In this document: in pieces, positions 1-64,000 of the stretch | How the letters are laid out: each line of letters opens with the position of its first letter | How positions within the stretch are numbered: position 1 is the first letter of the stretch | Source: Pedobacter puniceum | GTDB lineage: Bacteria > Bacteroidota > Bacteroidia > Sphingobacteriales > Sphingobacteriaceae | Direction: 5' to 3' | DNA length: 64,000 nt | Assembly: GCF_009674685.1 (NCBI RefSeq) | Contig: NZ_WKJI01000001.1 | Location: 372,001-436,000, forward strand | Position numbers and translations under genes: made by a program | Notes under the pieces: generated by a model | Seen by the model: only the letters and a program-made list of their open reading frames with translations | Told to the model about the DNA's origin: nothing | Databases searched by the model: none

Positions 1-2
1 GA

Positions 3-608
3 AGTGGGCAGGCAGATGAGTTTAAATTTGCTGTTCCATTTAAGAAATATCGCGATAGTTTACTTAAACAAACCGCATTTTCTGAAATTGGTATAAAAGC
101 CATAGGTTACGAGAATGTATATAAACATTTAAATCCGGTTGGTTTAAATGTGATTGTTTTGCCAGCTACTGATAGGAATTTCTTGCTTTCCATTACCAAA
201 GAATTATGGAAGCTAAGTTCAAATTTTCAAATTGCTGTTATTGGTCACCCAGGCTGGGAGAAACTACAGTTTTTGGATGCTACAACCATGCAAAAACTAA
301 ACACGCATATAACCTCATCTTACAAAGTAGATTATAAAACCCCTAGAGTAGAGCAGTTTTTAGCTAAATACCGAGCGAAATATAGTTTAGAACCTAGCGA
401 GTATGCTATTAAAGGTTTTGATATTGCTTATTATTTTGCTTCTTTAATGAGTAAAAAAGGTAAGGCTTTCGCCGATGACTTAACTAAAACCTCATTAGAA
501 GGTTTACATAACCAACTTGATTTTGTGAAGGATGCTAAATTGGGCTATTATAACCATAGCTTAATGATTTTAAAGTATCAGGATTTTCAGCTTAAGAAGG
601 TTAAATAA
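3..608 (+). CDS. C-terminal part of a type I periplasmic-binding-fold protein (5' end outside window)
   Basis: The reading frame is open from the window edge, so this is only the last 201 codons. The visible part alternates beta strands and helices in the way of the receptor ligand-binding / branched-chain amino acid binding fold: a strand-turn segment with PATDRNF near residue 52, then AVIGHPGWE, and an EYAIKGFDIAYYFA helix that is typical of the last third of that fold. In related bacteria such domains sit at the C-terminus of LysM-containing proteins, which would make this a cell-envelope protein; the N-terminal part needed to confirm that is missing. It ends directly against the start of the methyltransferase gene (TAA then ATG, no gap), so the two are probably co-transcribed. 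The GTG at 150 is internal and not the true start. Confidence 0.6.
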   Translation, partial: SGQADEFKFAVPFKKYRDSLLKQTAFSEIGIKAIGYENVYKHLNPVGLNVIVLPATDRNFLLSITKELWKLSSNFQIAVIGHPGWEKLQFLDATTMQKLNTHITSSYKVDYKTPRVEQFLAKYRAKYSLEPSEYAIKGFDIAYYFASLMSKKGKAFADDLTKTSLEGLHNQLDFVKDAKLGYYNHSLMILKYQDFQLKKVK

Positions 609-1772
609 ATGAAAGCTATTCACCAATTGGCTACGGTAGAGCAAATTTTAGCTCGTTACCAGCAAGACCAGCCTTTGCATCGTTTTTTAGCGGTTTACTA
701 TCGTCAAAATAAGCAAATGGGGTCTAAAGATCGTAAAATAGCCAGTAGGTTGGTTTACAATTACTTTAGGCTAGGTCATGCTCTTCAGCAAGAATCTTTA
801 ATAAATCGTTTAATTGTTGCCGAGTTTCTTTGTAACACCCTTAGCAATTCATTTATTGCTTTTTATAAACCAGAATGGGAAGTTTCTATCCATTTAACCC
901 TTGAAGAAAAGCTTGCTTTAGTAAAGCGAGAGTTTTCTGATTTTAATGTTCTAGCTATTTTTCCTTTTCATTATCATCTATCAGAAGGGATAGATACCAC
1001 TTTATTTTGTAGTAAAATTTTGGTGCAGCCAGATTTATACATCAGGGTTAGAAAAGGGGCTGAGAAGCGTTTTACAGGAACTTTACTAGATGCTGGTCTA
1101 AATTTTCAGCATCTGGGAGAACAAACCTATGCCTTAGCAAATGGCACCAAGCTAGATCATTTATTTACTGATAGAGGTTTGTATGAGGTGCAAGATTTAT
1201 CCTCGCAACAAGTAGGAAATTATTTTAAACCGCAGAAATGGGATAAATGGTGGGATTGCTGTGCAGCATCTGGCGGTAAATCATTGCTATTGCATCAGCA
1301 ACAGCCAGATATTAAACTTTTAGTTTCTGATATTAGAGCTTCTATTTTAGATAATTTGGATGAACGCTTTTTACATGCAGGTATCAGAAACTATCAGAAA
1401 AAAGTACTTGATTTAACCTTAGACCAATCTTTATACTTACATGATTATGAGTTTGATGGTATCATCCTAGATGCACCTTGTAGTGGCTCTGGTACCTGGG
1501 GAAGAACTCCAGAAATGATTAATCAGTTTGAAGAGCATACCATACAGTTTTTTCAAGATTTGCAGCGGAAAATCATCCGTAACGTTATTTCTTACCTAAA
1601 ACCTGGTAAGCCTCTTATTTACATCACTTGTTCTGTTTTTAAAGAAGAAAATGAAGCTCAGGTTGCTTGGATAAAAGAAGAGTTTAAATTGCAAGTAGAA
1701 AGTCAGGAACTTATCAAAGGCTATCAACATAAAGCCGATACCATGTTTATAGCTAGGTTAGTTAAGGCATAA
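609..1772 (+). CDS. RsmB/NOP-family rRNA (cytosine-C5) methyltransferase
   Basis: A SAM-dependent enzyme expected to place m5C on ribosomal RNA. In 387 residues the hallmarks are a SAM-binding loop CCAASGGKS at about 217-225, an acidic residue ending the next strand (SDIRAS, about 240), the motif IV DAPCSGSG at 288-295, and the motif VI ITCSV at 339-343. Cys341 in the TCS motif is the expected nucleophile and Cys291 the expected release cysteine; both are present. The N-terminal 140 residues are helical, as in RsmB relatives. It resembles the RsmB/RsmF group, but which base it modifies cannot be read from sequence. It starts on the base after the stop of the upstream gene. Confidence 0.9.
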   Translation: MKAIHQLATVEQILARYQQDQPLHRFLAVYYRQNKQMGSKDRKIASRLVYNYFRLGHALQQESLINRLIVAEFLCNTLSNSFIAFYKPEWEVSIHLTLEEKLALVKREFSDFNVLAIFPFHYHLSEGIDTTLFCSKILVQPDLYIRVRKGAEKRFTGTLLDAGLNFQHLGEQTYALANGTKLDHLFTDRGLYEVQDLSSQQVGNYFKPQKWDKWWDCCAASGGKSLLLHQQQPDIKLLVSDIRASILDNLDERFLHAGIRNYQKKVLDLTLDQSLYLHDYEFDGIILDAPCSGSGTWGRTPEMINQFEEHTIQFFQDLQRKIIRNVISYLKPGKPLIYITCSVFKEENEAQVAWIKEEFKLQVESQELIKGYQHKADTMFIARLVKA

Positions 1773-1796
1773 ATTAAAATCACTTAAGCGAATATT

Positions 1797-2369
1797 TTAC
1801 AAACCTGTATTTGTTCTAAACAGTTTTATTGCAATAGCTAAAAGAATAATACCAAAAGCTTTTCTTAAAATATGTAAACCTGTTGTGCCAAATAGTTTTT
1901 CTAAACGTAAGGTATTTTTTAAGATGATATAAACAAACAGCATATTTAGCACAATCCCCACCACAATATTTTGTGTAGCATATTCTGATTTTAGAGAGAG
2001 TAGGGTAGTCATGGTACCCGCACCTGCAATTAAAGGGAAAGCTAAAGGTACAATAGATACCGTTTCCGGAATTTCTTCTTTAAAGAAGTTGATACCCAAA
2101 ATCATTTCCATAGCGATAAAGAAAATCACTAAAGAACCCGCAATAGCGAAGGATGATATATCTAAACCTATAATTTTTAGTAGCGCTTCGCCAACAAATA
2201 GGAAGATAATCATCAATACCAAAGCTACAAAACTTGCTTTTTCAGATTGTATATGACCTGCTTTTTGTCTTAACTGCACAATAACCGGGATAGAGCCTAA
2301 AATATCGATGATAGCAAATAAAATCATCGTTACTGATAAAATCTCGTTAAAGTTGAAAAAGCTATTCAT
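1797..2369 (-). CDS. MarC family integral membrane protein
   Basis: A 190-residue protein made almost entirely of hydrophobic helices, about six, starting with an N-terminal segment that contains FAIIDILGSIPV, the conserved first-helix signature of the MarC family. A second family-like stretch is PLAFPLIAGAGTMTT in the middle. The length fits the family (about 190-220 residues). MarC proteins are inner-membrane proteins of unproven function; the old link to multiple antibiotic resistance was not upheld. It is convergent with the methyltransferase gene (24 bp between stops) and lies downstream of the APC permease gene, from which it is separated by a strong hairpin, so it probably has its own promoter. 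Confidence 0.88.
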   Translation of the reverse strand: MNSFFNFNEILSVTMILFAIIDILGSIPVIVQLRQKAGHIQSEKASFVALVLMIIFLFVGEALLKIIGLDISSFAIAGSLVIFFIAMEMILGINFFKEEIPETVSIVPLAFPLIAGAGTMTTLLSLKSEYATQNIVVGIVLNMLFVYIILKNTLRLEKLFGTTGLHILRKAFGIILLAIAIKLFRTNTGL

Positions 2370-2395
2370 AACAAAAATGTTTTTGGTAAAACAAA

Positions 2396-2429
2396 AGGTT
2401 GTCTCAAATTAAAATTTCTGAGACAACCT
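2396..2429 (-). terminator. Rho-independent terminator of the APC permease gene
   Basis: An 11-bp perfect stem (AGGTTGTCTCA at 2396-2406 with TGAGACAACCT at 2419-2429) encloses a 12-nt AT-rich loop. On the minus strand it is followed by a T-rich run (TTTTGTTTTACC), and it lies 27 bases past the permease stop codon. Confidence 0.85.
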
Positions 2430-2456
2430 ATTAAATTTATTGATGATAAAGAGTGT

Positions 2457-3920
2457 TTATTGTTTTAAAGAATCAGCGTACTTTTTTCTTACTACTGAAT
2501 TTTTCTTGCTATAGGTAAAGTAAATGGTTACACCTAAAGCCATCCAAATGGCAAGTCTAATCCAGCTTTCGCCGGGTAAAGAATACATTAAATAAATACA
2601 AACTAATATACCAGCAATAGGAACAAAAGGTACCCATGGAGTTTTAAAAGGTCTAGGTAAATCTGGTGATGATTTTCTCATGACTAAAACACCAACACAT
2701 ACCAATACAAATGCAAATAAAGTACCTATAGATACCATATGACCTAAATCAGAAACCGGTACGAAGCCAGCAAAAATACTCACAAATACCATGAAAAATA
2801 AGTTTGTTTTCCAAGGGGTATTAAATTTTGCATGAATAGAACTAAAGAATTTAGGTAATAATCCGTCTTTAGACATAGTATAAAATACTCTTGATTGTCC
2901 CATTAGCATTACCAAGATAACTGAGGTATAACCTGCTAAAATTGCAATAATTAAACCATCTTGTAAGAAAGAATATCCTGTTACAGCAAATGCTGTAGCA
3001 GCAGGTTTTGCATCGCCAGCAAAGTCTTTATAGTTTACCAAGCCTGTCATAACGTGTGCAAATAATACGTACAAGATTGTACATACAATGAGTGAACCTA
3101 ATATACCAATTGGCATTCCTTTTTGTGGATTTTTAGCCTCTTGTGCTGCTGTTGATACAGCGTCAAATCCAATAAAAGCGAAAAAAACTACAGCTGCACC
3201 AGTTGCAATACCTGTAATGCCAAATTGTTCATAGATACCTGTATTTTCTGGGATGTAAGGGGTATAATTATCAGGGTTAATATGAGACCAACCCAAGGTG
3301 ATAAATATTAAAACTACTGCCACTTTAACAATCACAAGGATGTTATTCATCGTGGCCGATTCTTTAGTTCCTCGCATTAAAACCAAAGAAAGCATACAAA
3401 CAATAAAAATTGCTGGTAGATTAATGTAACCACCTTCAATTACAGTCCCGTCGCCTAATTTTAAGGTTTCAAAAGGAGAAACAATTAATTTATGAGGTAG
3501 ATCCAAATCGTATTTATGGAGAAATTCTAGCAAGTATCTAGACCAAGAGACAGAAACCGTTGCAGCACCTAAAGCATACTCTAAAACTAAATCCCAGCCA
3601 ATAATCCAAGCCATAAATTCGCCCATGGTGGCATAAGAATAGGTATAGGCCGAACCAGCAACAGGAATCATACTGGCAAACTCTGCATAACATAAACCTG
3701 CAAAGCCACAAGCAACTGCTGCTAATACGAATGATAAAGTTACTGCTGGTCCAGCATTTTCTGCAGCTGCAATCCCTGTCAATGAAAATAATCCAGCACC
3801 AATAATAGCTCCAATACCAAGAGCAACAAGATTAAAGCTAGATAGCGTTCTTTTTAAACTTCCCTCACCAGTTTCGGCTGCCTCGGCAAGTAGCACATCT
3901 AATGGCTTTTTAAAATTCAT
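2457..3920 (-). CDS. APC superfamily amino acid permease (cationic amino acid transporter-like)
   Basis: A 487-residue secondary transporter with about 12-14 membrane helices. The first helix carries the APC signature GIGAIIGAGLFSLTG at about 35-49, followed by GPAVTLSFVLAAVACGFAGL and YAEFASMIPVAGSAYTYSY, which closely follow the pattern of the YhdG / mammalian CAT-like branch. The C-terminal part (PDLPRPFKTPWVPFVPIAGI) matches the C-terminal domain of that branch. The substrate is probably an amino acid, perhaps a cationic one, imported by proton symport; specificity is inferred only from family resemblance. It is monocistronic, with a terminator downstream and about 180 bp of AT-rich intergenic DNA upstream. 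Confidence 0.9.
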   Translation of the reverse strand: MNFKKPLDVLLAEAAETGEGSLKRTLSSFNLVALGIGAIIGAGLFSLTGIAAAENAGPAVTLSFVLAAVACGFAGLCYAEFASMIPVAGSAYTYSYATMGEFMAWIIGWDLVLEYALGAATVSVSWSRYLLEFLHKYDLDLPHKLIVSPFETLKLGDGTVIEGGYINLPAIFIVCMLSLVLMRGTKESATMNNILVIVKVAVVLIFITLGWSHINPDNYTPYIPENTGIYEQFGITGIATGAAVVFFAFIGFDAVSTAAQEAKNPQKGMPIGILGSLIVCTILYVLFAHVMTGLVNYKDFAGDAKPAATAFAVTGYSFLQDGLIIAILAGYTSVILVMLMGQSRVFYTMSKDGLLPKFFSSIHAKFNTPWKTNLFFMVFVSIFAGFVPVSDLGHMVSIGTLFAFVLVCVGVLVMRKSSPDLPRPFKTPWVPFVPIAGILVCIYLMYSLPGESWIRLAIWMALGVTIYFTYSKKNSVVRKKYADSLKQ

Positions 3921-4104
3921 AAATGTTTGTTTAGTTAGTTAATTTCTATTTGTGTGTAATTTTAAAAGCTAATATATCAAAAAATGTCGTAGAGATTGGG
4001 CTTTTTAAAAATCACATCAACTATAAGCTTAAAAATCATGATTTATAACATTTTTGAGCTTTTATGAAAGTGTAAAAATTATGATAAAAGACTTTTAGGA
4101 GCTT

Positions 4105-4794
4105 TTAAGAGGGAAATTCTATGTCAAGTAAGTTTAAAGCTCTTTTAAATTCTGCTTGAAGAGGAGCTTTTAAATGGAGTTTTTCATCGGTAATAGGATG
4201 ATTAAATTGTAATACTGATGCATGTAGCAACATACTCTCCATTTGAAAATGCTCTTTAAAAAACTTATTTTGTTTATTACAGCCATGAGGTCTATCGCCA
4301 ATAATAGGATGGAAAATATGAGCGAAATGCCTTCTTAACTGATGCATTCGCCCTGTTTGTGGTTGTGCTTCTACTAAAGAATATCTGGATGTTGGGTGTT
4401 TGCCTACCGCTAGTGCAATTTCTGTACGAACTAAAGTTTTAAAATAAGTAACAGCATCTTGTAAAGTGCCATTTTCTTTTTTCAAGGGGTAATCAATCAA
4501 AAGTTCATCAGGGCTGTGGCCACGTAATACAGCTAGATATTTTTTTTGTACTTTATTCTCCATAAACTGTTGCTGCATTAGTCTATCAGTTTCTTTGTTT
4601 AAAGCAAAAAGAAGTAGGCCACTGGTTTTTCTATCTAAACGATGGACAGGCCAAACATGTTGCTGTATTTGATCTCTTAAAAGCTGCAGTGCAAATTCTT
4701 CGGCATTTCTAGCAATGGGCGATTGATGAACCAACAAGCCATGAGGTTTATTAATGGCTACTAAATGCTCATCCTGATAAATTATCTCTAACAT
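4105..4794 (-). CDS. truC: tRNA pseudouridine synthase C (TruC-like, RluA family)
   Basis: A 229-residue member of the RluA pseudouridine synthase family. The catalytic motif HRLDRKTSG is at residues 51-59 with Asp54 as nucleophile. N-terminal MLEIIYQDEHLVAINKPHG, then DQIQQHVWPVHR and QTGRMHQLRRHFAHI, parallel E. coli TruC more closely than RluA, RluC or RluD, and there is no S4 domain. TruC modifies U65 of certain tRNAs. The frame extends to a TTG at 4803, but the ATG at 4794 gives the family's usual N-terminus and is preferred. It stands alone between the permease and a small membrane protein gene, all on the minus strand. Confidence 0.85.
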   Translation of the reverse strand: MLEIIYQDEHLVAINKPHGLLVHQSPIARNAEEFALQLLRDQIQQHVWPVHRLDRKTSGLLLFALNKETDRLMQQQFMENKVQKKYLAVLRGHSPDELLIDYPLKKENGTLQDAVTYFKTLVRTEIALAVGKHPTSRYSLVEAQPQTGRMHQLRRHFAHIFHPIIGDRPHGCNKQNKFFKEHFQMESMLLHASVLQFNHPITDEKLHLKAPLQAEFKRALNLLDIEFPS

Positions 4795-4832
4795 GACTTG
4801 CAAATTAGGAATTTATAAGTAATTGCAAGCTT

Positions 4833-5009
4833 CTAAGTATTATTTCGATACTTTCTCATATTAAACCAATTGATACTTAACCAAACCAAACTTATCAGTA
4901 CCAAAAACAGGGGTAATGCTCCTGGTTCATCTTCAACGGTGATGGTAAAAGTCATCAGCAGGAAGCCTATTGCTAAAATTATGAATGGTATTATGTTTTT
5001 ATTTTTCAT
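4833..5009 (-). CDS. Small two-helix membrane protein, unknown function
   Basis: A 58-codon frame begins with an ATG at 5009 and stops at 4833. The protein opens with lysines (MKNKN) and has two hydrophobic segments, IIPFIILAIGFLLMTFTI (about 6-23) and LPLFLVLISLVWLSINWF (about 32-49), separated by an acidic linker VEDEPGA and closed by a basic tail. That arrangement, with positive ends inside and an acidic loop outside, is that of a genuine small inner-membrane protein rather than a chance frame. It has the same strand as truC, whose ATG is 38 bp downstream, so co-transcription is possible. I do not recognise the family. Confidence 0.55.
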   Translation of the reverse strand: MKNKNIIPFIILAIGFLLMTFTITVEDEPGALPLFLVLISLVWLSINWFNMRKYRNNT

Positions 5010-5085
5010 TTTAAAAGTACTTTGTAAAACAAAGTAAGTGATTAAAATTATCTAATCCAAGTTTATTTATACTTAAAAGGGATAA

Positions 5086-6309
5086 TTAATCTAAATGTTG
5101 AAATGCTTTTTTAAGAAGTAAAGGAGTAGTAAGCGTAGTTAGCACACCCATAATTACTAAAATAGAAAAGACTTCAGTACTGATTAAGCCATTTTTATAG
5201 GCAATATTAGCAATTACAAGTTCCATAATACCACGGGCATTTAGCCCAATACCCAAGGTTAAAGAAACACGTTTGTTAAGTCCGGCAAGCGTACCACCAA
5301 AATAGCCGCCTGCAATTTTAGATAGGTAAGAAACCGCTATAACAGCTATCAATAAACCCACATTGCTAATAGACGAAAAGTTGAATTCTAGACCGATACC
5401 AGCAAAAAATATAGGTGCTAAGAAGCCCATAGCCATGCTACTGGTGGTAGTTTCTATAGCTTTTAAATTATGTTTACCGATGAGAGAATCGCTAATGAGC
5501 ATTGCTGCAAAAAATGCTCCTACGATGAAATGTAAACCAAGCGACTCTGTAAAGGTTGAAAAAAGTAAAACAAAAGCAAAAAACAGCGCAAAAAGTGGCT
5601 CTTTACCTTTTAATACGGAAACTATTTTATCTAAAGATTCTTGAATATAATCGCCTTTTCTTAAAACCTTTTTAATGAGGATGTATACCAAACTTAAAAG
5701 CGCAATAAAAACGAAAAGCTTTAATAAAGATATAGAACCAGCTTTTATAACTGCTGATGCAGACATATCGGTGTCTTTTAAATTAAGTAAAACACCTAAA
5801 ATAGAGAGCGCTAAAACATCATCAAAAATGGCAATAGAAATTATTTTTTGCCCTACTTGCGAGTTTATTTTTCCTAAATCCATCAAGATTCTGATACTTA
5901 CAGGTAAAGCCGTAATAGCTACACATAAACCTATAAAAACTGTTGTCATGATATCTTGCTGGAAATAATGCCCCACTGTAATACCACCAAATATGGGTAC
6001 AAAGAACGCCATGATGGAGATTATGATATTCTTTCCTTTTAAAGATTTCAGGATATCATCAATATTAATTTCTAATCCGGCTATGATAACCAATAAAAAA
6101 ATACCTAGTTCAGAAATAACTTTAATATCCTCTGTTCTGTGGATTAAATTTAATAAGCTTGGTCCGAGAATGATACCTGCTATAATTTCGCCAATCATGG
6201 CAGGTTGTTTAAAACGCTCAAAAATTTCCCCAAAAATTCTTGCTGCTACCAATAAAATAAGTAGGTTGGTGAAAAATGGAAGTTCGAAGTGTGGGGTTTC
6301 TATGGGCAT
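5086..6309 (-). CDS. Cation:proton antiporter, CPA2 (Kef-type) membrane domain
   Basis: A 407-residue protein with about 12 membrane helices and no C-terminal TrkA-N or TrkA-C domain, so it is a stand-alone Na_H_Exchanger domain. Family markers are FKQPAMIGEIIAGIILGPSL near residue 34, LGIFLLVIIAGLEI near residue 68, and GLNARGIMELVIANIAY near residue 355. It should exchange Na+ or K+ for protons; the ion is unknown. It is monocistronic. The start ATG at 6309 is followed directly by the family's N-terminal helix. A 14-bp perfect palindrome lies 20-33 bp upstream of the start codon. Confidence 0.88.
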   Translation of the reverse strand: MPIETPHFELPFFTNLLILLVAARIFGEIFERFKQPAMIGEIIAGIILGPSLLNLIHRTEDIKVISELGIFLLVIIAGLEINIDDILKSLKGKNIIISIMAFFVPIFGGITVGHYFQQDIMTTVFIGLCVAITALPVSIRILMDLGKINSQVGQKIISIAIFDDVLALSILGVLLNLKDTDMSASAVIKAGSISLLKLFVFIALLSLVYILIKKVLRKGDYIQESLDKIVSVLKGKEPLFALFFAFVLLFSTFTESLGLHFIVGAFFAAMLISDSLIGKHNLKAIETTTSSMAMGFLAPIFFAGIGLEFNFSSISNVGLLIAVIAVSYLSKIAGGYFGGTLAGLNKRVSLTLGIGLNARGIMELVIANIAYKNGLISTEVFSILVIMGVLTTLTTPLLLKKAFQHLD

Positions 6310-6328
6310 TTAAATCCTATTTAAACTT

Positions 6329-6342
6329 GTATTAATTAATAC
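6329..6342. repeat. 14-bp perfect palindrome upstream of the antiporter gene
   Basis: GTATTAATTAATAC reads the same on both strands and lies 20-33 bases upstream of the antiporter start codon, where a regulator could block transcription. Its AT-only core means it could also be chance in this AT-rich DNA. Confidence 0.35.
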
Positions 6343-6467
6343 TTAAATAACTATTTTTTCAGCCGCTAAAGTAATAGAAAGGAGTGATATAACATAAATA
6401 CCTTTTATCAAGGTTTTGTTAAGTTTATTTGCTTGATGCTGAGATTACTTCATATAGATTTTAAGAA

Positions 6468-7115
6468 TTATTTATTTCGATTTTTATACTCATCATGCAA
6501 ACCTATACCGTTTAAAATTTGGTTTTTATATTTTGCTATTCTGCTTATCCGAGTTTGACTTTGCTTGGGTTGAGAGAAATGGATAATATAAGCTCTTTGT
6601 CTACCCGGTGTTAAAGCATGAAATGCTTGGGTGAAGGCTAAATCAGCTTTAAAAGCTTCTTGAAGTTCTTCTGGAATAGGTTCAGGATTTTTGTTAAGCG
6701 CTACTTTTTGTCCGCTTTCTTCTAAAGCAATAGCTTCTTTTATGTAAGTAATTAAAATACTTTGTACTTTTTCAATTTCATCAATATGCTTAAATCTGAT
6801 GATTCTAGCAGCTTGCACATTGCCCTGTTGTTGTAAAATTTTGTGTTCGTCTTTTAGTAAAGCACCTTTAAAAAAGCCAATATTGGCCGATTCTTTTAAA
6901 GCATTTACCAGAATAACATTTTTACCTTGATGTGTGTAAACCGGAGCACCCCATTTTATCTCCTCTTTAAGACCAGTTTCTAACACAATTTGTCTGAGTA
7001 GTTCAAGCTCATCTCGCCAAAGGTTGACTTTACATTTAGGTGTAGCGCCATATTTACAACGCATACAGCCATCTATTAAATATTTATCAACTTGCGGGTT
7101 TAGTACTATACTCAT
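6468..7115 (-). CDS. YdeI/OmpD-associated (OmdA) family protein with DUF1801-like domain
   Basis: A 215-residue protein with two parts. Residues about 35-140 resemble DUF1801 (KEEIKWGAPVYTHQGKNVI, then NIGFFKGALLKDEHK). The C-terminal 65 residues carry the YdeI/OmdA pattern, PGRQRAYIIHFSQPKQSQTR and RISRIAKYKNQILNGIGLHD. Function in the family is not established; some members were linked to bacteriocin or polymyxin protection. The N-terminus has three cysteines, C17, C20 and C28 (GCMRCKYGATPKC), a possible small metal site that many relatives also show. It is a single gene on the minus strand. Confidence 0.8.
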   Translation of the reverse strand: MSIVLNPQVDKYLIDGCMRCKYGATPKCKVNLWRDELELLRQIVLETGLKEEIKWGAPVYTHQGKNVILVNALKESANIGFFKGALLKDEHKILQQQGNVQAARIIRFKHIDEIEKVQSILITYIKEAIALEESGQKVALNKNPEPIPEELQEAFKADLAFTQAFHALTPGRQRAYIIHFSQPKQSQTRISRIAKYKNQILNGIGLHDEYKNRNK

Positions 7116-7191
7116 GAGAAGGTATTTTATATAGATGTTTTGTGCTTTTGTTTATGAGATGAAATTAAGGAAAAATTTGGTTTTCTATGTT

Positions 7192-7602
7192 TTAAATGTC
7201 GTCCTTTTTAACAGTAAAAAGCATAGTACAAGCAGCTAAAATTAAAAAGAAAGCCGGTATGTAAGGAGGCTTGATTTTTAACGGTAAAACATCAGCCGAT
7301 ACATTGGGGTGTAAATGAACGTATATACCTGTTAACATCATCATGATGATAGCAAAAAAAGAAATACCTGTGATTAGTTTATAAGTTGATGTAGATATTT
7401 TATGCTTAAAGTTTAAACAAATTAAAAGTGTTAGTCCAACCATAATTTCACCAGCAATACCTAATGGATAAGCTAATGAGCCTAATTCTGATTGGCTAAT
7501 TTGTACACTATACCACGTTTTAAACGGATGGATAAATTTAAGAACCCCAAATATAGACATAGACAGGGCTAAAAACCAAGACGCTATTTTATAATACTTC
7601 AT
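7192..7602 (-). CDS. DoxX-like four-helix membrane protein
   Basis: From the ATG at 7602 this encodes 136 residues with four hydrophobic segments: IASWFLALSMSIFGVLKF, LGIAGEIMVGLTLLICL, TGISFFAIIMMMLTGIYVHL and YIPAFFLILAACTMLF. That pattern and length fit DoxX-like / DoxD-related membrane proteins, whose roles are mostly unknown. The frame is open much further upstream to 7830, but that stretch runs antiparallel in frame through the AraC coding region and lacks a plausible protein, so MKYYKIASW is chosen as the start. It lies 103 bp downstream of the AraC gene on the same strand and may be its target or operon partner. Confidence 0.7.
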   Translation of the reverse strand: MKYYKIASWFLALSMSIFGVLKFIHPFKTWYSVQISQSELGSLAYPLGIAGEIMVGLTLLICLNFKHKISTSTYKLITGISFFAIIMMMLTGIYVHLHPNVSADVLPLKIKPPYIPAFFLILAACTMLFTVKKDDI

Positions 7603-7705
7603 TTGATAATTGTTTTTAAAATTCTGCTGAATTGCATGACGCAAAAATGATTCTAAAAAACAGGAATAGGTTAGGATAAAAAGTCCAAAAATTAGGGAGA
7701 AAGGT

Positions 7706-8551
7706 TCAGGTTTTATTAAAGGTATTTTTGTATTGAGATGGTGTATGGCCATACTTTGATTTAAACAACTTACTGAAGTGCGAAATATCATTAAAGCCAA
7801 TTTGATAGCATATTTCACTGATAGATGCATCGGAAGTGCAGAGCAACATGGCAGCTTTTATAAGTTTTTGTTCTTTGATATAATGTGCGGGGCTGTCTTT
7901 AAAATAGCTTTCAAAATCTCTTTTGAAGGCCGATAAGCTGCGTCCAGAAAGTACAGCTAATTCTTTAGTAGAAAGATTATTATAAAGATGGTTTTGGATA
8001 ACTTCTTTAAAATTTGCTTGGCGGGGTGTGAATAAGTGTGAAAACAAGCTCTTTAAATCTTCTGCGCTGTTGGTTTGCAGAAGCAGCAGGATAAGTTCTT
8101 TGATTTTAAGTTTTAATAAGTCATCATGAACGATGCTTGGGTTTTGAAAATAAAATTCTAAGCTTTTAATGAAATGGATGATAATATCTTGTTTCTCTAT
8201 CTTATTAGCGAAGTGTTTTTTAGTTGTGGATTGAAGGAAATGCGGAACTTCATTTTTGTACAGTTCTTTTAAAACATCTGTATGAAGATGAACAGCAAAA
8301 ATCTCACAATTTTGTCCTTCTCTTTGTGGTAATAATCTAGCGAAATAGCTGCCACATTTAAGGAGTACACTTTCAGAAACTTGAATGTGTATATGCTCTG
8401 TAGGCGACTGGAGTATACTTTCCCCTTCTTTTACAAAGATGAAACAAGCTTCATTTTCAAAAACAGCAGGGTGTTTAAAAGGTGTTTTTATCACCAATCT
8501 TTCTATAACGCTCTTGTTGTTTAAAGAGAAATGATTTCTTTCTAGAATCAT
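7706..8551 (-). CDS. AraC family transcriptional regulator
   Basis: A 281-residue regulator. The N-terminal half (1-165) has a cupin-like beta pattern with CFIFVKEGES, which usually senses a small ligand. The C-terminal 100 residues form the double helix-turn-helix of the family: LSTKELAVLSGRSLSAFKRD, DSPAHYIKEQKLIKAAMLL, ISEICYQIGFNDISHFSKLF and the closing KYGHTPSQYK. It resembles the Bacteroidota AraC group often next to DoxX-like or oxidoreductase genes. The likely operon partner is the DoxX-like gene just downstream. The effector is unknown. Confidence 0.88.
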   Translation of the reverse strand: MILERNHFSLNNKSVIERLVIKTPFKHPAVFENEACFIFVKEGESILQSPTEHIHIQVSESVLLKCGSYFARLLPQREGQNCEIFAVHLHTDVLKELYKNEVPHFLQSTTKKHFANKIEKQDIIIHFIKSLEFYFQNPSIVHDDLLKLKIKELILLLLQTNSAEDLKSLFSHLFTPRQANFKEVIQNHLYNNLSTKELAVLSGRSLSAFKRDFESYFKDSPAHYIKEQKLIKAAMLLCTSDASISEICYQIGFNDISHFSKLFKSKYGHTPSQYKNTFNKT

Positions 8552-8648
8552 AGGAACAGATTTCTGAGAAATTTAGCAGTTTGTAGGTTTAACTATAAAA
8601 AATTATCTCAAAAAAATAATGAAAGTAAGACGCATTAAAAGATGTCTT

Positions 8649-8972
8649 TTAGTCAACAAATGTTTCTCTAATCACACGTTTACATTCAAGTATTTCATTC
8701 TCTGTAAGCGAACCAAACTTTTTTATAATACGAATTTTATCGATTGTTCTTATTTGATCAATTACAACCCAACCTTCTTGATTATTGTGTTTTACTTTTA
8801 CTCTGGTTGGATATCTTCTGCTTGAAGAAGTCATTGGTGCAATAACAACAGTTTTTAGATTGTCATTAATTTCATTTGGTGAGATAATTACACAAGGTCG
8901 TGTTTTTTGTATTTCACTACCCAAAGTTGGGTCGAGATTAACCAAAACTATCTGATACTGTTTTATTTCCAT
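8649..8972 (-). CDS. Type II toxin, MazF/PemK family endoribonuclease
   Basis: A 107-residue protein with the CcdB/MazF fold signature: N-terminal YQIVLVNLDPTLGSEIQKTR, the core TRPCVIISPNEINDN, and VVIAPMTSS, followed by VVIDQIRTIDKIRIIKKFG. These are the strands and loops that carry the mRNA-cleaving site (the arginine of TRPCV and the threonine of PMTSS). It acts in the cytoplasm as a sequence-specific mRNA interferase in related systems. Its ATG overlaps the end of the antitoxin gene by 10 bp, the standard antitoxin-first arrangement. Length is normal for the family. Confidence 0.9.
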   Translation of the reverse strand: MEIKQYQIVLVNLDPTLGSEIQKTRPCVIISPNEINDNLKTVVIAPMTSSSRRYPTRVKVKHNNQEGWVVIDQIRTIDKIRIIKKFGSLTENEILECKRVIRETFVD

Positions 8973-9208
8973 TCTTCAAAGTTTTCATCCTCAAAAACAT
9001 CGTCTATTAGAAGCTGGTCATCACCATTTTCATGCATCTTTTGAAATGCTTTATCCCAGCCTTTACGAGGTTCAGAAATTGGGCGCAAAATGATTTGTCC
9101 TTTTTCAAGAATCAATTCTATTTTATCTGTAATGTTGTACTTTTCTAAAATTGCTTTGGTTAACCTAAGCCCCTTTGAATTTCCTATTTTAATGATTGAA
9201 ACCTCCAT
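8963..9208 (-). CDS. Antitoxin, MazE/AbrB-like DNA-binding protein
   Basis: An 81-residue protein. Residues 1-50 match the swapped-hairpin AbrB/MazE DNA-binding fold (SIIKIGNSKGLRLTKAILEK, then IELILEKGQIILRP). The C-terminal 30 residues are acidic (DDQLLIDDVFEDENFEEW), as expected of the toxin-neutralising tail. It is the first gene of the toxin-antitoxin operon, with the toxin ATG 10 bp inside its 3' end. A -7 box and a short inverted repeat just upstream suggest that the complex represses its own promoter. Confidence 0.9.
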   Translation of the reverse strand: MEVSIIKIGNSKGLRLTKAILEKYNITDKIELILEKGQIILRPISEPRKGWDKAFQKMHENGDDQLLIDDVFEDENFEEWK

Positions 9209-9228
9209 AACTATTATCTATGTAATTA

Positions 9229-9236
9229 CAAAGTTA
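9229..9236 (-). promoter_or_regulatory. -7 box of the toxin-antitoxin operon, inside a GTAAT/ATTAC inverted repeat
   Basis: On the minus strand the sequence reads TAACTTTG, a perfect TAnnTTTG box, 20 bp upstream of the antitoxin ATG; the predicted leader is about 17 nt. It is enclosed by GTAAT (9222-9226) and ATTAC (9236-9240), a candidate operator for the MazE-like protein. Confidence 0.55.
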
Positions 9237-9326
9237 TTACAAATAGTTCTATTCACAAAGTTTTTGAGGCTAACATTTTGTTAGATACCTTTTACAGCTA
9301 ATGCTTATATTGTTGTATGCATTGTA

Positions 9327-9659
9327 GGTAAACTGCGAGATGTGGACGGCTGGTTGCGTAACCGCCTGCGCTATTGCATTTGGACGGACTGGAAGAAACC
9401 CGAACGTAAAAGGAAAAACCTGATACGATTAGGAGTAGATGCCGACCATGCTTATGCATGGAGCAGGACAAGAAAAGGGGGATGGCGAATAGCCCAAAGC
9501 CCAATCCTTAATACGACCATAACTATTAAACGGTTAAAGCAAAAAGGCTACATACCCATGCTAGAGATTTACACAAAACTCAACCCATCAGTTTACGAAC
9601 CGCCGTATACGAGAACCGTACAGCCTGTCCCGATTTTTCATCGGGATACGGTGGTGTGA
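9327..9659 (+). pseudogene. Truncated group II intron reverse transcriptase/maturase (C-terminal fragment)
   Basis: About 110 codons match the far C-terminal region of bacterial intron-encoded proteins: KLRDVDGWLRNRLRYCIW, then WKKPERKRKNLIRLGV, AYAWSRTRKGGWRIAQSP and TITIKRLKQKGYIPM. Family members are usually 400-600 residues, so the reverse transcriptase domain and most of the maturase are gone; homology starts at about 9327 with no start codon of its own (GTG 9342 is only the first possible one). The last 20 codons are translated from domain V and its inserted hairpin, so they are not protein-derived. The fragment is almost certainly not functional. Confidence 0.8.
9629..9646. repeat. Short hairpin inserted into intron domain V
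   Basis: CCCGAT and ATCGGG face each other across TTTTTC/A (TCCCGAT at 9628-9634, ATCGGGA at 9640-9646). The expected domain V continues from CGTAC (9617-9621) straight to TACGGTGGT (9647-9655), so bases 9622-9646 look like an insertion. Confidence 0.5.
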
Positions 9660-9701
9660 GAGGCGCACTCTGTCAGGTTTCTGGCAGAGCCGTCTACTCG
9701 A

Positions 9702-9710
9702 TTAGCACCA
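9702..9710. repeat. Left member of a 9-bp inverted repeat flanking the TIR/NDT-like gene
   Basis: TTAGCACCA at 9702-9710 is the exact reverse complement of TGGTGCTAA at 10612-10620. The two copies bracket the 873-bp gene closely, 4 bases past its stop and 24 bases before its start. The left copy touches the intron 3' end. Confidence 0.55.
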
Positions 9711-9714
9711 GTTT

Positions 9715-10587
9715 TTATTTTTTCTTTTTTGTGTCAAGCTCGGTTATAAATTCTTTAAGAGTACTTTTTAGTTTGTCTGCACCAGAAATACTGTCTTGGT
9801 AAACAATTATTCGATAATGTCTTAAATCAAAAGGTATGTCACTCAAATTTTGTGTTAAAAGAATAACGTCCTTTGTGAGTGCATGTGCAAGCCCTAACTC
9901 ATAAAACACATTAGGATTTCTGTCAGTCAAGTCAGCAATAAGAAATTTACTTTTCTTGATATTTAGCCATATGTCATCGATGATTGGCTTTGAAGTAAAT
10001 ATCTCGTCAGCTCTTAATGGATTATACTTCAAATCCTTTAATACAACTTTGATAATGCTTTCATAAATTGGATTTAACTTATCATTAAACGGCATAATAA
10101 CAAAACATAACTTCGGGTCAATTTTAATTTCTGACTTTTCAAAAGTTGGCGATTTGTCCGGTGTTGCTATCGTAGGTGTAAGTAATTTGCTTGAAAACGC
10201 TTGCTTTATACTTTGTATTTGGTCTTCAGGCATTTTGAGTTGCTCTAGGTTTTCAACAACTTTTGATAGGTCTGTTTTTCCTTTGTCCCATCTAATAAAA
10301 TCAGTTAATGTAAGTTCTAAAACATTGAAAAATCCTTTATTGTCCTGTTTATATAAAGCATTTAAGATAAGTTGATACGCTTCTTCGTAGTCTCCAGATG
10401 GGTCAAACCCAATAAATACAACATTACTGCTATCCCTAACTGCTTTTTTTCCTTGTTCCCAGAGATTGTCAAAGTTGTGTTCAAGAGTCAAATGATTAAA
10501 GTCACTCGTTTTAAGATAACGTCCAATATTTATCCTTAGTAGGTTTGCTACTAGCGGTTTTATCTGTGGGTCTAAGTTTATTTCCAT
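9715..10587 (-). CDS. Protein with C-terminal TIR/nucleoside 2-deoxyribosyltransferase-like domain; possible defence effector
   Basis: A 290-residue soluble protein. Residues about 159-265 have the alternating fold and motifs of the nucleoside 2-deoxyribosyltransferase / TIR-like superfamily: LCFVIMPFNDKLNPIYESI, DDIWLNIKKSKFLIADLT, NPNVFYELGLAHAL with Glu230 in the position of the usual catalytic glutamate, and IPFDLRHYRIIVY. Residues 1-130 form a mainly helical module with VVFIGFDPSGDYEEAYQLIL that I cannot assign. Proteins of this type (N-terminal module plus NAD- or nucleotide-acting C-terminal domain) are frequent in bacterial defence islands. Neighbours are a toxin-antitoxin pair and an intron relic, and 9-bp inverted repeats flank it. 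Function is inferred only; a housekeeping nucleotide enzyme is less likely. Confidence 0.65.
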   Translation of the reverse strand: MEINLDPQIKPLVANLLRINIGRYLKTSDFNHLTLEHNFDNLWEQGKKAVRDSSNVVFIGFDPSGDYEEAYQLILNALYKQDNKGFFNVLELTLTDFIRWDKGKTDLSKVVENLEQLKMPEDQIQSIKQAFSSKLLTPTIATPDKSPTFEKSEIKIDPKLCFVIMPFNDKLNPIYESIIKVVLKDLKYNPLRADEIFTSKPIIDDIWLNIKKSKFLIADLTDRNPNVFYELGLAHALTKDVILLTQNLSDIPFDLRHYRIIVYQDSISGADKLKSTLKEFITELDTKKKK

Positions 10588-10611
10588 TTGTGAAGTATGT
10601 CGTTATAAAAT

Positions 10612-10620
10612 TGGTGCTAA
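10612..10620. repeat. Right member of the 9-bp inverted repeat flanking the TIR/NDT-like gene
   Basis: TGGTGCTAA, exact reverse complement of the copy at 9702-9710. Followed on the plus strand by C, so the minus strand reads GTTAGCACCA. Confidence 0.55.
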
Positions 10621-10641
10621 CTTATATATATGTGTAGTTTT

Positions 10642-10681
10642 ACTTCCGTAATACACCCAATATTGGATGTGTTACGGAAGT
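10642..10681 (+). terminator. 40-bp near-perfect palindrome, terminator-like, with no gene upstream
   Basis: The two 20-nt halves pair at 18 Watson-Crick positions, with one G-U (10652/10671) and one mismatch (10656/10667), around CAATATTG with no loop. On the plus strand it is followed by TTTTTATTTCTTTTTATTT, a terminator-like tail. No plus-strand gene precedes it, so it may be left from a lost gene or be the end of an element. Confidence 0.5.
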
Positions 10682-11120
10682 TTTTATTTCTTTTTATTTG
10701 ATAGCTTCATCATTTTAACAAAGTCGTAAAATAACTTTTTATGTTTGATTTTAATAAACAAATAGCTGTTATAGTATAAGTATTTTTCCTCTAAATTTAG
10801 GATTTATGAAAGTTAAATATTGATTTTCTCTTCGGCACTATAAGCAATAGGTAGATTTAACTTTAGCGATAAAGATATAGAATTAAATCAAAAATTCACA
10901 AAACTATAAGAACAAGAAATTACCCCAAACCCACCAAACCTGTGTAACTAAACCGGGGCGGCAGCGGTATCTTTTTGCCTTCGGTAATTTTTTGTGATAT
11001 GATTACTTTATGGCAAAAAATTTAGCAAAGCACCGGATTGGCGGTTCAAAACTGTGATGCTATTGCTTTCAAAAATTCAAAAGTAAAAATTACAAAAGTG
11101 TAGAAATCTTATTCTAAACA

Positions 11121-11153
11121 AAAAGAGGATGCCTTTTAAGAACACCCTCTTTT
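11121..11153 (-). terminator. Terminator of the membrane pyrophosphatase gene
   Basis: AAAAGAGG (11121-11128) pairs with CCTCTTTT (11146-11153), extended by two more pairs across one mismatch, 20 bases beyond the hppA stop codon on the minus strand. Confidence 0.75.
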
Positions 11154-11172
11154 CTAAAATTATTTATAACAA

Positions 11173-13413
11173 TTACTTATGCTTAAACCTATCAGCCATT
11201 CTAGGTTTTGCGCAGCATGCTTTTACCTCGCCACTTTTCATAGCGGTTTGGCAATGCTCTGTTTTGGCTTTAACCTGTGTAGTTGGTTGGGTAGCATTAA
11301 TGGCTATATAAGGTGCTATTACCAAAGATACAATAGACATTAATTTGATTAAGATATTCATAGATGGGCCAGAGGTATCTTTAAACGGATCGCCCACGGT
11401 ATCTCCAGTTACTGAAGCTTTATGTGGTTCTGATTTTTTATAGTACATTTCGCCATTGATTAAAACACCTTTCTCGAAAGATTTTTTAGCGTTATCCCAT
11501 GCGCCACCTGCGTTAGATTGGAAAATCCCCATTAATACACCTGATACGGTTACACCTGCCAATAAACCTCCCAATACCTCAGGGCCAAAAATGAAACCTA
11601 CTACAACTGGTGTAATCAATGCTATGGCACCTGGTAACATCATTTCGCGGATAGAAGCTGTAGTTGAAATGGCTACGCATTTTTCATACTCTGGCTTGGC
11701 TTTATATTCCATTATACCAGGTATCTCACGGAATTGTCTACGTACTTCTTGTACCATATCCATAGCAGCTCTTCCTACAGCTTGTATACATAATGCCGAG
11801 AAGATGAAAGGAATCATCCCACCAACAAATAAACCAGCTAAAACAGGTGCTTTGTAAATATCAATAGCTTCTATACCAGCTATACCCACAAAAGCGGCAA
11901 AAAGTGCTAATGAGGTAAGTGCGGCAGAAGCAATAGCAAAGCCTTTTCCGGTTGCTGCTGTGGTGTTACCTACGGCATCTAAATTATCGGTGCGCTCACG
12001 TACTTCTGGAGGTAATTGGCTCATCTCGGCAATACCACCAGCATTATCAGCAATTGGTCCGAAGGCATCAATAGCTAATTGCATGGCTGTAGTAGCCATC
12101 ATACCGGCAGCAGCAATAGCTACACCATATAAGCCTGCAAAGTAGTAAGATGTCATGATGCCAGCAGCTAAAACAATTATCGGGATTACGGTTGATTTCA
12201 TACCTACTGATAGGCCTGCGATAATATTAGTTGCATGTCCTGTTGATGATTGTTGTACAATAGAATCTACCGGAGCTTTGCCCATAGCGGTATAATACTC
12301 GGTAACAATACTCATGATAGTACCTACTACTAAACCCACAATAATGGCATAGAAAACATTAATACTAGAAAACTCGTAACCTCTTAGGTTTAAGGTTTCT
12401 GGCAACATCCATAAAACAATAAAATAAGACGCGATACCAGTTATCACGATAGATGACCAGTTACCTAAGTTTAGGGCGTTTTGTACGTTTGAGGTTTCGT
12501 CTTTAATGGTAACAAACCAAGTTCCGATAATAGAGAAGATGATACCTAAACCACAAATAACCATAGGTAATAATATAGGCGACATGCCACCGAAATTATC
12601 TGTAACAATGATTTCTTGTCCTAATACCATGGTTGCTAGGATGGTTGCTACATAAGAGCCAAATAAATCGGCCCCCATACCTGCAACATCACCCACATTA
12701 TCGCCTACGTTATCTGCAATGGTTGCAGGGTTACGTACATCGTCTTCAGGGATTCCGGCTTCTACTTTACCAACCAAATCTGCACCTACATCGGCAGCTT
12801 TAGTATAAATACCACCACCAACACGGGCAAAAAGCGCAATAGACTCTGCACCTAAAGAGAAACCTGTTAGTACTTCAATAGCGGTTTTTACGGTGTGCTC
12901 ACCTAAATCGGCAAACATAGAAAGAAAAACAATAAATAAGCCTCCTAAGCCTAAAACTGCTAAACCAGCAACGCCTAGCCCCATTACTGTGCCGCCTGTA
13001 AAAGAAACTTTTAAAGCTTGTTTTAAGCTAGTGCGAGCAGCATGTGTTGTTCTTACGTTTGCTTTTGTAGCTACACGCATACCGATATAACCTGCTGTTG
13101 CAGAGAAAACTGCACCAATAACAAAGGCAATAGAAATAATCCAGCTAGAGTGTATTTCTTTTCCGTTAACTTCATGTATAGAGCCCGAGTATGCTAAAAG
13201 AATACCTGCAAATAATACGAAGATGCTTAATACTCTCCATTCGGCTTTTAAGAATGCCATAGCACCATCTGCTATGTAGCCAGCAAGTTCGGTCATTTTT
13301 TCATCTCCTGAAGGCTGTTTAGATACCCAAATGGATTTAGAAATCATCACGAGAATACCAATAAGTCCTAATATTGGTACAACATAAATTAAATTAGTTT
13401 GTAAGAAGTCCAT
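11173..13413 (-). CDS. hppA: Membrane-bound ion-translocating pyrophosphatase
   Basis: A 746-residue, about 16-helix membrane enzyme that hydrolyses pyrophosphate and pumps Na+ and/or H+ across the inner membrane. The pyrophosphate-binding loop [18 protein letters not shown] and the following [18 protein letters not shown] are intact, as is the C-terminal [14 protein letters not shown] with its acidic and lysine-rich surroundings. [10 protein letters not shown] has alanine where K+-independent enzymes have lysine, which indicates the K+-dependent class; that class contains all known Na+ pumps. The last 35 residues after the final helix ([19 protein letters not shown]) are an unusual cysteine- and lysine-rich tail. 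Single gene with its own -7 box and terminator. Confidence 0.96.
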
Positions 13414-13459
13414 ACATGTAATCGCTTTTTTTTTTTAATGGTTTATAATTGTATAATCT

Positions 13460-13467
13460 CAAATTTA
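13460..13467 (-). promoter_or_regulatory. -7 box of hppA
   Basis: The minus strand reads TAAATTTG, a perfect TAnnTTTG, 46 bp upstream of the hppA start codon. A leader of about 43 nt is predicted. Confidence 0.5.
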
Positions 13468-13624
13468 GCAGGGTATTTCATAAAAGCAAATTTTTAAGGA
13501 TAATATTATGTTTCAGGAGGTTAGTTTTTATTTTATTTATTGAGTTTGGTAGTTTTTGTAAGGCAAGTTTAATGTTCAAAAGAACTTCCTAAATATCTAC
13601 CATTAGGAGGCTTTCTATTTTATA

Positions 13625-13673
13625 CTCTTAACTTCGATCATCGGGCATCAGACATCAGACATCATACTTTCTA
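13625..13673. repeat. Degenerate heptanucleotide tandem repeat
   Basis: Read in steps of seven the stretch gives CTCTTAA, CTTCGAT, CATCGGG, CATCAGA, CATCAGA, CATCATA, CTTTCTA. The core at 13639-13666 has four closely similar units, two of them identical. Confidence 0.7.
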
Positions 13674-13736
13674 ATTTTACCTTTCCATTATCATTAAATA
13701 AAATCAACTATATTTAAAATTATAAATAGTTAAAAT

Positions 13737-15185
13737 ATGCAAGAAACCACCATGAAAAGAGAGTTAGGCCTTCTAGACTCAACCATGATTGTAGCGGGCT
13801 CTATGATAGGCTCAGGGATATTTTTAGTAAGTTCTGATATCGCTAGACAAGTAGGCTCTCCCGGTATTATTCTGTTGATTTGGCTTATTACAGGTGTTAT
13901 TACCTTAATAGCAGCTTTAAGCTATGGCGAGTTGGCTGGTATGATGCCACAAGCAGGCGGTCAATATGTTTATTTAAAAGAGGCTTATAATCCTATGATA
14001 GGTTTTCTTTTTGGATGGACAGTTTTTACGGTTATACAAACCGGAATTATTGCTGCTGTAGCCATTGCATTTGCCAAATACACTGCAGAAATTATTCCCT
14101 TTTTTGATCAAAGAAATATTTTATTCAGTTTAGGAGGCTTTAGTTTAAATCATACGCAATTGTTGGCCATTGTTATGATATGCTTTTTAACTTTCATCAA
14201 CCTGCAAGGGGTAAAAAGTGCCAAAGTTGTACAAACAATTTTTACTATTGCAAAGCTTTTGGCTTTGCTAGGACTCATTATCGCTGGTATTTATGTGGGT
14301 TTAAATAGCGAGGCTTTCTTTTCTAATTTGGATAATTTTTGGACTCCCTACCAAACTAAAGTGAACGAGGATGGAACAATTTCTACCGAGTTGCTTGGTG
14401 GTGTTTTACTTTTTGGAGCTATGGGTGCAGCTATGGTGGGTTCTTTATTTTCATCAGATACTTGGAACAACATTACTTATATAGCTGGTGAAGTAAAAAA
14501 TCCAGAAAAGAATATTCCATTGAGTTTACTGTTTGGAACTTTAATCGTAACCATATTATATATCTTAGCCAATGTAGCTTATTTGATGCTATTACCTGTT
14601 AGTGGTTCGCCAGATGGCGCAACAGTTTTAGAACGCGGAATCATGTTTGCCTCACAAGATAGGGTAGGTACAGCCGCGGCTTCTGTTATTTTTGGAAGTG
14701 CGGCAGCAGCTATTATGGCTCTCTTAATTATGGTTTCTACTTTTGGTTGTAACAATGGTTTAATACTTTCTGGTGCTAGATTGTATTATGCAATGGCTCA
14801 AGATGGTGTGTTTTTCAAGAGAGCAGCAACTTTAAATAAAAAAGATGTACCGGGTTTTGCACTTATTCTACAGGCTTTTTGGGCTGCTTTGTTATGTTTA
14901 TCAGGCACATACGGCCAGCTTTTAGACTATAGCGTTTTCTCTGCTTTACTATTTTATATTATTACCATTGCTGGGATATTTATTTTAAGGATAAAAAGAC
15001 CAGATTGGAAAAGACCTTACAAAGCTTTTGGTTATCCTTTTTTACCTGCGCTATATATACTTTTAGCTTCTGCTATTTGTATTGATTTATTGATTTACAA
15101 ACCAGATACCTGCGGCTGGGGTTTAGGAATAGTTGTTTTAGGAATTCCAGTTTATTATGTTTGGAAATATTTTGATAAGAAATAA
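13737..15185 (+). CDS. APC superfamily amino acid permease (LAT/SteT-like)
   Basis: A 482-residue transporter with about 12 membrane helices. Helix 1 carries STMIVAGSMIGSGIFLVSSD (about 15-34), the substrate-binding GSGIF turn of the family; ALSYGELAGMMPQAGGQYVYL follows as the third-helix signature. Compared with the permease at 2457-3920 it is a different subgroup, closer to heterodimeric-type LAT and bacterial SteT-like exchangers. The substrate is unknown, probably a neutral amino acid. It starts at ATG 13737; a second in-frame ATG five codons on is possible. The TlpA-like gene follows after 14 bp, probably in the same transcript. Confidence 0.88.
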   Translation: MQETTMKRELGLLDSTMIVAGSMIGSGIFLVSSDIARQVGSPGIILLIWLITGVITLIAALSYGELAGMMPQAGGQYVYLKEAYNPMIGFLFGWTVFTVIQTGIIAAVAIAFAKYTAEIIPFFDQRNILFSLGGFSLNHTQLLAIVMICFLTFINLQGVKSAKVVQTIFTIAKLLALLGLIIAGIYVGLNSEAFFSNLDNFWTPYQTKVNEDGTISTELLGGVLLFGAMGAAMVGSLFSSDTWNNITYIAGEVKNPEKNIPLSLLFGTLIVTILYILANVAYLMLLPVSGSPDGATVLERGIMFASQDRVGTAAASVIFGSAAAAIMALLIMVSTFGCNNGLILSGARLYYAMAQDGVFFKRAATLNKKDVPGFALILQAFWAALLCLSGTYGQLLDYSVFSALLFYIITIAGIFILRIKRPDWKRPYKAFGYPFLPALYILLASAICIDLLIYKPDTCGWGLGIVVLGIPVYYVWKYFDKK

Positions 15186-15199
15186 ACAAAGCCTAACCT

Positions 15200-15913
15200 A
15201 TGAAAAAACTTTTATTTATTGTGGCGATAGCTTTTGCTAACGCTAAAGGATTTGCGCAAACCGAAACACCAAAAACTAATTTGCCTGCTGTTACCAGAGA
15301 AATTATAGTGGTAGATTCTACAGGCCTGCCTTATTCTACAGAATATTGGAATAAAGCAGTAAAATCTGGTAAATATAAGTTAGAACGCATGTATGAAATG
15401 GGACAGCAACCCAAATTTCTACTGAAGCAGCTAACAGAAGAAGAACTAGATGAGAGGTTAGATAAATCTCTAAGACCCCGCTTAAGTAAGTGTTTTAAAG
15501 ATGGAGACACCTTTAAATATTCTAATTTAACAGATATTACTGGTAAGAAAATAGCGGCTAAAGACTTAGTAGGAAAGATATTAGTGATAAATTTTTGGTT
15601 TATCGCTTGCCCACCATGCAGGCAAGAAATACCAGAGTTGAATGATTTGGTTAAGAAATTTGCCAATGAAAAAGATGTAGTTTTTGTAGCCGTTGCTCTA
15701 GATAAAGCTGAGCAAATTGAAAACTTCTTAAAACTATTTCCTTTTAATTATACCCAAGTTCCAGATGCGAGGTATTATGCTGAGAAATTTGGCGTTACCC
15801 AATATCCCACCCACGTTATTATAGATAGAAACGCTAAAGTAAGTTATCATTCTGTTGGCGGTGGTGCGGTTAATACTTATTGGTTAAAGAAAACCATCAA
15901 GGGCTTATTATGA
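15200..15913 (+). CDS. Periplasmic TlpA-like thiol:disulfide oxidoreductase
   Basis: A 237-residue exported protein. Residues 1-20 form a signal peptide (MKKLLFIVAIAFANAKGFAQ, cleaved after the AQ). The thioredoxin-like domain occupies about 100-237 with the redox motif FIACPPCRQEIPEL, cysteines 137 and 140, and a cis-proline loop TQYPTHVII. The segment between (21-100) contains VDSTGLPYSTEYWNKAVKSG and has no clear family. It likely reduces or isomerises disulfides in the periplasm. It lies 14 bp after the permease gene. Confidence 0.88.
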   Translation: MKKLLFIVAIAFANAKGFAQTETPKTNLPAVTREIIVVDSTGLPYSTEYWNKAVKSGKYKLERMYEMGQQPKFLLKQLTEEELDERLDKSLRPRLSKCFKDGDTFKYSNLTDITGKKIAAKDLVGKILVINFWFIACPPCRQEIPELNDLVKKFANEKDVVFVAVALDKAEQIENFLKLFPFNYTQVPDARYYAEKFGVTQYPTHVIIDRNAKVSYHSVGGGAVNTYWLKKTIKGLL

Positions 15914-15968
15914 TTCTCATCTTGATATCATCTATGATATAATCTCATTATAATCCATACATAATTGT

Positions 15969-15976
15969 TAATTTTG
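15969..15976 (+). promoter_or_regulatory. -7 box of the agu operon
   Basis: TAATTTTG fits TAnnTTTG perfectly and lies 22 bp before the aguB ATG, predicting a leader of about 19 nt. Confidence 0.5.
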
Positions 15977-15998
15977 CGGCCGATTAATAATCTGTGGA

Positions 15999-16871
15999 AT
16001 GAATAAAAATGTAAAAGTAGGTATGGTACAGATGTCTTGCACATCAAACAAGCAAGAAAATCTAGATAAAGCCATCCAAAAAGTTAGAGAAGCTGCAGCA
16101 AAAGGCGCTCAAATTGTTTGTTTACAAGAACTTTTTACATCTCTATATTTTTGTGATGTAGAAGATTATGATAATTTCAAATTAGCAGAAAGCATTCCTG
16201 GTCCTTCTACAGATGCTTTGCAAAAAGTAGCTGCCGAGCTTGGTGTGGTTATCATAGCTTCTTTGTTTGAGAAAAGAACCGAAGGTTTATACCATAATAC
16301 AACAGCGGTTTTAGATGCAGATGGTACTTATTTAGGTAAATACCGTAAAATGCATATTCCAGACGACCCTGGCTTTTACGAGAAATTTTATTTTACACCT
16401 GGAGATTTAGGTTATAAAGTTTTCAAAACCAAATTTGCTACGATAGGTGTACTTATTTGCTGGGATCAATGGTATCCAGAAGCCGCTAGGATTACCTCTT
16501 TAATGGGGGCAGAAATTTTATTTTATCCTACTGCTATTGGTTGGGCTAATACCCAAGACGAAGCAACTAATACAGAGCAATATAACGCTTGGCAAACCAT
16601 ACAGCGCTCTCATGCTGTAGCAAATGGCGTACACGTAGTAAGTGTTAATAGAGTAGGAGAAGAAGCTGGGTTGAGATTTTGGGGAGGTTCTTTTATCTCT
16701 AACCCCTTCGGGAGCTTAATTTACAAAGCTTCACATGATGATGAAGAAATTATTGTAGAGGAATTAGATTTAGCAAAATCAGATAATTACAGAACACATT
16801 GGCCTTTCTTACGTGATAGAAGAATTGATTCTTACCAGCCTATTGTGAAAAGGTATATTGATGAGGAGTGA
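15999..16871 (+). CDS. aguB: N-carbamoylputrescine amidase
   Basis: A 290-residue nitrilase-superfamily enzyme that hydrolyses N-carbamoylputrescine to putrescine, CO2 and ammonia, the last step of the agmatine route. The catalytic triad is visible as Glu44 (CLQELF), Lys117 (KYRKMHIPDD) and Cys154 (VLICWDQWYPE). The C-terminal part (SHAVANGVHVVSVNRVG, GGSFISNPFG) matches AguB rather than generic nitrilases. The functional partner aguA lies downstream, but a four-helix-bundle gene with flanking repeats has come between them. A -7 box lies upstream. Confidence 0.95.
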   Translation: MNKNVKVGMVQMSCTSNKQENLDKAIQKVREAAAKGAQIVCLQELFTSLYFCDVEDYDNFKLAESIPGPSTDALQKVAAELGVVIIASLFEKRTEGLYHNTTAVLDADGTYLGKYRKMHIPDDPGFYEKFYFTPGDLGYKVFKTKFATIGVLICWDQWYPEAARITSLMGAEILFYPTAIGWANTQDEATNTEQYNAWQTIQRSHAVANGVHVVSVNRVGEEAGLRFWGGSFISNPFGSLIYKASHDDEEIIVEELDLAKSDNYRTHWPFLRDRRIDSYQPIVKRYIDEE

Positions 16872-16872
16872 A

Positions 16873-16900
16873 AAGTCCGAAGTCCGAGGACCGAAGTCTA
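16873..16900. repeat. Left heptanucleotide repeat block of the IVP cassette
   Basis: Four units of seven, AAGTCCG, AAGTCCG, AGGACCG, AAGTCTA, start one base after the aguB stop codon. Bases 16880-16897 match the reverse complement of 17318-17335 at 16 of 18 positions. Confidence 0.75.
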
Positions 16901-16931
16901 ATCGAACTCGAGAAAAATTATAAAATCTATT

Positions 16932-17286
16932 ATGGCGTTTAAATTTGAAGAACTTAAAGTTTGGAAAAGAGCAATAGATTTATCAGCAGAAATTGATTTA
17001 CTTACTAAATCATTTCCTAAAGATGAACTTTATGTATTAACATCTCAAATTAAACGAGCCTGTGATTCTATTTCACTAAACATCGCAGAAGGTAGTACTA
17101 ATCAATCCAATGCGGAGTTTGCAAGATTTCTTACTTATTCAGTTCGTTCAAATATTGAAGTTGTAAGCTGTTTGCATATTGGGAAAAGAAGAAACATTAT
17201 TGAATCAAAATGACTTTGAAAGGCTTTATTCAGAATGTGAGCAAATTCATTTCATGTTGATTGCATTGAAAAAATCTTTAAAATAA
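16932..17286 (+). pseudogene. Four-helix-bundle protein (23S rRNA IVP/S23 family), broken by a frameshift
   Basis: The first frame (93 codons to 17213) starts MAFKFEELKVWKRAIDLS and contains TSQIKRACDSISLNIAEGS, the clear signature of the four-helix-bundle IVP family. After CLHIGK it runs into a wrong tail and stops. In the next frame the expected end follows at once, LLNQNDFERLYSECEQIHFM and so on, to a TAA at 17284-17286. Dropping one G from the GGG, or one A from the run after it, near 17180-17186 restores a 117-residue protein of normal family length. The gene stops exactly where aguA starts. Either it is an inactivated gene or the extra base is a sequencing error. The function of IVP proteins is unknown. 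Confidence 0.85.
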
Positions 17287-18375
17287 ATGAACAATTTAAA
17301 TAAACAACCAGTTTCCAACTTCGGACCTCGGTCTTCTAACTTCAAACTTCCTAATGGCTACTCTTTCCCACCAGAGTGGGCGCCACATGAAGCAACATGG
17401 CTTTCTTGGCCGCACAAGGAAGCAAGTTGGCCAGGTAAAATCGATAGTATTTATCCTAGATATGCAGAGTTTATCAAATATTTAGCGCTTTCTGAAAAAG
17501 TTAGAATTAATGTGAAGGACGAAGCAATGAAGTCTTTTGCGTTAAAATATATTGAGGCCGCTGGGGCTGATTTATCTCAAATAGAATTTTATTTTCATCC
17601 TACTAATGATGCTTGGTGCAGAGACCATGGTCCGGCTTTCTTGATAAACCCAAATGCAGTTCAGAAAAAAGTTATTGTTGATTGGGATTTTAATGCTTGG
17701 GGTGGTAAATATCCCCCTTTTGATTTAGACGACGTTATTCCAACTAAAATTGGGGCTCATTTTAATATTCCAGTTTTTCATCCGGGTATTATTATGGAAG
17801 GCGGCTCTGTAGAATTTAATGGTGCTGGCACTATTTTAACTTCCAGAAGTTGCTTGTTAAATGAAAATAGAAATCCGCATCTTAACCAAGAACAAATAGA
17901 ACAATACCTCGAAGATTATTATGGTGCCCAACAAATTTTATGGGTTAGCGATGGTATAGTAGGAGATGATACAGACGGCCATATTGATGATACGGTAAGA
18001 TTTGTGAATGAAAATACAGTTTTAACTGTGGTTGAGGATAATCCGGAAGATGAAAACTACGAACTCTTACAAACCAATTTAAGGGAGTTGAAAGAAATGC
18101 GGTTGTTAAATGGAGATGCACTTAACATCATAGAATTGCCTATGCCAGACGCTGTTATTTTTGAAGATACGCGTTTACCTGCCTCTTATGCTAATTTTTA
18201 CATCAGCAATGGTCATGTAATAGTGCCAACTTATCGTTGTAATAAAGATAAAATTGCTTTAGAAATTATAGCTAAATGCTTTCCTGATAGAGAAACTATC
18301 GGGATAGATTCAACAGATATTATCTGGGGATTAGGAAGTTTCCATTGTTTAAGTCAGCAAGAACCTTTGGTTTAA
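17287..18375 (+). CDS. aguA: Agmatine deiminase
   Basis: A 362-residue enzyme that converts agmatine to N-carbamoylputrescine and ammonia. It has the guanidine-modifying fold with WAPHEATWLSWPH near the N-terminus, DAWCRDHGPAFL, IIMEGGSVEFNGAGT, DGHIDDTVRFV, and the catalytic Cys354 in GLGSFHCLSQQEP. The only possible start is the ATG at 17287, on the base after the stop of the IVP gene. As a result about residues 11-22 (NFGPRSSNFKLP) are encoded by a heptanucleotide repeat block and precede the usual family N-terminus. Ends at a bidirectional terminator. Confidence 0.95.
   Translation: MNNLNKQPVSNFGPRSSNFKLPNGYSFPPEWAPHEATWLSWPHKEASWPGKIDSIYPRYAEFIKYLALSEKVRINVKDEAMKSFALKYIEAAGADLSQIEFYFHPTNDAWCRDHGPAFLINPNAVQKKVIVDWDFNAWGGKYPPFDLDDVIPTKIGAHFNIPVFHPGIIMEGGSVEFNGAGTILTSRSCLLNENRNPHLNQEQIEQYLEDYYGAQQILWVSDGIVGDDTDGHIDDTVRFVNENTVLTVVEDNPEDENYELLQTNLRELKEMRLLNGDALNIIELPMPDAVIFEDTRLPASYANFYISNGHVIVPTYRCNKDKIALEIIAKCFPDRETIGIDSTDIIWGLGSFHCLSQQEPLV
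17318..17352. repeat. Right heptanucleotide repeat block, inside the aguA 5' end
   Basis: Five units of seven, ACTTCGG, ACCTCGG, TCTTCTA, ACTTCAA, ACTTCCT, running in opposite sense to the left block at 16873-16900. Translated as part of AguA. Confidence 0.75.
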
Positions 18376-18387
18376 GATTAACCCATA

Positions 18388-18426
18388 AAAAAAAGCCTCG
18401 AAATTCATGATTTCGAGGCTTTTTTT
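18388..18426. terminator. Bidirectional terminator between aguA and the M48 protease gene
   Basis: A 17-bp perfect stem, with GCCTCGAAAT as the core of the left arm (18395-18404), a 5-nt loop (18405-18409), and ATTTCGAGGC on the right (18410-18419), flanked by A and T runs that serve both strands. Confidence 0.92.
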
Positions 18427-18445
18427 ATATAATTAGGATATTTCT

Positions 18446-19252
18446 TTATTTTCTGTAATAAGCTGCTGCTTCTGGTAGATATTTTTTAATATCATTGATA
18501 CGTGTAGCATCGCTAGGGTGGGTGCTTAAAAATTCAGGTGGTTTTTGGCCGTTGCTTTTAGCAGCCATTCTTTGCCAAAAATCTATGGCACTAGCAGGGT
18601 CATATCCGGCCATAGCCATAAAAGTTAAACCCAATCTATCAGCTTCAGATTCTTGTCTTCTAGAGTTTGGTAATAAAACTCCGGCTTGTGCGCCAATTCC
18701 AAAAACTTGTTGGAAAACACCATATCCTGCTTCTGATTTGGTTACCGCAGCCCCTGCTAAAGTACCTAAGCCTTGCGCTATCATAGTTTGCGAGTAACGT
18801 TCGTTAGAATGTTTTGCAATAGCATGAGCAATTTCATGTCCCATAACAGTAGCTAAACCAGCATCGGTTAAAGTTACTGGTAAAATACCTGTATAAACAG
18901 CTACTTTACCACCTGGCATACACCAAGCATTAACATCAGGACTCTGAACCAAGTTAAATTCCCATTGAAAACCAGCAATTTGATTTCCATAACCATTATC
19001 ATTCATGTATTTGGTTACCGCAGCTGCTATTTTATTACCAATATCTTTAACTTTTCTACTTTCAGCAGTATTGGTAACAACTTTAGTTTTTGGGTCAGAT
19101 AGAAACTCGCGATAGCTCTGCGCTGCCATTTGGTTCATTTCTGTATCACTTACCAAATTTGCTTGTCTTCTTCCTGTTAAAGGAACTGTTGAACAAGCAG
19201 TAAAAAAAGCTGCTAGTGCAGCTACAGATAAAATTTTAACGGTTTTGTTCAT
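18446..19252 (-). CDS. M48 family metallopeptidase, predicted lipoprotein
   Basis: A 268-residue zinc protease of the Oma1/BepA-like M48 group. The start at 19252 gives a lipoprotein signal, MNKTVKILSVAALAAFFTAC, with Cys20 as the lipid-bearing residue. The zinc motif HEIAH is at 139-143 and the third ligand lies in RRQESEADRLGL. The C-terminal STHPSDATRINDIKKYLP is the common family ending. It probably takes part in envelope protein quality control from a membrane-anchored position in the periplasm. The frame is open upstream to 19363, but that part overlaps plsY and lacks the signal peptide. It follows plsY after 14 bp in one operon. Confidence 0.92.
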   Translation of the reverse strand: MNKTVKILSVAALAAFFTACSTVPLTGRRQANLVSDTEMNQMAAQSYREFLSDPKTKVVTNTAESRKVKDIGNKIAAAVTKYMNDNGYGNQIAGFQWEFNLVQSPDVNAWCMPGGKVAVYTGILPVTLTDAGLATVMGHEIAHAIAKHSNERYSQTMIAQGLGTLAGAAVTKSEAGYGVFQQVFGIGAQAGVLLPNSRRQESEADRLGLTFMAMAGYDPASAIDFWQRMAAKSNGQKPPEFLSTHPSDATRINDIKKYLPEAAAYYRK

Positions 19253-19266
19253 AAATAATGAATAAA

Positions 19267-19908
19267 TTATTTTTTCTTGAACAGATTTACTTTGGATTCT
19301 TTGCCTCGTAATAGACGTTCTATGTTTTTCTGATGAGTAACCAATATCAAAACACAAATACACATTCCGTAAATAACGATAGCTTTAACAGATACCTGAT
19401 ATACGAAAATAACACTCAAAGGAAAGGTAAAACCTGCCGATATAGAGCTTAATGATACGTATTTACTAACCAAAAGTACAACTGTAAAAACCAGAACACA
19501 AAGCAATGCTGCTGGCAGGTGAACGGCTAAAATCATACCAAAGAGGGTTGCAATACCTTTACCACCTCTAAAACCTGCAAAAACAGGAAAAAGATGTCCC
19601 ATCACTGCAACTATGCCTAAAGCTAATTGGTAATTTACATATTGTACAGAATGCTCTGGTCCGGTTACAGATAGTCCAATAAAATAGGCAAGATTTGTGG
19701 CTGTCCAACCTTTAAGTATATCAATAATCATGACAGGAATACCTGCTTTTTTACCTAAGACTCTAAAAGTATTAGTTGCTCCTGCATTGCCACTGCCATA
19801 TTCTCTAACGTCTATACCGTAAAAAGCCTGACCTATCCATACTGCTGAAGGTATAGAACCGAAAAGATAAGCTAATATGAGTGCTCCTATAGAGTATGCT
19901 GATATCAT
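19267..19908 (-). CDS. plsY: Glycerol-3-phosphate acyltransferase PlsY
   Basis: A 213-residue inner-membrane enzyme with about five helices that transfers an acyl group from acyl phosphate to glycerol 3-phosphate, the first step of phospholipid synthesis. The motifs are present: YLFGSIPSAVWIG in helix 1, DVREYGSGNAGATNTFRV (acyl-phosphate binding), and FRGGKGIATLFG. Second-last gene of an apparent operon DUF4783 gene, nadC, plsY, M48 gene. Confidence 0.95.
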   Translation of the reverse strand: MISAYSIGALILAYLFGSIPSAVWIGQAFYGIDVREYGSGNAGATNTFRVLGKKAGIPVMIIDILKGWTATNLAYFIGLSVTGPEHSVQYVNYQLALGIVAVMGHLFPVFAGFRGGKGIATLFGMILAVHLPAALLCVLVFTVVLLVSKYVSLSSISAGFTFPLSVIFVYQVSVKAIVIYGMCICVLILVTHQKNIERLLRGKESKVNLFKKK

Positions 19909-19964
19909 GTATTTGCAATTATATTAAATAGCTTCTTCTTTCTTGAATAAAAATGAAACTCATT

Positions 19965-20819
19965 TTATGAAATTAAAGCTTTAAGACTCATATCTAAGCT
20001 TTTAACAGAATGTGTTAATGCACCCATAGAGATATAATCTACACCACATTCAGCATATTTTATAGCATTTTCAGGTGTAATACCTCCAGAAGCTTCTGTT
20101 AAAACACTTTTATTAACTAGCTTAACAGCAGCTTTTAAATCATCAAAACCAAAATTGTCTAATAAAATTCTGTCTATACCACCGCAAGACAAAACTTCTT
20201 CTAGTTCTTTGATATTTCTTACCTCAATTTCAATTTGTAAATTTTTTTGATGTTGTTTGATGTAAGATTTTGCTGCCTGTATGGCTTTTTTAATTCCTCC
20301 GGCATAATCCACATGATTATCTTTAATCAAAATCATATCATAAAGACCAAAACGGTGGTTAACGCCTCCTCCAATTTTAACAGCAAGTTTTTCTAGGTAA
20401 CGTAAATTAGGTGTGGTTTTTCTAGTATCTAAAACTTGGGTAGAGCTACCTTTTAATTTTTCAACAATTTGGTTGGTGGTGGTAGCTATACCGCTCATTC
20501 TTTGCATGGTGTTTAAAACCAATCTTTCAGCCATTAGTATAGAGCGTACGCTTCCAGTAACTACTAAAACAATATCGCCATGCTTAACTTTTTCTCCGTC
20601 TTTAATAAAAACATCTACGGTTAAACCAGCATCAACTTCTTTAAAGATTTCTAATGCAATTTCAACACCTGCTACAATGCCTTCATCTTTGATTAAAAGC
20701 TTGGCTTTACCTGTTGCCTCTTCCGGAATAGTTGATAAAGAAGTATGGTCTCCGTCTCCAATATCTTCACTTAAAGCTGTCTTTATAAATGTTCCAATAA
20801 TCTCTTTATCCAATTCCAT
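19965..20819 (-). CDS. nadC: Nicotinate-nucleotide pyrophosphorylase (carboxylating)
   Basis: A 284-residue type II phosphoribosyltransferase that makes nicotinate mononucleotide from quinolinate and PRPP in NAD synthesis. Family motifs are EDIGDGDHTS near residue 18, RLVLNTMQRMSGIATTT, the DTRKTTPNLRYLEKLAVKIG substrate loop, HRFGLYDMILIKDNH, and SGGITPENAIKYAECGVDYI at the end. Length is standard. It is 41 bp downstream of the DUF4783 gene and 56 bp upstream of plsY on the same strand. Confidence 0.96.
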   Translation of the reverse strand: MELDKEIIGTFIKTALSEDIGDGDHTSLSTIPEEATGKAKLLIKDEGIVAGVEIALEIFKEVDAGLTVDVFIKDGEKVKHGDIVLVVTGSVRSILMAERLVLNTMQRMSGIATTTNQIVEKLKGSSTQVLDTRKTTPNLRYLEKLAVKIGGGVNHRFGLYDMILIKDNHVDYAGGIKKAIQAAKSYIKQHQKNLQIEIEVRNIKELEEVLSCGGIDRILLDNFGFDDLKAAVKLVNKSVLTEASGGITPENAIKYAECGVDYISMGALTHSVKSLDMSLKALIS

Positions 20820-20860
20820 AAAAAATTTGAAAGCGCAAAAGTATAAAAATTTAAAAATTG

Positions 20861-21247
20861 CTAGCCTTTATTTTCTTCTATTCTTATTTGGTTAATTAAG
20901 AATTTACCTCCCATATTTTTAAGTTCATAACTTACCCTAAAGTTACCTTTAGAAGTTGTTAATACCAATACTCCAAACTTGTAATTTGCATTGGAAATTA
21001 CTTTGTGGATGATTTTTGTAGCGATAGGAGGGTGTTTTAGAAAGAAATCTTTTAAAATAATTTCGGCTTGTGAGCCAGAGTAAATTTCTTCCTCATTTAA
21101 AATACTTAATTCTATAGTAGAAGAAAAATATTTTGATAATTCTTTGCTATTACCTGTTTTAAAGGCATTAGAAACTTCATCGATAACATCAAAAGAGAGC
21201 GCAGTTTTAAATAAAAAGAGTAATAAAATAGTTAATGCTGGTTTCAT
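20861..21247 (-). CDS. DUF4783 family exported protein
   Basis: A 128-residue protein with a signal peptide (MKPALTILLLFLFKTALS) and a small alpha/beta domain reminiscent of the NTF2-like fold: VIDEVSNAFKTGNSKELSKYF, LKDFFLKHPPIATKIIHKV, and FGVLVLTTSKGNFRVSYELK. This is the Bacteroidota-restricted DUF4783, often found next to nadC as here. Its function is unknown. It is the first gene of the operon that continues with nadC, plsY and the M48 protease gene. Confidence 0.8.
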   Translation of the reverse strand: MKPALTILLLFLFKTALSFDVIDEVSNAFKTGNSKELSKYFSSTIELSILNEEEIYSGSQAEIILKDFFLKHPPIATKIIHKVISNANYKFGVLVLTTSKGNFRVSYELKNMGGKFLINQIRIEENKG

Positions 21248-21342
21248 AAATGTTTGATTAATGTGTTAAAACTACATAAAAGATGCCATAAAATATTCTA
21301 TTAATATAGCAATTTAAGCTTATAGCACTTGTCTTAAAATTA

Positions 21343-21350
21343 TATATTTG
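21343..21350 (+). promoter_or_regulatory. -7 box of gpmI, predicting a nearly leaderless mRNA
   Basis: TATATTTG fits TAnnTTTG and ends 4 bases before the GTG start codon, so transcription would begin at or next to the start codon. Confidence 0.5.
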
Positions 21351-21354
21351 CACT

Positions 21355-22875
21355 GTGAAAAATAAAAAAGTTGCACTCATTATTCTTGACGGTTGGGGAT
21401 ACGGCCGTAAAGATACCTCAAACGCCATTAATGTGGCTAACACTCCTTTTTTTGATTCTTGTCTTCAAAAATATCCAAACAGTACATTAGAGGCTTCTGG
21501 CTTAGCTGTAGGTTTACCAGAAGGTCAAATGGGTAACTCAGAAGTTGGCCATATGAATTTAGGTGCTGGTCGTGTTGTTTATCAAGAATTAGGTCGTATA
21601 AATAAAGCTGTAGCAGATAAAGAATTTACTTCTAACCAAGCTATCAAAAGTGCTTTTGAATATGCAAAGAAAGAAAACAAGGATGTTCATTTCATAGGTT
21701 TAGTTTCTGATGGTGGGGTACATTCACATATTAACCATCTCAAAGGATTATGCGATACCGCTCAAGATTTTGGTTTAGAGAACGTTTTTATTCATGCTTT
21801 TCTTGATGGTAGAGATACAGATCCAAATTCTGGATTAGGTTTTATTACCGAGTTAAATGATCACTTACAGCATACATCAGCAAAATTAGCTTCTGCCATT
21901 GGTAGATATTACGCTATGGATAGAGATAATCGTTGGGAGCGTGTAAAATTAGCTTATGATTTGCTGGTTAAAGCAGAAGGTAAAAAAGTTGATGCTATTA
22001 CAAATGGTATTCAAGAATCTTACGAAGCAGGTGTTACCGATGAATTTATTAAGCCTTTAGTAGTTTGCGATAAAGATGGTAATCCTACAGCTACCATCAA
22101 AGATGGAGATGTGGTTATTTGTTTTAACTTTAGAACAGACCGCGGACGTGAGATAACTTTAGCCTTATCGCAAAAAGCATTTCCAGAGTACGACATGAAG
22201 CCACTGGATTTGTATTATGTTACCATGACTAGCTATGATGAAACTTTTCAAAAGGTTAATGTAGCTTTTGGTAAAGATGATTTGGTGATGACCCTGGGCG
22301 AGGTAATAGAACAAGCAGGTAAAAATCAAATCAGAATTGCTGAAACAGAGAAATATCCACATGTTACTTTCTTCTTTTCTGGTGGCAGGGAGAAAGAGTT
22401 TAAAAATGAGAAAAGATTATTAATTCCTTCTCCTAAAGTAGCTACTTATGACTTACAGCCAGAAATGAGCGCTCACGGAATCACCGATGCTATCATTCCT
22501 GAATTAGTTTCAGAATGGCCAGATTTTATTTGCTTAAACTTTGCTAACCCAGATATGGTTGGCCATACCGGCGTTTTTGATGCTGTAGTTAAAGCTGTAG
22601 AAACCGTAGACCATTGTACAGAGCAAGTTGTTAAAGCTGGTTTAGAACACGGCTATTCTTTCATCGTCATTGCAGACCACGGTAATGCAGATTTTATGGT
22701 GAACGAAGATGGTTCTGCCAATACTGCTCACAGTACAAACTTGGTTCCTTGTATCTTAATTGATGAAGATTATAAGCAAGTTAAAAATGGTAAACTTGGA
22801 GATATAGCGCCAACCATTCTTAAAATAATGAATATTGATATCCCGGCAGAAATGACTGGCGATGTATTGGTATAA
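21355..22875 (+). CDS. gpmI: 2,3-bisphosphoglycerate-independent phosphoglycerate mutase
   Basis: A 506-residue cytoplasmic Mn-dependent enzyme of glycolysis that interconverts 3- and 2-phosphoglycerate. Motifs: ALIILDGWGYG with metal ligand Asp12, MGNSEVGHMNLGAGR with the phosphorylated Ser62, HAFLDGRDTDP, NFRTDRGREI and the C-terminal metal site FVIADHGNADFM-type stretch near residue 438-450, together with ANPDMVGHTG. The GTG at 21355 is used as start because the conserved N-terminus follows within five codons and no ATG precedes it. The next gene begins on the base after the stop. Confidence 0.96.
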   Translation: MKNKKVALIILDGWGYGRKDTSNAINVANTPFFDSCLQKYPNSTLEASGLAVGLPEGQMGNSEVGHMNLGAGRVVYQELGRINKAVADKEFTSNQAIKSAFEYAKKENKDVHFIGLVSDGGVHSHINHLKGLCDTAQDFGLENVFIHAFLDGRDTDPNSGLGFITELNDHLQHTSAKLASAIGRYYAMDRDNRWERVKLAYDLLVKAEGKKVDAITNGIQESYEAGVTDEFIKPLVVCDKDGNPTATIKDGDVVICFNFRTDRGREITLALSQKAFPEYDMKPLDLYYVTMTSYDETFQKVNVAFGKDDLVMTLGEVIEQAGKNQIRIAETEKYPHVTFFFSGGREKEFKNEKRLLIPSPKVATYDLQPEMSAHGITDAIIPELVSEWPDFICLNFANPDMVGHTGVFDAVVKAVETVDHCTEQVVKAGLEHGYSFIVIADHGNADFMVNEDGSANTAHSTNLVPCILIDEDYKQVKNGKLGDIAPTILKIMNIDIPAEMTGDVLV

Positions 22876-23400
22876 ATGATTAGGATACTATTTTTTATAT
22901 CCGCTATATGCTTAACAGCCTGTTCTTTCTCTAACAAAAAAAAGGAACAGGCTGTTAATTATTACAATCTGCAAAAATACTTTTCTGAGGAAGCTACTAG
23001 GTTAAATAAAACCAAACCAAACATCAATAAAACAGTAAAGCACAATAATGCTTCTGAAACGCAATTCATAAAAATTGATGATTGGGCACAAGAATTGGCT
23101 CTTTTTATAGAATCAGACATTAATAAAGCTGCTTGGAAAAATAGCTATCAAAAAGATAGTACGAGCACTAAAATAACTTACACTGCTAAAGAAGAAAACT
23201 TAAGAACAAGAAGAATCATTATCCTACTTAAAAGAAATAAACTATCAAAAATTAGCATCACCAACCAAACAAAAAACAACCTTTATCATACCAAAGAAGA
23301 GCTTATTTATATTCCAGATTCCCTTTATCAGATAGAAAAATATCAGGATGTAAAAGTTTTAGGTATTAATAATTATGAGGTAAAAGGTGTTTTTAACTAG
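22876..23400 (+). CDS. Predicted lipoprotein of unknown function
   Basis: A 174-residue protein with a lipoprotein signal (MIRILFFISAICLTAC, lipobox LTAC, Cys16). The mature part is lysine- and asparagine-rich with no family I recognise; patterns such as IDDWAQELALFIESDINKAA and ITYTAKEENLRTRRIIILLK suggest helix followed by strands. It starts directly after the gpmI stop (TAA then ATG) and is presumably co-transcribed. Its stop overlaps the stop of the opposing TPR gene at CTAG (23397-23400). Confidence 0.75.
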   Translation: MIRILFFISAICLTACSFSNKKKEQAVNYYNLQKYFSEEATRLNKTKPNINKTVKHNNASETQFIKIDDWAQELALFIESDINKAAWKNSYQKDSTSTKITYTAKEENLRTRRIIILLKRNKLSKISITNQTKNNLYHTKEELIYIPDSLYQIEKYQDVKVLGINNYEVKGVFN

Positions 23401-24014
23401 TTTTTGATGTTGATAAGCAGTTGCTTAGATTTTTCTATCTGCGAAACGATATCTTTTCTGGCAGCGTTTTCGGCTAATACTTTCTTTAAATCGGTTATAG
23501 ATGAGTTAGCAGCAGAAATAGCAGCGTTTTTGTTATAAATGTCATTCACTTTCTGACTTTTAAAAACGCTATACTCTTGATAAGCTAAACCTCTGTTCTG
23601 ATAAAACTTCATGTCATTTGGAGTAAGTTCAATCCCACTAGAAAAATCTTTAATAGCACCTAGTAAAAGGTCTTCTTTTTCGGGATTTTTATAATCTTTT
23701 ATTTGGGCGCTCATTAACATTTTAGCTTTACCTCTGTAATAATAAGCAATAGCTTCAGAAGGTTTATAAGCAATCAACTTATCAAAAGATTCTATAGATT
23801 TTTTATAGTTAGATGAATGATAATAAGCATAGCCTAAAAGATAAAGCGCATTCATATTACCATGATCTTGTTTAACAGCTTGTTCAAAAAAAGTAGCGGC
23901 TGTATTAAAATCACCATTCATCATGGCTTTTTGTCCAAGTCTTTCAAACGGAGTTTGCGCAAGTATAGTAAGGGGTAAAATAAGGGCTAAAACTGCTAAA
24001 ATTTTAAATTTCAT
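23397..24014 (-). CDS. Exported tetratricopeptide repeat protein
   Basis: A 205-residue protein with a signal peptide (MKFKILAVLALILPLTILAQ) and TPR-type helix pairs: GDFNTAATFFEQAVKQDHGN, NALYLLGYAYYHSSNYKKSI, AIAYYYRGKAKM and AIKDFSSGIELTPNDMKFYQ. TPR arrays mediate protein-protein contacts; the partner is not evident. It is likely periplasmic. It is convergent with the lipoprotein gene, with a shared four-base stop region. Confidence 0.82.
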   Translation of the reverse strand: MKFKILAVLALILPLTILAQTPFERLGQKAMMNGDFNTAATFFEQAVKQDHGNMNALYLLGYAYYHSSNYKKSIESFDKLIAYKPSEAIAYYYRGKAKMLMSAQIKDYKNPEKEDLLLGAIKDFSSGIELTPNDMKFYQNRGLAYQEYSVFKSQKVNDIYNKNAAISAANSSITDLKKVLAENAARKDIVSQIEKSKQLLINIKN

Positions 24015-24277
24015 GAATATAACTGTTACCTTTAATAATCGTAATTTGTGAAAATATTAACGATTTTAAAATTAAAATATTTCTTTTTCTAAACTTTAAA
24101 TTACCTGACTATTTTTCAGTTTATAAAGATGAGGATTAAAGAAATTAGCCATATAAAGTAATTATTAACCTAAAATTACCATTGGCATAACTGTTGAACT
24201 TCTAGATAACTCAAAAATAATAGGCTTATAGGTAGGTTTACTCTGCCAATTTGACTTTATTAAAAATATAAGATAAT

Positions 24278-26755
24278 ATGAGCAAATTCGATCCGTTCGA
24301 TTTTAACCAAGCGATGCCACTGATAAATGAAGATACAGAGTTTTTTCCGCTGATGTCTCAAGAAGATGAGGAAGAAATGAATAATGAGCAAACACCTGAA
24401 GTTTTGGCTGTTTTACCATTAAGGAACACTGTACTATTTCCAGGTGTTGTGATTCCTATTACCGTTGGCAGAGATAAATCCATCAAACTGATAAAAGATG
24501 CTTATAAAGGGGATAGGGTTATAGGTGTTGTAGCGCAGTTAGATGTAAGTGTAGAAGACCCAAAATTTGACGAGCTTAATAAAGTTGGTACAGTAGCTGT
24601 TATTGTTAAAATGCTACAAATGCCTGATGGTAATACCACCGTCATTATACAAGGTAAAAATCGTTTCGAGCTGGTAGAGCAAGTACAATCAGAACCTTAT
24701 ATAAAAGCTACAGTAAAGAAATTTGAAGAGGTAAGACCTAAGGTTGATAAAGAATTTAAAGCCATGGTATCATCTATTAAAGAGATGGCTATGCAAATTA
24801 TTCAGTTTTCTCTTAATATACCTTCTGAAGCCGCTATTGCTATAAAAAATATAGAAAGCGTACCTTTTCTAATCAATTTTATCTCTTCTAATATGAATGC
24901 ATCTGTTGCAGATAAGCAAAAGATGTTAGAGGTTGCAAATTTGAGAGATAGAGCTCAAATGGTTCTAAGCCATTTAAGCACCGAGCTACAATTATTAGAG
25001 CTTAAAAATCAAATCCAAAATAAAGTAAAGGTTGATTTAGATAAGCAGCAAAGAGATTACTTCTTAAACCAGCAACTTAAAACCATTCAAGAAGAATTAG
25101 GTGGTAATTCTCCAGATATGGAAATTGAGGAGCTGCGGAAAAAAGGGAGTAAGAAGCAATGGTCTAAAGAAACAGCTAATCATTTTAATAAAGAGCTAGA
25201 TAAATTAGCCAGAATGAATCCGGCTGCAGCCGATTACTCTGTTCAAATTAATTATTTGGAAGTGTTGTTAGATTTACCTTGGCAACAGTTTACCAAAGAT
25301 AATTTCGACCTAAAACGAGCTCAAAAAATATTAGATAAAGACCATTACGGTTTAGATAAGGTTAAAAAGCGTATCGTAGAATATTTAGCTGTTTTAAAGC
25401 TAAAACACGATATGAAAGCGCCTATTTTATGCTTAGTTGGCCCTCCGGGAGTTGGTAAAACATCCTTAGGAAAATCTGTTGCAAAGGCTTTAGGTAGAAA
25501 ATATGTAAGAATGGCTTTAGGGGGTGTAAGAGATGAGGCCGAGATTAGAGGACATCGTAAAACTTACATTGGTGCTATGCCGGGGCGCATTATTCAGTCT
25601 ATCAAAAAAGCAGGAAGCTCAAATCCGGTTTTTGTTTTAGATGAGATTGATAAAGTAGGTAACGATTTTAGAGGCGATCCTTCATCGGCATTATTAGAGG
25701 TATTAGATCCAGAGCAAAATAATGCTTTTAATGACCATTTTGTAGAGTTAGATTATGATTTATCTAACGTGATGTTCATTGCAACCGCTAACTCTTTAAG
25801 TAGTATTCAGCCTGCTTTGTTAGATAGGATGGAAATTATCGAAGTAAATGGCTACACGATTGAAGAAAAAATAGAAATAGCTAAAAAGCATCTTTTACCA
25901 AAACAGAAAGAACAACACGGCTTAAAAGCTAAAGATGTTAATCTAAAATCGTCAGTAATAGAAAAAATTATTGAAGATTATACTCGTGAATCTGGTGTTA
26001 GAGGTTTAGAGAAAAAAATAGGTTCGGTAGTGCGTGGTGCAGCCACTAAATTAGCGATGGAAGAAGCTTATAATGTTAATTTTACAGCTAATGATATAGA
26101 AGAAATCTTAGGTCCACCTATTTTTGATAAAGATTTTTACGAAGGTAATGAAGTAGCTGGTGTGGTAACAGGCCTAGCATGGACACAAGTAGGTGGCGAT
26201 ATCTTATTTATAGAAGCAAGCTTAAGCCCAGGAAAAGGTAGGATGACTTTAACAGGGAATTTAGGTGATGTGATGAAAGAATCTGCTACCATTGCCATGG
26301 CTTATATAAGAGCACATGCCGTTAATTTTGGTATAGATTATCGTGTGTTTGATCAATGGGATATTCATATCCATGTTCCTGCTGGTGCAACTCCAAAAGA
26401 TGGTCCTTCGGCTGGTATAACCATGTTAACAGCATTAACATCAGCGTTTACGCAAAGAAAAGTTAAAGAGCATCTGGCTATGACAGGCGAGATTACGCTA
26501 CGAGGTAAAGTTTTACCTGTAGGCGGTATTAAAGAGAAAATTTTAGCAGCTAAAAGAGCAAATATTAAGGATATAATTTTATCAAAAGCAAATAGAAAGG
26601 ATATTTTAGAGATTAAAGAGTCTTACATTAAAGATTTAAATTTCCACTATGTATCTGAGATGACAGAAGTTATTAAACTTGCTTTGTTAGATAAGAAGGT
26701 GAAAAATGCTTTAGATATTGTTTATAAAGAACCTGCAAAACAAAATCAAGAATAA
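24278..26755 (+). CDS. lon: ATP-dependent protease Lon
   Basis: An 825-residue AAA+ serine protease that degrades misfolded and regulatory proteins in the cytoplasm. Domain order: N-terminal substrate-binding domain (about 40-240, beginning VLAVLPLRNTVLFPGVV), helical linker, AAA+ module with Walker A GPPGVGKTS at 388-396 and Walker B PVFVLDEIDKVG, and the protease domain with catalytic Ser711 (PKDGPSAGITM) and Lys752 (VGGIKEKIL). All catalytic residues are present and the length is normal. It is a single transcription unit between 263 bp of upstream intergenic DNA and a strong terminator. Confidence 0.97.
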   Translation: MSKFDPFDFNQAMPLINEDTEFFPLMSQEDEEEMNNEQTPEVLAVLPLRNTVLFPGVVIPITVGRDKSIKLIKDAYKGDRVIGVVAQLDVSVEDPKFDELNKVGTVAVIVKMLQMPDGNTTVIIQGKNRFELVEQVQSEPYIKATVKKFEEVRPKVDKEFKAMVSSIKEMAMQIIQFSLNIPSEAAIAIKNIESVPFLINFISSNMNASVADKQKMLEVANLRDRAQMVLSHLSTELQLLELKNQIQNKVKVDLDKQQRDYFLNQQLKTIQEELGGNSPDMEIEELRKKGSKKQWSKETANHFNKELDKLARMNPAAADYSVQINYLEVLLDLPWQQFTKDNFDLKRAQKILDKDHYGLDKVKKRIVEYLAVLKLKHDMKAPILCLVGPPGVGKTSLGKSVAKALGRKYVRMALGGVRDEAEIRGHRKTYIGAMPGRIIQSIKKAGSSNPVFVLDEIDKVGNDFRGDPSSALLEVLDPEQNNAFNDHFVELDYDLSNVMFIATANSLSSIQPALLDRMEIIEVNGYTIEEKIEIAKKHLLPKQKEQHGLKAKDVNLKSSVIEKIIEDYTRESGVRGLEKKIGSVVRGAATKLAMEEAYNVNFTANDIEEILGPPIFDKDFYEGNEVAGVVTGLAWTQVGGDILFIEASLSPGKGRMTLTGNLGDVMKESATIAMAYIRAHAVNFGIDYRVFDQWDIHIHVPAGATPKDGPSAGITMLTALTSAFTQRKVKEHLAMTGEITLRGKVLPVGGIKEKILAAKRANIKDIILSKANRKDILEIKESYIKDLNFHYVSEMTEVIKLALLDKKVKNALDIVYKEPAKQNQE

Positions 26756-26758
26756 TCA

Positions 26759-26784
26759 AAACCCGGTTTATCCGGGTTTTTTGT
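26759..26784 (+). terminator. Terminator of lon
   Basis: AAACCCGG (26759-26766) pairs with CCGGGTTT (26772-26779), with a 5-nt loop and a TTTTT tail, a few bases beyond the lon stop codon. Confidence 0.92.
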
Positions 26785-26874
26785 TTATGAGATAAATAAA
26801 TATGACTTCACTCATATTTTATTATATATTTAAAAGCTATTTTTATCGTATATAAGCTATTTATCAATTACATC

Positions 26875-27708
26875 ATGATTAAGATTCTTGTTACTACCGA
26901 TTTTTCTGCCAATTCTAAGGCAGCTATAAGATTTGCAATTAAATTTGCAGCCCAATATCCTGAGGTTTCTTTAACTTTTTTCCATTCTTATCATATTTTA
27001 AAGCCCACTTCCTTTAGTGATGCTAAATTTGAAGCTTATGAAAAGGCGCAAAAAGAAAATATCCATAAAAGGTTAGAAAAGTTTGTTAAAGATGTTTACC
27101 ATACTTCCGGGGTAAAGTCATCAGAAGTAAATTGTGTTTGTAGAGAATCTGTAGTAGCGCACAGTAATATCATGAACTATGCTAAACAAGAAGGTTTTAA
27201 TTTTATTTCAATAGGTACTAGAGGAGCGGGTAAAATAGAGAAACTATTTGGTACACATACCTCTTATGTCATTAGTCAGTCTTCTATTCCTGTAATTGCC
27301 GTTCCAAAAACTTACAAATCAAAAGATATTCAAAGTATTTTATACGCTTCAGATTTGATTAATTTGGATAAGGAATTAGATCAAGTCATTGATTTTGCTA
27401 AACCAATTGATGCCAAAATAGAGGTTGTGCATTTTGGTTTTCCTTCTGATATTGAAAAGAAAGTAAAATTAGCAGAAGAAAAAGTTAAGAATCATTCTGA
27501 TTATCCTGTAGAATTTCATGTTCAACCGAGTGATTTTATAAAATCTTTGGTTGATAATATAGAAATAGCAGTAAAGAAAAGTAAACCTTCTATTTTAGTG
27601 ATGTTTACCGATCAAAAAGTTTCTTTTTTCAAGAAGATGTTATTCTCCGGAAATACAGAAGAATTTGCTTTAAACACAAGAGTTCCTTTATTAGTTTATC
27701 CAAAATAA
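26875..27708 (+). CDS. Universal stress protein with two UspA-type domains
   Basis: A 277-residue protein. The first UspA domain (1-145) has KILVTTDFSANSKAAIRFAI at the N-terminus and a nucleotide-binding-type end GTRGAGKIEKLFGTHTSYVI with SIPVIAVPK. The second domain (150-277) is diverged, beginning IQSILYASDLINLDKELDQV and ending NTRVPLLVYPK, and lacks the glycine-rich loop. Such proteins occur in the cytoplasm and respond to stress; the exact role is unknown. The LpxR-like gene follows after one base and is probably co-transcribed. Confidence 0.85.
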   Translation: MIKILVTTDFSANSKAAIRFAIKFAAQYPEVSLTFFHSYHILKPTSFSDAKFEAYEKAQKENIHKRLEKFVKDVYHTSGVKSSEVNCVCRESVVAHSNIMNYAKQEGFNFISIGTRGAGKIEKLFGTHTSYVISQSSIPVIAVPKTYKSKDIQSILYASDLINLDKELDQVIDFAKPIDAKIEVVHFGFPSDIEKKVKLAEEKVKNHSDYPVEFHVQPSDFIKSLVDNIEIAVKKSKPSILVMFTDQKVSFFKKMLFSGNTEEFALNTRVPLLVYPK

Positions 27709-27709
27709 A

Positions 27710-28675
27710 TTGAAGAGAATTTTTGTTTGTTTACTGGGTTTGATATTATTCAAAGCAGTTATAGCTCAATCTCAAGAGACTAATTATAAAAGTGAGTTTG
27801 GCTTTAGAAGTGAAAACGATGCTTATTTAGCTATTGGCCAAGATAAGTATTATACCAACGGTTTGTTGGTAACTTTTAGATCGGCTTTAAATCCTGCCAA
27901 AAATCAAGATACCAGCAAGCTTGTAAAGAAAATATGGGCTTTAAGCATAGCGCATAAAATGTACAATGCAAGTTCTGGAAGTGTTGTAAATATATCTAGA
28001 GTTGATAGACCGTTTGCAGCTTATGCTTATGCCTCAACTTCTTTAAATTATTACTTTAAGAAGGAAACTGTTTTAGGTGCAGAACTACAAGGCGGTATTC
28101 TTGGCCCTTCAGCTAAGGGAGAGGAAGGGCAAAAATTCTACCATGAAGTTTTTGGTTTTTATGATATTAATGGTTGGCAATTTCAGGTTAAAGATGAAAT
28201 AGGGGTGAATCTTCTACTTAATTATCAAAGCCTTTTATTTCGTAACCAAAAACGTACTTCTGATTTTAGTTTGCCTATAGAAGCTAGAATAGGTAATACT
28301 TTTACAGGTTTGAAAGCGGGGCTTTTGTTTAGAACGGGTACATTAAATCCACTTTATCATAGTGTGGCTACAAATAGTTTTGTATCTACTTATAAAGAAG
28401 CTCATGCTAAAGAAAAAGAGCTATATTTCTTTTTAAAACCATCTTTAGATGTAGTTATTTATGATGCTACTATTTCTGGTGGTTTATTTAGAGATGATAA
28501 AGGACCGGTAGTTTATGATATTAGGCCTTTGGTGTTCTCGCAAGAGTTTGGACTTGCCTATGCGCAAAAAAGGTGGACTTTTAATTTCTCCTTAATCTTT
28601 AAATCAAAAGAATTAAAAAGTGCCGCTAAAGCACATCAATATGGGATTATAGATTTGTATTATAGGTTTAACTAA
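27710..28675 (+). CDS. Outer-membrane LpxR-like (lipid A deacylase family) protein
   Basis: A 321-residue protein with a signal peptide (MKRIFVCLLGLILFKAVIAQ) and repeated amphipathic strands of a 12-stranded barrel. The LpxR family signature appears as SENDAYLAIGQDKYYTNG near residue 34, including the asparagine-aspartate pair and the tyrosine-threonine-asparagine turn. LpxR removes the 3'-acyloxyacyl group of lipid A; Bacteroidota members have not been tested much, so the activity is inferred. The start codon is a TTG at 27710, one base after the preceding stop; no ATG is available before the signal peptide. Its stop overlaps the arfB stop (CTAA at 28672-28675). Confidence 0.78.
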   Translation: MKRIFVCLLGLILFKAVIAQSQETNYKSEFGFRSENDAYLAIGQDKYYTNGLLVTFRSALNPAKNQDTSKLVKKIWALSIAHKMYNASSGSVVNISRVDRPFAAYAYASTSLNYYFKKETVLGAELQGGILGPSAKGEEGQKFYHEVFGFYDINGWQFQVKDEIGVNLLLNYQSLLFRNQKRTSDFSLPIEARIGNTFTGLKAGLLFRTGTLNPLYHSVATNSFVSTYKEAHAKEKELYFFLKPSLDVVIYDATISGGLFRDDKGPVVYDIRPLVFSQEFGLAYAQKRWTFNFSLIFKSKELKSAAKAHQYGIIDLYYRFN

Positions 28676-29085
28676 TCCCAAATTATATTCCTATTTATTT
28701 TCTTAAGAGCTTGTTTCTTTTTACTTTCTAATCGTTTATGAACGGCAGCTTTACTTGGTTTAGTAGGTTTCCTTGGCTTTTCTTCTATTAAACTTTCTTT
28801 AATCAGCTTTAAAAGTCTTTTAATAGCAATTTCTTTGTTTTTGTATTGGCAACGGTCATCATCAGCTACAATATGCAATAAACCTTCTTTGTCAATTCTG
28901 TTGGCAAGCTTTTGTAAAAGGAGTTGTTTTTGATGTTCATCGCAAGCAGCTGTTTGGTTAATATTCCAAATCAATTCAACTTTAGAAGAAACTTTATTTA
29001 CATGCTGCCCACCTTTACCACCACTTCTAGAAGTTTTAAAGGTAAGTTCTTGAATAAGAATCTGAAAATCTGGTTTCTTCGGCAT
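28672..29085 (-). CDS. arfB: Alternative ribosome-rescue factor / peptidyl-tRNA hydrolase ArfB
   Basis: A 137-residue protein with the release-factor GGQ motif in SRSGGKGGQHVNKVSSKVEL (GGQ at 25-27) and a basic C-terminal tail (KPRKPTKPSKAAVHKRLESK) that in ArfB enters the empty mRNA channel of stalled ribosomes. Length matches ArfB/YaeJ (about 140 residues) and not the full release factors. It hydrolyses peptidyl-tRNA on non-stop complexes. It is a single gene, convergent with the LpxR-like gene. Confidence 0.92.
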   Translation of the reverse strand: MPKKPDFQILIQELTFKTSRSGGKGGQHVNKVSSKVELIWNINQTAACDEHQKQLLLQKLANRIDKEGLLHIVADDDRCQYKNKEIAIKRLLKLIKESLIEEKPRKPTKPSKAAVHKRLESKKKQALKKINRNIIWD

Positions 29086-29144
29086 AACTAAATATCTAAA
29101 TCTCTTTCAAAGGTTTCGCAATTAATTTAATTTAGCAATTATAA

Positions 29145-30188
29145 ATGCAGAATTTTAAAATATTACTGTTTTTTCTCCTTTTTACTAGCGTTCAGCTTTT
29201 TGCTCAAAACGGGGGTAATGGCGTATTTCAGTTTCTTAATTTACCTAACTCTTCCAGAACAGCAGCTTTGGGTATGGGGTATCAGGTTGCGCCAGTGCAA
29301 GACATCAGCGTAAGCTTTATAAACCCATCTTTATTATCAACCAAACAAAAAAATACAGCTTTATTAAATTATAGTAATTATGTTTCTGATATTAATTTAG
29401 GGGCCTTGCAATACAATTTTTCAGTTCAAGATATTCCTTTATCTGCCACATTATTGTATGTTAACTACGGTAATTTTAATGAAACTAATATCATTGGCGA
29501 GCAAACAGGCAATACTTTTTCAGGTGGTGATTACCTCTTTAACATAGGAGTTGGCCATAACTGGAATAAGCAAATTTACTACGGCTTAAACTTTAAGACC
29601 ATATACGGTGCTTATGATATCTACAGGTCTTTCGCCTTAGCGGCTGATGCTTCTATCACCTATCAGGATACAGTTAATAATTTTTCGGGAGGTATTATTT
29701 TAAAAAATATGGGCTATCAGCTACAGCCTTTTAATAACCAAAGAGAAAATTTACCTTTTGAGATAGCCTTAGCTATATCGCAAAAGCTTAAATATGCACC
29801 TTTCAGGTATCATATCACTTACAATCATCTACAACAATTTGATTTAACTTATCAGGATTTAGAAAATCCTGATAACCCGGCCGATTTAATAACTGGAGAA
29901 CCAATAGCAACTCAATATTCCAAAACGCAAATGTTAATGAGGCATTTTATTTTTGGCTTAGAATTAATGCTTTCTGATGCTTTTCAGATACAATCATCCT
30001 ATAATGTTCGCAGAAATAAGGAATTAAGTATCATGAATACAGGTGGTGCAGCTGGCTTATCTTTTGGTTTTGTTTTGCAACTTAAAAAGTTGAGTTTTTC
30101 TTATGCACATTCTAGACTAAACGCTGCTGGCGGAAATAATTATTTTACCATCCAACTAAAGCCTTCAATTTTTAGCACTAAAAAATAA
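29145..30188 (+). CDS. porQ: Type IX secretion system protein PorQ
   Basis: A 347-residue outer-membrane protein of the PorV/PorQ group. Signal peptide MQNFKILLFFLLFTSVQLFAQ, then the family N-terminus FQFLNLPNSSRTAALGMGYQ and DISVSFINPSLLS; the rest has alternating strands of a FadL-like barrel and ends in GGNNYFTIQLKPSIF. PorQ takes part in type IX secretion, in the attachment of cargo proteins to the cell surface. Other T9SS genes are not in this window. It lies 39 bp upstream of cmk. Confidence 0.88.
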   Translation: MQNFKILLFFLLFTSVQLFAQNGGNGVFQFLNLPNSSRTAALGMGYQVAPVQDISVSFINPSLLSTKQKNTALLNYSNYVSDINLGALQYNFSVQDIPLSATLLYVNYGNFNETNIIGEQTGNTFSGGDYLFNIGVGHNWNKQIYYGLNFKTIYGAYDIYRSFALAADASITYQDTVNNFSGGIILKNMGYQLQPFNNQRENLPFEIALAISQKLKYAPFRYHITYNHLQQFDLTYQDLENPDNPADLITGEPIATQYSKTQMLMRHFIFGLELMLSDAFQIQSSYNVRRNKELSIMNTGGAAGLSFGFVLQLKKLSFSYAHSRLNAAGGNNYFTIQLKPSIFSTKK

Positions 30189-30227
30189 TGTTAATTCGAG
30201 GGCAATTATATAGCTTTGTCTCTCGGG

Positions 30228-30908
30228 ATGAGTAAAAATATAATTGTAGCTATAGATGGCTATTCTTCTTGTGGTAAAAGTACTTTAGCTAAAGCATTAG
30301 CTAAAAAATTACATTTTATATATGTAGATAGTGGTGCCATGTATAGGGCCGTTACCTTATATTTTCTTCGTAACCAAACAGATTTAAGTAATCATGATAT
30401 AATTATTGATGCCTTAGAGCATATAGATTTAAATTTCCATTCGAGAGATTATCAATCTCACATACTTTTAAATGGTGAAGAAGTGTCTGAGGAAATTAGA
30501 CAGATGCCTGTTTCTGAAAATGTAAGTAAGATAGCCGCCATAAAAGAGGTAAGACAAGCCATGGTAAAGCAACAACAGAAAATGGCTAAATCTAAAAATA
30601 TGGTGATGGATGGACGCGATATTGGCACCACTGTATTTCCAAATGCACAGGTTAAGCTATTTATGACTGCAGACCCAAAAATAAGGGCCGAACGCAGATA
30701 TAGAGAGTTGCTTTCAAAAGGTGAACAAGTAGAACTAGAAGAAATATTTGAAAATCTTGCGCATAGAGATTATTTAGATACCACACGCGAAGAAAGTCCA
30801 CTAGTAAGGGCAGATGACGCCATTATTTTAGACAATACAAACTTGTCAGAAGAAGAGCAATTAAACTTTGCTTTAGATAAAATCAAACCTTTTCTTATTA
30901 CCCTATAA
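30228..30908 (+). CDS. cmk: Cytidylate kinase
   Basis: A 226-residue kinase that phosphorylates CMP and dCMP in the cytoplasm. P-loop DGYSSCGKST at 10-19, then AKKLHFIYVDSGAMYRAVTL, MDGRDIGTTVFPNAQVKLF and the lid AERRYRELLSKG. The frame extends to a TTG at 30216, but the ATG at 30228 gives the usual N-terminus (MSKNIIVAIDG) and is preferred. Its stop abuts the stop of the opposing small gene. Confidence 0.95.
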   Translation: MSKNIIVAIDGYSSCGKSTLAKALAKKLHFIYVDSGAMYRAVTLYFLRNQTDLSNHDIIIDALEHIDLNFHSRDYQSHILLNGEEVSEEIRQMPVSENVSKIAAIKEVRQAMVKQQQKMAKSKNMVMDGRDIGTTVFPNAQVKLFMTADPKIRAERRYRELLSKGEQVELEEIFENLAHRDYLDTTREESPLVRADDAIILDNTNLSEEEQLNFALDKIKPFLITL

Positions 30909-31103
30909 TCATTTTGAAGGTTTTTTCTCATACTGTTGTTCATCAGCAGGGATATCTTGTATAGATTTTACACCTTCGCTTTCTGAAGTAAAATCTTTCA
31001 TAGAGGCCACTTTTTTAGAAGCATTTTTCTCTTTTAAATCAAGTTCTGTGGTTATCTCATCTTGGTTCTGCTGTTTAATTTGAGTTTTTATTTTGTTTTT
31101 CAT
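30909..31103 (-). CDS. Small hydrophilic protein, unknown
   Basis: A 64-residue, highly charged protein (MKNKIKTQIKQQNQDEITTE at the start, KKPSK at the end) without hydrophobic segments, so soluble and probably disordered. It starts with ATG, fills the gap between cmk and the rpsA promoter, and its stop codon touches that of cmk. I do not recognise a family. The codon use is like that of its neighbours, which supports a real gene, but this is not decisive. Confidence 0.5.
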   Translation of the reverse strand: MKNKIKTQIKQQNQDEITTELDLKEKNASKKVASMKDFTSESEGVKSIQDIPADEQQYEKKPSK

Positions 31104-31212
31104 AACATTATATTTAGCTCTATAGAATTAAGCAAGTACTATACCTAAAATGCAAATGCTTAAAAATCAATAAAAAAAGCTTTTTATTTCTTTTTCTGTA
31201 AGAATATATTCC

Positions 31213-31220
31213 TACCTTTG
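31213..31220 (+). promoter_or_regulatory. -7 box of rpsA
   Basis: TACCTTTG fits TAnnTTTG and lies 38 bp upstream of the rpsA ATG. The predicted leader of about 35 nt contains AAGGAG at 31241-31246, a Shine-Dalgarno-like site 12 nt from the ATG, which is longer than usual spacing. Confidence 0.65.
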
Positions 31221-31258
31221 CAATCCCCAAAGCGGGAAAAAAGGAGACAAATTATTTA

Positions 31259-33205
31259 ATGGCAAAAAAACAAGTAGCAGAAAAGGAGTTAAAAGCAAAA
31301 GAAGCAGAACTTCAAGAGACTGTAAAAAGAGAAAAAGAGGTATTTGAATCAGAAGCTGATTCATTATCTATTGAAGACATTAAATCTTCATCACTCGTAG
31401 CAGACCCTAACGATTTTGATTGGGATGCAGACGATAAAGTGTTTGGTAACTACAACCAAGCAGACAGAGAAAAAATGGAACAGATGTATGCTGGTACATT
31501 CAACTCTGTAGAAAAAGGAGAAATTATTTCTGGAACTGTTGTAACTATCAACAGTAAAGATGTGGTTTTAAACATCGGTTTCAAATCTGATGGTTTAGTT
31601 CCTTTAAACGAATTCCGTGATACACCAGACTTAAAAGTTGGTGATACAGTTGATGTATTTGTTGAACAAAGAGAAGATGCTAACGGACAGTTAGTTTTAT
31701 CTCGTAAGAGAGCAAAAACTCAACGTTCATGGGAGATGATTAATGAAGCTTTAGAAAACGATACTATCATTAACGGTTATGTGAAGAGCAGAACTAAAGG
31801 TGGTTTAATCGTAGATATAATGGGCGTAGAAGCCTTCTTACCAGGTTCACAAATTGATATTAAGCCAATTCGTGATTACGATGTTTACGTTGGTAAGACT
31901 ATGGAATTCAAAGTTGTTAAAATCAACCACGAATTTAAAAACGTTGTTGTTTCTCACAAAGTTCTTATCGAAGACGATTTGGAAAGCCAAAAAGTTGAGA
32001 TTGTTTCTAAATTGGAGAAAGGACAAGTTCTTGAAGGAACTGTTAAAAACATTACAGATTTCGGTGTATTCATTGATTTGGGTGGTGTTGACGGTTTACT
32101 ACACATTACCGATATCTCTTGGGGCCGTATCGAGCATCCAAAAGAGGTATTATCTTTAGATGAAAAAGTTAACGTTGTTGTTCTTGACTTTGATGACGAG
32201 AAAAAACGTATCGCTTTAGGTTTAAAACAATTAACTTCTCACCCTTGGGAGTCTTTAAATACTGATTTAGCTATCGGTTCTAAAGTAAAAGGAAAAATCG
32301 TAACTGTTGCAGATTACGGTGCATTCTTAGAAATCATCCCTGGAGTAGAAGGTTTAATTCACGTTTCAGAAATGTCTTGGTCTCAAAACTTACGTAACCC
32401 ACAAGAGTTTATGAAAGTAGGAGATGAGATTGAAGCAGTAGTTTTAACCTTAGATAGAGATGAGCGTAAAATGTCTTTAGGCATTAAACAATTAACTCCT
32501 GATCCTTGGGAAAAAGCGGCAGAAAGATATCCAATCGGAAGCAAGCACAAAGCAGCTGTTAAAAACATGACTAACTTTGGTGTATTTGTTGAAATTGAAG
32601 AAGGTATTGATGGTTTAATCCATATTTCTGACTTATCATGGTCTAAAAAAGTTAATCACCCTAACGAATTCACTAAAGTTGGTGAAGAATTAGATGTGGT
32701 AGTTTTAGAACTTGATGTTGATAACCGTAAATTAAGCTTAGGTCACAAACAATTAGAAGAAAACCCTTGGGATACTTTTGAAACTATCTTCACTTTAGAT
32801 TCAATCCACGAAGGAACTGTAACTAAAGTAACTGATAAAGGAGCTTTAGTAGCATTACCTTACGGTGTTGAAGGTTTTGTACCAACAAAACATTTAAGCA
32901 AAGAAGATGGTTCTGTATTGAAAAATGATGAGACTTCAGAGTTCAAAATCATTGAGTTCAATAAAGATTCTAAGAGAATAGTTGTTTCTCATGCTCGTAT
33001 ATGGGAAGAAGTGAAAGCTGAAGCTGTTGCAGAAGAAAGAGCTAACAAGAAAAAAGAAGCTAGCGCAGCAAGCAGTGCAGTTAAGAAAGTTAAAGACTCG
33101 GTAGAGAAATCTACTTTAGGAGACTTAGACGTATTGGCACAATTGAAAGATAAGATGGAAGGCGATGCCAAAAAAGCTGCTAAAAAGAAAGAAGAAGCTA
33201 AGTAA
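31259..33205 (+). CDS. rpsA: 30S ribosomal protein S1
   Basis: A 648-residue RNA-binding protein that brings mRNA to the 30S subunit. Six S1 domains follow an acidic N-terminal tail: GEIISGTVVTINSKDVVLNI, TIINGYVKSRTKGGLIVDI, GQVLEGTVKNITDFGVFIDL, SKVKGKIVTVADYGAFLEI, SKHKAAVKNMTNFGVFVEI and SIHEGTVTKVTDKGALVAL. The C-terminus is a lysine-alanine-rich tail (about 60 residues). The N-terminal tail is longer than in E. coli S1, as is usual in Bacteroidota. Monocistronic, with its own promoter and terminator. Codons are strongly biased, as expected of a highly expressed gene. Confidence 0.97.
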   Translation: MAKKQVAEKELKAKEAELQETVKREKEVFESEADSLSIEDIKSSSLVADPNDFDWDADDKVFGNYNQADREKMEQMYAGTFNSVEKGEIISGTVVTINSKDVVLNIGFKSDGLVPLNEFRDTPDLKVGDTVDVFVEQREDANGQLVLSRKRAKTQRSWEMINEALENDTIINGYVKSRTKGGLIVDIMGVEAFLPGSQIDIKPIRDYDVYVGKTMEFKVVKINHEFKNVVVSHKVLIEDDLESQKVEIVSKLEKGQVLEGTVKNITDFGVFIDLGGVDGLLHITDISWGRIEHPKEVLSLDEKVNVVVLDFDDEKKRIALGLKQLTSHPWESLNTDLAIGSKVKGKIVTVADYGAFLEIIPGVEGLIHVSEMSWSQNLRNPQEFMKVGDEIEAVVLTLDRDERKMSLGIKQLTPDPWEKAAERYPIGSKHKAAVKNMTNFGVFVEIEEGIDGLIHISDLSWSKKVNHPNEFTKVGEELDVVVLELDVDNRKLSLGHKQLEENPWDTFETIFTLDSIHEGTVTKVTDKGALVALPYGVEGFVPTKHLSKEDGSVLKNDETSEFKIIEFNKDSKRIVVSHARIWEEVKAEAVAEERANKKKEASAASSAVKKVKDSVEKSTLGDLDVLAQLKDKMEGDAKKAAKKKEEAK

Positions 33206-33226
33206 TTAGCAATTCTATCATAAACG

Positions 33227-33258
33227 AAGCCCCTTTGTGAAAGCAAAGGGGCTTTTTT
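33227..33258 (+). terminator. Terminator of rpsA
   Basis: AAGCCCCTTTG (33227-33237) pairs perfectly with CAAAGGGGCTT (33244-33254), 6-nt loop, followed by a run of T. Confidence 0.95.
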
Positions 33259-33324
33259 GTTGAGCATATGCGAGGGAATAGAAAACGAAATTTAAAAATT
33301 TCACCTCTTTTATCTTATTTTTTC

Positions 33325-33332
33325 TATTTTTG
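33325..33332 (+). promoter_or_regulatory. -7 box of the pyrR-pyrB operon
   Basis: TATTTTTG fits TAnnTTTG and ends 17 bp before the pyrR ATG; a leader of only about 14 nt is predicted, too short for a PyrR-type attenuator in front of pyrR. Confidence 0.5.
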
Positions 33333-33349
33333 ACCAAACCAAAAGACTG

Positions 33350-33898
33350 ATGCAAAATTTAACCCTTCTTGACGGTCAAAAATTTCAAATTACTTTAAAA
33401 CGCCTTTGTCATCAGTTAATAGAAAATCATAACGATTTTTCTGATTCTGTTATCATTGGTATCCAACCGCGTGGTCCTTTTTTGTCTAATAGGATTGCTA
33501 GTGAGTTAAAGCAAATTATCCCTCATGCAACCATCAATCATGGTAATTTAGATATTACTTTTTATAGAGATGATTTTAGAAGAGGAGATTCTCCATTACT
33601 ACCAAATAGTACACACATAGATTTTATTATAGAAGGCAAAAAAGTGATTTTGGTAGATGATGTTTTATGGACAGGCAGAACCATTAGAGCTGCTATGGAT
33701 GCCATGCTTGCTTTTGGTAGGCCGGCAAAGGTAGAGCTATTGGTTTTAGTAGATAGAAGATACTCTAGACAGTTGCCAGTAGAACCAGATTATATTGGAA
33801 TACAGGTAGATTCCATATCATCGCAAAAGGTGGTTGTAAGTTGGAAAGAAGCAGATGCAGAAGATAAAGTTATTTTGATATCAGACAATAAAAAGTAA
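33350..33898 (+). CDS. pyrR: PyrR-like bifunctional pyr regulator / uracil phosphoribosyltransferase
   Basis: A 182-residue type I phosphoribosyltransferase fold with the PRPP-binding loop VILVDDVLWTGRT (99-111). The N-terminal part has IIGIQPRGPFLSNRIA, and the lysine- and arginine-bearing FYRDDFRRGD loop is typical of PyrR. In Bacillus PyrR also binds pyr mRNA; whether that holds here is unknown, and no attenuator is visible around the gene. One base separates its stop from the pyrB start, so the two genes are surely co-transcribed. Confidence 0.9.
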   Translation: MQNLTLLDGQKFQITLKRLCHQLIENHNDFSDSVIIGIQPRGPFLSNRIASELKQIIPHATINHGNLDITFYRDDFRRGDSPLLPNSTHIDFIIEGKKVILVDDVLWTGRTIRAAMDAMLAFGRPAKVELLVLVDRRYSRQLPVEPDYIGIQVDSISSQKVVVSWKEADAEDKVILISDNKK

Positions 33899-33899
33899 A

Positions 33900-34838
33900 A
33901 TGCCAGAACAAGCAAATAGATTAAGCAGTAAGCATCTTTTAGGAATTAAAGACCTTAATACAAAAGATATCGAACTTATTCTTGAAACTGCTGATACTTT
34001 TAAAGATGTGATAAACAGACCTATAAAAAAAGTTCCATCTTTAAGAGATATCACCATAGCAAATATCTTCTTCGAGAATTCTACCAGAACAAAGCTTTCT
34101 TTTGAGCTGGCCCAAAAAAGACTGTCGGCAGATGTAATCAATTTTGCAGCTTCCAGTTCATCTGTAAGTAAAGGAGAAACTTTAATAGATACGGTAAACA
34201 ATATCCTTTCTATGAAGGTGGATATGGTAGTCATGAGACATCCTTATGCAGGTGCTGGTGTTTTCTTAAGTAAACATATCAATGCACAAATTGTGAATGC
34301 TGGAGACGGGGCGCATGAACATCCAACCCAGGCTTTATTAGATGCTTTTTCTATCAGAGAGAAATATGGTGATGTAGCAGGTAAAAAAGTAGTTATTGTT
34401 GGCGATATTTTACACTCAAGAGTAGCTTTGTCTAATATATTGTGTTTGCAAAAATTAGGTGCAGAAGTTAAAGTCTGTGGTCCAACAACATTAATTCCTA
34501 AATATATTCACACGCTTGGAGTAAAGGTAGAGCATGATTTAAGAAAAGCTTTAAACTGGTGCGATGTTGCCAATATGTTGAGAATACAATTAGAGAGGCA
34601 AGATATCAAGTATTTCCCATCGTTACGAGAATACTCCATGATGTATGGATTAAACAAGCAGATTTTAGATTCTCTAGATAAGGAAATTACCATTATGCAT
34701 CCTGGTCCAATTAATAGAGGAGTTGAAATTACCAGCGATGTTGCAGATAGTAAGCAATCTATCATCCTAGATCAGGTAGAGAACGGAGTTGCAGTAAGAA
34801 TGGCTGTTTTATATTTATTAGCTAGTCAAAAGCAATAA
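33900..34838 (+). CDS. pyrB: Aspartate carbamoyltransferase catalytic chain
   Basis: A 312-residue enzyme that joins carbamoyl phosphate and aspartate, the first committed step of pyrimidine synthesis. Carbamoyl-phosphate site FFENSTRTKLSFELAQKRL, then SSVSKGETLIDTVNNILSM, MRHPYAGAGVFLSK, GDGAHEHPTQALLDAFSIRE and MHPGPINRGVEI. No regulatory subunit gene (pyrI) follows, as in the PyrR-linked type. It is preceded by pyrR with a one-base gap and followed by a small membrane protein gene after 4 bp. Confidence 0.96.
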   Translation: MPEQANRLSSKHLLGIKDLNTKDIELILETADTFKDVINRPIKKVPSLRDITIANIFFENSTRTKLSFELAQKRLSADVINFAASSSSVSKGETLIDTVNNILSMKVDMVVMRHPYAGAGVFLSKHINAQIVNAGDGAHEHPTQALLDAFSIREKYGDVAGKKVVIVGDILHSRVALSNILCLQKLGAEVKVCGPTTLIPKYIHTLGVKVEHDLRKALNWCDVANMLRIQLERQDIKYFPSLREYSMMYGLNKQILDSLDKEITIMHPGPINRGVEITSDVADSKQSIILDQVENGVAVRMAVLYLLASQKQ

Positions 34839-34842
34839 TACT

Positions 34843-35163
34843 ATGGACGCAGAAGAATTAGCTTTTTTGAAAGATTGGGAGGTTAGAAGAAAGAGATGGA
34901 GTTGGGGTAAAGTTTTCTTTAATACTGTTCTTTATGCGGTTGTTCCTATGGTCTTAACCATTGATTTTATAAATTTTTTCATTATTGCTGATACAAATTT
35001 TGGCTTTTTTAGTTGGGAGCATTTATGGGAGTTTATAAAAACACTTTTTATTTTTTCTTTAATAATTGGCTCGTCTTTTGGAGTGTTCTATTGGTATTCT
35101 AACGAGCTAAAATTCCAAAGACTTACCCGAAAACAAGAAAAAGAGAAGAAAAACACTCATTAA
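34843..35163 (+). CDS. Small two-helix membrane protein, unknown
   Basis: A 106-residue protein: an acidic and basic start (MDAEELAFLKDWEVRRKRWS), hydrophobic segments at about 24-46 (FFNTVLYAVVPMVLTIDFIN) and 66-84 (TLFIFSLIIGSSFGVFYWY), and a basic tail (RLTRKQEKEKKNTH). The ends are probably cytoplasmic. I do not recognise the family. It follows pyrB after 4 bp, so it is in the pyr transcript, although a functional link is not evident. Confidence 0.75.
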   Translation: MDAEELAFLKDWEVRRKRWSWGKVFFNTVLYAVVPMVLTIDFINFFIIADTNFGFFSWEHLWEFIKTLFIFSLIIGSSFGVFYWYSNELKFQRLTRKQEKEKKNTH

Positions 35164-35277
35164 AAATTAATGTTATTAGTTTTATATTAAATGTCTGTTA
35201 AATTCGTTCAAACATTTAATAATTATTTTTTGGTGCGTTTGCTTTAAGACAAATAACCTTTAGAATGTTAAATAACT

Positions 35278-38200
35278 ATGCTAAAAAAAATTACTGTATT
35301 AACATCATTCATATTTTTTGGTTTACAAATTCAGGCACAAATTCCGCTTCAATATGATTTAAATAATAAGTATAAAAAAGCTTTAGAGCTATTAGAGCAG
35401 AAAAAGTATGTAGCAGCTTCTTCTATTTTTCAGGAAGTAGAGAAAATAAGATATACCACCTCTACACAAGTTGATGCCAGATTAAACATCTCAGAGATTA
35501 AGATTAATGCGCAGTACTACAGAGCTTTATGTGCATTAGAACTCAAAAATGAAGATGCTGAGGAACTGTTTCTCAAATTTATCAGGCAACATCCTGAAAA
35601 TGCTAAAACAAAACAGGCATATTTTCAAGTAGGTAAATCATATTTTCAGCAAGGTAAATATCAGGATGCTTTAAATTGGTTTACAAAAGTAAGTTCGATA
35701 GATTTGGTTGGTGAGGATGAAACCGAATATAAATTCAAAACCGCTTATGCATATTTTGAAACCAAGGATTATGCAAATGCAAAACCTTTATTTGGTTTAG
35801 TTAAAGATCGTCCGTCTGTTTATCAAGAGCAAGCCATATATTATTATGCTTATATCTCTTATCTCGATAAAGACTATAAAGTTGCCTTAACTAATTTCGA
35901 GAAGCTTAAAAATTCTAAAAACTATGAGTCTAGCTACCCATATTATATCTCCGCTATTTATTTCTTAGACAAGCGTTACGATGATGTTTTAGCTTATACT
36001 ATTCCTATTTTAAACACTACAAAGCAGCAGTACGAGACAGAAATGTTCAGGATTGTAGCTGCGTCTTATTTTGCTAAAGAAAATTACAATGAAGCGCTTA
36101 AATATTATGAGCGTTTTATGACTAATGATAAAGGTAAGACACAAAACAATCAAGACTCTTATCAAATAGGCTATACTTATTATAAGCTAAAAAATTATAA
36201 TAAATCTATAGATCAATTAATCAAGCTTAATAAAGACTTAAATAATTACAGCCAATATGGCTTATATACTTTAGGGGATTCTTATATCCAAACCAATAAC
36301 AAACAAGGTGCAAGAAATGCTTTTTTAGAAAGTTCTAAGCTAAATTTTGATAAACAAATTAAAGAAGATGCGCTACTTAATTTCGCTAAGCTTTCTTACG
36401 AACTTCAGTTTCACAACATCGCACTAGATGCTACTCAAGAGTACATTAAAACTTATCCGCGTTCTGCTAAAATTAATGAGGCCAAAACCTTATTGGCTAA
36501 TGTATTATTAAGTACTAAAAACTACCGAGATGCTATCGATATTTTAGAAACTATCAATAATAAAAATGAAGATGCACAGGAAGCTTATCAAAAGGTAACA
36601 TATTATAGAGGTTTAGAGCATTTTAATGAAAGAGCTTTTGAGAATGCCATTGGTATGTTTTTGAGGTCTAATAATTTTCCTTTAGATAAAGATATACATG
36701 CTTTGGCTACTTACTGGTGTGCAGAAGCTATGTATGAAGTGCGGAAATTTGGGGAATCTGTAGATTATTTCGAGAACTTCTTGAAAATGCCAGCAGCAAG
36801 GAAAACAGATTTATTTAACTATGCCAATTACGCCTTAGGTTATGCTGCTTTAGAAGGAGAAAATTATCCAAAAGCTGTTACTTATTATAACAGGTTTTTA
36901 AATGGTAGCGAGAAAGATAGTAAGACTATTAATGATGCTACATTAAGACTAGCTGATGCTTATTTCGGCGCTAAAAACTATGGTAATGCTTTAACTTATT
37001 ACAACAGAATTATAGCGCTTAATACAAGCAGTAAAGATTACGCTTTATTCCAAAAAGGAATCATTGAAGGCTTACAAAATCAGCCTCAAGCTAAAATTGC
37101 AACTTTACAATCTTTGTTGAGCCAATTTCCTAATTCTAATTATGCTGATGATGCTGGTTTTGAAATTCCTTATACCTACTTTTTAATAGGTGAGGGAGAA
37201 AAAGCTAAAGCAGATTTAACCGCCTTTATAGCTAAATATCCTAGAAGTGCTTACGTTTCTAGAGCGCTTATTACCATTGGCTTGGTACAATATGACCAGA
37301 AGAATGATAATGAAGCTTTAGCTACTTTCAAAAAGGTAGTGAGCGATTACAAATCAACTGACGAGGCTCAACAAGCTATAAAATTAATAGAGAGAATTTA
37401 TGTTGACATGGGTAACGCATCAGCATTTATAGATTATGCTAATTCAACCTCTATAGGAAACTACACTTTAGCAGAACAAGATAATATCATGTTTCAGGCG
37501 GCTAATAATATGTATTTAAGAGGAGATTGGGCAGGTGCTGTAGAATCTGTAAATGCATATTTTGATAAATTCCCTAAAGCCATCAAAGATAAGCATGCAA
37601 AATTCATCAGGGCAGAGAGCTATAAAAACTTAGGTAAATTTGCTCCAGCTATTATAGATTATGAGTACATCCTTAACGATTGGACAAGCGAGTTTACAGA
37701 GAAAGCCTTAATCAGTATCTCAAACATCTACTTAAAAAATAAACAATATAACGAGGCTATTGTACACCTTAAAAAGTTAGAAATTGCTTCTGAATATAAA
37801 TCAACCTACCAATTTGCTATCAATAATTTAATGGTGGCTTATGAAGGCTTAGCAGTCCCAGATCAAACTTTAAAGTATGCTCAAATTATAAAAGACTACG
37901 AAAAATCATCAGAACAAGATAAAAACTTAGCTACTTTATATGCAGGTAAGGCTTATTTGCTAACCGCAGATACAACAACGGCTGTTAAAGAATTAACTTT
38001 CTTGTCTAAAAATGCTAAAACTATTCAAGCGGCAGAGGCAAAATATCTTTTAGCCAATATTCAATATTTGAAAAAGGATTATAAAGAATCTCAAAAAACA
38101 TTATTTGATTTAATTAATAACCTGCCAAATTATGATTATTGGGTAGCTAAAAGTTTTATCCTTTTAGCCGATAATTATATTGCTTTAAAAGATGTTTTTC

Positions 38201-38301
38201 AAGCTAAAAGCACTCTACAAAGTATTATAGAGAATTATGAAGGAGATGATGATATCCTGCCAACAGCTAAAGAGAAACTTCAAGCCATCACCAATAAGTA
38301 A
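35278..38301 (+). CDS. Large exported tetratricopeptide repeat protein
   Basis: A 1007-residue protein with a signal peptide (MLKKITVLTSFIFFGLQIQA) and an almost continuous TPR array, for example KYKKALELLEQKKYVAASSI, YFQQGKYQDALNWFTKVSSI, YYKLKNYNKSIDQLIKL and KAVTYYNRFLNGSEKDSKTI. More than 20 helix pairs can be counted roughly. The repeats resemble those of YbgF/CpoB and BamD, periplasmic helpers of Tol and Bam complexes. It is the first gene of the operon that continues with a barrel, an HU/SPOR protein and TolQ, TolR and TonB-like genes, so it probably forms the periplasmic scaffold. In Bacteroidota this gene order is recurrent but little studied. Confidence 0.88.
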   Translation: MLKKITVLTSFIFFGLQIQAQIPLQYDLNNKYKKALELLEQKKYVAASSIFQEVEKIRYTTSTQVDARLNISEIKINAQYYRALCALELKNEDAEELFLKFIRQHPENAKTKQAYFQVGKSYFQQGKYQDALNWFTKVSSIDLVGEDETEYKFKTAYAYFETKDYANAKPLFGLVKDRPSVYQEQAIYYYAYISYLDKDYKVALTNFEKLKNSKNYESSYPYYISAIYFLDKRYDDVLAYTIPILNTTKQQYETEMFRIVAASYFAKENYNEALKYYERFMTNDKGKTQNNQDSYQIGYTYYKLKNYNKSIDQLIKLNKDLNNYSQYGLYTLGDSYIQTNNKQGARNAFLESSKLNFDKQIKEDALLNFAKLSYELQFHNIALDATQEYIKTYPRSAKINEAKTLLANVLLSTKNYRDAIDILETINNKNEDAQEAYQKVTYYRGLEHFNERAFENAIGMFLRSNNFPLDKDIHALATYWCAEAMYEVRKFGESVDYFENFLKMPAARKTDLFNYANYALGYAALEGENYPKAVTYYNRFLNGSEKDSKTINDATLRLADAYFGAKNYGNALTYYNRIIALNTSSKDYALFQKGIIEGLQNQPQAKIATLQSLLSQFPNSNYADDAGFEIPYTYFLIGEGEKAKADLTAFIAKYPRSAYVSRALITIGLVQYDQKNDNEALATFKKVVSDYKSTDEAQQAIKLIERIYVDMGNASAFIDYANSTSIGNYTLAEQDNIMFQAANNMYLRGDWAGAVESVNAYFDKFPKAIKDKHAKFIRAESYKNLGKFAPAIIDYEYILNDWTSEFTEKALISISNIYLKNKQYNEAIVHLKKLEIASEYKSTYQFAINNLMVAYEGLAVPDQTLKYAQIIKDYEKSSEQDKNLATLYAGKAYLLTADTTTAVKELTFLSKNAKTIQAAEAKYLLANIQYLKKDYKESQKTLFDLINNLPNYDYWVAKSFILLADNYIALKDVFQAKSTLQSIIENYEGDDDILPTAKEKLQAITNK

Positions 38302-38345
38302 AGAATTTATTTTATCAGCATTTCTACAATAAGAAGTACAATTAG

Positions 38346-40085
38346 ATGATAAACATGATATTAAAATATAAGATAAAAGCACTTTTAAGTTTAGGATTGA
38401 TGGTTTCTTTACCTGTTTTTTTACAAGCACAGGTTAAACCAGAAGAGCAAAAACCTAAAGCCACTCAGCAGCAACCTACAGAGGAAGAAAGCAAAACATC
38501 TGTTACAGAGGAAATAGAGGTTGTTAGAGAATATAAGCCTATTTTGGCTGATGCTGTTAAAATAAGACGTAATCCAGATTTAAACAGTAACAAAGCTTTT
38601 AATCCTAGAGTTCGGTATAATTTATTAGACAAAAGATTAGAGCTTAACTCAGAAATCAGGACTTTAGAAGCGCAGCAATTAAAGCCTATTAAAGATGAAG
38701 ATTTGCAAAATAACTACGCAAAAGCTGGTTTAGGTAATTTGGGGACTACTTTGGGTAGTTTACATTTAGGTACTGGCAGAGACCAAGCGCTACAAGCTGG
38801 TTTTAATTTTGACCATTGGAGTATGAGTGGTAAGTTAAATCAGCAAAAAATGTCTGAACAAGATTTAGGTATTTACGGTAGAAGTATAGGCGAGCAAATT
38901 GTATTAGATGGAAAGATTAATTATAACCGTAGAACTAATTATTTTTATGGTTTAGACCCGGCAGGTTCTTTTACCAATTCAGACCCAGTTAAGCAAAGAT
39001 TTAATTTTATTGAAGGTAAGGGCGAACTTTATAATCGTGTTGATGCTTATGATGAAAATAAACTAGCTTACGCTGCTCAGTTATACGGTTATTTATTCAA
39101 TAATATTTTTGAAGGGAAAGAAAATACCATTATTGTTTCTGGTGGTTTAAGCAAAAACATTAGTAAGTTTCAAATTGGTGCAAATGCCAATTTAGATTTT
39201 ACCACCACTAGAGATAGAGGATATGGTTCCTTAAATAATCATATTTTAAAATTAAATCCTTTTGTTAAAATAGATGGCGAGCAATTTAAAGTTGTTGCAG
39301 GTATCAATTACGTGAATGAATTTGGTGGCGATAACCAACGTATGAACTTATTTCCTGCCGCTAGTATAGATTTTACCCTTATTAAAAATTACCTGTCTGT
39401 TTTTGGTGTTTTAGGTGGCGATGTTCAGAAAACTCGTTTAAAAGATTTAAGTTATACCAATCCATTTTTAAATGAGAATATCAACATTAGAAACCAAATA
39501 GAAAAATTTAGTATAGAGGGAGGTGTAAAAGGTACTTTATCTGCCAATATTGGTTATAAAGCATCTGTACATTATAAAACGATTGGAGATTTTAGTTATT
39601 TCGTAAATGATTCTACCAGATTACAAGCTTTTCAAGTTGAATATCTAACAGAAAACAGTAATATTTTAGGTTTAACAGGCGAGCTTAACGTTCAATTTTC
39701 AAAAGCCTTTAGGTTAGATGGTAAGCTAGAGTTAAATCAATACAACTTAAAAAACGAATTAAATGCTTGGTATTATCCTGGTGTTAGATTAAGCTCTACG
39801 GCATCATTTAATATTACCGAGAAACTTAAAATAGATGCTGACATTTATTTACAAGGAGAAACTAAAGCGAAGTTGTATACCACATCATCAGCAGACCCCA
39901 ATGATTTTCAAGTAAGAACCATCAAAGCTTTCGCTGATTTAGGTGCTGGAGCATCTTATCAGATAAATAAAAAGTTTGGTGCATTTTTAAGAGTTAATAA
40001 CTTATTAGGTACTGCTTATGAGCGCTATTTGTTTTATCCAAACTACGGATTTAACATACTTGGTGGTGTAAGCTATGGTTTTTAA
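38346..40085 (+). CDS. Outer-membrane beta-barrel protein, TonB-receptor-like without plug
   Basis: A 579-residue exported protein. After the signal peptide (MILKYKIKALLSLGLMVSLP region) comes a glutamine- and glutamate-rich stretch, then EIEVVREYKPILADAVKIRR, a conserved N-terminal segment of this group. The rest consists of about 20 alternating strands and ends in RVNNLLGTAYERYLFYPNYG and a final aromatic residue, as in TonB-dependent receptors. A plug domain is not visible. Start may be ATG 38346 or 38355. It follows the TPR gene after 44 bp and is followed by the HU/SPOR gene after 47 bp. Confidence 0.8.
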   Translation: MINMILKYKIKALLSLGLMVSLPVFLQAQVKPEEQKPKATQQQPTEEESKTSVTEEIEVVREYKPILADAVKIRRNPDLNSNKAFNPRVRYNLLDKRLELNSEIRTLEAQQLKPIKDEDLQNNYAKAGLGNLGTTLGSLHLGTGRDQALQAGFNFDHWSMSGKLNQQKMSEQDLGIYGRSIGEQIVLDGKINYNRRTNYFYGLDPAGSFTNSDPVKQRFNFIEGKGELYNRVDAYDENKLAYAAQLYGYLFNNIFEGKENTIIVSGGLSKNISKFQIGANANLDFTTTRDRGYGSLNNHILKLNPFVKIDGEQFKVVAGINYVNEFGGDNQRMNLFPAASIDFTLIKNYLSVFGVLGGDVQKTRLKDLSYTNPFLNENINIRNQIEKFSIEGGVKGTLSANIGYKASVHYKTIGDFSYFVNDSTRLQAFQVEYLTENSNILGLTGELNVQFSKAFRLDGKLELNQYNLKNELNAWYYPGVRLSSTASFNITEKLKIDADIYLQGETKAKLYTTSSADPNDFQVRTIKAFADLGAGASYQINKKFGAFLRVNNLLGTAYERYLFYPNYGFNILGGVSYGF

Positions 40086-40132
40086 GGGCAATATTTTTTG
40101 ATAGGATAAAAAAGACTATTTTTACAACATCA

Positions 40133-41236
40133 ATGGATATTTCCTTCAATATAAAAGATATTTTAGAAAAGAATAATCTGGCAATTTTTCCAGGTTTAGG
40201 TGTATTTTATAAAAAAAGACAAGAGGGTTTTTTTGATGAAAATTTACTTGTTTTTCATCCACCCAAAGAAACCATTCAGTTTTCTACCATCACTCCAGAA
40301 GAAGTTGAAAATCCTGTTTTAGATTATATTTGCTATACTCGCAAAGTTTCTCCAGCCTCAGCAGATTATTTATTAACCCAGTTTGTAACGCAGTTAAAAG
40401 ATATTTTAGCTCAGCAAAAAGAATTGCCATTAAATGGCTTAGGTAAATTAGTAGCGCATGATGGTGATTTGGTTTTTGAAGAAGAAAAGGCTTTAGAAAC
40501 CAACTTATCTTATTTCGGGTTACCACTGGTAAATATAAAGCCCGATGCGATAGTAGAATCTAAAGTTCTTTTAGAGGATTTAGAAGAAGAAAAAATAGAA
40601 GAACAAGCGTCTTTTTCTTTGGCAGAGCAAGCGCTTAACGCTTCTTTATCTGGATCAACAGAAGTAAAGGAAAAAAAGAAATCTAAAAGATGGTTGTTTA
40701 TTTTAATTCCTGTTATGCTAGTTTTAATTTCTGCTATTGCTCTTTATTTCTTTAACCCTGATTTGTATAATCAATATTTCAATCCAAATCTTAACAATAA
40801 AGATGTTAAAGTGGTTATGCCATTAGGTGTGCCAAAAGAGCAGCAAGATAATGCTATAAGTCGGCAAGATTCATCTTTAGCAGACTCTGTTTACAGTGAA
40901 ATTGAAAAAAATGCTAAAGCACAAGGTTTAGAGATAGAAAAAGTAAAAGATTCTACTAATGTAACTGTTAGCAATAAAGCTGTACCAAATAAGGCAGGTA
41001 TACGTTATGAGATTATTATTGCCGCTTGGCAAACTAAAGCTAAAGCAGAGCAGCATGTTAAAAAGCTAAAAGAAAACGGAATTAATGCTTTTATTGTAGA
41101 AGATGCGGATGGCCCTATGATAAAAATAAGTGCCGCTACTTTTTACAATAAAGCAGAGGCAGATGCCGAGTTAAAAAGAATTAGAGAAGAATTAAATCCA
41201 GAAGCTTTTATAAAGCCTATAAAACCTTTAAAATAA
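40133..41236 (+). CDS. HU-CCDC81-type and SPOR domain membrane protein
   Basis: A 367-residue protein with three parts. Residues 1-125 carry the bacterial HU-CCDC81-like fold (FNIKDILEKNNLAIFPGLGV, LPLNGLGKLVAHDGDLVF) that is found at the N-terminus of many Bacteroidota SPOR proteins. A single membrane helix lies at about 187-207 (WLFILIPVMLVLISAIALYF) after a lysine cluster. Residues 290-367 form a SPOR domain (IRYEIIIAAWQTKAKAEQHV, then INAFIVEDADGPMIKIS), which binds denuded peptidoglycan at division sites. Topology is N-terminus in the cytoplasm, SPOR in the periplasm. In the operon it could connect the machine to the cell wall. Confidence 0.88.
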   Translation: MDISFNIKDILEKNNLAIFPGLGVFYKKRQEGFFDENLLVFHPPKETIQFSTITPEEVENPVLDYICYTRKVSPASADYLLTQFVTQLKDILAQQKELPLNGLGKLVAHDGDLVFEEEKALETNLSYFGLPLVNIKPDAIVESKVLLEDLEEEKIEEQASFSLAEQALNASLSGSTEVKEKKKSKRWLFILIPVMLVLISAIALYFFNPDLYNQYFNPNLNNKDVKVVMPLGVPKEQQDNAISRQDSSLADSVYSEIEKNAKAQGLEIEKVKDSTNVTVSNKAVPNKAGIRYEIIIAAWQTKAKAEQHVKKLKENGINAFIVEDADGPMIKISAATFYNKAEADAELKRIREELNPEAFIKPIKPLK

Positions 41237-41245
41237 ATTATACAT

Positions 41246-41938
41246 ATGTTTTTACAAGATATCGGAGTAGATACTTTATCAAATACTATTCAGGCTATGC
41301 AAGCCCCACAGCAAGTAGAAGAATTGAGCTTGTTTAATTTATTAACCAAGGGTGGGTGGGTAATGATACCACTAGCTATATTAGCCTTATTAGGTTTAAT
41401 TATATTTTTTGAGCGCTATTTTACTATCAGAAAAGCTGCAAAGGATGAATCTCAATTAACCATGCAAGTGCGTTCTAGCATAAAAAGCGGTAACCTAGAC
41501 TCTGCAATAGCTATCTGTAAAAGTAGTAATACACCTATTGGCAGAATGCTACAAAAAGGTTTGTTAAGAATAGGAAGGCCCATTAAAGATATTGAAGGTG
41601 CTATAGAAAATGTAGGTAAACTAGAGGTTTCTAAGCTTGAAAAAAATATAGGCATTTTAGGTATCATAGCTGGTATTGCACCCATGTTAGGTTTCGTAGG
41701 TACAATTATTGGGGTAATTACGATTTTCCATGATGTATCTGTAAAGGGAATCATAGAAATTGGTACCATTTCTGGAGGTTTGTATGTAAAGATGATTTCA
41801 TCTGCAACTGGTCTTATCATAGGCATTATTGCTTATATTTTTTATAATATCTTAAATATCATGGTTGATAAGGTGATCCTGAAAATGGAGACAGATTCAA
41901 TAGAATTTATTGACTTGCTAGAAGAACCAGGAAGATGA
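41246..41938 (+). CDS. TolQ/ExbB/MotA-type proton channel protein
   Basis: A 230-residue inner-membrane protein with three helices: GGWVMIPLAILALLGLIIFF at about 36-55, GILGIIAGIAPMLGFVGTII at about 135-155, and MISSATGLIIGIIAYIFYNI at about 183-202. The second carries the conserved proline-glycine pattern APMLGFVGTIIGVI of the family. With TolR or ExbD subunits such proteins form a channel that turns the proton (or sodium) gradient into mechanical work. Its last four bases overlap the TolR-like start (ATGA). Whether it is functionally Tol or Exb cannot be told from sequence; the operon favours a Tol-type role. Confidence 0.93.
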   Translation: MFLQDIGVDTLSNTIQAMQAPQQVEELSLFNLLTKGGWVMIPLAILALLGLIIFFERYFTIRKAAKDESQLTMQVRSSIKSGNLDSAIAICKSSNTPIGRMLQKGLLRIGRPIKDIEGAIENVGKLEVSKLEKNIGILGIIAGIAPMLGFVGTIIGVITIFHDVSVKGIIEIGTISGGLYVKMISSATGLIIGIIAYIFYNILNIMVDKVILKMETDSIEFIDLLEEPGR

Positions 41939-42333
41939 ATTTAAGAAAGCGAAAAAGACCACATGTAGAAGTACATACGGCAGCGTTAAACGATATTATG
42001 TTTTTCCTGTTGTTGTTCTTTCTTTTGGCTTCTGCGGTAGTGAATCCAAATGTGGTAAAATTATTTTTACCAAGATCTAGTTCTGGGCAAGCTGTTCCGC
42101 AAAAAACAATTAATGTTTCTATAACCAAAGAATTAGAATATTTTGTTGAAAAGGAGCAAGTACCTTTTGAACTTCTAGAGCAAAAGATTTTACCTTATCA
42201 GCAAGCTAATCCAGATTTAACCATTATTTTATTTGCCGATAGAACCATAGCTATAGAAAATATTGTGAGTTTAACAGATATAGCCAACAAACTTAAAATA
42301 AAGCTTGTTTTAGCAACAGAAACTAAGAAATGA
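41935..42333 (+). CDS. TolR/ExbD-like biopolymer transporter
   Basis: A 132-residue protein: a basic N-terminus (MNLRKRKRPHVEVHTAAL), one membrane helix with the ion-binding aspartate in ALNDIMFFLLLFFLLASAVV (Asp20), and a periplasmic domain with NPDLTIILFADRTIAIENIV. Family length and layout. It overlaps the TolQ-like gene by four bases and the following TonB-like gene by four bases (ATGA each), so translation of all three is coupled. Confidence 0.93.
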   Translation: MNLRKRKRPHVEVHTAALNDIMFFLLLFFLLASAVVNPNVVKLFLPRSSSGQAVPQKTINVSITKELEYFVEKEQVPFELLEQKILPYQQANPDLTIILFADRTIAIENIVSLTDIANKLKIKLVLATETKK

Positions 42334-43157
42334 TTGACCTCTTAAAATCAAATTCTGATAATAATTACCCAAAGGCAATAGCTTGCTCTTTAGGCATTCT
42401 TATTGGTTTTTTGGTGTTAAGCATTTTTTATATCATCAATACCGCTGAGCCACCTGAAGAAGTTGGTGTAGGCGGAATTATTGTTAACTATGGTACTTCT
42501 GACGAAGGTATGGGTAGCGATTATATGAGTATTGAGGAACCTTCTGTAGATCCTAATGCAAATTTAACAGCTCCTGATAAGATTGTACCTGATGCTAATA
42601 CGGCCGAAACGCCTACGACCCAAAATAATGCTAATGATATTGTAACTCAGGACATGGAGGATGCGGTGGCTGTTAAAACTAAAACAAATGCTAGTAGTAC
42701 TGCCCCAAGTCAAAATACAGATGTAAAAGAAAGTAAACCTACCATTAACCAAAACGCTTTGTACAAAGGCAAAAAGAATAATGGCTCTGGTGCTGGCGAT
42801 GGTATTACAGGAACACCAGGCAATCAAGGTAAACCAACCGGAGACCCTTTAGCTAATAATTATGATGGTACAGGGTCTGGTAATGGCGGTGTGGCTCTTG
42901 ATCCAAAATCTAGGAGATGGTCAGTCAGACCAACTATCAAAGATGATGGACAAGAAAACGGCAGAGTTGTGATAAAATTTAGAATTGATAAATCTGGAAA
43001 TGTAATTTTGGCTCAAAACGACAGAGGTACGACTATCAGCAACACGGCTTTAATTGAAAAATGTGAGCAAGCTGTTCTTGCTTCAAAACTAATACCCGTT
43101 GAAAATGAATCGAGTTTTCAAGATTATCAAGTGATATTTAAGTTTATTTTAAAGTAG
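42330..43157 (+). CDS. TonB/TolA-like energy transducer
   Basis: A 275-residue protein: a short cytoplasmic start, a membrane helix at about 15-36 (AIACSLGILIGFLVLSIFYI), a long low-complexity periplasmic spacer rich in T, N, D and G (about 40-205), and a C-terminal globular domain with NGRVVIKFRIDKSGNVILAQ and TALIEKCEQAVLASKLIPV, the TonB/TolA C-terminal pattern. It completes the TolQ-TolR-TonB-like set and likely reaches the outer-membrane barrel of the same operon. It is the last gene of the operon. Confidence 0.88.
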   Translation: MIDLLKSNSDNNYPKAIACSLGILIGFLVLSIFYIINTAEPPEEVGVGGIIVNYGTSDEGMGSDYMSIEEPSVDPNANLTAPDKIVPDANTAETPTTQNNANDIVTQDMEDAVAVKTKTNASSTAPSQNTDVKESKPTINQNALYKGKKNNGSGAGDGITGTPGNQGKPTGDPLANNYDGTGSGNGGVALDPKSRRWSVRPTIKDDGQENGRVVIKFRIDKSGNVILAQNDRGTTISNTALIEKCEQAVLASKLIPVENESSFQDYQVIFKFILK

Positions 43158-43214
43158 ATGAAATTTATTTTAAATATGAAGTGCTCATTTTGAACAATCT
43201 AACACACTTTATAA

Positions 43215-43290
43215 GCATCTCAAATCTCATATCGCAATACGCATATCTAAAAAGGCATCTCAATACTCACTTCTCAATACGCATATCTAA
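43215..43290. repeat. Tandem pair of 36-bp units built of heptanucleotides, upstream of folC
   Basis: Bases 43215-43250 and 43255-43290 match at 31 of 36 positions, spaced 40 bp apart; the last 16 bases (CAATACGCATATCTAA) are identical. Inside each unit the sequence runs in steps of seven (ATCTCAA, ATCTCAT, ATCGCAA, TACGCAT). The folC GTG start lies 6 bases past the second copy. Confidence 0.75.
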
Positions 43291-43295
43291 CAAAA

Positions 43296-44597
43296 GTGTC
43301 TCCATACTCAAATCAAAAAAAATATCAGCAAACGCTGGATTATTTATACGCTAAGTTGCCGATGTTCACTCGTATCGGAGCTGCGGCTATAAAGAAAGAT
43401 TTAACCAATACATTAGCCTTTTGTGAGGTTTTGGGTAATCCTCATCAAAAAATAAAAACCATACATGTTGCGGGTACCAATGGAAAAGGTTCCGTATCAC
43501 ACATGCTGGCAGCCGTTTTACAAAAAGCTGGTTATAAGACGGGTCTATATACCTCGCCACATTTAAGAGATTTTAGAGAGCGTATTAAGATAAACGGAGT
43601 AATGATGTCTGAAGATGATGTTATTCGCTTCGTAACGCTTCATCAACAAGTTATTGAGCATATATCACCTTCTTTTTTTGAGGTTACGGTTGCTATGGCT
43701 TTTGATTATTTTGCCCAACAAGAAGTAGATATAGCTATTATAGAAGTAGGTTTAGGTGGTAGATTAGATTCTACCAATATCATCACTCCAGAGCTTTCTG
43801 TTATTACCAATATTGGTTATGACCATATGAATATTTTGGGCGATACTTTAGCGCAAATAGCATCTGAAAAGGCAGGTATTATCAAGAAAAATGTACCGGT
43901 TGTTGTAGGAGAATATCTAGATGAAACATTGCCTGTTTTTATTGCGAAAGCTAAGCAAGAAAATGCTACTATACGTTTTGCTTCTGATGAGCTTGAAGTA
44001 AAAGTCATTAACCAAACAGCGCAAAAGATGGCGCTTGAAGTACAAAGCGAACTCATAAATGCTCAATTTAACTTAGATTTGGCAGCAACCTATCAAATTA
44101 AAAACTTAAAGACTGTCTTATTAGCTGTTGATGAACTTCAAAAGAAAGGTTATCAGATTAAAATCGATGATTTAAAAGTGGCACTTTCTGCAGTAAAGCA
44201 AATAAGTGGTTTAATGGGGCGTTGGCAAGTTTTACAGCAAAAGCCTTTAGTTATTTGTGATACCGGCCATAATGAAGATGGTATAAAAGAAGTTCTAAAA
44301 AATATAGCGCTTACACCTCATCAAAACCTACACATGGTTATAGGTATGGTTAAAGATAAAGATATTGCTAAGGTCTTAAGCTTATTACCGCATAATGCTA
44401 TTTATTATTTTTGTGCACCTCAATTAGAAAGAGCTAAACCTGCACAAGAACTCGCTCATGAAGCAATGTCTTTAGGTTTTAAAGGCAAAGTGTTTACTTC
44501 TGTTTTGGATGCCTTAGAAGCCGCTAAAAATGAAGCGAAAAAGGATGATTTGGTTTTTGTAGGAGGCAGTACATTTGTAGTGGCGGAGGTGGTGTAG
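43296..44597 (+). CDS. folC: Folylpolyglutamate synthase / dihydrofolate synthase
   Basis: A 433-residue Mur-ligase-type enzyme that adds glutamate to folates (and joins dihydropteroate with glutamate in bifunctional members). Motifs: VAGTNGKGSVSHMLAAV with the P-loop at 60-67, YTSPHLRDFRERI, EVTVAMAFDYFAQ, VGLGGRLDSTN, TNIGYDHMNILGDT, and VICDTGHNEDGI. The start is a GTG at 43296; the first ATG is inside conserved sequence (MFTRIG), so the GTG is needed. The N-terminal SPYSNQKK comes from DNA adjoining the repeat region. The pabB gene, also of the folate pathway, is convergent 3 bp downstream. Confidence 0.93.
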   Translation: MSPYSNQKKYQQTLDYLYAKLPMFTRIGAAAIKKDLTNTLAFCEVLGNPHQKIKTIHVAGTNGKGSVSHMLAAVLQKAGYKTGLYTSPHLRDFRERIKINGVMMSEDDVIRFVTLHQQVIEHISPSFFEVTVAMAFDYFAQQEVDIAIIEVGLGGRLDSTNIITPELSVITNIGYDHMNILGDTLAQIASEKAGIIKKNVPVVVGEYLDETLPVFIAKAKQENATIRFASDELEVKVINQTAQKMALEVQSELINAQFNLDLAATYQIKNLKTVLLAVDELQKKGYQIKIDDLKVALSAVKQISGLMGRWQVLQQKPLVICDTGHNEDGIKEVLKNIALTPHQNLHMVIGMVKDKDIAKVLSLLPHNAIYYFCAPQLERAKPAQELAHEAMSLGFKGKVFTSVLDALEAAKNEAKKDDLVFVGGSTFVVAEVV

Positions 44598-44600
44598 ATT

Positions 44601-45881
44601 TTAATTAGTTTCCACACTTCCATTAACACTTGCTAGCATAGCACTAATTTTTAATAGACATTCTTCATATTCGTTTTCTGCATCAGCGTAAAACGTGATA
44701 GCGCTACCAGCATGAAAAGAAAGATATTTAGAGTTTTTATCATATAAAATACTCCTGATGACTACATTAAAATCAAAATCTTGATTTGGGCTGATATAAC
44801 CTATAGCTCCGGAATAAATACCTCTTTTACTTTTTTCATAGTTTTCCATCAATTGCATGGCTTTAATTTTTGGTGCACCTGTCATACTTCCCATAGGGAA
44901 AGTGTTTTTAATAATTTCTGTTATACTCAACTTTTCATCTACTTCACAAACAACAGTAGAAATCATTTGATGCACCTGCTTAAAGCTGTAAATACCAAAA
45001 AGTTCTTCTACAGCTACAGTTCCTTTTTTTGCTGATTTAGTTAAGTCATTTCTTACCAAATCAACAATCATGACGTTTTCTTGCTGCTCCTTTGGATGAT
45101 TTGCCAAGGCTTCTTTGATGGCCTTATCTTCTTCTGGGTTTTTTCCTCTTTTGGCAGTTCCTTTTATGGGTTGCGATGTTATTTTATTCCCTCTTTTTGC
45201 TAAAAAGCGTTCTGGACTAGCACATAAAACGTATTTATCTTTCCATTTAAAAAAACTAGAAAATGGGGTAGGAGATAGTTGACTTAACCTTTCATAAACT
45301 TGTACCGGATTTAAGCTTGTAAGTTCTTTATAAAACTCGATACAAAAATTGGTTTCATAAATATTTCCGGCTACTATTTCTTGCTGTATTTGTTTTACAG
45401 TTTTGATATATTCTTTTTTAGAGAATTTGCAGTTGATTTCAATAGGAGGTAGGCTTTGCTCTTCTTCTATGCTGGTGTTAGAAATAGCGGTTAAAACTTG
45501 TTCAGCATCATTACTAAAGATAGCCAAATCATCACCTTTAATAAGGATAAGGTGTTTGGGTACAAAGAAAAATAAGTCTGGAAAAGCTAATGAATCTATG
45601 TTGTGAGATGTTAAATCCTCAACCTCATTTTTTAAATCGTACGCTAAGCCACCAATTAACCAGTTTTGGTGCTTGTTTTTAAATGCCTCTAGTTTAGTAA
45701 AAGCATCCCCGTAAGGAGTTTCTAAAGTAGCGATGCTATCTACAGCTATTAATAAATCAAAAGTAGAATAGGGGTCTTGATATTGGTGCGAATCAAAAAC
45801 GGCGCAGTATTCATGCTGGTTTCCCCATCTTAAAGCTTGTTGTTTAAATACAAACTTATCCTCTATCTTTAACTGCATCAT
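44601..45881 (-). CDS. pabB: Aminodeoxychorismate synthase component I (PabB-like)
   Basis: A 426-residue chorismate-utilising enzyme. The C-terminal two thirds contain the conserved PTPFSSFFKWKDKYVLCASP, ERFLAKRGNKITSQPIKGTA, RNDLTKSAKKGTVAV, HQMISTVVCEVDEKL, FPMGSMTGAPKIKAM, and YSGAIGYISPNQDFDFNVVI blocks. KGTA with lysine is as in PabB rather than anthranilate synthase TrpE. It makes 4-amino-4-deoxychorismate, the precursor of p-aminobenzoate for folate. The frame reaches a TTG at 45890, but that codon overlaps the predicted -7 box; ATG 45881 is preferred. No glutaminase subunit gene is next to it. Confidence 0.88.
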   Translation of the reverse strand: MMQLKIEDKFVFKQQALRWGNQHEYCAVFDSHQYQDPYSTFDLLIAVDSIATLETPYGDAFTKLEAFKNKHQNWLIGGLAYDLKNEVEDLTSHNIDSLAFPDLFFFVPKHLILIKGDDLAIFSNDAEQVLTAISNTSIEEEQSLPPIEINCKFSKKEYIKTVKQIQQEIVAGNIYETNFCIEFYKELTSLNPVQVYERLSQLSPTPFSSFFKWKDKYVLCASPERFLAKRGNKITSQPIKGTAKRGKNPEEDKAIKEALANHPKEQQENVMIVDLVRNDLTKSAKKGTVAVEELFGIYSFKQVHQMISTVVCEVDEKLSITEIIKNTFPMGSMTGAPKIKAMQLMENYEKSKRGIYSGAIGYISPNQDFDFNVVIRSILYDKNSKYLSFHAGSAITFYADAENEYEECLLKISAMLASVNGSVETN

Positions 45882-45887
45882 TTGCTG

Positions 45888-45895
45888 CAAACTTA
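45888..45895 (-). promoter_or_regulatory. -7 box of pabB, predicting a very short leader
   Basis: On the minus strand TAAGTTTG fits TAnnTTTG; its last base is 6 bases from the ATG at 45881, so the leader would be about 3 nt. Confidence 0.45.
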
Positions 45896-45906
45896 GGCAA
45901 GAAAAT

Positions 45907-45938
45907 AAAAAATCCGAAGGCTTAGCTTCGGATTTTTT
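45907..45938. terminator. Terminator of purA (bidirectional form)
   Basis: AAAAAATCCGAAG (45907-45919) pairs with CTTCGGATTTTTT (45926-45938), 6-nt loop. It follows the purA stop by a few bases on the minus strand and ends well before pabB. Confidence 0.9.
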
Positions 45939-45941
45939 TAT

Positions 45942-47216
45942 TTAACACATGGTTAGTGTTTGTGTTCTGTCTGGTCCAACAGATAAATATTTAATAGGAA
46001 CTTCCAAATGCTTTTCTAAGTAAGCAATGTAGTTTTTTAATCTAACAGGCACTTCTTCTGGTGAGCGTATACCTGTTAAATCTTCATTCCAACCTTCTAA
46101 TTCTTCGTAAACAGGTTCTGGCTGTATACTGCAAATATCGTATGGCATATAATCTATGGTTTCGCCATTATAATTATAATGGGTACAAGCATATATTTTG
46201 TCAAAACCGCTTAAAACGTCGGCTTTAGTCATCACCAATTGGGTAACACCATTTAATAAAATAGCATATTTTAAGGCTGGTAAATCAATCCAACCGGTTC
46301 TTCTTGGTCTGCCTGTTGTAGCACCAAACTCATTACCAATTTTTCTTAATTCTTCGCCCATTTCATTATCTAGCTCGGTAGGGAAAGGGCCGCCACCAAC
46401 ACGTGTGCAATAAGCTTTAAATATACCAATTACATCGCCAATATTTTTTGGTGCCACACCTAAACCTGTACAAGCACCTGCAGTAGTAGTGTTAGATGAA
46501 GTTACAAAAGGGTAAGAACCAAAATCAATATCAAGCATGGTACCTTGTGCACCTTCTGCCAATACGGTTTTTCCTTGTTTTAGATAATCATTCACCAAAT
46601 GCTCGCTATCTACAAAAGGGAATTTTTTAATCAGTTCAATCGCTTCAAAAAAAGCAGCTTCTTTTTCAGAGAAATCTTCAACTTCTCCGTAGTGGGCCAA
46701 AATACTTTTGTGTTTTTCTACTAGTTTTTGGTAACGTTCTTTAAAATCAGGTAAGCCAATATCACCAATTCTTAAGCCGTTTCTACCGGTTTTATCCATA
46801 TAGGTTGGTCCAATTCCTTTAAGGGTAGAACCAATTTTGCCATCTCCCATTTTATTTTCAGACGCGGCATCTAAAAGTTGGTGCGTAGGTAAAATTAAAT
46901 GTGCTTTACGACCAATAAATAGGTTTTTCTTTGCTAATAAATCGTGTCCAGCATCTTTTAATTTATCTAATTCTCTTTTTAAGATAATAGGGTCTATAAC
47001 CACACCATTACCTATAAGATTTAAAGTGTTTTTCTCGAAAATTCCGGAAGGGATAGTATTAAGAACGTATTTTTTGCCATCAAACTCTAAAGTGTGCCCG
47101 GCATTAGGGCCACCTTGGAAACGAGCGATTAGGTCATATTGAGGTGCTAAAACATCAACAATTTTTCCTTTACCTTCGTCGCCCCATTGAAGGCCTAATA
47201 AAACATCAACAGCCAT
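45942..47216 (-). CDS. purA: Adenylosuccinate synthetase
   Basis: A 424-residue enzyme that links IMP and aspartate using GTP on the way to AMP. The N-terminal GLQWGDEGKGKIVDVLAPQ and RFQGGPNAGHTLEFDGKK, then GIGPTYMDKTGRNGLRIGD, LAEGAQGTMLDIDFGSYPFV, TSSNTTTAGACTGLG, YCTRVGGGPFPTE and TTGRPRRTGWIDLPALKYA are all present. Length is standard. It lies 10 bp downstream of the Fur-family gene and very probably shares its transcript. Confidence 0.97.
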   Translation of the reverse strand: MAVDVLLGLQWGDEGKGKIVDVLAPQYDLIARFQGGPNAGHTLEFDGKKYVLNTIPSGIFEKNTLNLIGNGVVIDPIILKRELDKLKDAGHDLLAKKNLFIGRKAHLILPTHQLLDAASENKMGDGKIGSTLKGIGPTYMDKTGRNGLRIGDIGLPDFKERYQKLVEKHKSILAHYGEVEDFSEKEAAFFEAIELIKKFPFVDSEHLVNDYLKQGKTVLAEGAQGTMLDIDFGSYPFVTSSNTTTAGACTGLGVAPKNIGDVIGIFKAYCTRVGGGPFPTELDNEMGEELRKIGNEFGATTGRPRRTGWIDLPALKYAILLNGVTQLVMTKADVLSGFDKIYACTHYNYNGETIDYMPYDICSIQPEPVYEELEGWNEDLTGIRSPEEVPVRLKNYIAYLEKHLEVPIKYLSVGPDRTQTLTMC

Positions 47217-47226
47217 TATAAATTAA

Positions 47227-47703
47227 TTAGTTTTTATTGTTGTAAGATTCGCAGTAGCCACTACTTAGTTTGGTACAATTACCATAAAGATTTAAAGAGT
47301 GGTGCTGGATATTAAATTTAAGTAAATCGCCCATCATGGTTTGTATTTGTTGAACACGAGGGTCGCAAAATTCTACTACCTTCCCGCAATCAAGGCAAAT
47401 AATATGGTCATGTTGTTTGTAACCATAAGATTTTTCAAACTGAGCCATATTTTTACCAAACTGGTGCTTGGTAACTAAATCACAAGATAACAAGAGTTCT
47501 AACGTGTTATAAACAGTAGCCCTGCTTACACGGTATTTCTTGTTTTTCATGTGTATGTAGAGAGATTCTACATCAAAATGATCTGTTCTGGAGTATATTT
47601 CTTCGAGTATGGCAAACCTTTCGGGAGTTTTTCTAAGATTTTTATTCTCCAGATAAGATTCGAAAATTTTTTTTACCATCTCAATGGTTTCTTGTACAGC
47701 CAT
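47227..47703 (-). CDS. Fur family transcriptional regulator
   Basis: A 158-residue regulator with a winged-helix domain ([20 protein letters not shown] at about 24-43, [20 protein letters not shown] at about 58-77) and a metal-binding dimerisation domain with [18 protein letters not shown] (His98, His100, Cys103, Cys106). The second zinc pair is less regular, Cys143 and Cys151. It could be a Fur (iron), Zur or PerR protein; the sequence alone does not decide. It has its own -7 box and purA follows after 10 bp, so the regulator may influence purine synthesis or merely share a promoter. Confidence 0.9.
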
Positions 47704-47720
47704 AGCGATTGTTAGAGTGT

Positions 47721-47728
47721 CAAAGTTA
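47721..47728 (-). promoter_or_regulatory. -7 box of the fur-like gene and purA
   Basis: On the minus strand TAACTTTG fits TAnnTTTG, 17 bp upstream of the ATG, with a predicted leader of about 13 nt. Confidence 0.5.
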
Positions 47729-47757
47729 TCAAAATTTACAATATAGCTAAATGCTTT

Positions 47758-49989
47758 TTAGTTTTTTACTGATATTGTTTCCTCAGAAGAGTCAAAACGT
47801 AGTACATCTGTAATACCTTTTACCTCTTTTATCTTCTTAATTAAATTCTCAAGGTGTTGAGTATCATTAACATATATCATGATAGTGCCCTGAAAAATAC
47901 CGTCTTCGGTATCCATCGTAATAGAGCGCATATTTACCTTAAAATCATTAGAAATAACCTGTGTTAAGTTATTGATCAAGCCAACTTCATCAATACCTGT
48001 GATTTTAAGTCCGGTAAGAAAGGCTAATTGCTTCTGACTGTTCCATTTAGCCTTTACAATTCTATAACCAAAGCTCGACATGAGTTTGGTTGCATTAGGG
48101 CAATTGGTACGGTGTATTTTTATTCCGTCTGATACGGTTACAAAGCCAAAAACATCATCACCTGGGATAGGGTTGCAACAATTAGATAACTTATAATCTA
48201 TCTTTTGCATATCCTCACCAATTAATAAAACATCACTATCGTTAGATTTAACTTGTTTAATAATGTTTTGTATTTTCTCAGAATCTATATTTTGCTGAGG
48301 TTTTTGCTCTACTACTTTTTCTGATGCGGCAAATTCTTTAAGATCTTTTAAATCGATAATACCTTTAGCTACATTATAGAACAAATCTTGTGTAGATTGT
48401 AGCTTAAAAAAGTAGCTTAATTTGTAAATATTATCAGAGTTGTAAGTGATTTTTAGAGATTTCAACTTACGCTCTAAAATCTCTTTACCATCTTCAGCTA
48501 TTTTGCGTTTTTCTTCCTTTAAGGATGATTTAATTTTAGCTTTAGCTTTTGCGGTGACCACAAAATTTAGCCAATCTTCTTTGGGTGTTTGTTTACCTGA
48601 GGTGATAACCTCTACTTGGTCTCCGTTTTGGAGTTTGTAAGATAAAGGAACCAGTTTATGGTTTACTTTTGCACCAATACATCGGGCACCAATATCAGAG
48701 TGGATTTCAAAAGCAAAATCTAGCGCAGTGGCTTCAATCGGGAGCTGAATTAAATCGCCCTTAGGGGTGAAGATGAAAATCTCATCAGAGAATAAGTTCA
48801 TCTTAAAATCATCTAAGAAATCTAAAGCATTAGCTTCCGGATTGCTTAAAAGCTCTCGTACTTTTTGCACCCATTGGTCTAAACCACTGTCTGATGATGA
48901 TTCTTTGTATTTCCAATGTGCGGCAAAACCTTTCTCAGCAATCTCATTCATACGTTGTGTTCTTATCTGAACCTCAACCCATTGCCCTTTAGGGCCCATA
49001 ACGGTTGTATGTAAAGATTCATAACCATTTGCCTTAGGCGATGAAATCCAATCTCTTAAACGGTCTGGATTTGGACGATATAAATCTGTTACAATAGAAT
49101 AAGCTTTCCAGCTATCTGCTTTTTCACTTTCTGGTTTGCTATCCAGAATTATCCTAATTGCAAATAAATCATAAACCTCTTCAAATGGAATACCTTTTTT
49201 CTTCATCTTAGTCCATATAGAATGGATAGATTTTGGCCTTCCTACAACATCAGCATGTAAATCTTGCTCAGCTAAAATTCTTTTAATAGGGCCTATAAAA
49301 TCTTTAATAAATAGCTCTCTCTCGGCCTTTTTTTCATTCAGTTTTTGAGCAATAAATTTATAAGTTTCTGGTTCCATGTATTTCATGGATAAATCTTCCA
49401 GTTCGGATTTTATGGCATATAAACCTAATCGATGTGCTAAGGGAGCATATAAATAAACTGTTTCAGAACAAATTTTAAGCTGCTTATCTCGCGGCATAAA
49501 ATCCATCGTACGCATATTGTGTAGGCGGTCTGCTAGCTTAATTAAGATTACCCTAACATCATCAGCTAAGGTTAATAACATCTTTCTGAAGTTTTCTGCT
49601 TGCATAGAACTGTTTGCATCAAAAACTCCTGAAATTTTAGTTAAGCCATCAATAATTTTAGCACACTTTTTACCAAATTCTCTTTCAATATCTTCTAAAG
49701 AAATATGGGTATCCTCAACTACATCGTGTAATAAAGCGCAAACAATAGAAGTTGTACCCAAGCCAATTTCTTCTGCGGCTATTTGTGCTACGGCAATAGG
49801 ATGGTAGATATAAGGCTCGCCAGATTTACGGCGCATATCTTTATGATTTTCAACAGCCATATCAAAAGCTTGTCTAATCATCTTCTTATCGCCTTTCTTC
49901 ATTGTTGGTTTACAGGCTCTTAGCAAGGCTCTGTAACGTTTCAATATCTCTGATTTTTCTGCTTCTAAATCTATTATGTAGTCTTTCAT
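47758..49989 (-). CDS. Bifunctional (p)ppGpp synthetase/hydrolase (Rel/SpoT)
   Basis: A 743-residue long RSH enzyme of the stringent response. The hydrolase HD domain is intact: His63 (YIYHPIAVA), HD at 88-89 and ED at 92-93 (LLHDVVEDTH), and ADRLHNMRTM. The synthetase domain has GRPKSIHSIWTKMKKKGIPF and ANGYESLHTTVMGPKGQWVE. A TGS domain (IFIFTPKGDLIQLPIEATAL), a zinc-finger-like CCNPIPGDDVFGFVT stretch and a C-terminal ACT domain (VNMRSITMDTEDGIFQGTI) follow. All catalytic parts needed for both activities are present. It is the first gene of the group with fur and purA but separated from fur by a promoter. Confidence 0.95.
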   Translation of the reverse strand: MKDYIIDLEAEKSEILKRYRALLRACKPTMKKGDKKMIRQAFDMAVENHKDMRRKSGEPYIYHPIAVAQIAAEEIGLGTTSIVCALLHDVVEDTHISLEDIEREFGKKCAKIIDGLTKISGVFDANSSMQAENFRKMLLTLADDVRVILIKLADRLHNMRTMDFMPRDKQLKICSETVYLYAPLAHRLGLYAIKSELEDLSMKYMEPETYKFIAQKLNEKKAERELFIKDFIGPIKRILAEQDLHADVVGRPKSIHSIWTKMKKKGIPFEEVYDLFAIRIILDSKPESEKADSWKAYSIVTDLYRPNPDRLRDWISSPKANGYESLHTTVMGPKGQWVEVQIRTQRMNEIAEKGFAAHWKYKESSSDSGLDQWVQKVRELLSNPEANALDFLDDFKMNLFSDEIFIFTPKGDLIQLPIEATALDFAFEIHSDIGARCIGAKVNHKLVPLSYKLQNGDQVEVITSGKQTPKEDWLNFVVTAKAKAKIKSSLKEEKRKIAEDGKEILERKLKSLKITYNSDNIYKLSYFFKLQSTQDLFYNVAKGIIDLKDLKEFAASEKVVEQKPQQNIDSEKIQNIIKQVKSNDSDVLLIGEDMQKIDYKLSNCCNPIPGDDVFGFVTVSDGIKIHRTNCPNATKLMSSFGYRIVKAKWNSQKQLAFLTGLKITGIDEVGLINNLTQVISNDFKVNMRSITMDTEDGIFQGTIMIYVNDTQHLENLIKKIKEVKGITDVLRFDSSEETISVKN

Positions 49990-50076
49990 CTAAAAAATAT
50001 CTGTAGCACAAATGATTTTACTTTCTCCTAACAATTATTGGGTTACTTATTATGTAGAAAGGTAATTAATAAGTGA

Positions 50077-50084
50077 TAAATTTG
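50077..50084 (+). promoter_or_regulatory. -7 box of the DUF4294-gpx-bshB1 operon
   Basis: TAAATTTG fits TAnnTTTG; it lies 12 bp before the ATG at 50097, predicting a leader of about 9 nt. It also rules out the earlier GTG (50073) as start. Confidence 0.5.
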
Positions 50085-50096
50085 TATATTAAAATT

Positions 50097-50708
50097 ATGA
50101 AAATCAAAGGTTTTTTTCTAGGAATCATTTTCTCCTTAATGTCATTTTACACAATGGCACAAAAACCTGTTTTACCTATAACCGGCAAAAACGATACTAT
50201 TAAAGTAGCACTCGCAGATGTTGATGGTATACTAGTGCCTTGGGTAGTTCTAAATGAGGTTTCTGTTGTAGACAGAAGGATATTTAGATCTCCAGAAGAT
50301 TTAGCAAAATATAGAAGATTAAAATATAATGTTCTAAAAGTATTGCCTTATGCTCGTTTTGCCGGACAAAGATACAGACAACTAGAGAAAGATTTAGCAC
50401 TCACTTCTAATAAAAGAAAACAAAAAGAGTTAATTAAAGGTTGTGAGAAAGAGATTAAAGATTTGTTTAATCGTGAGATTAAAAATATGACCATTACACA
50501 AGGAGATATTTTAATTAAGTTGATTGATAGAGAAACAGGTAGTTCTAGTTTTGATCACTTAAAAGAGACCAAAGGAAGGGTTCCTGCATTCTTTTTACAA
50601 TCTGTAGCAAAAATGTTTGGTCATGATTTAAAAGCCAAATACGATGTACAGCAAGAAAGAGATATTGAAGCAATTATTTTAGCTTCAGGATATTATACTT
50701 ATCAGTAA
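50097..50708 (+). CDS. DUF4294 family exported protein
   Basis: A 203-residue protein with a signal peptide (MKIKGFFLGIIFSLMSFYTM, cleaved after AQ) followed by the DUF4294 pattern: DGILVPWVVLNEVSVVDRRI, NVLKVLPYARFAGQRYRQLE, KDLFNREIKNMTITQGDILI and YDVQQERDIEAIILASGYYT. The domain is found almost only in Bacteroidota and its function is unknown. The frame extends to GTG 50073, but the signal peptide and the -7 box favour ATG 50097. The stop overlaps the next start by one base (TAATG), so translation is coupled. Confidence 0.85.
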   Translation: MKIKGFFLGIIFSLMSFYTMAQKPVLPITGKNDTIKVALADVDGILVPWVVLNEVSVVDRRIFRSPEDLAKYRRLKYNVLKVLPYARFAGQRYRQLEKDLALTSNKRKQKELIKGCEKEIKDLFNREIKNMTITQGDILIKLIDRETGSSSFDHLKETKGRVPAFFLQSVAKMFGHDLKAKYDVQQERDIEAIILASGYYTYQ

Positions 50709-51211
50709 TGAGCGAAAAGACAGTTTATCAGTTCCGAGTAGAGAATATAAAAGGAACTGAAGTGAGTATGGATGCCTATAAAGGAAAAGTTTTATTAATT
50801 GTTAATACGGCATCAGAGTGTGGTTTTACTCCTCAACTAAAAGATTTAGAAGAGCTTAGACAAACTTTTGAAGGTGAAAAATTTGAAATCTTAGCTTTTC
50901 CAAGTAATGATTTTGGGCAGCAAGAGCCACTTGAAAACGAAGCAATTGGTAAATTCTGTAGTATAAACTATCATACTAAATTTTCTATTTTCAAAAAAGT
51001 TAAAGTAAGAGGACCTTATGCTCATCCCTTGTTTAAATTCTTGTCTAGTAAAGAATTAAACGGTAAAGTAAGCTCTACACCAAGATGGAATTTTCATAAA
51101 TTCTTAGTAAATTCTAAAGGAGAGGTTGTAGACTTTTTCTATCCTTTTACCAAACCTAATACTTCTCGTGTGAAGAAGAAAATTCAAAAGCTATTAAGCG
51201 TTACCAAATAA
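50708..51211 (+). CDS. Glutathione peroxidase-family thiol peroxidase
   Basis: A 167-residue thioredoxin-fold peroxidase. The active-site motif NTASECGFTPQLKDLEEL has Cys38 where animal enzymes have selenocysteine; the other catalytic parts, FPSNDFGQQEP and WNFHKFLV, are in place. Such bacterial enzymes usually take electrons from thioredoxin. It shares one base with the preceding DUF4294 gene and is 2 bp ahead of bshB1, so here the reductant could also be bacillithiol; this is an inference from gene order. Location is cytoplasmic since there is no signal peptide. Confidence 0.93.
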   Translation: MSEKTVYQFRVENIKGTEVSMDAYKGKVLLIVNTASECGFTPQLKDLEELRQTFEGEKFEILAFPSNDFGQQEPLENEAIGKFCSINYHTKFSIFKKVKVRGPYAHPLFKFLSSKELNGKVSSTPRWNFHKFLVNSKGEVVDFFYPFTKPNTSRVKKKIQKLLSVTK

Positions 51212-51213
51212 AC

Positions 51214-51936
51214 ATGAAGTTAGATTTATTATTTATTGCCGTTCATCCTGATGATGTTGAATTAGGTGCCGCTGGAACTATTCTTAAGCATAAAGCTATG
51301 GGTAAAAAGGTGGGCGTGGTAGATTTAACCAGAGGAGAACTAGGCACTAGAGGCTCTGCAGATTTGAGAGATAAAGAAGCGGCAGAAGCATCTAAAATTT
51401 TAGGTCTTGATGTTCGTGAGAATTTGCATATGCGAGATGGTTTTTTTCAAAATGATGAAAAGCACCAGCTTCAAATTATTGAAGTGATTAGAAAATATCA
51501 GCCAGAAATAGTTGTTACTAACGCTCATTATGATAGGCATCCAGACCACGGAAAGGCTTTTCAATTGGTTAATGATGCTTGTTTTTTAGCTGGTTTATCA
51601 AAAATTAAAACCACTTATCATGATGCTGAGCAAAAGGCTCATCGACCTAGATTATTACTTTCTTTTATTCAGGATACCTATATAAAGCCAGATATTGTTA
51701 TAGATATTACACCATATCATCAGCAAAAATTAGAAGCTATAAGAGCTTATAAAACTCAATTTTATGTTCCAGGCGTTACACTGGATGAACCTGAAACGTA
51801 TATCTCTAACCCAGACTTTTTAGAAGTTATTATTGGAAGAGCCAGAGAAATGGGTAAATCTATTCAAGTGCCTTTTGCAGAAGGTTTCCTTTCTAAAAAA
51901 ATATTAGGTGTAGACAATCTTTTTGATTTAAAGTAA
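51214..51936 (+). CDS. bshB1: Bacillithiol biosynthesis deacetylase BshB1
   Basis: A 240-residue zinc-dependent LmbE-type deacetylase that removes the acetyl group from N-acetylglucosaminyl malate, the second step of bacillithiol synthesis. The zinc motif AVHPDDVELGAAGT (His11, Asp14) and HYDRHPDHGKAF (His112) are present, as is LTRGELGTRGSADLRDKEA, which marks the BshB1 branch. bshA and bshC are not in the window. It follows the peroxidase gene after 2 bp. Confidence 0.92.
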   Translation: MKLDLLFIAVHPDDVELGAAGTILKHKAMGKKVGVVDLTRGELGTRGSADLRDKEAAEASKILGLDVRENLHMRDGFFQNDEKHQLQIIEVIRKYQPEIVVTNAHYDRHPDHGKAFQLVNDACFLAGLSKIKTTYHDAEQKAHRPRLLLSFIQDTYIKPDIVIDITPYHQQKLEAIRAYKTQFYVPGVTLDEPETYISNPDFLEVIIGRAREMGKSIQVPFAEGFLSKKILGVDNLFDLK

Positions 51937-52015
51937 TTATCATTTCTTAATCTTAAAGCTTTAAAAAAAACAACCAGAAAGGTATCTTGTTAATTAATAA
52001 ACCAATTTTCAAGAT

Positions 52016-53374
52016 ATGTCTAACGTTTTTTCAAAAGTAAAAAATATTTACCAGCTGTTTAAATCTGTTGACTTTAAGCAGTTAGAAGCGCTTTCTCAAA
52101 AAGTAGATTTAAAAGAAGTCATGAATCAATTTAGCAAGCTTGATGAAAAACAGCTTGCAGGATTGATGAAAATGGTTGGTGGCAATAAAAAAGTTAAAGA
52201 ATTACCTCCTATAAATGGAGATTTTTACGAGCTTTCTGATTCCCTATCTCCTGAAGATAGAGCTTTACAATTAAAAGTAAGGGCTTTTATGGAGACTGAA
52301 ATTAAGCCTATTGTTAATAAATATTGGAACAGGGCCGAGTTTCCTCATGAGATTATACCCAAAATGGCCGAGTTAAATATCTGCGGATTAACCTACGAGG
52401 GTTATGGATGTCCTAACCGTTCTTTTTTAATGGAGGGTATTCTAGCTACAGAAATGGGGAGGATAGATGCATCTATAGCTACATTCTTTGGAGTACAAAG
52501 TGGCTTGGCAATGGGTTCTATTTACATATGTGGTTCTGATGAGCAAAAACAACGTTGGTTGCCAAAAATGCAGAAAATGGAATTGATAGGTTCTTTTGGA
52601 TTAACCGAGCCAGAAATTGGTTCTGCAGCAGCAGGCGGTTTAACTACAACAGCTAAAAGAAATGGTGATACATGGGTTTTAAATGGCCAGAAGAAATGGA
52701 TTGGCAATGCCACTTTTGCTGATGTTAATGTTATTTGGGCTAGAGATTTAGATGATAATCAGGTAAAAGGATTTGTTGTTGAAAAAGGTAATCCTGGTTT
52801 TTCTGTAGAGAAGATAGAAAATAAAATGGCTTTAAGGATTGTACAAAATGGTCTTATCACTTTAAAAGATTGCGTTGTAACAGAAGAAAACCGACTGCAA
52901 AACTGTAACTCTTTTAAAGATGTTGCCAAAGTTTTACAGATGACTAGGGCAGGTGTTGCCTGGATGGCTGTAGGATGTGCTAGAGGTGCTTATGAAAGTG
53001 CCTTGAAATATACCAGAGAACGTGTTCAATTTGGTAAGCCCATAGCCTCTTTTCAATTGATACAAAATCATTTAGTTGAGATGTTATCTAATGTTACAGC
53101 TATGCAAACTCTAGTTTTTCAACTTTCAAAGCTGCAAGATGAAGGCAAATTAACTGATGAACATGCTTCCCTAGCAAAAGTATTTTGTACCATGCGTACC
53201 CGCGATGTAGTAAGCAGAGCAAGAGAGGTGATGGGTGGAAACGGAATTTTACTTGAATACGATGTAGCTCGTTTTGTTGCAGATGCTGAAGCTATTTACT
53301 CTTACGAAGGTACAAAAGAGATAAACTCCTTAATAGTTGGTAGGGCAATTACGGGCTTTAGTGCTTTTGTTTAA
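52016..53374 (+). CDS. Acyl-CoA dehydrogenase (glutaryl-CoA dehydrogenase-like)
   Basis: A 452-residue FAD flavoenzyme. After a helical N-terminal extension of about 60 residues comes a full dehydrogenase: MELIGSFGLTEPEIGSAAAG and WVLNGQKKWIGNATFADV (FAD/substrate site), RERVQFGKPIASFQLIQNHL, VMGGNGILLEYDVARFVADA, and the catalytic glutamate in YSYEGTKEINSLIVGRAITG. The EGTKEIN ending resembles the glutaryl-CoA dehydrogenase branch. The lysine 6-aminotransferase gene next door (opposite strand) would fit a lysine degradation route, but this is only a suggestion. Single gene. Confidence 0.88.
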   Translation: MSNVFSKVKNIYQLFKSVDFKQLEALSQKVDLKEVMNQFSKLDEKQLAGLMKMVGGNKKVKELPPINGDFYELSDSLSPEDRALQLKVRAFMETEIKPIVNKYWNRAEFPHEIIPKMAELNICGLTYEGYGCPNRSFLMEGILATEMGRIDASIATFFGVQSGLAMGSIYICGSDEQKQRWLPKMQKMELIGSFGLTEPEIGSAAAGGLTTTAKRNGDTWVLNGQKKWIGNATFADVNVIWARDLDDNQVKGFVVEKGNPGFSVEKIENKMALRIVQNGLITLKDCVVTEENRLQNCNSFKDVAKVLQMTRAGVAWMAVGCARGAYESALKYTRERVQFGKPIASFQLIQNHLVEMLSNVTAMQTLVFQLSKLQDEGKLTDEHASLAKVFCTMRTRDVVSRAREVMGGNGILLEYDVARFVADAEAIYSYEGTKEINSLIVGRAITGFSAFV

Positions 53375-53423
53375 TTTTGAGTTATGTTTTAGCGCAGGTA
53401 TTAATGCCTGCGCTAAAATTCTT

Positions 53424-54755
53424 TTAAAGCTCTTTTAATACTTTTCTCATTACCTCCATACCTTCATCTACATGATGTTTTTGCAAAATTAAAGCTGGTC
53501 TAAATCTTATGGTGCTATGACCACATCCTAAAAACATCACTTTGTACTCCATTCCTTTAGCTACAAAATGGTTTCTTTGTTCTTGTTTATCAAAATCAAA
53601 GGAGCATAATAAACCTTTTCCTCTTACGTTTTTTACGCGTTCATCTTCTTCGGCTATCTGTTGAAGCTGTTCATGAAGATAATTTCCAACTTCAGCAGCG
53701 TGAGCACAAAGCTGGTCTTCTTCAATAATTTCTAAAATTTTTGAAGCTCTTACCATATCTACCAAATTACCACCCCAAGTAGAATTAATTCTGGATGGCA
53801 CTGTAAATACATTATGTTCTACTTCATCAAGCTTTTTACCGGCTAAAATTCCACATACCTGCATTTTTTTACCAAAAGCAATGATGTCTGGTCGGGCAAG
53901 TTCTCCAAAATGCTCGTGACACCAAAATTTACCTGTTAAACCAACGCCAGTTTGTACCTCATCATAAATAAGTAGTGCTTCATTTTCATCACAAAGTATA
54001 CGCACTTGTTCTAAAAACTCTTTTCTGATATGGTTATCGCCACCTTCTGCTTGTATAGGTTCAATAATAACGGCGCAAATATCATCCTGATGATTTTTAA
54101 AAGCGTCTTTTATTTCTTGGATAGATTTAGCCTCTCGCTGAATTAAATCTTGTAAGTTTTCATCCGTTAAAGGATATTTTACTTTAGGGTTCGATACCCG
54201 AGGCCAATCAAACTTTGCAAACCATTTTGTTTTATTAGGTAAGGTATTAGTTAAACTAAGCGTATAACCAGTTCTTCCATGAAAAGCTTGTTCAAAATGT
54301 AAAACTTTAAAACCTTTTTCTTGCTTATAACCTTTGGCAAAATTCTTTTGTACCTTCCAATCCATTGCAGCTTTTAGCGCATTTTCTATGGCTAAGCCAC
54401 CACCAGCTATGAAAAATGCATGCGGTAAATAATCTGGGATACCTACCCTAGAAAAAGTTTGCACAAACTGAGCATATTGGGCAGTATAAATGTCAGAATT
54501 TGATGGATTGGTTAATGCTGCAAGCATAAGGTTTTGCTTAAAACCTTCATCTGCTAACATTTTTGGATGGTTATAGCCTAAAGGGACAGATGCAAAACAG
54601 GTGAAAAAATCCAATAAGGTTCTATTATGTTTGCTATCATAAATATGTACGCCATTACTTTTTTCCATGTCAAAAAGTAAATCATAACCATCTGTAAGCA
54701 AATGTTTACTTAAAACCTTTTCTACTTGTTTTGGGGCTATATTAATTTTATACAT
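53424..54755 (-). CDS. lat: L-lysine 6-aminotransferase
   Basis: A 443-residue class III PLP aminotransferase. N-terminal NIAPKQVEKVLSKHLLTDGY and LDFFTCFASVPLGYNHPKM, then AFFIAGGGLAIENALKAAM, HFEQAFHGRTGYTLSLTNT, the cofactor glutamate-aspartate stretch LLIYDEVQTGVGLTG, and the PLP lysine in DIIAFGKKMQVCGIL. The pattern matches lysine epsilon-aminotransferases of Bacteroidota and actinobacteria better than ornithine aminotransferases. Product would be 2-aminoadipate 6-semialdehyde. It is 76 bp downstream of the desulfhydrase-like gene on the same strand. Confidence 0.88.
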   Translation of the reverse strand: MYKINIAPKQVEKVLSKHLLTDGYDLLFDMEKSNGVHIYDSKHNRTLLDFFTCFASVPLGYNHPKMLADEGFKQNLMLAALTNPSNSDIYTAQYAQFVQTFSRVGIPDYLPHAFFIAGGGLAIENALKAAMDWKVQKNFAKGYKQEKGFKVLHFEQAFHGRTGYTLSLTNTLPNKTKWFAKFDWPRVSNPKVKYPLTDENLQDLIQREAKSIQEIKDAFKNHQDDICAVIIEPIQAEGGDNHIRKEFLEQVRILCDENEALLIYDEVQTGVGLTGKFWCHEHFGELARPDIIAFGKKMQVCGILAGKKLDEVEHNVFTVPSRINSTWGGNLVDMVRASKILEIIEEDQLCAHAAEVGNYLHEQLQQIAEEDERVKNVRGKGLLCSFDFDKQEQRNHFVAKGMEYKVMFLGCGHSTIRFRPALILQKHHVDEGMEVMRKVLKEL

Positions 54756-54831
54756 AACTCTAGGATTTGGTTATAATATACGAAAACAGCCCATAAAACC
54801 CAAATGATTTAATGTAGATGAAGATGTTACG

Positions 54832-55719
54832 CTAGAATTTGTCTAGCATACCTAATATCCCAAAAATCCCTCCGGTATGTATCATTAAGATTTTACTATT
54901 GGCTTTAAAGAAGTCTTGTTGAGCTAAATCTTGTATAGCAAACATAGCTTTCCCGGTATAAACCGGGTCTAATAAAATACCTGTTTTGGATGTAAAATCC
55001 TTGATGAACTGTATCAGTTCTGGAGTAGTTTTAGCATATCCACCAAAGTGGTATTGATCTAATAAAAGATAATTAGAGTTATTTATTAATAAAGGTTCAA
55101 TATCATTTTTTAAGAAAATACCACCTTTTAATACAGGTACCATAACAAATATGCTATCTAATTTATTTAAGTCAATAGCATTAATAATACCTGCGGATGT
55201 TGTACCGGTGCCGGCAGCACAAAAAATATAATCATAGTTTTGTTTAAGCTCGGTTATAATTTCTCTACAACCTAATTCTGCTTCTTTTCCAGCACCACCT
55301 TCATCAATAAAATAAGCTTTTGGGTTATGAGAAAAGTGTTCATCAAAAAGTTGTTTTTTATTTTTATAGGCATCTCGGCTGGTGAAAATTAAATGCATGC
55401 CATGTATTTTGCACAAACTTAATAAGCTGTTATTAACCTCTTCGCCTCTTACAAAAGCAGTAGTTTTAAAACCAAATTTAGATCCAGCTGCTGCAGTAGC
55501 TAATAAATGGTTTGAGTATGCACCACCAAATGTTACTAAATGGTTTTGTTGGTTTGCGGATGCTTTTAAGAGGTTATATTTTAATTTTCGCCATTTGTTA
55601 CCAGAAATAAAAGGGTGTATCAAATCGTCTCTTTTTACAAAGAGTCTGATATTTTTCTGCTCAAAAACTGGGTAAAAAACTTCTTCCTCAGGACTATAAA
55701 ACTGTAAGTTAAGCATCAT
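54832..55719 (-). CDS. PLP-dependent D-cysteine desulfhydrase / ACC deaminase-like enzyme
   Basis: A 295-residue fold-type II PLP enzyme. The N-terminal RLFVKRDDLIHPFISGNKWR and KLKYNL carry the PLP lysine (Lys42), and VTFGGAYSNHLLATAAAG is the cofactor phosphate/substrate loop. FCAAGTGTTSAGI follows. It belongs to the group called 1-aminocyclopropane-1-carboxylate deaminase/D-cysteine desulfhydrase; most bacterial members are thought to act on D-cysteine or related amino acids. Shorter than typical ACC deaminases (about 338), so the second activity is more likely. It may be in a transcript with lat downstream. Confidence 0.82.
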   Translation of the reverse strand: MMLNLQFYSPEEEVFYPVFEQKNIRLFVKRDDLIHPFISGNKWRKLKYNLLKASANQQNHLVTFGGAYSNHLLATAAAGSKFGFKTTAFVRGEEVNNSLLSLCKIHGMHLIFTSRDAYKNKKQLFDEHFSHNPKAYFIDEGGAGKEAELGCREIITELKQNYDYIFCAAGTGTTSAGIINAIDLNKLDSIFVMVPVLKGGIFLKNDIEPLLINNSNYLLLDQYHFGGYAKTTPELIQFIKDFTSKTGILLDPVYTGKAMFAIQDLAQQDFFKANSKILMIHTGGIFGILGMLDKF

Positions 55720-55729
55720 GCAAAATAAA

Positions 55730-55759
55730 AAAAGCCATCCTGATTAAAGAATGGCTTTT
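55730..55759 (-). terminator. Terminator of the DUF6588 gene
   Basis: AAAAGCCAT (55730-55738) pairs with ATGGCTTTT (55751-55759) around a 12-nt loop; on the minus strand TTTTATTTTG follows. It lies between the DUF6588 gene stop and the next start on the same strand. Confidence 0.8.
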
Positions 55760-55779
55760 AAATGTTTTTATGGATGTGA

Positions 55780-56859
55780 TTATTTCCCTATTCCAATGCC
55801 CAAACCAGCTGTAACGGCATTGTATTCTCCAATGTTATAAGCTCCGTATAATCTAAAAATAGCGAGGTGTAAAGAGAAGCCTACGCCTGCTCTCATTCCT
55901 GAAATATCTTTTTGATTTATTTTAATAGGGTCTGTTATGGTTTCTTTATCATTAATGCCAGAGCCAGTTTTAATAATATAATCACCTAAAGCACCTATTT
56001 CTGTCTTTGCTGTATTATAACCCACACTAACAAAAGGAGTAAAAATGGCTAACTTTTTAGATAAAATAGCATCAACAGTATAGCCTGATAATTTTGCTTC
56101 TATTCTTTGGTTAAGGTCTTTTCCTGCATTTGGTCCAGGAATTAAACCTTCGTTATCAGCATTAACTTGGTCTGCAACAGCAATTTTGTAATCAATGTTT
56201 ACTTGGTTATAGCCAAATGCTAGTGAAATATCTACAGGAATAACTTTTTCAGACTTTCCTGGTAAAAAAGAAGTAATTTCTTTTTTAATACCTACTCCCC
56301 ATGAGTTTATTTGACCTCCATCCCCAATTTTTACTGATGGTACAAATCTTACAGATACATCTGTATTTTTAATTAAACCTACTGTTAATTGAACCTGCGG
56401 AGAAGGTGCGATATTGAAACCTGTACCTTGTGGCATTTGAAATTCTGCAGCTACATCTCCATTGTCGTCTAATACTTCAATAGTTGTAGCAGAATTATCA
56501 TCACCAAAAATAGTTGGGGTAAAATTACTTTGCCCAGCTTTAACTCTTGCATTTGATAAACCTAAAGAAGATATATTAAAGCGTTGGTCTGCTGGTGGTA
56601 CAAAAGCACCTGTAGCTTGTATTCTCAAATCAAATTTGCCTAAATTTTTTGTTTTGGCAGAGTTGAACCAGCCGCTGTTCATACCAAAACCGAAGCCCTT
56701 AAAAAAAGGATTTAAATAGGCCTGAGTAAGTTTTGTAGCGTCTTCTTTGCCCGCTCTTACTAGCTCGCCGATATCATCTTGAGCAGATACGGTTGAAAAA
56801 GCGCCCAGTAATGATAGTGTTAAGGCAGAAGTTTTAAAAAAAAGTACTATTCTTTTCAT
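55780..56859 (-). CDS. DUF6588 family outer-membrane beta-barrel protein
   Basis: A 359-residue exported protein: signal peptide (about 1-26, ending VSA), then QDDIGELVRAGKEDATKLTQ and YLNPFFKGFGFGMNSGWFNS, a segment typical of the Bacteroidota family DUF6588, followed by alternating strands consistent with a barrel. It ends IGEYNAVTAGLGIGIGK. The function is unknown. A 9-bp inverted repeat borders its start codon and a terminator follows, so it is a single transcription unit. Confidence 0.72.
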   Translation of the reverse strand: MKRIVLFFKTSALTLSLLGAFSTVSAQDDIGELVRAGKEDATKLTQAYLNPFFKGFGFGMNSGWFNSAKTKNLGKFDLRIQATGAFVPPADQRFNISSLGLSNARVKAGQSNFTPTIFGDDNSATTIEVLDDNGDVAAEFQMPQGTGFNIAPSPQVQLTVGLIKNTDVSVRFVPSVKIGDGGQINSWGVGIKKEITSFLPGKSEKVIPVDISLAFGYNQVNIDYKIAVADQVNADNEGLIPGPNAGKDLNQRIEAKLSGYTVDAILSKKLAIFTPFVSVGYNTAKTEIGALGDYIIKTGSGINDKETITDPIKINQKDISGMRAGVGFSLHLAIFRLYGAYNIGEYNAVTAGLGIGIGK

Positions 56860-56888
56860 TTTAGGAATGATTTAATTCAATTCCTAAA
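56860..56888. repeat. 9-bp inverted repeat at the start of the DUF6588 gene
   Basis: TTTAGGAAT (56860-56868) and ATTCCTAAA (56880-56888) pair perfectly across 11 bases and lie immediately upstream of the ATG on the minus strand. It could be an operator or an mRNA hairpin that covers the ribosome-binding region. Confidence 0.5.
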
Positions 56889-57045
56889 GTATATCTTTTT
56901 AATAAGAAATGGAAAAAAGTTAAGTACGAACACGAATTTTTTAGTAAAGTCTTTCATAATTTGTTTTTCTAGTTTTGATAGTACGTTGCCGAGCTCAAAT
57001 GTGATACCATTTTTTTCTAATTGATTGAAAATAATTTAAAAGGTT

Positions 57046-57053
57046 TAATTTTG
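57046..57053 (+). promoter_or_regulatory. -7 box of the RluD-like gene, predicting a leaderless mRNA
   Basis: TAATTTTG fits TAnnTTTG and ends 3 bases before the ATG at 57057, so transcription would start on the A of the start codon. Confidence 0.5.
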
Positions 57054-57056
57054 TTT

Positions 57057-58085
57057 ATGGATTTTAATGAAGAAGCATCAGATTTAGAAGAGAGTGACCT
57101 ATATGAGCACCTGAGAATTAAGGTTGATAAAGGACAGTCTTTACTAAGAATAGATAAATTTTTGATGCACCGTGTAGAAAATGCTTCAAGAAATCGTATC
57201 CAAAATGCTATAGAAATGGCTAATGTGCTGGTAAATGATAAACCAGTGAAAGCCAGCTATAAAGTAAAACCCAATGATGATATCTCGATTGTATTACCAC
57301 ATCCGCCAAGAGACACTACCGTTTATCCAGAAGATATTCCTATTGAAATAGTTTACGAAGATGATGATGTGCTTTTAGTTAATAAAAAAGCTGGGATGGT
57401 GGTTCATCCTGGTTTTGGTAATTGGAATGGCACTTTGGTAAATGCTTTAGTTTTTCATTTCACACAACTGCCACAATTACCCGGAAATGATGGCAGACCA
57501 GGCTTAGTTCATCGTATAGATAAAGATACTTCTGGTTTGTTAATCATCAGTAAAAACGAAAGAGCCATGACTTTCTTGGCCAAACAATTTTTTGATCATA
57601 GTATCAGCAGAAGGTATATTGCCTTAGTTTGGGGAGATTTAGAAACCGACGGTACCATAAGTGGTTATATTGGCAGAAGTGCTAAAGACCGTAAAGTGAT
57701 GGATGTTTATGATGATCCTGAAAAAGGAAAATGGTCTGTTACGCATTATAAAGTTTTGCAGCGTTTTAATTATGTTACTTTAGTAGCTTGCGAGTTAGAA
57801 ACAGGCAGAACCCATCAAATTAGAGCGCACATGAAGCATATTGGACATCCTTTATTTAATGATGCTGCTTATGGTGGAGATAAAATAAGAAAAGGAACTT
57901 TAGTGGCTAAATACAAAACTTTTATAGAAAATTGTTTTCAGGCTATCCCGAGGCAGGCGCTACATGCTCAATCTTTAGGTTTTATACATCCGGTAAGTAA
58001 ACAGTTTAAACATTTTGAAACAGAATTACCTGATGATTTTAAGCAGGTTATAGAAAAATGGACGAATTATATTCAGCATCATTAA
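57057..58085 (+). CDS. RluA-family pseudouridine synthase with S4 domain (RluD-like)
   Basis: A 342-residue enzyme: acidic N-terminus, S4 RNA-binding domain at about 29-85 (LLRIDKFLMHRVENASRNRI), and a catalytic domain with LVNKKAGMVVHPGFGNWNGT, the motif VHRIDKDTSG at 151-160 with nucleophile Asp155, and ETGRTHQIRAHMKHIGHPLF. S4 plus this length is the RluD/RluC layout; RluD modifies helix 69 of 23S rRNA. The frame extends to TTG 57021, but the ATG 57057 is preferred because of the -7 box directly in front of it. The class IV aminotransferase gene follows after 42 bp with its own -7 box. Confidence 0.92.
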   Translation: MDFNEEASDLEESDLYEHLRIKVDKGQSLLRIDKFLMHRVENASRNRIQNAIEMANVLVNDKPVKASYKVKPNDDISIVLPHPPRDTTVYPEDIPIEIVYEDDDVLLVNKKAGMVVHPGFGNWNGTLVNALVFHFTQLPQLPGNDGRPGLVHRIDKDTSGLLIISKNERAMTFLAKQFFDHSISRRYIALVWGDLETDGTISGYIGRSAKDRKVMDVYDDPEKGKWSVTHYKVLQRFNYVTLVACELETGRTHQIRAHMKHIGHPLFNDAAYGGDKIRKGTLVAKYKTFIENCFQAIPRQALHAQSLGFIHPVSKQFKHFETELPDDFKQVIEKWTNYIQHH

Positions 58086-58115
58086 AATCTTATTAAAAAA
58101 GAAACGTTCAATTTC

Positions 58116-58123
58116 TAAATTTG
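58116..58123 (+). promoter_or_regulatory. -7 box of the class IV aminotransferase gene, predicting a leaderless mRNA
   Basis: TAAATTTG fits TAnnTTTG and ends 4 bases before the ATG at 58128. Confidence 0.5.
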
Positions 58124-58127
58124 TAGC

Positions 58128-58970
58128 ATGGTCAAACGCTTTATCAATTTTAACGGAGAGATTTATCAAGAAGACGAAAAGCTACTGACTATAGCAAATA
58201 GAGGCTACAGGTACGGAGACGGTATTTTTGAGACCATGCGTATGTCTAGAGGTAAACTAAATTTTGCTGATTTACATGCCGATAGGTTGCAAAGTGGGAT
58301 GAAGACTTTGAAAATTGAAGGCTACTCGCAATTAGATGCTTATTTTTTAAAAGATAAAACAGAGGAGCTTTGTAAGCGAAATAAGATTCTACAGAATGCC
58401 AGATTTAGATTAACCATTTATAGAAATGCTGGAGGTTTATATACACCAGACCAAAATAAAAACGGCTATAGTTTAGAAGTTAGTCCTTTAGATTCTCCGT
58501 ATTATGATATCAATACGAAGGGTTTGATTTTAGATGTTTATGAGGATATTCCTAAAGCAGTAAACAGATTATCTAACCTTAAAACTTGTAATGCTTTAAA
58601 TTATGTGATGGCAGGTTTGTATAAGAAGCATCATAAATTAGACGAGGCTTTTATATTGAATCAGCATGGTTTTTTATGCGAGGCTATAAGCGCAAACGTC
58701 TTTATTGTTTACGAGGGCAATTTATATACACCTGCTTTAAGTGAAGGCTGCGTTGGTGGCGTGATGCGCCAAGTAGTGATGCAACTGGCACAAAAAAATG
58801 ATTTAAAGGTTGTTGAAGCACAAATAAACCCAGAAATACTAAATATGGCAGAAGAAGTTTTTTTAACCAATGCTACCAAAGGTATACAATGGGTAATGGG
58901 CTTCAACAGGAAAAGATATTTTAATGAAGTATCAAGGTTTTTAGTAGAAAAACTTAACCAAGAAATTTAA
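58128..58970 (+). CDS. Class IV PLP aminotransferase / lyase (possible aminodeoxychorismate lyase)
   Basis: A 280-residue fold-type IV PLP enzyme. The N-terminal IANRGYRYGDGIFETMRMSR is the family signature; the PLP lysine is Lys152 in SNLKTCNALNYVMAGLYKKH, and DEAFILNQHGFLCEAISANV follows. The family contains branched-chain and D-amino acid aminotransferases and PabC. The window also has pabB and folC, which makes 4-amino-4-deoxychorismate lyase a good guess, but the specificity cannot be read off. Tandem repeats lie directly downstream. Confidence 0.82.
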   Translation: MVKRFINFNGEIYQEDEKLLTIANRGYRYGDGIFETMRMSRGKLNFADLHADRLQSGMKTLKIEGYSQLDAYFLKDKTEELCKRNKILQNARFRLTIYRNAGGLYTPDQNKNGYSLEVSPLDSPYYDINTKGLILDVYEDIPKAVNRLSNLKTCNALNYVMAGLYKKHHKLDEAFILNQHGFLCEAISANVFIVYEGNLYTPALSEGCVGGVMRQVVMQLAQKNDLKVVEAQINPEILNMAEEVFLTNATKGIQWVMGFNRKRYFNEVSRFLVEKLNQEI

Positions 58971-58993
58971 ATAGCAAGCTATAACTATCAGGT

Positions 58994-59037
58994 CTAACCA
59001 ACTAACAACCTAACCAACTAACAACCTAACTAACTAA
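58994..59037. repeat. 16-bp tandem repeat reaching into the fmt stop codon
   Basis: CTAACCAACTAACAAC occurs at 58994-59009 and 59010-59025, and a third partial copy (CTAACTAACTAA) at 59026-59037. Each copy is itself two related octamers. The third copy supplies the fmt stop codon on the minus strand (59034-59036). Confidence 0.85.
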
Positions 59038-59948
59038 AGCTTAACACCCCTCAAAAACTCATCTATTTGCATTCTCTTTTTGCCTTCTAGTTGAATTTCT
59101 TTTACAGATATATAGCCGTCTAAAGCGGCAAATTTTAAAAATGTTTTGCCGTCTGTTAGGTATTCACCTGGCTGTATGTTAACAGTAGCATTTTCTTTCA
59201 GGCCGGTGAAAATTTTGAAAGTTTTGTCTTGTAAATAAGTGAAAGCAGCAGGGTATGGGCTTAAACCTCTAATATGGTTATAAACTTTTTGTACGGGTTG
59301 GTTCCAATTGATTTTACAATCGTCTTTAAATATTTTTGGAGCATGTTTAAGAACAGCAATATCAAATTCATCTTGTGGTTTTTCCTCGTAATTACCTTCT
59401 TTAATAGCTTTTACAGTTTCTGTAAGTAATTTAGCACCTATCAACATCAGTTCATCGTGTAACTGTCCGGCAGTCATATCGTCAGTAATATCTACTTTTT
59501 CATAAAATAAAATATCACCAGTATCTATTTCATGTTTTAAGAAAAAGGTAGTTACGCCAGATTCTTTTTCGCCATTTAAAATAGCCCAATTAATAGGCGC
59601 AGCTCCACGATATTGAGGTAATAAAGACGCATGAAGGTTTATAGTTCCTAGCTTAGGCATGTTCCACACGGCTTCTGGTAACATTCTAAAGGCAACCACA
59701 ACTTGCAAATCGGCTTCTAAGGCTTTTAGTTCTTTTAAAAACTCTGGAGCCTTTAATTTTTCTGGTTGTAAAATATATAAATGATGTTCTTTAGCATATT
59801 TTTTTACGGCAGATTCCTGTATTTTTTGTCCTCTTCCTGCTGGTTTGTCAGGCGTTGTAATAACCCCAACTATATCAAAACCAGCTTTTACTAAAGCATC
59901 TAAAGATGCTACAGCGAAATCTGGTGTGCCCATAAATACTATTCTCAT
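59034..59948 (-). CDS. fmt: Methionyl-tRNA formyltransferase
   Basis: A 304-residue enzyme that formylates initiator Met-tRNA in the cytoplasm. N-terminal RIVFMGTPDFAVASLDALVK, GVITTPDKPAGRGQKIQES, the catalytic INLHASLLPQYRGAAPINWA, and TFFLKHEIDTGDILFYEKV, then a C-terminal tRNA-binding domain with IRGLSPYPAAFTYL. Length is standard. Its stop codon lies in a tandem repeat. It is 15 bp downstream of the NamZ-like gene on the same strand and probably co-transcribed. Confidence 0.96.
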   Translation of the reverse strand: MRIVFMGTPDFAVASLDALVKAGFDIVGVITTPDKPAGRGQKIQESAVKKYAKEHHLYILQPEKLKAPEFLKELKALEADLQVVVAFRMLPEAVWNMPKLGTINLHASLLPQYRGAAPINWAILNGEKESGVTTFFLKHEIDTGDILFYEKVDITDDMTAGQLHDELMLIGAKLLTETVKAIKEGNYEEKPQDEFDIAVLKHAPKIFKDDCKINWNQPVQKVYNHIRGLSPYPAAFTYLQDKTFKIFTGLKENATVNIQPGEYLTDGKTFLKFAALDGYISVKEIQLEGKKRMQIDEFLRGVKL

Positions 59949-59963
59949 GCTTATATTTTCGAT

Positions 59964-61172
59964 TTAATTATATAATAAATATTTTTTTCTGAATTTCTTA
60001 TAAATTTCGAGTCCGTTTGCCCAGCTTTTTCTTATTTCAGCTTCTGTTTTGCCGTCTTTAATTTGTTGCATTAGTTTAGCGTTACCTGCTAATTTATTAA
60101 AGAAAGGTGTGAAGAACTTTTCTTTATCGGGGAAATCCTGATAAAGCTTTAATAAGATACCTATATTAAGTTGTTTTTGATTTTGAATGTCTTTTATAGC
60201 AGTACCTCTAAAATCAATACCATAACAAATCTGATTCTCTAAAGGAGGATTTTTACTCATCCCAACAATACTTATTGGAGTGAAACTAAATTCGTATTTG
60301 CCTTTTAAAGCCGGATGTCCTAAAACTTGGAAAGGATAAAGCGTTCCTCGGCCCTGGCTAATAGCTGTACCTTCAAACATACATAAACTTGGGTACAAAT
60401 AAATAGATAAAGCATTAGGTAGGTTAGGAGATGGCTTAACAGGCAGACTATAAACCATGTTATGACTATAATTTTTAACCTTAACAATTTTTAATTCACA
60501 TTGAGCGCCCTTGGTAAGCCATTTCTCTCCGTTTACCATTTGTGCAAATTCTGCAGATGTTAAACCATGGCCTATAGGTATTTTGTGCATTCCTACTCCA
60601 GATTTAAATTCTGGTTCTAAAATAGGGCCATCTATCAATTGCCCGTTGGGGTTTGGTCGGTCTAGAATAAGTAGTGGTATTTGATTATCGGCGCAAGCCT
60701 GCATTACATAAGCTAAGGTGATGGTATAAGTGTAAAATCTAACGCCAACATCCTGAATGTCATAAACTAAAACATCTATATTGGCTAAATCTTCTTTGGA
60801 AGGGGCGTGTTTCTTACCATATAAAGAAATCACTGGAAGGCCAGTTTTTTTATCGGTATAATTTCCAACTTTTTCGCCAGCATCCGCATCGCCTCTAAAA
60901 CCATGTTCTGGTCCAAATATAGCTTTAATATCAACTCCTAAGCTTTTCAAAGTATCTACTAAAGAAACCTTGTTAATTTCAGCAGTTTGGTTAATCACCA
61001 AACCTACTTTTTTACCTTTTAAATAGGGCAAATAAACCTCTGTTTGTTGTGCGCCAGTAAGTATAGTTTTTTCTTTTTGAGCTTCTTTAACTGTGATAGA
61101 ATTTGGCTTATTACCTGCTATGCAACCATAAAAAGATAGTACGAAAGCTAACAAGAGACTGATTTTAAACAT
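59964..61172 (-). CDS. NamZ-type exo-beta-N-acetylmuramidase (DUF1343), predicted lipoprotein
   Basis: A 402-residue protein with a lipoprotein signal (MFKISLLLAFVLSFYGC, Cys17). The body matches DUF1343: LKGKKVGLVINQTAEINKVS, IKAIFGPEHGFRGDADAGE, LPVISLYGKKHAPSKEDLAN, VLVYDIQDVGVRFYTYTITL, LLILDRPNPNGQLIDGPILE and SQGRGTLYPFQVLGHP. The founding member, Bacillus NamZ (YbbC), removes terminal N-acetylmuramic acid from cell-wall fragments. This homologue would do so in the periplasm for peptidoglycan recycling. The role is inferred from family identity. Confidence 0.88.
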   Translation of the reverse strand: MFKISLLLAFVLSFYGCIAGNKPNSITVKEAQKEKTILTGAQQTEVYLPYLKGKKVGLVINQTAEINKVSLVDTLKSLGVDIKAIFGPEHGFRGDADAGEKVGNYTDKKTGLPVISLYGKKHAPSKEDLANIDVLVYDIQDVGVRFYTYTITLAYVMQACADNQIPLLILDRPNPNGQLIDGPILEPEFKSGVGMHKIPIGHGLTSAEFAQMVNGEKWLTKGAQCELKIVKVKNYSHNMVYSLPVKPSPNLPNALSIYLYPSLCMFEGTAISQGRGTLYPFQVLGHPALKGKYEFSFTPISIVGMSKNPPLENQICYGIDFRGTAIKDIQNQKQLNIGILLKLYQDFPDKEKFFTPFFNKLAGNAKLMQQIKDGKTEAEIRKSWANGLEIYKKFRKKYLLYN

Positions 61173-61202
61173 AGATACTAATTAACGTGTTTTTTTGCGT
61201 AA

Positions 61203-62462
61203 ATGGTCGCATATTTGTGGCTTACAAATAAACAAAAAGAATTTTTGAATCTTGCATTTTTTATAGCCAAAAGGCTTTCCTTTAAAGCAGAGCGTACATT
61301 TTCAAAACTAATTGTACGCATAGCTATCTTAGGCATAACGCTTGGTTTATGCGTAATGTTATTGGCTATCGCTATTATGAAGGGTTTTAAAACCGAAATA
61401 AGAGAAAAAATAAGAGGTTTTAATGGCGATATTCAAGTACTTAAATACGATTTAAACTCGTCTTACGAGAACTCATCTTTTAACCTTGAAAAACAAAATC
61501 TCAACAAAATTAAACAGCTTTCTAACGTAGCTGTGGTTGATGCTTTTGCTACCAAACCAGGTATTATAAAAGCTAATGATGAAGTAGAAGGGGTTGTTTT
61601 TAAGGGTGTTGATAGTGCTTACCATTGGGATAATTTCAATAAAGTTTTAATAGCAGGTAAGGTTATAGATTTTACCAAACCCGGTCATCAACAGCAAATT
61701 CTGATTTCTGAACTTGTTGCTAAAAAGCTGAATTTAAAGGTTGGGGATAATTTTTTGATGTACTTTATTCAAGAATCTTTACGTAAACGTAAGTTTGAAA
61801 TTGTAGGTATCTATCGTACTGGAGTAGAAGAAGTAGATAAGATTTTTGTGATTGGAGATATGGATTTGGTGAGGAGGTTAAATAAGTGGGACGACAATCA
61901 AGTGGGAGGTTACGAGCTAAGAATTAAAGATTTTAACCAGCTTGATGCTACTAGTTATGAGGTTGGAGATGAATTGCCTACACAACTTAAAGCAGTTTCT
62001 GTAACTACCAATTTCCCTAGTATTTTCGAGTGGCTTTCTTTACTAGATATCAACGCTCAAGTGGTTTTGGTTTTGATGTTGATGGTAGCCATCATCAATA
62101 TGATTTCTGCTTTGCTTATTATTATTTTGGAGCGTACACATATGATTGGTTTGTTGAAAGCATTGGGCGAATCTAATTGGGGAATCAGAAAAATTTTTCT
62201 TTATAATGCCGTTTATTTAGTTGGTTTTGGGATGCTTATGGGTAATATTTTTGGCTTAGGCTTAGGTTATATTCAACAGCAAACTCATTTTTTTAAGCTA
62301 GATGAAGCTTCTTATTACATGAGTTTTATTCCTGTCCAATTTGAATGGTTAGATATTATACTCATCAATATAGGAACGTTGGTTATTTGCCTAGCTGTTT
62401 TAATTATTCCATCTATGTTGGTAAGTAAAATATCTCCGGTTAAGGCACTATCATTTAAATAA
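61203..62462 (+). CDS. FtsX-like ABC transporter permease (LolC/LolE type)
   Basis: A 419-residue inner-membrane protein with four helices in the FtsX/MacB layout: one near the N-terminus (IVRIAILGITLGLCVMLLAI), a periplasmic domain of about 200 residues, and three at the C-terminus (VVLVLMLMVAIINMISALLI, IFLYNAVYLVGFGMLMGNIF, IILINIGTLVICLAVLIIPS). Relatives release lipoproteins (Lol) or drive cell-wall hydrolases; no ATPase gene is next to it. The first ATG is 61203, but conserved sequence starts with the TTG at 61245 (LNLAFFIAKR), so the true start may be there. It overlaps the anti-sigma-like gene by 12 bp at the 3' end. Confidence 0.86.
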   Translation: MVAYLWLTNKQKEFLNLAFFIAKRLSFKAERTFSKLIVRIAILGITLGLCVMLLAIAIMKGFKTEIREKIRGFNGDIQVLKYDLNSSYENSSFNLEKQNLNKIKQLSNVAVVDAFATKPGIIKANDEVEGVVFKGVDSAYHWDNFNKVLIAGKVIDFTKPGHQQQILISELVAKKLNLKVGDNFLMYFIQESLRKRKFEIVGIYRTGVEEVDKIFVIGDMDLVRRLNKWDDNQVGGYELRIKDFNQLDATSYEVGDELPTQLKAVSVTTNFPSIFEWLSLLDINAQVVLVLMLMVAIINMISALLIIILERTHMIGLLKALGESNWGIRKIFLYNAVYLVGFGMLMGNIFGLGLGYIQQQTHFFKLDEASYYMSFIPVQFEWLDIILINIGTLVICLAVLIIPSMLVSKISPVKALSFK

Positions 62463-63794
62463 AGACTTATTTAAATTTAGCCTAAAACTTACACCACTCG
62501 AGCCAATTTCTAGTTGTTCATTACCAACTGTTCTTATTGGATATTTGATAAAAGGTTCTATAGCTAAAGAAGTTACATTTTTAACTGGGATATTAACGCC
62601 TACAGATAAGTTTAAGGTACGAGCTAATTGTAGGTTAGAAAATAAGTTATTATTATTTTCTTCTTTTAAAACTATATTGTTGGTTTCTACACCAGCAAAA
62701 CCATAATTTACAACAGAAATATTGTTTAGATAGCGCTCATTTAACAAAGTATACGAACTAAAACCACCGGTTACAAACCAATTGATTTTTTTAGAGCTCG
62801 AGGTATATTTTAATTGTAATGGAATATCAATACCAACTAATCTAGCATTAGAAAAATTTTGTGTAACTACTGTTGCCATCGCACTAGCAAAAGCTTTTTC
62901 TGTGGCAGCATTATTTTGTTGTGGATTATTACTTATAAAGGCAGCAGTTTGTTTATTGAAGTTAAAACCAGAGCTTAAACTAAACTTATTCGATAATCTA
63001 TATTCGGATATTACCCCTATAGCTAAGTTAATGTCTTCGTTAATGCCCTCTTGTGTAAAATTCATAAAAGTTGAAGCATCTAAACCTAATTTCATCTTTT
63101 TTAAAGCTTTAAAAGGCTTATTTACTGCTTTATTTATATCTCCTGCATAAGCATTTTGTGGGGTAGATGTTAAAGCGAGTATAGGTGTATTTTGATTATA
63201 CTGGCGCTTATTATTGTTGCTTTTATCTGTATTTATAATTTCACTGGTTGATGGTATAAAATCAATTAAATGAGTTTGATGGGTAAGCTGATTAATGATA
63301 CTGATATTTTTTGCGTTAATTTCTAAAGGTTTAGCAATTGTATCATTTAAGAAGAAGTAATCATCTACTACAAAATTACTAGCTAGCTTGGTTGAATTTT
63401 GCTTTCTAACCTTTTGATAAGTAATGGTCTCTTCAGTTTGCTTGTTGATATCGTATGATTTTTTGATAATTTGATTATCAGCTGCTATTTTAATGTTTTT
63501 TGAGCTTATTTTATCTTCAATACTTTCTGATGGTTTTTGTAAGCTATTTTTACTGAGTTTAATTGGTTTTAAGTCTTCTTGAGTTTCTGTTTGTACCGTA
63601 ATGTTTAATAACCAAAATATAGCTAGCGCTGCAGCCATACCGCTTGGTAAGCTCCATAATAAAAAAGCTCTTATTTTTTTACGCTGTACTTTCTGTTGAT
63701 ATTTTTTCCAGCCGTCATCAGCCATTTGATCATTGTAAATATCAAATGTATCTTTAATATGATCTCTCAGCTCTTTATCAAATTGCTCGTTCAT
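62451..63794 (-). CDS. Predicted dual-membrane-spanning anti-sigma protein with C-terminal beta-barrel
   Basis: A 447-residue protein with an unusual layout. Residues 1-42 are charged and hydrophilic (DKELRDHIKDTFDIYNDQM), without a signal peptide. Residues 43-67 form one membrane helix (WSLPSGMAAALAIFWLLNIT). Residues 68-228 are polar and asparagine/lysine-rich, probably disordered. Residues 230-447 are a row of amphipathic strands (MKLGLDASTFMNF, FSLSSGFNFNKQTAAFI, LVGIDIPLQLKYTSSSKKIN) that look like an outer-membrane barrel, ending FRLNLNKSLFK. It overlaps the upstream ECF sigma gene by 17 bp. This matches the dual-membrane-spanning anti-sigma proteins reported in Bacteroides. A plain membrane-anchored regulator is the alternative. 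Confidence 0.68.
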   Translation of the reverse strand: MNEQFDKELRDHIKDTFDIYNDQMADDGWKKYQQKVQRKKIRAFLLWSLPSGMAAALAIFWLLNITVQTETQEDLKPIKLSKNSLQKPSESIEDKISSKNIKIAADNQIIKKSYDINKQTEETITYQKVRKQNSTKLASNFVVDDYFFLNDTIAKPLEINAKNISIINQLTHQTHLIDFIPSTSEIINTDKSNNNKRQYNQNTPILALTSTPQNAYAGDINKAVNKPFKALKKMKLGLDASTFMNFTQEGINEDINLAIGVISEYRLSNKFSLSSGFNFNKQTAAFISNNPQQNNAATEKAFASAMATVVTQNFSNARLVGIDIPLQLKYTSSSKKINWFVTGGFSSYTLLNERYLNNISVVNYGFAGVETNNIVLKEENNNNLFSNLQLARTLNLSVGVNIPVKNVTSLAIEPFIKYPIRTVGNEQLEIGSSGVSFRLNLNKSLFK

Positions 63795-64000
63795 AACTTA
63801 GATAAAAATGGTTATTTACTAATTTTCTTAATCTATCTTTTGCTCTTGATAAATATACCCTAGAACTGCTAGAAGGGATATCTAAAATATCTGAAATCTC
63901 TTCATGCGAATAGCCATCAATCTCGTAAAGGTTGAAAATTAAGCGATGTATTTCTGGCAACTCATCTAGTAATTTTAGAATATCTTGGGCATTTATTTTA
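63778..64000 (-). CDS. ECF-type sigma-70 factor, C-terminal part (5' end outside window)
   Basis: The frame is open to the window edge; the last 73 or so codons are visible. They show sigma region 4: ILKLLDELPEIHRLIFNLYE, then the helix-turn-helix GYSHEEISDILDIPSSSSRV and YLSRAKDRLRKLV, which contacts the -35/-33 promoter element. Region 2 lies beyond the window. The stop codon overlaps the start of the anti-sigma-like gene by 17 bp, so the two are translationally coupled. Position and type suggest that the downstream protein controls it. Confidence 0.85.
   Translation of the reverse strand, partial: KINAQDILKLLDELPEIHRLIFNLYEIDGYSHEEISDILDIPSSSSRVYLSRAKDRLRKLVNNHFYLSYERAI

Follow-up and report, generated by a model that had tools for sequence, protein, structure and literature searches.

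The window, a 64,000-nucleotide stretch of Pedobacter puniceum DNA, contained six tightly packed open reading frames (ORFs) on its + strand at positions 35278 to 43157, encoding in order: a TPR protein; an outer-membrane barrel; a HU/SPOR protein; a TolQ/ExbB protein; a TolR/ExbD protein; and a TonB-like transducer. An ORF check found all six, together with the ATGA coupling of TolQ and TolR, at the coordinates claimed in the original prediction. By these coordinates the TPR and barrel genes were 44 nt apart, the barrel and HU/SPOR genes 47 nt, and the HU/SPOR and TolQ genes 9 nt; 4-nt ATGA overlaps joined TolQ to TolR and TolR to the transducer. In a promoter and terminator scan of the locus, promoter-like sites were no more frequent than in shuffled sequence. 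Of 80 named Sphingobacteriaceae loci, 65 had all six genes without interruption. Among the remaining 15, eight reached a contig end, two had one gene masked by an antisense ORF, and five had other ORFs separating the barrel and HU/SPOR genes, which counts against reading the set as a single machine.

The TPR protein (35278..38301, 1007 aa) carried a signal peptide without a lipobox Cys and was predicted to be periplasmic. It matched Pfam TPR families and scored 186.5 bits against TIGR02795 (cut-off 90.1) and 115 bits against TIGR03302 (cut-off 81.4); the TIGR02795 and BamD model cut-offs were both exceeded through summed repeats. CpoB/YbgF were its top natural PDB matches. An identity with the T9SS protein PorW/SprE was rejected (NCBIfam equivalog cut-off 250, score 51.5 bits).

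The barrel protein (38346..40085, 579 aa) matched no Pfam family. Its model contained approximately 22 strands by our own count, spanning residues 124-578, and Foldseek searches with this model returned only TonB-dependent transporters as top matches. Comparison with BtuB gave VIA Z 21.2 (420 aligned, rmsd 3.7), and a PDB search with the barrel profile matched ferric enterobactin receptors weakly. Model and plug search agreed with the earlier description of the barrel as plug-less: no Plug domain was detected (E <= 0.01) in any of 29 barrels, and only ~45 residues separated a conserved tail (residues 55-79, 38508..38582) from the first strand at residue 124. No other 25 residues of the protein were as well conserved as this tail, which was disordered in the model and, by sequence likeness, held a conserved TonB-box-like motif at the position expected for a TonB box; one distant barrel member had LPEFVITGTA close to its N-terminus. 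The protein is predicted to be a 22-strand barrel of the TonB-dependent-transporter type that has no plug and keeps a flexible, TonB-box-like N-terminal tail. With such a barrel and tail, the description Ton-derived fits as well as Tol-like.

The HU/SPOR protein (40133..41236, 367 aa) combined, by Pfam and topology, an HU-CCDC81 part, a transmembrane (TM) segment and a SPOR domain. The HU-like region (residues 1-125, 40133..40507), predicted to be cytoplasmic, scored 26.0 bits for HU-CCDC81_bac_1 (cut-off 26) and 38.5 bits for HU-CCDC81_bac_2 (cut-off 35). The TM segment (residues 188-206, 40694..40750) was preceded by a net charge of +4, and this positive inside flank placed the SPOR domain (residues 291-360, 41003..41212; PF05036, 1.6e-10) outside the inner membrane, in the periplasm. 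A sequence search of the PDB with this protein gave chance-level matches only. The HU-like region had a net charge of -8 and a pI of 4.7, the corresponding regions of family f34 had net charges of -16 to -22, and the NPxT arm motif was absent from all 19 aligned proteins. This part also evolved fastest among the products of the six genes. Being acidic and without NPxT, it is a doubtful link to DNA, and HU as a DNA anchor was rejected on these grounds. The suggestion that the protein joins the division site to something in the cytoplasm accordingly found no support as a DNA or nucleoid role. In two other families ftsK adjoined the locus.

The TolQ/ExbB-type channel subunit (41246..41938, 230 aa, three TM segments) matched MotA_ExbB (PF01618, 5.3e-22) and the TolR/ExbD-type subunit (41935..42333, 132 aa) matched ExbD (PF02472, 1.3e-21). 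In alignment the two proteins shared conserved Thr and Asp residues with E. coli, Asp20 of the smaller subunit occupying the position of the TM Asp in both TolR and ExbD of E. coli. Neither protein's score reached the TolQ or TolR equivalog cut-offs. The TonB/TolA-like transducer (42330..43157, 275 aa) matched no Pfam family and consisted of a TM segment (residues 13-38), the family signature NYGTSDEGMG after it, a disordered linker and a C-terminal domain (residues 195-275). Structure searches with this domain returned TonB C-terminal domains first and TolA domains more weakly, and a TonB fold is predicted for it. Two observations on the transducer count against the machine reading: the SxxxH motif of TolA/TonB was missing from the window's transducer and its family, and its C-terminal domain was only 37% identical to the same domain of its nearest relatives, whereas the barrel tail had not changed. 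SxxxH or TxxxH-like motifs were found in transducer relatives of families f20, f21, f25, f31 and f44. In the part of the published account covered here, a Cytophaga strain deleted for 'tolA' (chu_0135), a gene that may or may not correspond to this transducer, digested filter paper and grew like the wild type, an observation that likewise counts against the machine reading.

The genome of the window encoded only two TolQ/ExbB (PF01618) genes: the one at this locus and another in an ExbB-ExbD-ExbD-TonB set. TolB_N (PF04052) was found in 0 of 19 genomes, with positive controls matched, and Pal (TIGR02802) was above cut-off in 0 of 19. The absence of pal and tolB from the locus was borne out and, for TolB_N, extended to the whole genome, in which seven OmpA-domain matches all fell below the Pal cut-off. 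A lack of identifiable tol-pal loci in Bacteroidetes is also described in the covered passages of a 2025 paper (PMC12204202). A true Tol-Pal system was rejected for want of TolB and Pal, and an ordinary Ton uptake locus for want of a plug and for its fixed partners.

Conservation of the gene order, on which the original prediction had been staked, was found across Bacteroidota, with the six-gene order recurring in families beyond Sphingobacteriaceae. Outside the class, one locus (L286) read TPR-barrel-HU-HU/SPOR-TolQ-TolR-transducer, two (L287 and L288) extended from TPR to TolR, and one (L289) held the whole set minus the SPOR gene. Because the order is conserved so deeply across the phylum, chance and mere local synteny were ruled out. 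The TPR gene lay immediately 5' of the barrel gene in 57 of 62 loci (L026-L037, L045, L076-L107 and L251-L267): 54 by script, two in which a mechanical start codon made the ORFs overlap (L083, L261) and one by tblastn (L267). The five exceptions were four f34 loci and L265, at a contig start. This count was made outside L001-L025, which were short, and L038-L044. Among the latter, L038, L039 (which starts near a contig end) and L043 had no TPR or barrel gene beside the other genes, the pair being located elsewhere (L251-L254), and L040, L041, L042 and L044 had the HU/SPOR gene without the remaining genes. TPR was directly 5' of the barrel in seven of ten further loci picked by TPR. In several families of the class, TPR-barrel and HU/SPOR-TolQ-TolR-transducer were located at separate loci, which counts against a single machine; the gene set is two modules. 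Among the genomes listed, the barrel was present in all 49 of the window's class; the listed genomes without a match were all from outside the class, with 83 more non-matching entries beyond these. A further 18 of 18 genomes were also positive, and 2.2-Mb genomes retained the barrel.

Like Tol-Pal (TolQ-TolR-TolA-TolB-Pal-CpoB), the set has an operon organisation, a PMF motor of the TolQ/TolR family, a TM transducer whose C-terminal domain is of the TonB/TolA type, one peptidoglycan-binding domain, and a TPR protein whose repeats resemble those of CpoB/YbgF. Unlike Tol-Pal, it is without TolB and Pal and has a barrel as its outer-membrane partner, its peptidoglycan binding resides in SPOR on an inner-membrane protein, and its TPR protein is ~4x the length of CpoB. 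With the Ton system it shares an ExbB/ExbD-type motor, a TonB-like domain, a 22-strand barrel and a TonB-box-like tail. It differs in having no plug domain, dedicated one-to-one genes, and fixed TPR and HU/SPOR partners, and in standing beside a separate Ton operon in the same genome.

The six neighbouring genes appear to encode a proton-driven machine spanning both membranes of Bacteroidota cells, which can be read as a Tol-like machine derived from a Ton system. The energy-driven, Tol-Pal-like machine originally proposed survives in its parts list and its different outer-membrane partners; its barrel is of the Ton type, so that Ton-derived is equally apt, and it comprises two modules rather than one set. 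From the parts, their order and conservation, the tail conserved in the barrel, and the folds predicted for the barrel and the transducer domain, we give even chances to a force-transducing machine of the Ton/Tol superfamily coupling outer membrane, wall and septum. TolQ-TolR would form the proton-driven motor in the inner membrane. The transducer would cross the periplasm and dock by its C-terminal domain on the conserved N-terminal tail of the barrel, paired as an added beta-strand. The TPR protein would contact the periplasmic side of the barrel, which it would probably close or gate, and act as a scaffold. The HU/SPOR protein may bring the machine to denuded peptidoglycan where the cell divides; the division role is our inference. 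Outer membrane, cell wall and septum would thereby be coupled in an energised manner, a task that Tol-Pal performs in Proteobacteria.

The Ton-like parts also lend themselves to a dedicated transport machine, in which barrel and TPR protein form a channel energised for import or export, with SPOR serving only as a wall anchor. The barrel has the fold of a TonB-dependent transporter, the transducer domain is nearer TonB than TolA, and TonB-dependent barrels can serve secretion, as reported for Oar and PopC in Myxococcus in the portion of the source covered. We consider this possible but unlikely, as the barrel has no plug, and its presence in every listed genome of the class and in the 18 further ones, its retention in reduced genomes and the SPOR link fit housekeeping better than single-substrate uptake. 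The separation of the modules in several families, and TPR repeats resembling BamD, CpoB and PorW/SprE, would suit an operon held in common by two systems: an outer-membrane biogenesis pair (or T9SS accessory) of TPR protein and barrel, and a second Ton system of TolQ-TolR-transducer. Recurrence of the combined order in deeply separate families, the sub-threshold PorW/SprE score and the TonB-box-like tail retained on the barrel make this improbable.

A machine that, during segregation, links nucleoid and septum through a DNA-binding HU-like part is less probable still, given the acidity of that region in the window and in f34, the missing arm motif and the fast divergence. The HU-CCDC81 matches and the adjoining ftsK of L104 and L106 speak for it, and Burroughs et al. 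are reported to have predicted, in 2017, that bacterial HU proteins of the CCDC81 type take part in chromosome partition. Returning to the Ton-derived, Tol-like machine, the set makes a good candidate for the system of outer-membrane maintenance believed to be absent from Bacteroidota. Somewhat short of even odds, we would suggest that Bacteroidota never lost their Tol system and instead have an ancestral, phylum-wide Tol-like machine that arose separately out of a Ton system, in which a TonB-dependent transporter lost its plug, kept its TonB box, had the plug replaced by a giant TPR protein and acquired a septum-seeking SPOR partner, becoming an energised outer-membrane tether rather than a transporter. 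If true, this would be a second, independent path by which a nutrient-uptake system (Ton) gave rise to one for envelope upkeep (Tol); a barrel needing an external protein plug would be unusual.

No paper describing the six-gene set was found in the open literature by title and abstract start, with subscription journals mostly uncovered and novelty thus unproven. In the passages covered, cohesion of outer membrane, wall and septum without Tol-Pal is described as an open question, with further such systems remaining to be found (PMC12204202); a motor-driven set conserved phylum-wide makes that question directly testable in Bacteroidota. The same passages describe motor-vWA transducer clusters, which likewise have a TPR gene beside tolQ/tolR-like genes and a new transducer; there, the transducer has a vWA rather than a TonB domain, and no barrel or HU/SPOR partner is mentioned. 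They also propose PorE, a CpoB-TolB-Pal fusion lipoprotein, as the Tol-Pal substitute of Bacteroidetes, a published rival that counts against a Tol-Pal-like role for the present set. Like the present set, PorE has TPR repeats and is put forward as the phylum's missing tether of the outer membrane; unlike PorE, the set includes a motor and a transducer of its own and is without an OmpA-type domain. The two could coexist.

The six-gene set occupied 35278-43157 as six head-to-tail open reading frames (ORFs), with intergenic gaps of 44, 47, and 9 nt followed by two 4-nt ATGA overlaps. A Pfam domain search agreed with the domain list of the original prediction: TPR repeats in the first product, HU-CCDC81_bac_1, HU-CCDC81_bac_2 and SPOR in the third, MotA_ExbB in TolQ, and ExbD in TolR. 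The barrel had no Pfam match and the transducer was taken by no Pfam model. The six-gene observation was confirmed, while its interpretation as an energy-driven machine was supported in part. The set is a Ton/Tol-type variant whose conservation extends across the phylum, with a putative function. No description of it was found in the open literature searched, and the accessible parts of PMC12635249, PMC12611786, and PMC9389320 made no mention of it.

The genome belongs to a member of the Sphingobacteriaceae, and its TPR protein shared 98% identity with the Pedobacter glucosidilyticus counterpart. Upstream of the set lay pyrR-pyrB (identified from sequence by eye), and folC lay downstream. Between pyrB and the TPR gene, a 106-aa membrane ORF (34843-35163) was retained in the homologous loci L026-L028, whereas the remaining family members examined lacked it. 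The interval from the transducer gene to folC (43158-43295) held short direct repeats (AATACGCATATCTAA and the like), whose length differed among relatives.

Members of the genus and family largely kept one order, TPR-barrel-HU/SPOR-TolQ-TolR-transducer, with folC next in most cases. All six genes were uninterrupted in 65 of the 80 named loci that the TPR profile retrieved. Of the other 15, eight ran off the contig, two had an antisense ORF that hid one of the genes, and five had extra ORFs between barrel and HU/SPOR. The barrel was present in all 49 listed genomes of the class (Bacteroidia), in a listing that left out 83 non-matching rows, and in another 18/18 genomes, of which three measured about 2.2-2.4 Mb. 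In a 62-locus sample, many of whose loci belong to one genus, the barrel was directly preceded by the TPR gene in 57 loci (a count that includes hand corrections); an HU/SPOR gene followed the barrel in 32 and TolQ followed it in 26.

Ten loci from outside the class were selected for carrying a long TPR protein. The barrel was the next gene in seven, with a SPOR-bearing gene after the barrel in six of these and TolQ plus TolR in four. L286 carried the whole set (TPR, barrel, HU, HU/SPOR, TolQ, TolR, transducer), and its transducer had a TonB_C domain. The TPR-barrel pair of L103 was followed by TolQ and TolR. The remaining three loci belonged to one family (f34), in which TPR stood apart and the barrel headed HU/SPOR-TolQ-TolR-transducer; profile comparison found f34 barrels homologous to window-type barrels (99.9%, E 8e-31). 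The predicted conservation of gene order in Bacteroidota therefore held, being intact in 65/80 loci and recurring in families outside the class, and because of this recurrence the order is probably ancestral to the phylum. TPR matches were only partial in 5 of 21 genomes (G031, G035, G036, G040, and G044), so the set was not universal among those genomes. In two families outside the class, ftsK lay beside the barrel/HU/SPOR genes (L104 and L106), and lolA was also near the set in L106.

Breaks of the set within the window's family (Sphingobacteriaceae) fell between barrel and HU/SPOR. Within the window's own genus, small genomes had TPR-barrel apart from HU/SPOR-TolQ-TolR-transducer, and two genomes of family f16 had TolQ-TolR-transducer-folC at a different locus from TPR-barrel. 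The HU/SPOR gene stood without the other genes in four loci (L040, L041, L042, and L044). In the draft genome G006 the TPR-barrel pair occurred twice, each time on a short contig (L253 and L254), reflecting either a strain mixture or a duplication.

The window's genome contained two PF01618 genes, one being the set's TolQ and the other the ExbB in an ExbB-ExbD-ExbD-TonB operon; at least two were found in 19/19 genomes. This Ton operon (L218) had two ExbD-like genes and lay beside nuo-like genes. In a 33-row tree, the class's TolQs, whether inside the operon or at separate loci, grouped at 80/87 (below the starred support level), apart from Ton ExbBs; TolQs of f34, f44, and L262 were placed without resolution. 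The TolR Asp and one TolQ Thr aligned with their E. coli counterparts. Both the pair of 4-nt overlaps and the presence of a second motor would point to a TolQ-TolR channel reserved for the set's task.

An AlphaFold2 model of the barrel from 40 family sequences (pLDDT 72.8, pTM 0.70) had low confidence at residues 1-120 and strands from residue 124 on, 22 by our count on the predicted model. Its best 50 Foldseek matches were all TonB-dependent transporters, with BtuB at the top (E 1.6e-15); the VIA comparison with BtuB (2guf) gave Z 21.2 over 420 aligned residues at rmsd 3.7. Among 29 class-wide members, two matched the TonB-receptor barrel family and none matched the Plug family at E <= 0.01, bearing out the description of the barrel as plug-less. 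The most conserved 25 residues of the whole protein were tail residues 55-79 (EEIEVVREYKPILADAVKIRRNPDL), outside the barrel. Distant members had short strand-like motifs near their N-termini, such as LPEFVITGTA (L289). The mature E. coli TolB chain starts EVRIVIDSG, its TolA-binding epitope. From this conservation and these motifs, likened to the TolB start and to TonB boxes, the tail qualifies as a candidate docking strand.

The HU/SPOR protein (40133-41236) had an HU-like region, a transmembrane (TM) segment at 188-206, and SPOR at 291-360. A net charge of +4 before the TM segment predicts the HU side inside and the SPOR side outside. The HU region was acidic in the window (net charge -8, pI 4.7) and in two f34 members (-16 and -22), and the NPxT motif occurred in 0 of 19 aligned proteins. 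Protein binding is more likely than DNA binding. The protein evolves fast, at about 70% identity between the window and L027 versus 96-98% for its neighbors.

The predicted lack of pal and tolB at the locus was upheld. OmpA-domain matches occurred in all 19 genomes, seven of them in the window's genome and none at the six-gene locus, and Pal exceeded the cut-off in 0/19. TolB_N was found in 0/19 genomes, with E. coli, Caulobacter, and one Bacteroides matching as controls; the Bacteroides match shows that some members of the phylum do have TolB_N. The set would combine a motor, a transducer, and an energized barrel for which TPR acts as lid or scaffold, and SPOR would place this machine at the septum. 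Since a plug-less 22-strand barrel would leak unless closed and TPR is its constant partner, TPR would be the obvious candidate for closing it. A 2025 paper (PMC12204202) reports no identifiable tol-pal loci in Bacteroidetes, and PorE, a CpoB-TolB-Pal fusion lipoprotein, is a different Tol-Pal substitute proposed there; the present data are neutral toward PorE. In Cytophaga hutchinsonii, deleting a Pal-like gene reportedly raised vesicle numbers about six-fold with no division defect, and cellulose digestion and growth were normal after tolA and tolB deletions; those genes may or may not belong to the present set.

The transducer was predicted to have a single TM helix (13-38) joined by a disordered linker to a folded domain (195-275). 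The best Foldseek matches of this domain were TonB C-terminal domains, led by Neisseria 9dc4 (E 5.5e-4, prob 1.00), then E. coli, Pseudomonas, and other TonB domains, with TolA domain III lower. After the TM helix the family had a signature, NYGTSDEGMG in the window and NFGTTDFGSG, NLGFTDTGSG, and NYGIDEAGSG in other families, that was absent from the compared stretch of the genome's own Ton TonB. SxxxH or TxxxH, named in PMC12204202 as the motif through which TolA and TonB bind the motor, was found in transducers of members of f20, f21, f25, f31, and f44 and was absent in those of f1, f16, and f34.

The window transducer C-terminal domain (42897-43157) was 37% identical to those of its closest relatives, L026 and L027, while the first 189 residues were 95-96% identical; the switch was sharp in the DNA. 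Besides itself, the domain had no match above 48% identity in 31 genomes. The divergence looks like a domain exchange, perhaps an escape from phage or bacteriocin docking at this domain. A second transducer (L033:9976-10806) also had a C-terminal domain more diverged than the remainder of the protein (65-66% identity versus 85-86% for the N part), so this domain may undergo exchange readily.

Follow-up and report, generated by a model that had tools for sequence, protein, structure and literature searches.

The window, a 64,000-nucleotide stretch of the Pedobacter puniceum genome, carries near its end a minus-strand gene with an ATG start, the start of which overlaps, as the first-pass annotation had noted, the end of an ECF sigma factor gene; the overlap measures 17 nt. 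The sigma gene is cut by the window but is complete in the parent contig, where it encodes a protein with Sigma70 regions 2 and 4. This sigma protein matches PF04542, PF08281, and TIGR02937, all above cut-off, and is built of regions 2 and 4 only in about 190 residues; its best NCBIfam match, in a search that used no ECF-group models, is NF058625, which falls under its own cut-off. Two bases upstream of the sigma gene ends a gene for a small lipoprotein. The three genes form an operon in the order lipoprotein–sigma–anti-sigma, with the sigma/anti-sigma pair at its end and an ECF-type promoter in front, an arrangement that is newly described here (Table 1).

Table 1. Features of the sigma/anti-sigma operon and of a second lipoprotein gene. 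Plain numbers are positions in the window or, where so marked, on the scale of the window continued into the contig.
Feature	Position	Strand	Basis or remark
Probable Dma-like anti-sigma factor gene, 447 aa	62451..63794	-	ORF list, Pfam, AlphaFold2; single copy in genome
Residues 1-40: cytoplasmic N-terminus, predicted anti-sigma domain	63675..63794	-	two short model helices; strong conservation
Residues 43-65: inner-membrane helix after basic residues	63600..63668	-	hydropathy; model helix 40-65
Residues 66-231: disordered polar periplasmic tether	63102..63599	-	AlphaFold2 model; length kept, sequence diverging
Residues 234-441: predicted eight-stranded outer-membrane beta-barrel	62472..63095	-	PF13568, AlphaFold2 strands, Foldseek
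Cognate ECF sigma factor gene, 3' part inside window	63778..64000	-	189 aa; continues to 64347 in contig
Operon lipoprotein gene, 137 aa	L009:6351-6764 = window-scale 64350-64763, outside window	-	contig flank
Operon promoter motif	window-scale 64789-64815 = G000:C1:436789-436815, outside window	-	motif search
Second lipoprotein gene, 151 aa	G000:C2:271274-271726		motif at G000:C2:271234-271260

To describe the layout of the 447-residue protein, we combined hydropathy analysis, domain searches, and structure prediction. In the hydropathy profile, a single segment stands out as strongly hydrophobic (the top window of 19 residues is 45–63), in agreement with the single inner-membrane helix that had been proposed at about residues 43–67. 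Because a very basic stretch, KKYQQKVQRKKIR, stands just before this sole segment, the chain is expected to lie N-in/C-out, and no signal peptide was found ahead of the segment, as the first-pass annotation had also read it. The barrel is the only Pfam match in the protein (OMP_b-brl_2, PF13568, residues 235–381, E 1.3e-6, above cut-off); sequence searches of the PDB and of NCBIfam with the protein gave no match.

The AlphaFold2 model, computed from five sequences taken from the window and related contigs, contains helices at residues 3–16, 22–36, and 40–65, disorder up to about residue 231, and eight strands within residues 234–441 (pLDDT about 70–80). Overall confidence is modest, with a mean pLDDT of 44, because the disordered tether (mostly pLDDT 23–34) pulls the average down. 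This tether, polar in composition, corresponds to the long polar linker claimed from the sequence, and the strands fall within residues 230–447, where a C-terminal barrel had been proposed. The outcome that the first-pass annotation had named as speaking against its reading, a prediction lacking a barrel in that range, therefore did not arise. In Foldseek, the model pairs with eight-stranded barrels of the outer membrane (probability 1.00, best E 1.3e-7), with OmpA, NspA, OmpW, and OmpX among the small barrels of this kind that rank first. In the OmpA fold, eight strands leave both barrel ends in the periplasm, which fits a tether coming from the inner membrane. A genome search found the gene in a single copy. 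We also considered a second barrel gene of similar size (C2:512137) as a paralogue and rejected it, since its product carries a signal peptide and the gene has no sigma gene close by.

Relatives of the putative anti-sigma protein occur in 157 of 201 genomes of the same family, so that a pair of this kind is ordinary there. A sigma gene stands directly upstream in all 33 relatives with flanks read, mostly from Sphingobacteriaceae, and the two genes overlap by 4 to 35 nt at 33 of the 34 loci obtained by adding our own; a few of these 33 relatives represent the same genome reached through two collections. Chance pairing is excluded, since the upstream sigma gene is present in every relative and the overlap is missing in only one. 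A profile built from 16 members and run on 247 genomes across the class matched in 43 of them, with a sigma gene, recognized by similarity, at all but four of the matched loci and nearly always directly upstream. Such pairs are present in many other families of the Bacteroidia, and 8 of 10 profile-found proteins from other families carry the Pfam OMP barrel match. Four loci (L053, L059, L060, and L066) have no upstream sigma gene and were rejected; the products of L060 and L066 resemble ordinary secreted barrel proteins bearing a signal peptide.

Conservation is spread unevenly along the chain. An orthologue in P. glucosidilyticus DSM 23534 is 77% identical. The N-terminus (residues 1–40) is 93% identical to that of P. 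glucosidilyticus and 68% identical to that of P. cryophilus, whereas for the tether the corresponding values are 54 and 22%; between close orthologues, N-terminus and barrel are 89 to 93% identical versus the 54% of the tether. Residues 1–40 are inferred to bind the sigma factor; what the comparison shows for this region is its strong conservation. It would be very surprising if the barrel protein instead had an unrelated function and were co-transcribed merely as a target of the sigma factor rather than serving as its inhibitor: the overlapping, co-oriented pairing kept across relatives, the highly conserved cytoplasmic N-terminus, and the inhibition known from genetic work on Bacteroides and Phocaeicola all speak against it. 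The tether diverges in sequence, yet its length is kept (mean 169, sd 19 residues in 16 homologues), suggesting that an intact link matters. This bears on another explanation, in which an ordinary anti-sigma factor is constitutively cleaved from its barrel, leaving no one polypeptide to join both membranes in the cell. A long disordered tether should be easily cleaved, but its constant length argues for the intact chain, and we regard constitutive cleavage as unlikely.

The surroundings of the pair are also stable. Across the genus, the succession mazG – lipoprotein – sigma – anti-sigma – LolC/E-like – NamZ – fmt is for the most part retained, and other genera retain some of it; for this reason we rejected a recent arrival of the whole locus. 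On its downstream side, the anti-sigma gene is convergent with the LolC/E-like permease gene (window 59964–62462), which it overlaps by 12 nt, and a NamZ exo-muramidase gene adjoins the permease; most of the congeners examined share the order anti-sigma, LolC/E-like, NamZ, and other genera share it in part. Outside the genus, additional small genes (L084:4120-5942, L083:9613-10411) separate the anti-sigma gene from the LolC/E-like gene and are possibly further members of the operon.

For the operon lipoprotein, a model computed from three sequences predicts a small eight-strand barrel with a weak resemblance (best E 3e-3) to lipocalin-like proteins and to the ToxS periplasmic domain, and an NCBIfam search with the lipoprotein gave no match. 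Its signal peptide, MYLNNxQS...ACEK, is near-invariant in the genus and has no lysine or arginine in its first region (compare loci L074–L082); the codons of this segment differ synonymously, so the constraint acts on the protein. Mature domains of two kinds, seemingly unrelated to each other, occur within the genus. One could imagine that the lipoprotein takes part in the switch itself, as a lipocalin-like protein of the outer membrane that either informs the barrel about the envelope or shields the barrel, while the uncharged, near-invariant signal peptide, kept across the swap of mature domains, has a sensing role of its own; we consider this idea a long shot.

Within the genus, the regions upstream of the operon share the motif TGTA[TG]C[AG]-N16-CGT[AC], located 18 to 25 nt before the lipoprotein start. 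When spacings of 15 to 17 were allowed, the motif appeared in 28 of 55 sigma upstream regions versus 0.18 expected from shuffled sequence, with the positive regions coming almost all from closer relatives. A strict scan of eight congeners, with 16S-like sites left out of the count, yielded 42 distinct non-rRNA sites. A lipoprotein gene follows ≈20 of these at a distance of 7 to 45 bp, and a conserved 194-residue ECF sigma gene follows seven of them at about 205 to 238 bp. A reversed control pattern gave 13 sites, none before a lipoprotein gene. After removal of the nine operon sites that define the motif, the comparison is 11 of 33 versus 0 of 13, for a one-sided probability of about 0.015 in which orthologous sites are non-independent.

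In the P. puniceum genome, the strict motif occurs only at the operon, at the other ECF sigma gene, in a ribosomal protein region, and at a 16S-like site; when the motif is relaxed, the second lipoprotein gene and four further sites, the latter seen in an automatic scan, are added. The motif just upstream of that second lipoprotein gene recurs in orthologues down to about 33% identity. Neither the operon lipoprotein nor this second predicted target has a Pfam match above cut-off or a NigD domain. We discarded the match in the ribosomal protein region, matches inside conserved coding sequence resembling guaB, and those with the sequence TGTAGCACGTGTGTAGCC, which, judging by its letters, we take to be 16S rRNA-like. 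The site at the other ECF sigma gene (G000:C4:10576-10602; L106, L180) lies about 205 bp upstream of the 194-residue gene, and the same arrangement is found in seven of the eight genus genomes, which may point to a regulatory cascade or to promoters of a common type. Because the motif also stands upstream of this other sigma gene, some of the targets may belong to that sigma factor. As the motif precedes both the operon and lipoprotein genes, the core response is predicted to consist of self-amplification plus lipoproteins, that is, an autoregulated envelope response. This promoter and the predicted target lipoproteins are likewise new here.

The architecture itself has precedents. The Dma proteins of Bacteroides thetaiotaomicron consist of an N-terminal anti-sigma region, a membrane helix, a disordered tether, and a C-terminal barrel; their genes adjoin ECF21 sigma genes, and the family is described as Bacteroidota-wide and found solely in that phylum (PMC13088901). 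Compared by described architecture, Dma1/Das1 and Dma2/Das2, where Dma2 is BT_1558, have the same domain order and adjacent ECF sigma gene as the Pedobacter pair, and the short cytoplasmic N-terminus, single inner-membrane helix, and missing signal peptide of the family are present in our protein by hydropathy and model. Loss of Dma1 leads to more NigD1 and a greater vesicle output, and Das1 raises expression of the gene for NigD1, a NigD-like protein (PMC13088901). NigD is itself a putative lipoprotein (PMC9308784), and the predicted Pedobacter targets are likewise small lipoproteins; unlike the Dma/Das target, however, the remaining gene of the Pedobacter operon encodes a small, possibly lipocalin-like lipoprotein without a NigD domain.

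In Phocaeicola vulgatus, M0N98_03760/03761 is an anti-sigma/sigma pair with the sigma gene upstream and a predicted periplasm-spanning chain that ends in an outer-membrane barrel; the toxin BcpT switches this pair on, probably by way of envelope stress, and also strongly raises the expression of three NigD-type genes (PMC9308784). This pair shares the build and upstream sigma gene of ours and differs in its predicted targets and in its known toxin response. EcfO of Bacteroides fragilis, known here through its citation in PMC9308784, belongs to a similar sigma/anti-sigma pair by description and is itself linked to oxidative stress.

The Pedobacter pair is thus, by analogy of architecture, of the Dma type already known from B. 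thetaiotaomicron and P. vulgatus. The first-pass reading of a dual-membrane-spanning anti-sigma factor is well supported by the domain order, the predicted barrel, the pairing, and the match to Dma, but its suggestion that the locus extends the principle to another class is weak, because the literature already calls Dma Bacteroidota-wide (PMC13088901) and the similar P. vulgatus pair is known (PMC9308784).

FecR/FecA-type cell-surface signaling also carries an outer-membrane signal to a cytoplasmic ECF sigma factor, but does so through two proteins, whereas the Pedobacter system would use one chain. What was computed directly is how the genes pair, how the domains are ordered, the predicted barrel, the conserved promoter, and the candidate targets; characterized systems built in this way work as anti-sigma factors (PMC13088901, PMC9308784). 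We consider it probable that the 447-residue protein is a Dma-type transmembrane anti-sigma factor that holds the sigma factor by its N-terminus, places its barrel in the outer membrane, and, upon disturbance of the envelope, frees the sigma factor for its own operon and lipoproteins. In this picture, the first ≈40 residues would keep the ECF sigma factor encoded alongside them at the inner membrane, the one helix would anchor the chain N-in, and the long disordered tether would cross the periplasm to the eight-stranded barrel inserted in the outer membrane, where, judging by the Bacteroides precedent, the protein may arrive without a cleaved signal peptide. Outer-membrane disturbance or failed barrel assembly would presumably lift the inhibition: the periplasmic part would probably be cleaved first, and the N-terminal domain would be lost afterward. 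Once free, the sigma factor would use TGTA[TG]C[AG]-N16-CGT[AC] promoters to transcribe its own operon and the genes of a few envelope lipoproteins.

A refinement of this explanation, and not its opposite, is that the barrel senses outer-membrane assembly itself: a domain left uninserted by a BAM block or LPS damage would be degraded in the periplasm and the sigma factor freed with no external ligand. We give this version serious weight, at somewhat less than an even chance. The BcpT that induces the P. vulgatus pair also induces many genes responsive to bacteroidetocin A, a BamA inhibitor (PMC9308784), and the Pedobacter barrel is small and OmpA-like; however, the good conservation of the barrel among close orthologues could also reflect ligand binding, and the authors of the Dma2 work favor glycan sensing at the surface (PMC13088901).

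For the Sphingobacteriaceae, control of a cytoplasmic sigma factor from the outer membrane by one chain is probably the rule and not the exception, and the promoter, together with the short list of target lipoproteins, makes the question of what is sensed and controlled testable outside the gut Bacteroides.
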